DNA from: a virus
Strand: one strand, 5' to 3'
Length of the DNA: 20,009 nt
IMG/VR virus record: IMGVR_UViG_3300042731_006420
Coordinates: 1-20,009 of that record
Shown: one piece after another, positions 1 to 20,009 of the stretch
Position numbering within the stretch: position 1 is the stretch's first letter
Layout: every line of letters begins with the position of its first letter
Translations under genes and position numbers: made by a program
Notes under the pieces: generated by a model
Told to the model about the DNA's origin: nothing
Seen by the model: only the letters and a program-made list of their open reading frames with translations
Database searches by the model: none

Positions 1-433
1 GTATCCAAGCAGAGGCGTTCTGTTGAACCTCGTACATGGGTAACAGCTTGTCCTGGTTCTTGGTCCATTTTGCCGTTTTGTAGTCCGGGATGACTATTGA
101 ACCGTCCTTGTTTCGAATGATGTCATCGGCAACCGTGCGGACCGTGATTCCGGTGAGCGGATCTGTGCGAAAATATTTCTTCCAGTGAGGCGTCGGAAGA
201 TAATCAGCTGCGTTTTTCAGCGCCGGGATCCAGGGGGGAGGCTCCTTGAAGTGGTCGAACCATGCATGGACGGCCTTCTTTTGATAGCTGTCCAAGCTTG
301 AGAAAATGCCCGGAAAAATCTGCCACGGCACCTTGAGCTTGTTCTTGATCCAAAAGCACCGTTCGCAGGCGTCCTCAAGCATCAGGGCCCCCAGGTTCTT
401 TGCCGAAATGGTGATATCTAATGGTTTTGACAT
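1..433 (-). CDS. PD-(D/E)XK nuclease, Cas4/RecB-like (partial, 3' end off window)
   Basis: The minus-strand frame opens at ATG 433-431 after an AAGGAGG ribosome site and stays open to the window edge, giving 144 residues of the N-terminal part. An early CERCFWIKN stretch resembles the Cys-containing start of Cas4/RecB-like phage nucleases. Further on comes ADDIIRNKDGS followed by IPDYKTAKW, the usual pattern of motif II (D) and motif III (D-x-K) of the PD-(D/E)XK fold, then a YEVQQNASAW segment that may be the Q-x3-Y-like motif. In phages such a nuclease usually supplies the 5'-3' exonuclease partner of a RecT annealase; RecT and an SbcC-like ATPase lie upstream in the same transcript. That pairing is inferred from context. 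The C-terminal part is not visible, so an iron-sulfur cluster cannot be assessed. Confidence 0.72.
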   Translation of the reverse strand, partial: MSKPLDITISAKNLGALMLEDACERCFWIKNKLKVPWQIFPGIFSSLDSYQKKAVHAWFDHFKEPPPWIPALKNAADYLPTPHWKKYFRTDPLTGITVRTVADDIIRNKDGSIVIPDYKTAKWTKNQDKLLPMYEVQQNASAWI

Positions 434-443
434 GATTCCTCCT

Positions 444-692
444 TTATGGTGTTGGTATTATAAAAAGATTTGCTTGGTGATGAAGTAGTTTTGATGTAAC
501 TCTGGCGAGAACTCCACCGCACAGTGATTGCTTGAGAGCACCGACTATTTTTTCAGCCTCTTTTTCGTATAGAGCAGCGGATTCTTTTAGGTCGTTGGAT
601 GACGGTATTTCTTCGGTTATGTCAATTACGACACCGTTGACTTTTACGGCACCTATTCCTTGGGCTTTGTATGCTTTTATTTTAGTATCCAC
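444..692 (-). CDS. small unknown protein, 82 aa
   Basis: This reads from GTG 692 with a GAGGAG ribosome site that overlaps the stop codon of the upstream metallo-beta-lactamase-fold gene, so the two are probably translationally coupled. The protein has an N-terminal beta-rich part (KVNGVVIDITEEIP), a charged middle helix (KESAALYEKEAEKIVGALKQ) and a C-terminal segment LHHQANLFIIPTP. It stops 10 bases before the start of the PD-(D/E)XK nuclease, so it belongs to the recombination operon. I do not recognise the family and see no catalytic motif. An accessory role in the nuclease module is possible by position only. Confidence 0.6.
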   Translation of the reverse strand: MDTKIKAYKAQGIGAVKVNGVVIDITEEIPSSNDLKESAALYEKEAEKIVGALKQSLCGGVLARVTSKLLHHQANLFIIPTP

Positions 693-702
693 GCTATTCT
701 CC

Positions 703-1393
703 TCAGTGCGCGTAAGTAGGTATCCCGGTTAATCTCTGGATCTCCTTGACGAACATATCGGGATCCCCGTTCGATTTTGATATGTGTATCAACCTGATCT
801 CCCTGCATCCTGACATATCGTTTGCCCTGATGAAGTCCTTCACGTTCTGCAGGGAAAAGTGAGAGCGCTGGATCCTCTTTTTCAGGTACGGCTTAATCCC
901 TGGCATCCAGGTTTCGTCTGAATAGTTGCACTCAATGGCCAGGATGTTGATACCGGCGAAACGGTTCTTGATGTAGAAAGAGTCTGTAATATAGAGAAGC
1001 TTTTCTCCTGATGGTCCAGTTATGAAAAACCCGAAAGGTTCTGCAGCGTCGTGCTGAGTATTGAATGGAACTGCTTTGAAATTTCCTACACTGAATAGTT
1101 TCATGGCCTCTACCGGATGGGCTTTGTGCCCACTTACACCGAGACTTTTGAGGGTTCCTTTTGATGCATAAACATCGACCGACTTTTTCATGATATCGTT
1201 GATTGCTTTACAATGATCCTTTCGGTCAGTGCTCATGAGAAACAAGACAGCCTTGCATCTCATGAACTTTAAAACCTCCTTTCTCAGATATCTTTTTGAT
1301 GGGTATTCCGCACTCGATCATCAGTTTATGTCCTGAGTCCTCTATGATGTAGCAGTTTCCCGAGCTGCCGCTAGCGAGTGACATCATTTTCAT
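703..1393 (-). pseudogene. metallo-beta-lactamase-fold nuclease, frameshifted
   Basis: Two minus-strand frames together make one MBL-fold protein of the YycJ-like phage type. The first, from ATG 1393, encodes 55 residues with the typical N-terminus MKMMSLASGSSGNCYII and ends ...LVSHEH followed by TGA (1228-1226). The second frame continues KDHCKAINDIMKKSV and carries the later motifs: QHDAAEPFGF, YITDSF, IECNYSDE, RSHFSLQN and IRLIHISKSNGD. Removing seven bases (1228-1222, TGACCGA) restores the exact metal-binding motif H-E-H-K-D-H, so the break lies inside the active site. The start overlaps the stop of the zinc-ribbon gene (ATGA). As written the gene should give no active enzyme; sequencing error, true inactivation or ribosomal bypass are the alternatives. 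The intact family acts on DNA or RNA ends and often sits in phage recombination modules. Confidence 0.8.
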
Positions 1394-1515
1394 TTCGATT
1401 TCTTTCTATTCCAATAGGGGCTTTTGCATTTCGGGCATATCGTGATGACCTCTTTTCTTGGAGTCCATTTGTGTCCGCACCTTTTGCATTTAAGTTTTTG
1501 GAGTTTTAACTTCAT
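1390..1515 (-). CDS. zinc-ribbon microprotein, 41 aa
   Basis: This gene reads from ATG 1515 to TGA 1392-1390. The 41-residue product has two CxxC knuckles, CKRCGHKW and CPKCKS, 16 residues apart, and ends in a basic tail NRKKSK. It is a compact rubredoxin-like zinc ribbon, known in many phage and bacterial nucleic-acid-binding proteins. A GGGGG run lies 10-14 bases before the ATG. Its stop overlaps the start of the frameshifted MBL nuclease as ATGA, so the two are coupled. Small zinc ribbons beside phage nucleases are often assumed to contact DNA or the partner enzyme; here that is inference. Confidence 0.75.
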   Translation of the reverse strand: MKLKLQKLKCKRCGHKWTPRKEVITICPKCKSPYWNRKKSK

Positions 1516-1587
1516 TCCTTAAGGTACCCCCTATGAGTAAGTTTGTCAGCAGCTATAATAGCTTTTGAATTGCATGCGCACCCCTGG

Positions 1588-1731
1588 TCACTGCGTTGCC
1601 AAAAATGCTTGCAATTGAGGCAGTTTTACGAAGATCAGATATCCAAACAGCAACCCATTTACGAACCACAGTGCGGCGTTCTGGAATGGGAGCGGAATGG
1701 ATTCGATCTTGCCTTTAAGCTTGTTTAGCAT
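1588..1731 (-). CDS. small single-pass membrane protein, 47 aa
   Basis: This reads from ATG 1731 to TGA 1590-1588 with a GGGGGT ribosome site just upstream, like its neighbours. The product MLNKLKGKIESIPLPF is followed by a hydrophobic segment about residues 20-38 (ALWFVNGLLFGYLIFV) and a short polar tail ending LATQ. It sits 18 bases after the deoxyribosyltransferase gene and before the zinc-ribbon gene, on the same strand, so it is probably co-transcribed. The plus-strand 61-codon frame over the same bases is rejected. No family is recognised; small phage membrane proteins of this kind are often superinfection or host-takeover factors, but nothing here shows that. Confidence 0.55.
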   Translation of the reverse strand: MLNKLKGKIESIPLPFQNAALWFVNGLLFGYLIFVKLPQLQAFLATQ

Positions 1732-1749
1732 GTTACCCCCTTACGTGCT

Positions 1750-2220
1750 TCACATATGCATGACAGCAGATAGCCCTTTGATTCGTTGGAATTTTTCTTT
1801 AATGTCTATAATTGCGAGGACTTCATCCATGTTGCAGCAGATATAGTCCAACATTTTGACCATCAGTTCCGGCTCGCCGTTTTCAAGCAGTAGGATGGTG
1901 GTTTTACCCGCACCGGCACCCCACCCCATTTCAAGTGATGCACTGCGCCCGAACGGTTGAACGCCGACGAAAATGTCTGCCTGCTCCATAACCTCGAAAT
2001 CTGATTCGTAACCCGCCTCTGCAATAGGATGGCTCAAGCATTCCCTGTACTTTTTAGGTGTCCACTGCTTCCAGTTCGGTTCGATCTCCGACCAGTGAAA
2101 CCCCTGGTCACCCTCGCGCGGATTTTTGAAGTCGTAGACCTCATGCCCCGCTTCTCGCAGAGCGGTTATCACTTTCGGCTGGATCTCGTTTCGCCAGCTA
2201 CTTGCGACATATATTTTCAA
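1750..2220 (-). CDS. nucleoside 2-deoxyribosyltransferase-like protein
   Basis: A 156-aa protein of the nucleoside 2-deoxyribosyltransferase-like Rossmann fold. It begins MKIYVASSWRN, the family's substrate-binding start, followed by YDFKNP near residues 29-34. The signature DFEVMEQADIFVGVQPFGRSASLEMGWGAGAGK spans about residues 74-106, and Glu97 in SASLEMG matches the catalytic glutamate that attacks the deoxyribose. Family members cleave the N-glycosidic bond of deoxynucleosides or nucleotides, so a role in phage nucleotide salvage or hydrolysis of modified nucleotides is likely; the substrate is unknown. The start is TTG 2220 with an AAGGAGGG ribosome site. Its leader holds a 21-base motif also present before thyX, which hints at shared control of two nucleotide-metabolism genes. 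Confidence 0.78.
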   Translation of the reverse strand: MKIYVASSWRNEIQPKVITALREAGHEVYDFKNPREGDQGFHWSEIEPNWKQWTPKKYRECLSHPIAEAGYESDFEVMEQADIFVGVQPFGRSASLEMGWGAGAGKTTILLLENGEPELMVKMLDYICCNMDEVLAIIDIKEKFQRIKGLSAVMHM

Positions 2221-2236
2221 AACACCCTCCTTGGTT

Positions 2237-2257
2237 CGAAAAACCTATCCCTACGTT
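2237..2257 (-). repeat. 21-base leader motif, copy 1 (before deoxyribosyltransferase)
   Basis: This sequence, GTAGGGATAGGTTTTTCG on the minus strand with three more bases upstream, is identical to 8840-8860 in the thyX leader. It ends about 17 bases before the start codon, just ahead of the ribosome site. Its 3' half can pair with the next bases as GGTT-TTTCG-AACC, a small hairpin next to the AAGGAGG site. No function is known; a shared operator or RNA control element is inference. Confidence 0.6.
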
Positions 2258-2319
2258 GTTGGCCATGGGGTCCCACCCACCATTACCCGTCCGGCCGTGC
2301 ATACCCACTCGGCTATTGT

Positions 2320-3318
2320 CTAAAATGAGGGCTTGGGCTTTCCCTGCCCTGTGTCCTTGCCGCTATCGTCCTCGTTCTGGTCCACCTGTTCATCGTTTTC
2401 AGAGATCGCCCCATTTTCGGACTCTGCGGCGTTCTTCTGAATGCCCATATCTATCAGTTCACCCTGGTTCGCCTCCTTCTCGATCTCAGATTTGTAATCG
2501 ATCTCGTTATGGCCGGCATCCATGGCCGCGTACTCGTCGGCTTCGACCTGGGAAAACGAGGCGTTTATCTTCTTAGGATCAAGCACGATCTTTTTTACCG
2601 TCTGGTGCACAACCGTTTTGAGTTGCATGTCAGCCTCGTATGGCCCCCAAAACTTGGTGGTTCCGGATTTCGACTTGGCCCTGTTGAAGTCGGCAACGGT
2701 CAGGATGACCAGCTTGTTGAGTTCGCTGTTCTCGTACATGATGTATCCGAAGCCGCCGACAACTTTACCGCGGTCGAAAGGTTTTGGGATCTCAAATTCA
2801 TAAGACTCAACCGCGTTGTCTATCGATTTTTTGATGACGGCGAACCTGTCGTTTTCGTGAACCAACTCATAGATGATGTCTACCGGAGGATTCAGAGCCA
2901 TTTTCCGGTAATAATAATCCTTTCCGGCGTACCCCACGCGCAGATCAACGTCATATTTTCCGGTTTTCCCGTTCAAATAGGGGATAGGATGGATATGATT
3001 CGGGATAAGCGCGTCGAGGCCGAGTTCAATTCGATGCATGGAATCGATAGCCAGCTTAGCAAGGTTGGCGTTTTCCCATGTGATGGGCAGGTTATTGGGG
3101 TTCTTCTTTGCCCTGTCGGTATCCAGGGCCCTCAATTGGAAGTCGATCTTCAGGAACATATGTTGTGCAAGCCGGCGCTGGTATCCGTCCAGGTTCACCT
3201 TGCCGCCGTCCTGGGCGTACTCTTTCATCACCATGTTGGTGAATCGTTCAGATTGATTCAGCTGGGTTTTTGTAAGGGCATTTTCCTCAACCGGTGGTTT
3301 CTCGTTTTTGGTTGCCAT
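2320..3318 (-). CDS. recT: RecT-family single-strand annealing protein
   Basis: A 332-aa RecT/Bet-type annealase, which coats single-stranded DNA and anneals complementary strands in phage recombination. The start at ATG 3318 is chosen because GGGAGG lies at good distance and the next upstream gene stops at 3326; an open extension to 3423 lies inside that gene. Family pattern: an early helix GYQRRLAQHMFLKI, ITWENANLAKLAIDSMHRIELGLDA, then the core beta region DVDLRVGYAGKDYYYRKMA, and the characteristic KFWGPYEADMQLKTVVHQTVKKI, matching the RecT W-x-x-x-x-EM-x-K-T segment. The C-terminus is long and acidic (ENDEQVDQNEDDSGKDTG), a usual place for contacts with a single-strand-binding protein. 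It lies directly downstream of the SbcC-like ATPase and upstream of nucleases, forming a recombination module. Confidence 0.85.
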   Translation of the reverse strand: MATKNEKPPVEENALTKTQLNQSERFTNMVMKEYAQDGGKVNLDGYQRRLAQHMFLKIDFQLRALDTDRAKKNPNNLPITWENANLAKLAIDSMHRIELGLDALIPNHIHPIPYLNGKTGKYDVDLRVGYAGKDYYYRKMALNPPVDIIYELVHENDRFAVIKKSIDNAVESYEFEIPKPFDRGKVVGGFGYIMYENSELNKLVILTVADFNRAKSKSGTTKFWGPYEADMQLKTVVHQTVKKIVLDPKKINASFSQVEADEYAAMDAGHNEIDYKSEIEKEANQGELIDMGIQKNAAESENGAISENDEQVDQNEDDSGKDTGQGKPKPSF

Positions 3319-3325
3319 CTCTGTT

Positions 3326-5362
3326 TTACCTCCCTTCAAATCTGAGTTCTTTATCTTTATCGCTGACAATAAGCCTGATGGTCTGGGAGCCAGACTCAAG
3401 CAGCTGGGTGACAGACTCGGCATTGTCGACGAACTTGACCATGCTGATGCCGTAGAAAGACGATAGTACGTTTTGGATATCGATTCCGACGTTCAGGCGC
3501 GAGGCGTTGTTCATCGTATTGTACTGTACGCCATCATGGGTGGCCACGCATACCGGCTCAATACCTCCGTTGATCTGCTTTTCGAACAGCTTGAACCTGG
3601 TGATAAGGAACTTGTCGTTGATTGAATCCTCGATCATGCGGGTCTTGGCCTGTTCGAACTCTCCAATCAGGTACAGCTCATGTTCCAGGCGCTCAAACTC
3701 CTTGGCGAGATTATTTTCCTCGTCGCGCAGTTCCTCTACGCGCTTTTCGGAAGTGGCCGCGGCCTCTATTTTCAGCTTTTCGGCCTTGAGATCGTCGAGT
3801 GCCTTTTCGGCCTCGTCCACTTCGGCCTGTGCCTCTGTTGTGTCAGGCGAGTCGACCTCTTTTATGTGGTCGATCTTTCCCTTTATCGTTTCGACAGCGC
3901 GCTTCAGATCGTTGAGGGTCTTGTCGGGATGCTGTTTTGGTTCGACCGGGGCAACCTCTATGATTTCCGTGAGGGCTTTGGAAAGGTCCGATTTCTGGCT
4001 TTCGAGGGAAACGAGTTTTTCGTTGATCTTCTCCAGTTCGTCGAGGCCCTTTTTAAGAGACGCCTGGCGCAATTCAAGGATGGCTTTTTTCTCTATTCCC
4101 TCCTCGTTTATTGCCTTGAATGTGTCGGCCTGGGCCTCGTTGAACTCGGCAAGCGCTTTTTCACTGGCTGCCTTTTGATCCTCCTCCGGTATCGGTTGGC
4201 CGCAGCGTGAACATATGCCCTCAACGTCTGGAACGAACGTCTTTTCAGCTTCCGCATTAAACCGGGATCTCAGTTCAGCCAGATTCTTTTCTAATGAGGT
4301 TATGTCCTTTTCCAGCTCGGCGTTTTTGTCCTTTACCTCGCGCTGTTTGGCCTTCTGGTCCGATACCTTTTTAGAGGCGGTTTCGACATTTTTAGTTGCC
4401 TTGTCGATTTTCTCCTGACGCTCTTTGGCGATGGCATCCACCAGAATCTGGTGATCTTTTTTGAGTTGAGTCTCCCGGTCGATTACGGAGGCCTCGGCCT
4501 CGGCCAGCTTCTTTTTCAGGTCCGATATGGCGCCCGCGCTAAGGGCCTCTTTTTTCTTCCTGAGAACCTTGTCGGCCGACTTGATCTCCTCGAGGACCGT
4601 ATCGTAATCCCTGAGAGAATCATCCTTGTCGCGGGTGCGCTCGTCGATCCTGGCCGGTATCTTGTCCAGCTCCTTGTTGATTTTGGTTTGGCGCTCCTTG
4701 GCTATTTTGCGATGATCGTCAAATGATCTCTTTTTGAGGATTTCGATCATGGCGGCATAGCCCGGGTCCAGTTCACCGTCAGGAAACATCCGGCGAATGA
4801 CATCCTCGTCACTCAGATCAACTCCGCACACCTCGAAAAGGAGCTTTCTCCTGGCCTCTTGCTGGGTGCATTTCTTGCCGTTGTAGGTTGTCAGCACCTC
4901 GTTGAAAAATCTCGGGTTGGTCAGCAGCTTGAACGTCAATTCGGGGCAGATATCATCGACAACCCTTTTGAATTCCTTCTCCTGCAGCGGCACCCCGTCA
5001 ACGTAATAATCGTTTTTGTTGCCGGTGAAGGTGTCATGGGCATCACCGCGATGGCGCACCCATGTTTCGGTGTGGACCTTTTTGAGGGATTTTTCAACTC
5101 CATCGATAATCAGGACGGCCTCAACCATGTGCTCCTCGTCACCAGATACCACCTCCCCGTTTTCATCGACCGTTTTTATCTGAAAGTTCGCTTGGTCGAG
5201 AGAGTCCTTGTTGAAAAGGAGCCAGTAGAAAGCGTCGGCAAGGCGGGTCTTTCCACTCTTGTTATCACCAAAAACATCGGTGTCATGGCCGTCCGGTTCA
5301 ATCGTCAGGCTGCCGCCCTTGAAATTTTTCAATGATAGTCTTTTTAGCCGAATTTCCTTCAT
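3326..5362 (-). CDS. Rad50/SbcC-like AAA ATPase with zinc hook
   Basis: A 678-aa SMC/Rad50-type protein starting at ATG 5362 behind AAGGAGG. Residues 1-40 give the N-terminal lobe with Walker A GDNKSGKT (32-39). A long coiled coil (about 215-370 and 400-570, rich in E, K, L and A) brackets a zinc-hook CSRCGQP near residue 383, which dimerises such proteins through zinc. The C-terminal lobe has SRLNVGIDIQNVLSSFYG and VKFVDNAESVTQ, the phage version in which the Walker B/D-loop region reads FVDNAES. Such phage ATPases sit beside RecT and an exonuclease and are thought to manage DNA ends during recombination. Compared with cellular SbcC (about 1,000 aa) the coil is short. Partner nucleases here would be the MBL-fold or PD-(D/E)XK proteins downstream; that is inference. 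Confidence 0.85.
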   Translation of the reverse strand: MKEIRLKRLSLKNFKGGSLTIEPDGHDTDVFGDNKSGKTRLADAFYWLLFNKDSLDQANFQIKTVDENGEVVSGDEEHMVEAVLIIDGVEKSLKKVHTETWVRHRGDAHDTFTGNKNDYYVDGVPLQEKEFKRVVDDICPELTFKLLTNPRFFNEVLTTYNGKKCTQQEARRKLLFEVCGVDLSDEDVIRRMFPDGELDPGYAAMIEILKKRSFDDHRKIAKERQTKINKELDKIPARIDERTRDKDDSLRDYDTVLEEIKSADKVLRKKKEALSAGAISDLKKKLAEAEASVIDRETQLKKDHQILVDAIAKERQEKIDKATKNVETASKKVSDQKAKQREVKDKNAELEKDITSLEKNLAELRSRFNAEAEKTFVPDVEGICSRCGQPIPEEDQKAASEKALAEFNEAQADTFKAINEEGIEKKAILELRQASLKKGLDELEKINEKLVSLESQKSDLSKALTEIIEVAPVEPKQHPDKTLNDLKRAVETIKGKIDHIKEVDSPDTTEAQAEVDEAEKALDDLKAEKLKIEAAATSEKRVEELRDEENNLAKEFERLEHELYLIGEFEQAKTRMIEDSINDKFLITRFKLFEKQINGGIEPVCVATHDGVQYNTMNNASRLNVGIDIQNVLSSFYGISMVKFVDNAESVTQLLESGSQTIRLIVSDKDKELRFEGR

Positions 5363-5399
5363 CCTGATGCCTCCTTTTTTTGTTGTTGATCAGTCCCAT

Positions 5400-5430
5400 G
5401 GCCAGGTTTATCGGGCCGGAAAACCTGGCC
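5400..5430 (-). other. stem-loop upstream of the ATPase gene
   Basis: A perfect 10-bp inverted repeat, GGCCAGGTTT at 5400-5409 and AAACCTGGCC at 5421-5430, encloses an 11-base loop. It lies in the 78-base gap between the 136-aa gene and the SbcC-like gene, about 40 bases before the ATPase start. No U-run follows on either strand, so it is not a classical terminator. An mRNA-processing or translational-control hairpin is possible. Confidence 0.55.
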
Positions 5431-5440
5431 AAAGCATTGA

Positions 5441-5851
5441 TCAAGCAGCTTCCTGAAACCGACGCATATGGATTGAGCGGAAATACATCACCTGATCGTA
5501 TGTGGTTCGCAGCGTTTTGGCGAATGTCCGGAAATCCCTGAACAGGATCTCGTAATAGTCTTCCATTCCTTCCGGTGGCGCGAACTCAAGTTCTTTCTGC
5601 TCATGGTACGCGGGCCCGTCGAAAAGGGTGTATTTGTCCTTCTCGTTCACCTCGTCCAGCTTGAACTTTATGCCCACTTCAACGTCAATCGCGCCGGATC
5701 GATTGGACGGCTTGAACTTTACCGGAAGGCTGACAGGAAGATCACCCTCGCACTTCGTGTAAGCCTCGTCCATGGCGCGCCTGTTTTGCCTGAGTTTTCC
5801 GGATACCCTTTCGATCACCTGTTCTATAATCGCGTTGTTGATGCTTGCCAT
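5441..5851 (-). CDS. unknown phage protein of the recombination operon, 136 aa
   Basis: This reads from ATG 5851 with an AAAAGGAGG ribosome site. The N-terminal helix is MASINNAIIEQVIERVSGKLRQNRRAMDEAY. The middle is rich in beta strands and reads like an immunoglobulin-type or OB-like sheet (LPVSLPVKF, AIDVEVGIKFKLDEVNEKDKYTLF). The C-terminal helices are rich in aromatic and charged residues (YEILFRDFRTFAKTLRTTYDQVMYF). No catalytic signature is visible. It is the first gene before the SbcC-like ATPase and RecT on the same strand, and a partner role in that module is the simplest reading. A single-strand-binding or annealing accessory is possible, but the sequence does not show an OB signature clearly enough to name it. 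Confidence 0.65.
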   Translation of the reverse strand: MASINNAIIEQVIERVSGKLRQNRRAMDEAYTKCEGDLPVSLPVKFKPSNRSGAIDVEVGIKFKLDEVNEKDKYTLFDGPAYHEQKELEFAPPEGMEDYYEILFRDFRTFAKTLRTTYDQVMYFRSIHMRRFQEAA

Positions 5852-5888
5852 GATATATGGCCTCCTTTTCGGTTAATTTGTTTATAGG

Positions 5889-6272
5889 TCAATAATCAAT
5901 CGGGGTGATTAGCGGGGCCCACCCGTTGTAGGCCCCGCTCTCCGTAAAACCTTCGCTTTTGGCTAATCGCCCATCAGCATCACCCCCCATCGCCGCCAGC
6001 TTTGAATAGTCGCGCTCGGCCGGCAGCATCATGTTGGTTGGTACGAGCGCGAAAAATATTCCGGAGATAAAAAGAATTGCTATCAAAATAAGGTTCCACT
6101 TGTTGAAAGGCACAAATGCGTGGTTGGCGATCCAGGTGGCTTCCTTCTGCCTTTCGGATTTAACCCGCCTGATCTCTTCGTTGTCGTCCCTCAAAGACGA
6201 TCTGAAAAACCAGGTCATGAGTGCAACAGCTATCCCGATACAAGCGATTGTGAAAAACGTTATCTCAATCAT
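5889..6272 (-). CDS. two-pass membrane protein, 127 aa
   Basis: The start is placed at ATG 6272 (MIEITFF) because AAGGAGAAAGG precedes it; the open frame reaching 6323 has no ribosome site and runs through the terminator arm region. Two hydrophobic segments are clear: residues about 2-23 (IEITFFTIACIGIAVALMTWFF) and about 59-78 (LILIAILFISGIFFALVP), separated by a charged loop RDDNEEIRRVKSERQKEA. The C-terminal tail after the second segment (AERDYSKLAAMGGDADGRLA) is soluble. It lies between a terminator-like hairpin and the recombination genes. Function unknown; a membrane-targeted early phage protein. Confidence 0.65.
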   Translation of the reverse strand: MIEITFFTIACIGIAVALMTWFFRSSLRDDNEEIRRVKSERQKEATWIANHAFVPFNKWNLILIAILFISGIFFALVPTNMMLPAERDYSKLAAMGGDADGRLAKSEGFTESGAYNGWAPLITPIDY

Positions 6273-6298
6273 GTCCTTTCTCCTTTTTCTGGTAACCC

Positions 6299-6345
6299 AA
6301 AAAACCCGCCCACTTCCACCCACTCGCCTACCTTGTGGGCGGGTT
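6299..6345 (-). terminator. Rho-independent terminator, leftward
   Basis: Read on the minus strand, an 11-bp perfect stem (AACCCGCCCAC / GTGGGCGGGTT) with a 21-base loop is followed directly by a run of six T (complement of 6299-6304). It lies just after the exported 144-aa gene and before the two-pass membrane protein. The downstream recombination genes would then need read-through, antitermination or their own promoter. Confidence 0.72.
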
Positions 6346-6365
6346 CGATTGACTACCAGCGCACC

Positions 6366-6800
6366 CTATTCTTCCTGCTCGCGCAGCTTCTTGGTTGGCT
6401 TAAGGTATTCATCCAAGACGCTCAGGATATGCTCCACCTGCTTCTGTTTCAATATCCCCGGGAAGGGGTGGGAATATATCCTCATCTGCCTGATACCGAT
6501 GACAACGTTGGAGATTTCGTCGTCACGATCGTATATTTTGTGCCAGATGGTCTGCGCCTTTGGTAGGGCCAGCTTCAAATCACCCTTGTTGCGGACGACA
6601 TCTGATTTTCTGATTGTCATGGGCTCCAGGGTGTTCACGATCATTTCGTTTCCCCTCACCATGTATTCGTACATCCCGCTCTTGGCCTGGGTGAAGCCTT
6701 CAGTGGCTATGGCCGGCGTCGATGCCACGACCAACATCAGCATGGCGGTCAAAAAGATGATTCCGGTCATAAATTTGATTCTGAAAAAAGTGTAGTTCAT
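6366..6800 (-). CDS. exported protein with Sec signal peptide, 144 aa
   Basis: The start ATG 6800 overlaps the stop of the preceding gene as ATGA, so the two are coupled. The N-terminus MNYTFFRIKFMTGIIFLTA continues with MLMLVVASTPAIATEG: a basic n-region, a long hydrophobic core and a plausible signal-peptidase cleavage at A-I-A. The mature part is helical and basic (about residues 34-144) without cysteines, containing IRKSDVVRNKGDLKLALPKAQTIWHKIYDRDDE and a C-terminal charged tail KKLREQEE. No known domain is recognised. With its partner, a membrane-anchored protein with transglutaminase-like residues, it may act in the periplasm or cell envelope. That is context only. Confidence 0.68.
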   Translation of the reverse strand: MNYTFFRIKFMTGIIFLTAMLMLVVASTPAIATEGFTQAKSGMYEYMVRGNEMIVNTLEPMTIRKSDVVRNKGDLKLALPKAQTIWHKIYDRDDEISNVVIGIRQMRIYSHPFPGILKQKQVEHILSVLDEYLKPTKKLREQEE

Positions 6801-7462
6801 TGGTGGTCTCCTTTGGTTAATAGTTGTTTTTCGTACAAAAATTCCCTCATGTCAGTGTAGTAGAACTTAGGTATAAACCGCATTGCGGCTTCCCTGAAAA
6901 GGCCTGCAGGAACATAAAGATATTCCTCCCCGATCGTTGTCAGTGGAAACTCGGAATCGGAAGGCACCACGTTAAAATAGTCGTTCAGTTTTAGATACGT
7001 CTTTTCTTCGCCGTCAATAATCATTGCTTGAACATGAAAACCAGTTACAGTGCTACCGCTTACCGCTACAAAGGCGTTTTCGATCTTCAGATCTCGTTCG
7101 AGTATGGTAATGATGTTCAGTGCCTTATCTACGCAGTTCCCATGTGCTATGATTTCTTCATCATCTGAGTCTTCAAAGTAATAAATTACATCACCTGTAG
7201 ATGGAGGTGTGGTGTCGGTGTCGTCTGCCACGTTTGTGGCGCCTACGGCCAGCGGCTTCCAATTGCTATCTATCTGTGCAATTCTGAGCTCTCCGTAAAA
7301 ATGAAGCATGAAGACGAATGAAATTACCAGCAAAACAACAGTTACAATGAAGGCTATACACCAGAAGGTTTGAAGCCTTTCTTCTTCCCGGATTATCTCT
7401 TTTTGCTCGGCTATTCTGAGTCGAAACCTTCTGAATGCATTGGCGGTTTTTAAGTCAGCCAT
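6797..7462 (-). CDS. membrane-anchored protein with transglutaminase-like Cys/His/Asp pattern
   Basis: A 221-aa protein starting at ATG 7462 behind GGGAG. A basic N-terminal helix (about 1-30) is followed by one strong membrane segment at about 33-54 (FWCIAFIVTVVLLVISFVFML). The remainder is probably extracytoplasmic: a low-complexity linker with DDTDTTPPSTGD, then HGNCVDKALNIITILERDLKIENAFVAV, GFHVQAMI and YLKLNDYF. The order Cys110, His143, Asp161 and the G-N-C-x-D-x-A helix start resemble the catalytic core of transglutaminase-like cysteine proteases. That assignment rests on motif order alone. Its stop overlaps the start of an exported protein, forming a two-gene unit. A role in envelope modification or exclusion of other phages is conceivable. 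Confidence 0.62.
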   Translation of the reverse strand: MADLKTANAFRRFRLRIAEQKEIIREEERLQTFWCIAFIVTVVLLVISFVFMLHFYGELRIAQIDSNWKPLAVGATNVADDTDTTPPSTGDVIYYFEDSDDEEIIAHGNCVDKALNIITILERDLKIENAFVAVSGSTVTGFHVQAMIIDGEEKTYLKLNDYFNVVPSDSEFPLTTIGEEYLYVPAGLFREAAMRFIPKFYYTDMREFLYEKQLLTKGDHQ

Positions 7463-7488
7463 TTTTTTACTCCCTGGTTTTAATTATC

Positions 7489-7716
7489 CTAACTGGATTT
7501 CCTGGTAACGGTTACTCTGTGTATCCCGGCCAGGCGGTGCTTTGCATAAAAATAGTCATCCGGCTCTTTGCTCAAAGTAGGCCACGCAGGAACATAGTCT
7601 GTACCGCGAAGTTCCAAAAACACCTTTTCGATTTCTTCCACTTCTACGGTGAGGCTGTACATCTGGTGGATGGAGGTCTCTATGGCATCAATTACCTTTT
7701 TGGTGTCTGGGATCAA
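7489..7716 (-). CDS. small unknown protein, 75 aa
   Basis: This reads from TTG 7716 with a strong AAGGAGGG ribosome site seven bases away, which decides this unusual start. The product is mostly helical at the N-terminus (TKKVIDAIETSIHQMYSLTVEVEEIEKVFLELR), then a DYVPAWPTLSKEPDDYFYAKHRL segment and a basic end VTVTRKSS. No motif is recognised. It lies 26 bases upstream of the membrane-anchored Cys/His/Asp protein in the same operon. Composition and ribosome site match its neighbours, so it is probably a real gene. Confidence 0.55.
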   Translation of the reverse strand: MIPDTKKVIDAIETSIHQMYSLTVEVEEIEKVFLELRGTDYVPAWPTLSKEPDDYFYAKHRLAGIHRVTVTRKSS

Positions 7717-7776
7717 CTTACCCTCCTTACAAAGTTTGGGGTTAAAAGGGGCTATCTTCTTCTATGTATGGCTGTA

Positions 7777-8127
7777 TTAGTTTTTTGTTTCTCTTGTAAC
7801 AATAGCACCATAGCTTGCAAACTCACTCATCATATCCGCCGAATCTTTATCGGATAAGGGTGTTTCTATTGTGCTTGGTACTGAGTCTACAACATCTTTA
7901 GCTTCTTTGAGACCCAATTTTGTAATGTCCCGGATCAACTTTATGCATTCAATTTTATTGTTCCCGCAGTCGTGTAGTGTTAAATAATAGAGAACCTCGT
8001 TACATTTGTTGTGGGCTCTAACAAATGCGGCCGGGTTTGATTTCGCCATTTCTATTTCAACCGCGCTTAGGGATGATGTGTAACTTCCTATTATTCCGAT
8101 CACTTGCTTATAATAATTAGCGCTCAT
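7777..8127 (-). CDS. protein with ribosomal L7/L12 C-terminal-like domain, 116 aa
   Basis: The start is placed at ATG 8127 (MSANYYKQ) because AGGAGG lies five bases upstream; the open frame to 8190 runs through a GC-rich hairpin. Residues about 58-112 read KIECIKLIRDITKLGLKEAKDVVDSVPSTIE, then LSDKDSADMMSEFASYGAIVTRE. This matches the L7/L12 C-terminal domain pattern K-I-x-V-I-K-x-V-R-x-x-T-G-L-G-L-K-E-A-K-D-x-V-(D/E) and the final helix-strand x-E-A-x-x-x-x-x-x-L-E-x-x-G-A-x-V. In ribosomes this domain recruits translation factors. The N-terminal 55 residues are unrelated to the L12 N-domain and form a new helical part. A phage protein that touches translation factors or mimics L12 is an attractive inference; the domain also occurs in other phage and membrane proteins of unknown role. 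Confidence 0.72.
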   Translation of the reverse strand: MSANYYKQVIGIIGSYTSSLSAVEIEMAKSNPAAFVRAHNKCNEVLYYLTLHDCGNNKIECIKLIRDITKLGLKEAKDVVDSVPSTIETPLSDKDSADMMSEFASYGAIVTRETKN

Positions 8128-8143
8128 GTTTCCTCCTTGTTTG

Positions 8144-8167
8144 CCGCCCCCTGTGGTAGCGGGGCGG
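8144..8167 (-). other. GC-rich stem-loop before the L12-like gene
   Basis: Seven perfect pairs, CCGCCCC at 8144-8150 with GGGGCGG at 8161-8167, enclose a 10-base loop. The stem sits between thyX and the L12-like gene, about 10 bases ahead of the AAGGAGG site on the transcript, with no U-run. It could limit read-through or protect the downstream mRNA. Confidence 0.45.
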
Positions 8168-8195
8168 GGGTGTGTAATATTGGTCACCATGGGCT

Positions 8196-8813
8196 CTATA
8201 TGTCGTCGAAAACGACCGGCAGCAATCCGCGCAGTTCATCCAGCAGAGGAAGCATGAGCGCCCTCATCTGAGGATGAGCTGCTTTTGCTGTTCTTAGCTT
8301 GAAAATGTGCCGCCACTCACGAATATTGGCTTGTACAACGATCTCGGTTTTGAGGCTGTTGGGGAGCACTTCGCGTGCCTGTTCAGGACGCCATCCGAGT
8401 TGGCGCAGTCTTTTGTACTTTTCCTCGGCCTGCATCAAAGAGTCGGTGAATGCTGCCCACGCCCTTGATTCATCGGTGTTGCCGGAATATTGGTTTAAAT
8501 CCCAAACTGGACGAATAAATTCCATTTCTGACTGATAATCGACATATCTGGTACTCTCCTGGGCGAACGAACAAAGCCGGTGCCGCACCAGTTCGTGTGT
8601 CACTCCCCGGTTGGTGACGAATTTCACGATGATTGATCCAAATTCGATCATGGCGTGGTGTCCGCGCTTTATGAGCATCTCAACAAACGCTCCCGCCGAG
8701 TTTACGTCAATACGATCCTCGGACTTGTAGCAGGTCCGCCCAGCTCTCTCCAAGGTCTGTAAAATACCGTCTGGTACGCTTAAAATCTCATGTGATTGAT
8801 CGATAATTTTCAT
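8196..8813 (-). CDS. thyX: flavin-dependent thymidylate synthase
   Basis: A 205-aa ThyX, which methylates dUMP to dTMP using methylene-tetrahydrofolate, with FAD and NAD(P)H. The signature RHRLCSFAQESTR at residues 77-89 is the ThyX motif RHR-x7-S-x-R. Also visible are GHHAMIEF near 51-58, a conserved family histidine region, and the C-terminal RTAKAAHPQMR that contributes to the nucleotide site (family shape R-x-x-x-x-A-x-x-x-I/M-R). The start is ATG 8813 with AAAGGAG ten bases away. The length is normal. Phages carry thyX to raise the dTTP supply during replication. The leader contains the 21-base motif shared with the deoxyribosyltransferase gene. Confidence 0.95.
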   Translation of the reverse strand: MKIIDQSHEILSVPDGILQTLERAGRTCYKSEDRIDVNSAGAFVEMLIKRGHHAMIEFGSIIVKFVTNRGVTHELVRHRLCSFAQESTRYVDYQSEMEFIRPVWDLNQYSGNTDESRAWAAFTDSLMQAEEKYKRLRQLGWRPEQAREVLPNSLKTEIVVQANIREWRHIFKLRTAKAAHPQMRALMLPLLDELRGLLPVVFDDI

Positions 8814-8839
8814 CTTTATTGCTCCTTTTTGTTTAGGCC

Positions 8840-8860
8840 CGAAAAACCTATCCCTACGTT
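8840..8860 (-). repeat. 21-base leader motif, copy 2 (before thyX)
   Basis: This is identical to 2237-2257 and in the same place relative to its gene, about 27 bases before the thyX start. Here the GGTT arm faces GGCC rather than AACC after the same TTTCG loop, so the small hairpin is kept by G-T pairing. Conservation only over this block, in two otherwise different leaders, suggests a functional site rather than a recent duplication of genes. Confidence 0.6.
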
Positions 8861-9056
8861 ATCGTTTAAATGCCGGAGTCAGGTTTATCCGGCTACCGGG
8901 ATTCCCGCCAAGACTGTATACGCCTTGCGTCCCGTATTTTGTTGAGCTGGCTGGCGGGGATTCGAACCCCGCATGGTTTTGGGCGCTTCGCCAATCCGTG
9001 GTTACGGTGGGAGTCAAACCCACCGGCTCGTTAATGTGTTTTTTAGAGTTTTTCAC
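8859..9056 (-). CDS. doubtful 65-codon frame, partial paralogue of the 9174-9410 gene
   Basis: A GTG at 9056 follows AAGGAG with very short spacing. The first 15 residues (KKHINEPVGLTP) resemble KLSEHINEPLGFCP in the neighbouring 78-aa protein, and about 23 bases match at the DNA level with five differences, so this start is probably a decayed duplicate. After that the similarity ends: the cysteines are missing and the frame runs through tRNA-like hairpins (T-arm GGGGTTCGAATCCCC). I think most of this frame is not protein-coding. It is listed so that the 360-base stretch between thyX and the next gene is explained. Confidence 0.25.
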   Translation of the reverse strand: MKNSKKHINEPVGLTPTVTTDWRSAQNHAGFESPPASSTKYGTQGVYSLGGNPGSRINLTPAFKR

Positions 9057-9145
9057 CTCTCCTTGTTACCCTTTCTGGTCGCCCCACACTGGAAACTAAA
9101 ACCTTAGCCCTGTTATCCGTCTACCCTTTCCGGCACAGCCAGCTA
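8941..9145 (-). other. tRNA-like segments, possibly a split or degenerate tRNA
   Basis: On the minus strand GCTGGCTG (9144-9137) is followed by TG and a D-arm-like CCG-GAAAGGGTAGA-CGG, as in leucine tRNAs. About 185 bases after the start of this segment lies a perfect T-arm, CGGGG-TTCGAAT-CCCCG, followed after one base by CAGCCAGC (8953-8946), which is the exact complement of GCTGGCTG. A tRNA would be 75-95 bases, so about 110 bases are extra. No normal anticodon arm is obvious; TTTGACT inside a 7-bp stem at 9001-9025 is a weak candidate but overlaps a protein-like duplicate. A dead tRNA, an interrupted one, or a tRNA-derived attachment site are all possible. Confidence 0.35.
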
Positions 9146-9150
9146 TCTAC

Positions 9151-9170
9151 CGGCATCGGTTGGGATGCCG
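9151..9170 (-). other. hairpin after the 78-aa gene
   Basis: CGGCATC and GATGCCG form seven perfect pairs around a six-base loop, directly after the stop codon of the 78-aa gene (9174). No U-run follows on the minus strand, so it may be an RNA-processing or 3'-protecting hairpin ahead of the tRNA-like segments rather than a full terminator. Confidence 0.45.
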
Positions 9171-9173
9171 TTC

Positions 9174-9410
9174 TCAAACGCTATTATAGTTATAGTACTC
9201 CACAATCCCTGTTATAATCGGAGATAAACAGTGCTCTTTGAAAAAAGTTGCGCTATAGCCGCTTTTATAAACAGAGGCCTTTTTGTAAGAAACACAATCC
9301 ATTCGGCACTCATCGCGCAATAGTGGACAAAAACCAAGTGGTTCGTTAATATGTTCGGAAAGCTTTTTTTCAGCATATGCTAATTGTTTTCCGTATGAAT
9401 CTGTTTTCAT
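9174..9410 (-). CDS. small Cys-rich protein, 78 aa
   Basis: This reads from ATG 9410 with AAGGAG six bases upstream. After a helical start (SYGKQLAYAEKKLSEHINEP) it has GFCPLLRDECRMDCVSY, a C-x6-C-x3-C cluster, and a fourth cysteine in KEHCLSPII. Short phage and bacterial proteins with C-P-x5-C-x3-C followed by an aromatic residue are common and may bind zinc or an iron-sulfur cluster; their function is not known. The HINEP segment reappears at the start of the neighbouring doubtful frame at 9056. It lies in the first leftward operon, among other small metal-binding candidates. Confidence 0.62.
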   Translation of the reverse strand: MKTDSYGKQLAYAEKKLSEHINEPLGFCPLLRDECRMDCVSYKKASVYKSGYSATFFKEHCLSPIITGIVEYYNYNSV

Positions 9411-9444
9411 GCCGCTCCTTCCTTAGTTGGTTATTAACTCCCGG

Positions 9445-9468
9445 CTGCCCACACGCATATATGGGCAG
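9445..9468 (-). other. stem-loop between two small early genes
   Basis: CTGCCCA (9445-9451) and TGGGCAG (9462-9468) form a 7-bp stem with a 10-base loop in the 77-base gap between the 95-aa and 78-aa genes. No T-run follows. It is a probable mRNA structure of unknown role. Confidence 0.35.
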
Positions 9469-9487
9469 AAAGCAGGTAATGACCGGT

Positions 9488-9775
9488 TTAAACGACGCCA
9501 AGCGATACGCATTTGTCTCTTATTTTAGCGAAGTCTCCAACCCCATCACGAATTTGTTCTCTCGTTGTTGTCCCTTCGAATACCATCCTCCAATCGTCGG
9601 GCATTTGGCTTTTGGCATGGTCTATCATACCAATAAACACTTCGGCCTCCTCCGCGCTTTCACAGTTTTTGATAGCCTCTATCGACTCCACTATTGTTCT
9701 TAATAGCGGACGAACGATAGCAATCTCCGCCATTGCTCTCATAGTTTCATTATCCATATGGCCGTCGTCAAACAT
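9488..9775 (-). CDS. small acidic helical protein, 95 aa
   Basis: This reads from ATG 9775 after GAGGAGG. The sequence is predicted mostly helical: ETMRAMAEIAIVRPLLRTIVESIEAIKN, then SAEEAEVFIGMIDHAKSQMPDDWRMVF and a C-terminal TTTREQIRDGVGDFAKIRDKC. No cysteine pairs or catalytic residues stand out and I do not recognise the family. Its leader (9782-9814) is an imperfect copy of the leader of the next gene upstream, so the two genes may share translational control. Small acidic early phage proteins often inhibit host enzymes, but that is only a general expectation. Confidence 0.6.
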   Translation of the reverse strand: MFDDGHMDNETMRAMAEIAIVRPLLRTIVESIEAIKNCESAEEAEVFIGMIDHAKSQMPDDWRMVFEGTTTREQIRDGVGDFAKIRDKCVSLGVV

Positions 9776-9781
9776 TTCATA

Positions 9782-9814
9782 CCTCCTCGATTGGTTTGAA
9801 CTCGATGATGGTCA
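9782..9814 (-). repeat. 33-base leader repeat, copy A
   Basis: This leader matches 10031-10063 at 28 of 33 positions and both copies end in GGAGG, the ribosome site of the gene that follows. In this copy an ATG at 9815 opens a 12-codon frame (MTIIEFKPIEEV) that stops at the start of the 95-aa gene. The other copy keeps the residues TIIEFKP, and three of its five differences fall at third codon positions, but it lacks the ATG. It may be a duplicated leader-peptide coding end. Confidence 0.6.
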
Positions 9815-9834
9815 TATCGGGGCAACAGAGTAGG

Positions 9835-10023
9835 TTATTCGACGGGTTCACAAACCCTTCCGCACCCGCACTGCGGGCATAGAAACACGGGTTTCTGCCC
9901 GAACTCATGAAAATATTCGTCGTCACTGACAACCCAATCTTCTTGAGTGTATCCGCAATAGCCACACTCGACTTGGAATTCCATATCTCCTCTTTGGAGA
10001 TCGTTAAAATCTGTTGTTTTCAT
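9835..10023 (-). CDS. zinc-ribbon protein, 62 aa
   Basis: First gene of the leftward operon, from ATG 10023 with AAGGAGG seven bases away. Two CxxC knuckles, CGYCGYTQ and CPQCGCGRVC, about 27 residues apart, define a zinc ribbon. Between them lies an acidic segment WVVSDDEYFHEFGQKP. Zinc ribbons of this size in early phage operons often bind nucleic acid or host transcription components; the exact target is unknown. The longer frame 9777-9965 on the same strand is a shadow of this gene and the leader repeat. Confidence 0.7.
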   Translation of the reverse strand: MKTTDFNDLQRGDMEFQVECGYCGYTQEDWVVSDDEYFHEFGQKPVFLCPQCGCGRVCEPVE

Positions 10024-10030
10024 CTCTAAT

Positions 10031-10063
10031 CCTCCTTGGTTGGTTTAAACTCGATTATGGTTA
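10031..10063 (-). repeat. 33-base leader repeat, copy B
   Basis: Partner of 9782-9814, with the same ATCGAGTT and AAACCAA blocks ending in AAGGAGG. It lies at the 5' end of the first leftward transcript, downstream of the promoter, and provides the ribosome site of the 62-aa zinc-ribbon gene. A third, weaker relative (AACCAACTAAGGAAGGAG) precedes the 78-aa gene. Confidence 0.55.
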
Positions 10064-10100
10064 GAATATTTCAAACATTTAATTTGATGTCAAGCGGCAA

Positions 10101-10130
10101 ATTATAAAAAATAACGATTTGACATGTAAA
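10101..10130 (-). promoter_or_regulatory. leftward sigma-70-type promoter
   Basis: On the minus strand TTTACA (10130-10125) and a perfect TATAAT (10106-10101) are 18 bases apart in an AT-rich divergent region, with the expected start near 10094 and a leader of about 70 bases to the first leftward gene. An alternative is TTGACA (10093-10088) with AATATT (10070-10065). TTGA/TCAA half-sites around both (TTTGAC...ATCAAA at 10118-10140) could be operators for the XRE regulator. Confidence 0.6.
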
Positions 10131-10180
10131 TTTTATCAAACCATTGTATTCACTGTATATAAATTTTTAAAAAATAATTA

Positions 10181-10210
10181 TTGACATTGTGAATCAATTG
10201 GAATTAGTAT
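10181..10210 (+). promoter_or_regulatory. rightward promoter for the XRE regulator
   Basis: A perfect TTGACA at 10181-10186 is followed after 18 bases by TAGTAT (10205-10210). Transcription would begin at or within a few bases of the ATG at 10218, so the message would be nearly leaderless. A second TTGACA at 10119-10124 lies upstream without an equally good -10. TTGACATTGTGAATCAA overlaps the -35 as a TTGA/TCAA pair and may be an operator. Confidence 0.5.
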
Positions 10211-10217
10211 TGAAACC

Positions 10218-10412
10218 ATGAAAAATCCTACCTCTGAAATAATAAGAAAAAAGAGAAAGGCTGCTCGCCTCACTCAGCGCGAGCTGGCCGGCATTATTGG
10301 CAGGGCTCACGAAACCATTTGCCGATACGAGAAGGGTGTGATCGATCCACCTTCGTCGGTCCTATATCGTATTATCGAGATTTGCGACCGGTTGTCTGGG
10401 AACGGGTCATAG
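10218..10412 (+). CDS. XRE (Cro/CI-type) HTH regulator, 64 aa
   Basis: A minimal Cro/CI-type helix-turn-helix protein: EIIRKKRKAARLTQRELAGIIGRAHETICRYEKGVIDPPSSVLYRIIEIC covers helices 1-4, with TQRELAGIIGRAHETICRYEKG as the DNA-binding core (about residues 20-41). There is no C-terminal dimerisation or peptidase domain, so it is more like Cro or a small anti-repressor-type regulator than a LexA-like CI. It is the first rightward gene after a divergent AT-rich promoter region. No Shine-Dalgarno sequence precedes the ATG, although nearly every other gene in the window has one. This fits initiation on a leaderless message, as known for lambda cI from its maintenance promoter. It probably controls the promoters at 10060-10210. 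Confidence 0.85.
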   Translation: MKNPTSEIIRKKRKAARLTQRELAGIIGRAHETICRYEKGVIDPPSSVLYRIIEICDRLSGNGS

Positions 10413-10435
10413 AACAACATAATCAAGGAGGGGGT

Positions 10436-10744
10436 ATGAGACAAGACTTACTTAAACGAATTGAGCCATTTTCAAAAGGTTGCTTTTCTGGCAATGTTGT
10501 TGATTGGCCTCAACTAAAGCCGCTTCTTAAAGACATTCATAATTATCTTTCAACCGCGATTGAATACGAAATCGAAAACGGCGGGGAAATATCCGCTGGT
10601 CTACTACCATACTCTGAAACCGTTTGCGTTGTTGTGGAAAGCGGCGACCCAGGAGGAGATGATGGTGAATTCGCAGTTTTTATGCAGGATTGTTTAATGG
10701 AGTGGTTTGACGGATCTGCGGTTGAAATTATTACAAAATATTAA
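10436..10744 (+). CDS. unknown acidic protein, 102 aa
   Basis: The start is placed at ATG 10436 because AAGGAGGGGG precedes it directly; an open extension to 10319 lies inside the XRE gene. The protein is acidic and begins MRQDLLKRIEPFSKGCFSGNVVDWPQLKPLLKDIHNYLSTAIEYEIENGG. The remainder contains a hydrophobic strand CVVVES, a GDPGGDDGEFAVF loop and ends EIITKY. No domain is recognised. It lies 24 bases after the regulator gene, so it is probably transcribed from the same rightward promoter. Confidence 0.6.
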   Translation: MRQDLLKRIEPFSKGCFSGNVVDWPQLKPLLKDIHNYLSTAIEYEIENGGEISAGLLPYSETVCVVVESGDPGGDDGEFAVFMQDCLMEWFDGSAVEIITKY

Positions 10745-10783
10745 CCCACCGCCCAACCACACAACCAAGGAGGGGGCGCAGTA

Positions 10784-10927
10784 ATGGTAACTATTCTTTT
10801 TGGGGTACTCGGCATACTAAATGGGATTTTAATGCTACTTTACCAGTTTGATGACCGCTACGAAAGGGCGACCTTTCACGCCGTTTTGTTAATCGGTTTT
10901 ATTTTGATGGCAAAATCGTTCGACTAA
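10784..10927 (+). CDS. small membrane protein, 47 aa
   Basis: This reads from ATG 10784 with GGAGGGGG nine bases upstream, which is why I accept this short frame. Two hydrophobic segments, VTILFGVLGILNGILMLLY (about 2-20) and FHAVLLIGFILMA (about 32-44), flank a short charged loop QFDDRYERAT, so it is a two-helix hairpin or a surface helix pair. Family unknown. It sits in the rightward early operon after the 102-aa gene. Confidence 0.5.
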   Translation: MVTILFGVLGILNGILMLLYQFDDRYERATFHAVLLIGFILMAKSFD

Positions 10928-10978
10928 TACACCAATTAACCCCTTGACACCACCCAACCCTATAGGGTACGTAGGATT

Positions 10979-11101
10979 ATGCCACGCTACAATATTTCAA
11001 ATATAGAAATCGGTTCATACATCGTTGACCCTGGGGGTTCTCCCTATTCCCTCCTTGGCGTGGCAGCAGGGCGCGGTGTGTGGGCCGATTTGTGTTTTTG
11101 A
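10979..11101 (+). CDS. possible small protein, 40 aa
   Basis: An ATG at 10979 opens a 40-codon frame, MPRYNISNIEIGSYIVDPGG followed by SPYSLLGVAAGRGVWADLCF. The ribosome site is weak (TAGGAT close to the ATG). The product is glycine- and valine-rich with no cysteine pair or membrane segment. The stop codon overlaps a GAGG that could serve the 18-codon frame at 11110. A TTGACA at 10944-10949 upstream lacks a convincing -10. It may be real, because the 220-base gap is otherwise empty. Confidence 0.35.
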   Translation: MPRYNISNIEIGSYIVDPGGSPYSLLGVAAGRGVWADLCF

Positions 11102-11109
11102 GGTGCGCC

Positions 11110-11166
11110 ATGACAAAAGATAATTTCACACAGTTTCCAAGGAGTGTTGTGTATGAGCTCAGATAG
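11110..11166 (+). CDS. possible 18-codon leader overlapping the replication gene start
   Basis: ATG 11110, behind GAGG, opens MTKDNFTQFPRSVVYELR and stops at 11166, 11 bases beyond the start codon of the replication gene in another frame. It also spans that gene's AAGGAG site, so its translation could influence replication-protein synthesis. The evidence is positional only. Confidence 0.2.
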   Translation: MTKDNFTQFPRSVVYELR

Positions 11167-12064
11167 GCGTCCTTGGTTCTCATGGTATCCTAGAGATTAT
11201 ATTGCCGATGAAAAGGTAAAGGCTTTATCTGATGACGCAGAATTAGTGTATAGACGGGCGCTCGACGTTCTTTGGCAATCAAATGATCTACAATTGCCCA
11301 ACAATTGCTTGAAACTTGCTAACCAGTTGGCGCGTGGTTGGTCAGCAGAAAGATTCGAAAGTGCGTGGAATGAGATACAGACACCAGGCTTTGAGATACT
11401 AAAAACAACCGAAGATGGACTATGGGTTTACTCCAAGAGGTTGTGTAAAGAGGCAAAAAAGATTGAAAATATTAGCAAAAAAAGATCTGAAAGTGGGAAA
11501 AAAAGGGCTAAGCAAATGTTCAGCAATTGCTCAGCAAATGACAAACAAACGCTGAGCCATACAGATACAGATACAGATACAGATAATAATACCCCCCCCA
11601 TATCCCCCCTAAATGGGGGCGGTAGGGTGTCCTATAGTGAATCATTCGAACAGTGGTGGTCTCATTACCCAAAGAAGACCAACAAGAAGGCAGCCTTTAA
11701 AAAATGGAAAACGATCGGTAAAAACAAAGAGGCTACCGTATCGCAACTTGTGGACGCCATTAAGAATCAAGTTGAAAACGATCATTTCATTGGCAGAGAT
11801 GGCAATGAATATATTCCAGCGCCTGACGTTTGGTTGAATAAAGGCAAGTGGATGGACGAGGTGGTCAAAAAGAGTTCTGGATCCGAAACTAACACACCAC
11901 ACCCAACTACTTACGCCCAATGCCAGGACCTTGAGCGCAGGCAGATGGCCAGGGCCACGCTCGAGTACATGGAGGGATGTAACGATGGCGAAATTGACGG
12001 AGAAAATGGTTCAGGCAGAACTGAGTGCATTGAACATTGCCCTGACGGCCAGGAAGACACCTGA
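11153..12064 (+). CDS. phage replication initiation protein (DUF1376-type N-terminus, O-like C-terminus)
   Basis: A 303-aa protein starting at ATG 11153 with AAGGAG eight bases away; a GTG at 11144 in frame lies inside that site and is rejected. The N-terminal domain, PWFSWYPRDYIADEKVKALSDDAELVYRRALDVLW, is the DUF1376 pattern found in phage replication proteins. A lysine-rich helix and a repetitive linker (HTDTDTDTDNN, about residues 137-147) follow. The C-terminal part FEQWWSHYPKKTNKKAAFKKWKTI and YIPAPDVWLNKGKWMDEV match the end domain shared with many O-like and DnaT-like phage replication proteins. It probably binds the origin and recruits the loader-like protein downstream. Its last 80 bases overlap that gene; the residues after EYMEGC look non-homologous, so the natural end may have been extended by a frame change. 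Confidence 0.75.
   Translation: MSSDRRPWFSWYPRDYIADEKVKALSDDAELVYRRALDVLWQSNDLQLPNNCLKLANQLARGWSAERFESAWNEIQTPGFEILKTTEDGLWVYSKRLCKEAKKIENISKKRSESGKKRAKQMFSNCSANDKQTLSHTDTDTDTDNNTPPISPLNGGGRVSYSESFEQWWSHYPKKTNKKAAFKKWKTIGKNKEATVSQLVDAIKNQVENDHFIGRDGNEYIPAPDVWLNKGKWMDEVVKKSSGSETNTPHPTTYAQCQDLERRQMARATLEYMEGCNDGEIDGENGSGRTECIEHCPDGQEDT
11561..11584 (+). repeat. ACAGAT x4 tandem repeat in replication gene linker
   Basis: Four exact copies of ACAGAT encode a T-D repeat. Just upstream are AGCAAATG twice (11511, 11533) around the palindrome AGCAATTGCT (11522-11531), and just downstream an 8-base C run (11592-11599) and a CCCCC-TAAAT-GGGGG hairpin (11605-11619). Lambdoid origins lie inside the initiator gene with repeated sites, so this cluster is an origin candidate. 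Confidence 0.55.
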
Positions 12065-12347
12065 CGAAATTCGGATACAGGCCAGGGTGTTTTTTGGAGA
12101 TTGCTCTCATATGAGCCATGATCACTTCAAAGAAAGTATAAAGCGCTGCAGACAGGCATCTCCTTATTTTCCGACACCTCACGATGTAATTTCAAAGTAT
12201 CGCCTCATAAAAAGCGAGTCGGCCGCAAAGGCAGCAGCCCAGCTTCCTATGCCCGACAATATTCCGGACGAACAATTGGAGATCAACCGAAAGGGCATCG
12301 AGTCTGTCAAGAAAAGGCTTGCCCGAAAATTTGATATGAACCGATGA
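11985..12347 (+). CDS. helicase-loader-like replication protein, 120 aa
   Basis: The start is ATG 11985 behind GGAGGG; the open frame to 11931 lies in the replication gene. The helical protein begins MAKLTEKMVQAELSALNIALT. It then shows DEIRIQARVFFGDCSHMSHDHFKESIKRCRQASPYFPTPHDVISKY, a pattern seen in small phage helicase loaders and P-like proteins (helical bundle ending in R-x-x-S-x-Y-F-P-x-P-x-D-V). The C-terminal tail is flexible and basic (KKRLARKFDMNR). Placement directly after the O-like initiator, with an 80-base overlap, supports the loader assignment, which remains an inference. Confidence 0.58.
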   Translation: MAKLTEKMVQAELSALNIALTARKTPDEIRIQARVFFGDCSHMSHDHFKESIKRCRQASPYFPTPHDVISKYRLIKSESAAKAAAQLPMPDNIPDEQLEINRKGIESVKKRLARKFDMNR

Positions 12348-12354
12348 AAATGCA

Positions 12355-13467
12355 GTGATAGGTTTCAGTGGCTTGAATTATTACAACGACAACGACAAAT
12401 TTTCAGTAAAATGGCTAAGGTGTCTGATCGAGTCAAATCTAATACCGCACGGTGAAGTCGATGACAGAAGCATCACAGAAATCAAACCAGCAGAACTTAA
12501 AGGATTTAATCAATGTCACTTTTTCGCAGGCATTGGAGGATGGTCTTACGCACTTGCATTGGCTGATTGGCCCAGGAACAGACAAGTGTGGACCGGAAGC
12601 TGCCCATGCCAGCCATTCAGTGTCGCGGGGAAAGGCGAAGGAATTAGAGACGATAGACACCTTTGGCCCGCTTTTCGGTGGCTTATCGCGCAATGCAGAC
12701 CTGCAACAGTATTTGGAGAGCAGGTTGCGAGCCTCGATGGACGTGAATGGCTCGCTGGAGTACGTCTTGACCTGGAAGCGATGGGATATCGATTCGGGGC
12801 CGCCGATCTGTGCGCTGCGGGCGTCGGCGCGCCGCACATACGGCAACGACTTTGGTGGGTGGCCGACTCCAACCAGCAAGGAAAAAGCTGGTGGGGAATA
12901 CAAAGACCCGGAAAAAGCTTTGAAGCGTGCTCTGGGTCCGCATGCAAACGATCTTCGGGATTTTGCGCAAATGGCGGGGTGGCCCACACCAACAGATTCA
13001 ATGATGACAGAACAGGACATGGCACAGGCGATGACGGCCGGAAACAGTCTGAAACGAAAGGGCTATCAGGAGTCGAAGATTTTTTCGGGATGGCAGACAC
13101 CATCCGCAACGGACGGAAAGAGAGGAGGAATAGGGATCACGGATGGAATGACAGGGCAGAGTCTTACCCAAATGGCGAAAATGACCGGTTGGCCGACCCC
13201 AACAGCAACGGATTCATCAAAGAGAGGGAGCGTATCACCGAGACCTGGGATGATGGGTTTGTCGGAAACGGCCCCGCTTTCTGGGAAAATAGCAGAATCG
13301 TCATATGTAGGGACGGAAAAAATAGACGGATACCGGCTGAACCCCGCTTTTTCCCTTTGGCTGATGGGTTACCCACCGGAACTGTGGGCCTACTGCGTGG
13401 TGCCGGAAATGCGATCAATCCATACGTTGGCGCAAAGTTTATAGAGGCGTTTTTATCAATTCAGTGA
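12355..13467 (+). CDS. DNA cytosine-5 methyltransferase, phage type
   Basis: A 370-aa C5 methyltransferase that methylates cytosine using S-adenosylmethionine. The start is GTG 12355 with a weak ribosome site, chosen because residues 4-20 (FSGLNYYNDNDKFSVKW) belong to the phage-family N-terminus. Motif I HFFAGIGG ends near residue 62. The catalytic loop GSCPCQPFSVAGKG has Cys85. GEQVAS (121-126) replaces the usual ENV, and APHIRQRLWWVAD (159-171) is motif VIII. GNAINPYVGAKFIEAF near the end is motif X. The target-recognition part (about 172-330) contains four related segments, VADSN, VAHTN, MADTI and LADPN, each from the same DNA repeat. A long second frame lies entirely within this gene. The role is probably protection from host restriction. 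Confidence 0.9.
   Translation: MIGFSGLNYYNDNDKFSVKWLRCLIESNLIPHGEVDDRSITEIKPAELKGFNQCHFFAGIGGWSYALALADWPRNRQVWTGSCPCQPFSVAGKGEGIRDDRHLWPAFRWLIAQCRPATVFGEQVASLDGREWLAGVRLDLEAMGYRFGAADLCAAGVGAPHIRQRLWWVADSNQQGKSWWGIQRPGKSFEACSGSACKRSSGFCANGGVAHTNRFNDDRTGHGTGDDGRKQSETKGLSGVEDFFGMADTIRNGRKERRNRDHGWNDRAESYPNGENDRLADPNSNGFIKERERITETWDDGFVGNGPAFWENSRIVICRDGKNRRIPAEPRFFPLADGLPTGTVGLLRGAGNAINPYVGAKFIEAFLSIQ
12461..13444 (+). CDS. WPTP-repeat protein encoded inside the Dcm gene, +1 frame
   Basis: A 327-codon open frame lies entirely within the methyltransferase gene in the +1 frame. Its product has four spaced repeats: GGWPTPT, AGWPTPT, SGWQTPS and TGWPTPT. Before them is YVLTWKRWDIDSGPPICALRASARRT, and near the end YRLNPAFSLWLMGYPPELWAYC. 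From memory, proteins with spaced WPTP repeats and an L-N-P-x-F-x-x-W-L-M-G-Y/F-P ending occur in phages and metagenomes, some apparently without an overlapping methyltransferase; I cannot check this here. ATG 12461 has no good ribosome site, nor does GTG 12452, so translation is unproven. Either it is a genuine dual-coding gene or a by-product of conserved Dcm sequence. No function is known. Confidence 0.5.
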   Translation: MTEASQKSNQQNLKDLINVTFSQALEDGLTHLHWLIGPGTDKCGPEAAHASHSVSRGKAKELETIDTFGPLFGGLSRNADLQQYLESRLRASMDVNGSLEYVLTWKRWDIDSGPPICALRASARRTYGNDFGGWPTPTSKEKAGGEYKDPEKALKRALGPHANDLRDFAQMAGWPTPTDSMMTEQDMAQAMTAGNSLKRKGYQESKIFSGWQTPSATDGKRGGIGITDGMTGQSLTQMAKMTGWPTPTATDSSKRGSVSPRPGMMGLSETAPLSGKIAESSYVGTEKIDGYRLNPAFSLWLMGYPPELWAYCVVPEMRSIHTLAQSL

Positions 13468-13500
13468 CCAAGGGTGCGAATTAAAAAAAGGGATTTATCC

Positions 13501-13854
13501 ATGAGATATCCAATAGCGAGAGGAAGGACCAGGCAGCCGAAAAACGGCCCCAACAAAACAGAGCAGGAATACGCCGATAGGCTTGAGCAGATGCGAATGT
13601 GTGGTTTGGTTTTGTGGTACGGATACGAAAAGATAAAGCTGAAGCTGGCCAACAGAACATTCTTTACAGTAGACTTTTTTGTGATGAACAAGGATAGAGA
13701 GCTTGAGGCCCATGAGGTCAAGGGTGGATTCTGGGAAGACGACGCCAGGGTAAAAATAAAAGTGGCTGCTGAGCAGTTCCCGATCTTTAGGTTTATAGCT
13801 GCCCAAAAATTACCTAAGAGCAAAGGCGGTGGTTGGAAAATAGAGGAGTTCTGA
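13501..13854 (+). CDS. DUF1064-type PD-(D/E)XK nuclease
   Basis: ATG 13501 is chosen because AAAAAAAGGGA precedes it; an in-frame GTG at 13474 lies seven bases after the Dcm stop and is possible. The 117-aa product shows NKTEQEYADRLEQMRMCGLVLWYGYEKIKLKLANRTFFTVDFFVMN, then LEAHEVKGGFWEDDARVKIKVAAEQFPIFRFIAAQ. The TVDFF aspartate and the E-V-K of HEVKG form the D...ExK nuclease site. The pattern matches the phage DUF1064 family, thought to be Holliday-junction or flap endonucleases acting late in replication. It follows the replication and methyltransferase genes. Specificity is not shown. Confidence 0.82.
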   Translation: MRYPIARGRTRQPKNGPNKTEQEYADRLEQMRMCGLVLWYGYEKIKLKLANRTFFTVDFFVMNKDRELEAHEVKGGFWEDDARVKIKVAAEQFPIFRFIAAQKLPKSKGGGWKIEEF

Positions 13855-13877
13855 TAGGACAAAACGGAGGTTAATTA

Positions 13878-14777
13878 ATGAAACACCACAGGAGGAAAAA
13901 GATGTTCAAATTAAATAACATCAAGAATACGATTATTTTTTTTACAGCAGCCTTGTCAATCAGCATTCTTTTTGCTTGCTCATCACCAGCTGAGGTCAAT
14001 GTAGCTGACTATGGAAATGATGATGAGGCAATTTATGAGGCAATATCTATCGTCGCAGAGGGTGGTATTGTGAACCTTCCTCCAGTATCATACATAAACG
14101 AGCCGATACTTGTCGACAAGAGGGTAACGATTCGTGGAGAAGGTCACACAATGTCACTTTCCGGAGGTGCCGCAACCATTGCATATAAGACAGAATACTG
14201 TTCAGGGCCGGCGTTCATCGTAGTTATTGACGGCGTTGTCGTTGAAAACTTTTATCTGAGGGGAGAAACAGGGAACATTGATTGCGGAATAAGGGTTAAT
14301 GCATCAAGATTCACTGCTCGAAATATGACTATATCCCACATGGGAAAAGACGGCCTAAGAATCGGAGACGTTGAAAATAACTGTAATTATTGGAGATTAG
14401 ACAATGTTTATACTGTCGCAAATCTCCAGCACGGGATTCATATTCACTCAGACTACAGAAATGCAAATTGTGGTGTCGCAACGCTGTTGATATCGAGAGA
14501 TAACGCGGTTGACGGAGTTCGCCTCGGAATATGCACGGGTAATATATTCCAATCTGTAAATTCATCAGCAAACGGCGGATATGGTATCAGGTTCGGTGAC
14601 GATGCCAGGGGAAACATAGTTATTGGTGGCAATATCGAAAGAAATGCAAATGATGCTCAGGTTAAATTCGATATCGGATCTTCCGGAAACGTCGTCAAGT
14701 ATATGAGACTCGACAACGGAGCATGGTCAGACAATGGGAGCTTGAACGATATTGGTGTTGGTTTTGATTTGAGGTGA
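13878..14777 (+). CDS. lipoprotein with parallel beta-helix, 299 aa
   Basis: Residues 1-34 are a lipoprotein signal: basic MKHHRRKKMFKLNN, hydrophobic TIIFFTAALSISI, lipobox LFAC with Cys34, then SSPAEV. Two in-frame starts each have a good ribosome site: ATG 13878 (GGAGG) and ATG 13902 (AGGAGG), the second giving a more ordinary 26-residue signal peptide. The mature part resembles right-handed parallel beta-helix proteins (pectate-lyase or tail-spike type): ADYGNDDEAIYEAISIVAEGGIVNLPP, then repeated turns such as GIRVNASRFTARNMTISHMGKDGLRIGD, NLQHGIHIHS, AVDGVRLGI and GGYGIRFGDDARGNIVIGG. No catalytic residues can be named. A membrane-anchored beta-helix in a phage middle operon is unusual and suggests change of the host surface or blocking of other phages; that is inference. 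Confidence 0.78.
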   Translation: MKHHRRKKMFKLNNIKNTIIFFTAALSISILFACSSPAEVNVADYGNDDEAIYEAISIVAEGGIVNLPPVSYINEPILVDKRVTIRGEGHTMSLSGGAATIAYKTEYCSGPAFIVVIDGVVVENFYLRGETGNIDCGIRVNASRFTARNMTISHMGKDGLRIGDVENNCNYWRLDNVYTVANLQHGIHIHSDYRNANCGVATLLISRDNAVDGVRLGICTGNIFQSVNSSANGGYGIRFGDDARGNIVIGGNIERNANDAQVKFDIGSSGNVVKYMRLDNGAWSDNGSLNDIGVGFDLR

Positions 14778-14810
14778 TCTATGAACTGACAAAATATTGG
14801 AGGATTAACC

Positions 14811-15113
14811 ATGGAATTAATTATTATAATGTCATTATTTTTTGTGTTTATAGGGTTTTGCTTTTTTATGATCGCAAGGGCTCATTGGGTGTATGATCGT
14901 CAGATTGAGTGGAATCAAAAAGTTTACGATATGAGGAGTGCACTAATCGGCCGAAGAGATTACAAAACTCTTGTATTGTATGGATATGATGAACTTTTCG
15001 GTTCCATTATGTCATTTAATAAGATGATGTTGTATTTCTGGAGGTTCGATCTTAAAAAAATGGTTGTCGATTTGGATAAGTTTAACTTTGTTATCAATGG
15101 AGGTAGACCATGA
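14811..15113 (+). CDS. single-pass membrane protein, 100 aa
   Basis: This reads from ATG 14811 with TGGAGG seven bases upstream. An N-terminal membrane segment (about residues 2-22, LIIIMSLFFVFIGFCFFMIA) is followed by a basic-aromatic cytoplasmic part HWVYDRQIEWNQKVYDMRS and LYFWRFDLKKMVVDLDKF. No domain is recognised. The stop overlaps the start of the next gene as ATGA, so it is coupled to the holin-like protein. Together with the lipoprotein and the holin-like gene it may form an envelope or lysis cluster. Confidence 0.62.
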   Translation: MELIIIMSLFFVFIGFCFFMIARAHWVYDRQIEWNQKVYDMRSALIGRRDYKTLVLYGYDELFGSIMSFNKMMLYFWRFDLKKMVVDLDKFNFVINGGRP

Positions 15114-15490
15114 ACGAGCAATTACAACAAGCATTAGCGGATTTAATCAACAAGGGTGTTCAGAGCGCCGAAAAGGCGGGGGATTTTTTGCTGTCGGAGC
15201 TTCCTGGTGTGGTGCAACAGGTTATGGCGTGGAATTTCGTGTGGAGCTTGATTTGGTTTTGTTTGGGTGTTTTTTTAATTCCTGTTGTTATCTGGGCAAA
15301 CGTTAAAATTGTGAAAAAAATCGAAATAGAATATTGGGATGGGAGTGATTGGTTTCTCGTTTGTCTTGTTGATCTTGTTTTTCTTTTCCCAAGTGTATTA
15401 TTAATATCGAAAAACTTTGATTGGCTAAAGATATGGCTTGCGCCAAAGGTATGGCTGATTGAATACGCCGCAAACCTTGTAAAGCAATAG
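15110..15490 (+). CDS. holin-like membrane protein, 126 aa
   Basis: The N-terminal amphipathic region LQQALADLINKGVQSAEKAGDFLLSELPGVVQQVMAW resembles the start of phage holin-like proteins that carry an (A/G)-x-D-F-L-x-x-x-x-P-x-V-V-x-Q pattern. Two or three membrane segments follow: about 41-64 (NFVWSLIWFCLGVFLIPVVIW), about 82-100 (FLVCLVDLVFLFPSVLLIS) and possibly the amphipathic end WLAPKVWLIEYAANLV. It is translationally coupled to the preceding membrane gene. No endolysin lies next to it in this window, so the holin call rests on sequence style and small size and is tentative. Confidence 0.55.
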   Translation: MNEQLQQALADLINKGVQSAEKAGDFLLSELPGVVQQVMAWNFVWSLIWFCLGVFLIPVVIWANVKIVKKIEIEYWDGSDWFLVCLVDLVFLFPSVLLISKNFDWLKIWLAPKVWLIEYAANLVKQ

Positions 15491-15503
15491 GGGGGGGTAG
15501 ACC

Positions 15504-15752
15504 ATGACAGACAAAACAGACCAAGAATTTTACACAATGGAATATACTTGCTCCAACTGTGGGGCGTCTTTTCAGCGCCAAGTTCCAAAGGGCGAGGTGG
15601 CTTGGGGTAAAGGGGGCACTTGCCCTTATTGTGGATGTGTTGACAAAAGGATAAGTGTGGCTGATCGGTTCAGATACAAAAGGCCAGCGCTGGTGAGATG
15701 GACTAATATGTACGTGGTATTACCCCCAAATAAAAAATTTTTTGTGCGGTAA
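15504..15752 (+). CDS. zinc-ribbon protein, 82 aa
   Basis: This reads from ATG 15504 with a GGGGGGG run six bases upstream. It contains CSNCGASFQRQVPKGEVAWGKGGTCPYCGC, a C-x2-C...C-x2-C zinc ribbon similar to short FmdB-like or transcription-factor-type ribbons, and a basic, aromatic C-terminus VADRFRYKRPALVRW. It lies between the holin-like gene and a second Cys-rich gene. The function is not known; nucleic-acid or metal binding is likely from the fold. Confidence 0.68.
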   Translation: MTDKTDQEFYTMEYTCSNCGASFQRQVPKGEVAWGKGGTCPYCGCVDKRISVADRFRYKRPALVRWTNMYVVLPPNKKFFVR

Positions 15753-15770
15753 AAAATGGAGGATTGGATA

Positions 15771-16361
15771 ATGACATACAAAACAGAAAAACAAAGAGAA
15801 ACAATCGAGATAGACGTCAAGCGGTATGAGGTGTTTTGTGGGTGTAATGATGAACAAAGGGCATACCTAACAAGGGGTGGCACAGCTAATTGGGAGGGAT
15901 CGACAAAGTGCTCCAAATGCGGATTATGGAAGTGGTACTACCCCGACAAACCACTTACCGAAAAACCCTACGCAATGGTCCCGCTCGGTGACGAAAGGAA
16001 AATGGCTCGTGTTAATTTCGGAGAAGTTTTAGAGGGTTACAATGAAAACGATATTAAGGTTGGTATAAAAACAAAATATACAGAATACACCGGAAGATTC
16101 TGTGGATTCGATCACGAAATTGGGTATTTTGTTTTAGATACATACAATTACGGTACTGTAAAGTGCAGATTCTGCCGGCGACTAAAACCAATACCACCGA
16201 AAATCGATATGCTCACACCGGTATACATAAACTCAAGCCAACGAGGTCTATTCACCGGTTTTGATGATGATGGAAACCCGACTATTGCTCGGATTGAAAC
16301 TGTACCACGCATCCAGCTTCCGGACGGAACTTGGTATACATCGTTAGAAAAAAACTCTTGA
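15771..16361 (+). CDS. unknown Cys-containing protein, 196 aa
   Basis: ATG 15771 is chosen because GGAGG lies about ten bases before it; the open frame begins at ATG 15756, which overlaps that site. The N-terminal part carries FCGCNDEQRAYLTRGGTANWEGSTKCSKCGLWKWYYP, a likely metal-binding ribbon (C-x-C...C-x2-C). The middle has FCGF and CRFCRRLKP, perhaps a second pair. The C-terminus has beta-hairpin-like repeats (YINSSQRGLFTGFDDDGNPTIARIETV). No family is recognised. It is the last gene before a strong terminator, closing the middle transcript ahead of the packaging genes. Confidence 0.62.
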   Translation: MTYKTEKQRETIEIDVKRYEVFCGCNDEQRAYLTRGGTANWEGSTKCSKCGLWKWYYPDKPLTEKPYAMVPLGDERKMARVNFGEVLEGYNENDIKVGIKTKYTEYTGRFCGFDHEIGYFVLDTYNYGTVKCRFCRRLKPIPPKIDMLTPVYINSSQRGLFTGFDDDGNPTIARIETVPRIQLPDGTWYTSLEKNS

Positions 16362-16413
16362 TATAATAAAAAATCGCATTTAAGATATAGGCTATTCCTT
16401 CATCCCTGGTTTC

Positions 16414-16451
16414 GGCCTCTCGGACCTACATAGGCCGGGAGGCCTTTTTTT
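16414..16451 (+). terminator. Rho-independent terminator before terS
   Basis: GGCCTCTCGG (16414-16423) pairs with CCGGGAGGCC (16435-16444), ten pairs with one G-T, followed at once by seven T. The loop can add CCT/AGG pairs. It lies between the 196-aa gene and terS, so the packaging genes either have their own promoter, not evident in the remaining short gap, or need antitermination. Confidence 0.85.
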
Positions 16452-16466
16452 AGGAGTTTAGATAGC

Positions 16467-17084
16467 ATGGTAAAGCGAGTCGATTGGGTCCCTATAGAAC
16501 GCGAGATACGCGCCGGCCAACTATCCAACCGAGAAATTGCCCGTCAATACGACATTTCCGAAACAGCTATCCGAAAGAGAATAAAATCAAGAGGTATAAA
16601 GAGGGACTTGTCAAAGCGGGTGCGAGAGGAGGTTCGCACAAAACTGGTTCGCGGAGACGTTCGCACCGACAATGCGAACACAGATTCGGTATCAGATGAT
16701 CAGATTGTTGACGAGGCGTCTGACAGGGCATTAAGTATTGTTAGGTCACACCGTAAGTCGATCTTAAGCGGAAGGGTAATAGCAAACCAGCTTTCAGACC
16801 AATTGTCGCTCGTAGCCGACAACCGCGAGGCCATAGAGCAGGCCATAATTGACGACACTCCACCGGATGAAAACGGAAAGATCGATATCAAAAGGCGAAA
16901 CGCCATGTTAAAGGCGGTCTCGCTTCCTGCCCATGCAGGCGTATTGAGGGATCTTTCTGTTGTTTTGAAAAACATCATACCCCTTGAGAGACAGGCGTTC
17001 AATATAGACGAGACTGCAGACAGCGACGGTCCGGACGCCGTTTTGATTTCGTATCGAAAGAAAGACCAGGATGACGAAAAATAG
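16467..17084 (+). CDS. terS: terminase small subunit
   Basis: A 205-aa DNA-binding subunit of the packaging motor, from ATG 16467 with TAGGAG upstream. The N-terminus VDWVPIEREIRAGQLSNREIARQYDISETAIRKRIKSRGIKRDLSKRVREEV is the helix-turn-helix of phage small terminases, which recognises the packaging site. A coiled, oligomer-forming middle (about 80-130) and a C-terminal part LPAHAGVLRDLSVVLKNIIPLERQAFNIDE follow, the latter a known family ending for contact with the large subunit. The gene overlaps terL by 14 bases. The length is normal. Confidence 0.85.
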   Translation: MVKRVDWVPIEREIRAGQLSNREIARQYDISETAIRKRIKSRGIKRDLSKRVREEVRTKLVRGDVRTDNANTDSVSDDQIVDEASDRALSIVRSHRKSILSGRVIANQLSDQLSLVADNREAIEQAIIDDTPPDENGKIDIKRRNAMLKAVSLPAHAGVLRDLSVVLKNIIPLERQAFNIDETADSDGPDAVLISYRKKDQDDEK

Positions 17085-19596
17085 CATACCGAATTTCGAT
17101 ACCGAAATAGCAAAGTTTCAGCCTAAGCAGGTGTCTGCGCTTGATCACCTTGACTCAGGAATGATCAAGTTTTTGCTTTATGGTGGTGCACTCGGGGGTG
17201 GGAAAAGCTATTTTCTCAGGTGGTACGCAGTTCGCAGGTTGATGATTTTGTTCTCATGGGGGTTCAAAGGGGCGGTAGGAATGATCGCCTGTGAGAATTA
17301 TCCTTCACTGAAGGACAGGCAAATCTCTAAGATTGGCGTAGAGTTCCCATCTTGGCTCGGAAAATACTACGACAAGCACAAATTATACAGCAGCTGCTTC
17401 ATTCTCGACAAAAGATGGGGGTCTGGTGTAATCTGTTTCAGAAACCTTGACGATCCAGCAAAGTACGCATCATCCGAGTTCGCATTCATCCTTGTCGATG
17501 AGCTCACCAAAAACAAAATTGAGGTATTCACGTTTTTAAGAACACGACTCAGGTGGCCAGGGCTTCCAGACGTTGAGTGCCAGTTTGTCGGGGCTTCCAA
17601 CCCGGGATCGGTCGGCCATGGATGGGTAAAAGCGCTTTGGATGGATGGAGTATTCGGAAAAGAATGGATCGAGCCTATAGATTATCGAGGCATGTTCGCA
17701 TATGTTCCTTCGACCGCGGCCGACAACAAATATCTTGGGGATGATTATTGGGCTATGCTTTCGTCGTTGCCGGAAAATATCAGAGAGGCCTTCAAGGACG
17801 GCAATTGGAATGTGTTTGTTGGTCAGGCCTTCCCCCAATTCAATCGAGAAACCCACGTTATAAGGCCAACTAAGATACCGGAAAATGCCCCGATGTACAC
17901 CACGTTCGATTGGGGGTACGGGAAACCGTTCTCCTGGGGCTGGTGGTGGGTCGACACAGACGGCAGGATATACCGTTTTGCTGAGTGGTACGGGTGGTGC
18001 GACATTCCAAACGAGGGTTTGAGGCTTTCGGATAAAGATATTGCAATCGGAGTTCTTGAGCGTGAAAAGCAGCTTGGAATAAAGAGGTCACAGATAACCG
18101 CAAGTCTTGCCGGACACGACTGCTGGAATAAGAAACCAGATTATAAAGGCGGCGGCCAGGGACCATCGACCGCAGATGTATTTGCGTCTTTCGGTATTTA
18201 CATGACGCCAGGAGATTCTTCCAGGGCATTAAAGATCAGGCAATTCCGAGAGCGCCTACGGGTTCCAACTGACGGCAGTATGCCGATGATGATGATCAGC
18301 AATACATGCAAGCAATTTATCAGAACCATAAGCGACCTCGTTGTCGACGAGAACAATATCGAGGACGTTGAAACAGATGGCGAAGATCACTGTATTGCGG
18401 GTGGGACGATGGTTTGCACACCATGGGGGTTGATCGCAATCAGAGATCTTGTCGGCACCCATGGTCTTGTCCTAACGGCAGGTGGGTATTGGACGGATTT
18501 CGACGGGTGCAGTCTCACGCGCCGCGATGCAGAAACGGTTAAAGTCTCTTTTTCAGATGGTAGGTCAATAACATGCACGCCTGACCATAAATTTCTAACA
18601 AAAAAAGGATATTGGGTTTCTGCAAAATGGTTGCTTGACGAAGAATGCCATGATAGTATCGGCCTCAAAAAACACATCAAGGAAGCGCTATCATGCGGGT
18701 CAAAATCATCAGCGATACAACGCAGGAGTTTGACGGCAAACGGTACTGGTTGTGCGGGTTCTATTATCAACGCAAAGGGTCGAGGCTACATCGGGCAGTT
18801 TGGGAATACCACAACGGCCCTATCCCCAATGGAGCACACATTCACCACCGAGACAAAAACAGATCAAACAACCAGCCAGAGAACCTCGAATGCAATCGGT
18901 CCACGCGACACATGTCGTTACATGCCAGGCAAAACGACCATTCGTCCTGGCAAGCCTCCATGCGTCAAGGCGCGGCGAAGTGGCATAGAAGCGATGCGGG
19001 CCGCGAATGGCACAAAGAACAGTACGAAAAACACTGCAAGAAGGCTCTTAACCAGGTGGTCCGAAAATCATGCGAATACTGTGGCACTGAATTCGAAGGT
19101 AAAAAATACGCCCGGTTCTGTACTCGCCGTTGTCAGCAGAAGAATTGGTACGAATCGCAACGATCTGAACGGGAGTGCTCCGTTTGCGGTGTGGCGTTTA
19201 TCGGAAGCGGACGCGCTTGTTCGAAATCTTGTGCTGCAAGACTCGCATGGGAGAAGCGCAAGGGTTGTTAGCGTAACCCCCTCTGGACGACAAGACGTTT
19301 ATTGCCTCAATGCCGCCATTACCCACGCATTTGCTGTGGAGGGCGGCATTGTTGTTCATAATTGCTACGACGAGGCGGCCCTCCTGTGCATGTATCGGCC
19401 GCTTAGCCTCGAAATGCCGGAAGCGCCAAAAGCATCTCATGACAAACGAATCGAAAACCTTTACCGCGGCGACCAGGACGATTACGAGGAGAACGCTGCA
19501 TACGAGCAGGAATGGGCCATGAGATACCTGGGGGCCGGAGAAAGCGACATAGACGCGGAGGAATACGACGATGGAGACCTTGTTAGGACAATATAA
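17071..19596 (+). CDS. terL: terminase large subunit with intein
   Basis: An 841-codon frame: 517 residues of terminase interrupted by a 324-residue intein (residues 441-764). The ATPase domain has Walker A YGGALGGGKSY (37-47) and Walker B FILVDE (about 138-143). The RNase H-like nuclease domain has TFDWGYGKP (Asp about 280), AGHDCWNK and the third acidic motif DGEDH, which is split: the intein starts directly after DH and the extein resumes CYDEAALLCMYRP. Joined, this reads GEDHCYDEA, the usual D-H-x-x-D-E/A-x-R-Y end of the nuclease centre. The start ATG 17071 overlaps terS; its ribosome site is weak (AGGA), so coupling is likely. The protein powers DNA packaging and cuts the genome. Without splicing the nuclease centre is broken, so intein removal is needed for activity. 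Confidence 0.92.
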   Translation: MTKNSIPNFDTEIAKFQPKQVSALDHLDSGMIKFLLYGGALGGGKSYFLRWYAVRRLMILFSWGFKGAVGMIACENYPSLKDRQISKIGVEFPSWLGKYYDKHKLYSSCFILDKRWGSGVICFRNLDDPAKYASSEFAFILVDELTKNKIEVFTFLRTRLRWPGLPDVECQFVGASNPGSVGHGWVKALWMDGVFGKEWIEPIDYRGMFAYVPSTAADNKYLGDDYWAMLSSLPENIREAFKDGNWNVFVGQAFPQFNRETHVIRPTKIPENAPMYTTFDWGYGKPFSWGWWWVDTDGRIYRFAEWYGWCDIPNEGLRLSDKDIAIGVLEREKQLGIKRSQITASLAGHDCWNKKPDYKGGGQGPSTADVFASFGIYMTPGDSSRALKIRQFRERLRVPTDGSMPMMMISNTCKQFIRTISDLVVDENNIEDVETDGEDHCIAGGTMVCTPWGLIAIRDLVGTHGLVLTAGGYWTDFDGCSLTRRDAETVKVSFSDGRSITCTPDHKFLTKKGYWVSAKWLLDEECHDSIGLKKHIKEALSCGSKSSAIQRRSLTANGTGCAGSIINAKGRGYIGQFGNTTTALSPMEHTFTTETKTDQTTSQRTSNAIGPRDTCRYMPGKTTIRPGKPPCVKARRSGIEAMRAANGTKNSTKNTARRLLTRWSENHANTVALNSKVKNTPGSVLAVVSRRIGTNRNDLNGSAPFAVWRLSEADALVRNLVLQDSHGRSARVVSVTPSGRQDVYCLNAAITHAFAVEGGIVVHNCYDEAALLCMYRPLSLEMPEAPKASHDKRIENLYRGDQDDYEENAAYEQEWAMRYLGAGESDIDAEEYDDGDLVRTI
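18391..19362 (+). mobile_element. intein in terL, 324 aa, inserted at the nuclease motif DH|C
   Basis: Block A is CIAGGTMVCTPWGLIAIRDL with Cys1. Block B is SITCTPDHKFLTKKGYW with the T-x-x-H site. Block F is VSVTPSGRQDVYCLNAAITHAFAV, and block G is GGIVVHN with C+1 of the extein. All residues needed for standard splicing (Cys1, the block-B His, His-Asn, Cys+1) are present. In the intein's own frame the middle (about residues 100-285) shows no LAGLIDADG or HNH domain; it is rich in T, S, N, R and G, as expected when a gene is read off-frame. A complete HNH gene lies there in another frame. The splice halves add up to a mini-intein of normal size. Confidence 0.9.
18693..19271 (+). CDS. HNH homing endonuclease nested out of frame inside the intein
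   Basis: A complete 192-aa gene in the +2 frame relative to terL, starting at ATG 18693 with AAGGA nine bases upstream. Residues about 12-75 read FDGKRYWLCGFYYQRKGSRLHRAVWEYHNGPIPNGAHIHHRDKNRSNNQPENLECN, the HNH pattern of free-standing homing endonucleases (H-I-H-H-x-D, N-x-x-x-N-L, then a later H). Two zinc knuckles follow, CEYCGTEF...FCTRRC and CSVCGVAF...CSKSC. The gene begins soon after the intein's block B and stops at 19271, just before its block F, exactly in the usual endonuclease slot, yet in a different frame. The terL frame remains open through all 192 codons. It probably spreads the element by cutting intein-free terL genes. Confidence 0.87.
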   Translation: MRVKIISDTTQEFDGKRYWLCGFYYQRKGSRLHRAVWEYHNGPIPNGAHIHHRDKNRSNNQPENLECNRSTRHMSLHARQNDHSSWQASMRQGAAKWHRSDAGREWHKEQYEKHCKKALNQVVRKSCEYCGTEFEGKKYARFCTRRCQQKNWYESQRSERECSVCGVAFIGSGRACSKSCAARLAWEKRKGC

Positions 19597-19813
19597 AGAA
19601 GCCATCCTGCTGCTTTTCCAGCTGGGGATCGTGACATTCTTCCTTCTGCTGGGGTATGTTCTCGGCAGAAACTCAGCAGACCGGCCAGTTGTTGCTGTTC
19701 GCCGGCCGCGGCCGATCATCGATGACCAGGTATATGACGATCTATCATTGAGTCCGTTCGATGAGGCCATGCTTGATGACGAGGAAGACGAGAAAAGGAT
19801 TGCGACGGCATGA
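19571..19813 (+). CDS. small single-pass membrane protein, 80 aa
   Basis: ATG 19571 with GGAGG nine bases upstream; the first 26 bases overlap the end of terL. The protein has a membrane helix (about residues 11-31, AILLLFQLGIVTFFLLLGYVL), then an RRPRP basic turn and an acidic C-terminus FDEAMLDDEEDEKRIA. No family is recognised. The gene is coupled on both sides: to terL by overlap and to the next gene by ATGA. Confidence 0.65.
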   Translation: METLLGQYKEAILLLFQLGIVTFFLLLGYVLGRNSADRPVVAVRRPRPIIDDQVYDDLSLSPFDEAMLDDEEDEKRIATA

Positions 19814-20009
19814 GCAATATACTTAACGGGATGATCGGAAAGCTGGGGGATGAGCAAATCAGTTTTGTCGTAAATAGCGCTTGTGAGAAGGGAAATGCGT
19901 TTATAATCGACACGAACCAAATTTTTGGACACGGCCTTTCCGGTATCAACATCAGCAAGGCCATGGGCCGTCCTCGCTTCGTGTGCGTCGCCAACAACGA
20001 AAAAGAGCT
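19810..20009 (+). CDS. unknown protein, partial (3' end off window)
   Basis: ATG 19810 overlaps the stop of the preceding gene (ATGA). The visible 66 residues begin MSNILNGMIGKLGDEQISFV and continue VNSACEKGNAFIIDTNQIFG and HGLSGINISKAMGRPRFVCVANN. No domain can be named from this fragment. By position, just after the large terminase, a portal or head gene is expected soon, but this N-terminus does not look like a portal protein. Confidence 0.6.
   Translation, partial: MSNILNGMIGKLGDEQISFVVNSACEKGNAFIIDTNQIFGHGLSGINISKAMGRPRFVCVANNEKE

What the first reader, a model, noticed from the sequence alone, without database searches (positions are those of the whole stretch)
18391..19362. HNH homing-endonuclease gene nested in a different frame inside a terminase intein
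Seen directly: the intein reads A and B blocks, then 192 codons of off-frame-looking sequence, then F and G blocks. The same central DNA encodes a full HNH endonuclease with two zinc knuckles, its own start and its own ribosome site. Known: intein endonucleases are normally fused in frame, whereas free-standing endonuclease genes overlap introns or lie between split-intein genes. Inference: a free-standing HNH gene invaded a mini-intein and both frames were kept open, so splicing and homing are separately controlled. This may be an undescribed route to composite inteins.
Basis: partly seen in the sequence, partly recalled or inferred. Interest (0 to 1): 0.92.

Follow-up and report, generated by a model that had tools for sequence, protein, structure and literature searches.

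The report
Out-of-frame endonuclease inside phage intein
In many phages the protein that packages DNA carries a self-removing insert (an intein) whose middle also encodes, in another reading frame, a complete DNA-cutting enzyme with its own start and stop, so one stretch of DNA appears to serve two selfish functions; the layout recurs in more than a hundred phage sequences and is not an error.

Summary
Confirmed and generalised. The window's TerL ORF (17071-19596) holds a complete intein (18391-19362). Its central DNA encodes a 192-aa HNH endonuclease (18693-19271) in another frame, with its own Shine-Dalgarno, start and stop. AlphaFold supports both readings: the intein frame folds only at its two splicing halves (pLDDT 91-98; overlap about 40-65), while the HNH frame folds throughout (95). 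It is not a sequencing error. I found 128 distinct loci (<95% nt identity) with this nested, contiguous layout, 117 in the window's relative frame and 11 in the other. Nearly all sit at the TerL nuclease motif; no TerL case is fused in frame. Only openness of the intein frame is conserved in the overlap, not its sequence. Other states exist too: HNH beside intein-free terL; mini-intein terL beside a free-standing HNH; split inteins flanking the HNH; mini-inteins keeping HNH 3' remnants. One genome pair, 92-97% identical in the flanks, differs by a 468-nt HNH segment. Best reading: a selfish HNH gene overprinted in an intein, spreading by homing while the intein splices out. Splicing, cleavage and HNH expression are inferred. 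Prior art: out-of-frame HNH without an intein (ShiLan, PMC11855218); one relevant preprint could not be read.

The parts
16467..17084 (+). terminase small subunit gene (context)
   Evidence: phrog_1206, E=7.2e-46
17071..19596 (+). terL ORF, 841 codons, interrupted by the intein; N-extein 17071-18390, C-extein 19363-19593
   Evidence: ORF; phrog_2 terminase large subunit 3.3e-23; PF04466 7e-7
18391..19362 (+). intein, 324 codons, Cys1 to Asn324, inserted at the TerL nuclease motif EDH^CYD
   Evidence: TIGR01445 above cutoff, PF14890, empty-site relatives EDH-PYD
18391..18660 (+). N-terminal splicing half (blocks A and B; Cys1, TxxH at 18577-18588)
   Evidence: pLDDT 91-98; residues C1, T63, H66 invariant in 34 relatives
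18661..19257 (+). intein-frame spacer, predicted disordered, sequence not conserved, only kept free of stops
   Evidence: pLDDT about 40-65; similarity equals recoding null
19258..19362 (+). C-terminal splicing half (blocks F and G; His323-Asn324, then Cys)
   Evidence: pLDDT 92-98; Foldseek to DnaE inteins across both halves
18679..18684 (+). Shine-Dalgarno AAGGAA of the HNH gene, 8 nt before the ATG
   Evidence: same motif and spacing 6 times in the window vs 0.40 expected
18693..19271 (+). HNH endonuclease gene, 192 codons plus TAG, intein frame lies at HNH+1
   Evidence: PF13392 1.2e-15; phrog_15471 7.8e-36; mean pLDDT 95.3
18783..18893 (+). HNH_3 domain match of the HNH gene (residues 31-67)
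   Evidence: H51, H52, N60, N64, H73 invariant
19071..19133 (+). first zinc knuckle (C127, C130, C143, C147)
   Evidence: conserved in relatives
19176..19232 (+). second zinc knuckle (C162, C165, C176, C180)
   Evidence: conserved in the five closest relatives

Best explanation
A composite mobile element at the active-site motif of the phage TerL gene. A HINT intein reads straight through and should splice itself out of TerL (residues and predicted fold shown; reaction inferred). A free-standing-type HNH homing endonuclease gene sits at the usual endonuclease position of that intein but in another frame, and is translated from its own ribosome site (site shown; expression inferred). The HNH protein would cut intein-free terL so that repair copies in the intein plus HNH (inferred from presence/absence patterns, terL linkage and homology to HNH homing enzymes). 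Because the HNH gene keeps its own stop codon it cannot be in frame with a continuous intein, so the intein survives only if its frame across the HNH lacks stops; that is the one property conserved in the overlap. The intein-frame translation of the HNH DNA is a disposable spacer removed with the intein. The layout belongs to a family showing HNH beside terL, mini-intein with adjacent HNH, nested HNH, split intein, and mini-intein with an HNH remnant.
For: Two complementary folds from one DNA stretch. 128 distinct nested loci, two relative frames, HNH motif intact in 124 and splicing residues in 125. 0 stops vs 136.5 expected over 70 loci, free-standing controls at expectation; codon-junction avoidance follows the intein's frame. 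HNH-blind survey: about 59 of 80 loci nested, 13 mini, 6 broken, 1 in frame in a non-TerL protein. Own ribosome site. Presence/absence: L208 vs L224 differ by a 468-nt HNH segment with flanks 92.4% and 97.4% identical. Empty-site relatives. terL-linked free-standing HNH homologues and L181. HNH profile finds the homing enzyme I-HmuI (E=0.0014).
Against: No splicing, cleavage or expression data exist here. For the window alone the open frame has P=0.042. Zero stops is part of the definition of the nested class, so the weight rests on the number of such loci and on the controls. Some nested loci lack a recognisable ribosome site. Structural match of the HNH model to I-HmuI is not significant (E=0.14). 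Most loci are metagenomic contigs. Homing is not demonstrated; block exchange around terL could be ordinary recombination.
Confidence: 0.85

Rival explanations
1. Sequencing or assembly error: the HNH is really fused in frame and a frameshift makes it look overlapping.
For: Intein endonucleases are usually fused in frame; an in-frame HNH intein does exist in another protein (L215).
Against: Identical sequence in a 58-kb contig; 128 distinct loci with the same layout and a complete HNH start and stop; none of the TerL loci in frame; both intein halves share one frame, so two compensating errors would be needed every time.
Confidence: 0.01
2. Fossil: the HNH gene is not expressed and is a passenger left inside a working intein.
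For: Truncated HNH genes exist (L148, L161; BL3); mini-inteins with HNH remnants.
Against: HNH motif intact in 124 of 128 loci; substitutions concentrate at HNH third positions; ribosome sites well above background (>=5-nt match in 39% of nested loci vs 6% of internal codons); stops absent although a fossil would be free to decay.
Confidence: 0.05
3. The HNH is a packaging nuclease partner of TerL rather than a homing enzyme, as proposed for HNH proteins beside terminase in HK97-like phages.
For: Strong terL linkage in all states; literature precedent discussed in PMC10448857.
Against: Close TerL relatives lack any HNH nearby (L119-L121, L124); near-identical genomes differ in having it; position at the conserved intein endonuclease site; sporadic distribution.
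Confidence: 0.06
4. The insertion is a self-splicing intron carrying an HNH gene, not an intein.
For: HNH homing genes commonly live in phage group I introns.
Against: No Rfam match in the window or 16 relatives; continuous frame with all intein catalytic residues conserved; confident Hint halves.
Confidence: 0.01

Closest known systems
[quoted passage not shown]
   Same: Complete HNH ORF in another frame, host frame kept open, sporadic distribution; the host frame is also at HNH+1.
   Different: No splicing element (no C-Hint hit in gp65; authors also found none); no ribosome site reported; different HNH architecture (zinc-HNH-zinc); non-essential host gene. Here a full intein in essential TerL.
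Composite (large) inteins with an in-frame endonuclease domain
   Same: Same Hint fold and endonuclease inserted between blocks B and F.
   Different: Endonuclease is in another frame with its own start and stop, so it is a separate protein.
Fractured genes: split inteins with a free-standing endonuclease gene between the halves (Dassa et al. 2009, known from citation and memory; paper not held)
   Same: Separately translated endonuclease gene in the middle of an intein; split relatives of this family look like this. Closest solved structures include gp41-1 and NrdJ-1 split inteins.
   Different: In the window and 127 other loci the intein frame is continuous through the endonuclease gene; nuclease is HNH, not the family of that paper.
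Collaborative homing (free-standing endonuclease beside an intron-bearing gene; described in PMC10448857)
   Same: HNH gene with its own translation signals; free-standing versions beside terL, once beside a mini-intein terL (L181).
   Different: Splicing element is a protein intein, and the HNH gene usually lies inside it.

Membership tests
Intein (HINT protein-splicing element) | Splicing residues: Cys1, TxxH, His-Asn at the end, Cys/Ser/Thr +1 | tested here: met
   invariant in relatives; 125 of 128 nested loci
Intein (HINT protein-splicing element) | Hint fold | tested here: met
   predicted model, pLDDT 91-98 in both halves; matches DnaE inteins
Intein (HINT protein-splicing element) | Splices in vivo | not testable with these tools
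   needs expression assay
Composite intein with in-frame endonuclease | Endonuclease domain in the intein's own frame | tested here: not met
   HNH is in another frame with its own stop; 0 in-frame among TerL loci
HNH homing endonuclease | HNH nuclease domain with catalytic residues | tested here: met
   PF13392 1.2e-15; residues conserved
HNH homing endonuclease | Cuts the empty allele and drives transfer | not testable with these tools
   only indirect: presence/absence and exchange blocks
Group I intron with endonuclease gene | Catalytic intron RNA structure | tested here: not met
   no Rfam match at gathering threshold
ShiLan-type out-of-frame HNH insertion | HNH out of frame with host frame open | tested here: met
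   ShiLan itself checked
ShiLan-type out-of-frame HNH insertion | No self-splicing element | tested here: not met
   full Hint intein surrounds the HNH here
Fractured gene with split intein | Intein halves in separate ORFs | tested here: not met
   window intein is one ORF; met in 20 distinct relatives

The most novel reading that the evidence does not exclude
A widespread, previously undescribed class of phage inteins in which the homing endonuclease is overprinted out of frame: whole free-standing HNH genes enter mini-inteins at the TerL active-site motif, the nested form persists under selection only against stops, and it converts into natural split inteins and back into mini-inteins. It would link free-standing endonucleases, composite inteins and split inteins in one family.
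Probability: 0.55. Interest if true: 0.86.

Novelty: new variant of a known kind. Interest (0 to 1): 0.78.

Why it matters
How inteins acquire endonucleases, and how split inteins arise, are long-standing questions; structural work calls the fixed endonuclease position 'puzzling' (PMC6801210). Here one family shows, at one gene site, the states such a history needs: empty site, adjacent free-standing HNH, mini-intein plus adjacent HNH, nested out-of-frame HNH, split intein, and mini-intein with an HNH remnant. An out-of-frame gene explains simply how a complete endonuclease gene with its own stop codon can sit inside an intein without an exact in-frame fusion. It is also a large natural set for studying overlapping genes where one frame is a pure spacer, a caution for annotation (some of these HNH genes are unannotated, e.g. 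in TJE1, Highwayman and LS06), and a source of candidate split inteins.

Tried and rejected
Frameshift fusion: rejected, the HNH frame has stops at 18636, 18651 and 18654 before its start. Group I intron: no Rfam match. Dual-function coding of the overlap: rejected, intein-frame similarity equals the synonymous-recoding null in 60 pairs, controls alike. My first codon-junction test applied the wrong dinucleotide rule to the HNH+1 loci and was redone. The wide HNH alignment could not seed a genome-contig scan; a tighter set worked. JN020142 is not ShiLan; JN020143 is. One alignment call failed on a wrong coordinate. Preprint 10.1101/2025.01.02.630785 and Dassa 2009 are not held. Trees resolve weakly: split loci form one Hint group (support 88) plus Vibrio 1.238, but lie in two places of the HNH tree, so I claim no number of conversions.

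Full report
Observation. The window is a virus record of 20,009 bases. TerL is read from 17071 to 19596 without a stop. Residues 441-764 are an intein: Cys at 18391, TxxH at 18577-18588, His-Asn at 19357-19362, then Cys. NCBIfam intein_Nterm is above its cutoff, Pfam Intein_splicing hits slightly below its gathering score, and all 34 aligned inteins match that family. The central DNA contains, in another frame, ORF 18693-19271. It encodes a 192-aa HNH protein (PF13392 1.2e-15; full-length phrog_15471). AAGGAA lies 8 nt before the ATG, a motif and spacing seen six times in the window against 0.40 expected. Stops in the HNH frame at 18636, 18651 and 18654 exclude a frameshift fusion.

Two readings, two folds. 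AlphaFold2, using window and locus sequences only, gives pLDDT 91-98 for intein residues 1-90 and 92-98 for about 290-324, but about 40-65 in between. The HNH reading of that DNA gives mean pLDDT 95.3. Foldseek aligns the intein model to DnaE inteins across both halves. A profile search finds gp41-1 first and NrdJ-1 among the best, both split inteins. The HNH matches only I-HmuI, weakly by sequence (E=0.0014) and not significantly by structure (E=0.14).

Not a single case. Searching by the HNH protein gave 115 classified loci: 77 with a continuous intein and the HNH in another frame, 15 with the intein halves in separate ORFs, 21 without a detectable intein, 2 partial, and none in frame. An HNH-blind survey seeded by the intein N-half gave 80 loci: about 59 nested, 13 mini-inteins, 6 broken, and 1 in frame, in a radical-SAM-like protein with a different HNH; its seeds came from nested loci, so it is not fully unbiased. 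Pooled and dereplicated at 95% nucleotide identity: 128 nested (117 with the intein at HNH+1, 11 at HNH+2), 20 split and 8 mini. The HNH motif is intact in 124 and the splicing residues in 125 of the 128. Three nested cases are in annotated phage genomes (TJE1, Highwayman, LS06), others in bacterial assemblies. Nearly all insertions are at the TerL nuclease motif, DH^CxDA or one to a few residues away.

Is the open frame more than chance? For the window alone, shuffling synonymous codons within the HNH gene leaves the intein frame open in 4.2% of trials. Over 70 HNH+1 loci 136.5 stops are expected and none seen; over seven HNH+2 loci 10.6 per locus are expected and none seen; free-standing relatives show 6.57 against 6.26 expected. 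Nested HNH+1 genes have 0/768 NTA codons before A or G, against 23% before C or T in the same genes and 35-42% before A or G in free and split genes; HNH+2 genes have 0/106 T-ending pyrimidine codons before AA, AG or GA against 72% elsewhere. The zeros follow from how the class is defined; the information is that so many such genes exist and that the stop-free frame changes with the intein's frame.

What is conserved. Between pairs of nested loci, intein-frame identity in the overlap is 0.209 against 0.203 for the stop-avoiding synonymous null (mean z 0.27, 60 pairs), the same as in control frames. Substitutions concentrate at HNH third positions. So the HNH protein is under selection, and the intein reading of the overlap is only kept open; it is best seen as a spacer removed with the intein.

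Related states. (a) Empty site: TerL relatives 61% identical read EDH-PYDS with no intein and no HNH in the fetched flanks. (b) Free-standing HNH beside an intact terL (PAE1, SN1, FBPa53, PhiSTP1, L047, L072, L106 and others). (c) L181: terL with a 126-aa mini-intein, followed about 70 nt downstream by the HNH ORF. (d) Nested, as in the window. (e) Split: the C half usually has its own candidate start, often with a ribosome site overlapping the end of the HNH gene. (f) Loss: L224 (mini-intein) and L208 (nested) share flanks of 1893 nt at 92.4% and 2007 nt at 97.4% and differ by a 468-nt HNH segment; homology resumes inside the HNH ORF. Mini-intein L210 still encodes QNCKMSARRRRLNP and the HNH stop in the HNH frame, a remnant including a zinc-ligand Cys codon, which points to deletion from a nested form. 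Brochothrix BL3 has a truncated HNH between split halves.

Exchange around the element. The window-type contig and L125 are 95-97% identical in upstream blocks and at the end of terL, but the terL block between is replaced, and L125 carries a different nested intein a few residues upstream of the window's site. Acinetobacter phages Highwayman (nested) and BP10 (free-standing HNH, shorter TerL) are 92-96% identical in the aligned flanks but carry different terminase blocks. This fits published observations that nuclease genes lie at boundaries of phage gene exchange (PMC10448857), but does not prove homing.

Mechanism. Shown: the two overlapping genes, their conserved residues, translation signals, the selective pattern, and presence/absence polymorphism. 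Inferred: splicing of TerL, internal initiation of the HNH, cutting of intein-free terL, and copying of the element. A complete gene with its own stop cannot lie in frame in a continuous intein, so invasion by a whole HNH gene must give an out-of-frame layout or a split. The HNH+1 frame meets far fewer stops than HNH+2 in free-standing genes (6.6 vs 18.2 per gene), which may explain the 117:11 bias. Rival functions (packaging partner, fossil ORF) are less likely but not excluded by experiment.

Prior art. PMC11855218 (2025) described an out-of-frame HNH in a phage methylase (ShiLan) with no splicing element; I confirmed that the gene has no C-Hint hit and a different HNH order. That paper cites a preprint on non-canonical intein architecture (10.1101/2025.01.02.630785), which I could not read. 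Ten literature searches found no description of an out-of-frame endonuclease inside a splicing-competent intein, but the library is partial. I therefore file this as a new variant of a known kind.

Noticed in passing
L125:3501-5613 versus window 17071-19596: A contig 95-97% identical to the window's phage in flanking blocks carries a replaced terL block with a different nested-HNH intein at a nearby upstream site; the end of terL is near-identical.
   Followed up: partly
L022 (Acinetobacter phage Highwayman) and L035 (BP10): Flanks 92-96% identical, but the terminase block differs: nested HNH intein in one, free-standing HNH upstream of terS in the other.
   Followed up: partly
L011:1254-4754: TerL with two inteins: one near the P-loop (GARGGGKG) with no HNH noted, and one nested-HNH intein at the nuclease motif.
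   Followed up: no
L018:1-2685: TerL-like ORF with a nested-HNH intein and a second, short intein further on.
   Followed up: no
L215:1952-4057: Intein in a radical-SAM-like protein (CPFNC motif) with an in-frame HNH of another type: the only in-frame case seen.
   Followed up: partly
L028 (Brochothrix phage BL3) 727-2607: Split terL intein (gp2/gp3) with a truncated HNH remnant overlapping the junction; a candidate natural split intein in a cultured phage.
   Followed up: partly
L023 and L036 (Vibrio phages 1.238 and 1.245) 2420-3151: Large HNH-type gene between split terL intein halves, not annotated as a gene in the records; the C half is annotated as a hedgehog/hint protein.
   Followed up: partly
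L176 and L177, near 371 and 2501: Nested-HNH intein at a different TerL site (FLCH^CQHEKDVFNW), so the layout is not tied to the nuclease motif.
   Followed up: no
L004:3566-4303: Nested HNH gene with an extra C-terminal zinc knuckle, lengthening the intein to 377 residues.
   Followed up: no
window 2320-5362, 8196-8813, 12355-13467: Other phage genes: RecT-like and SbcC-like recombination proteins, thymidylate synthase, DNA methyltransferase.
   Followed up: no
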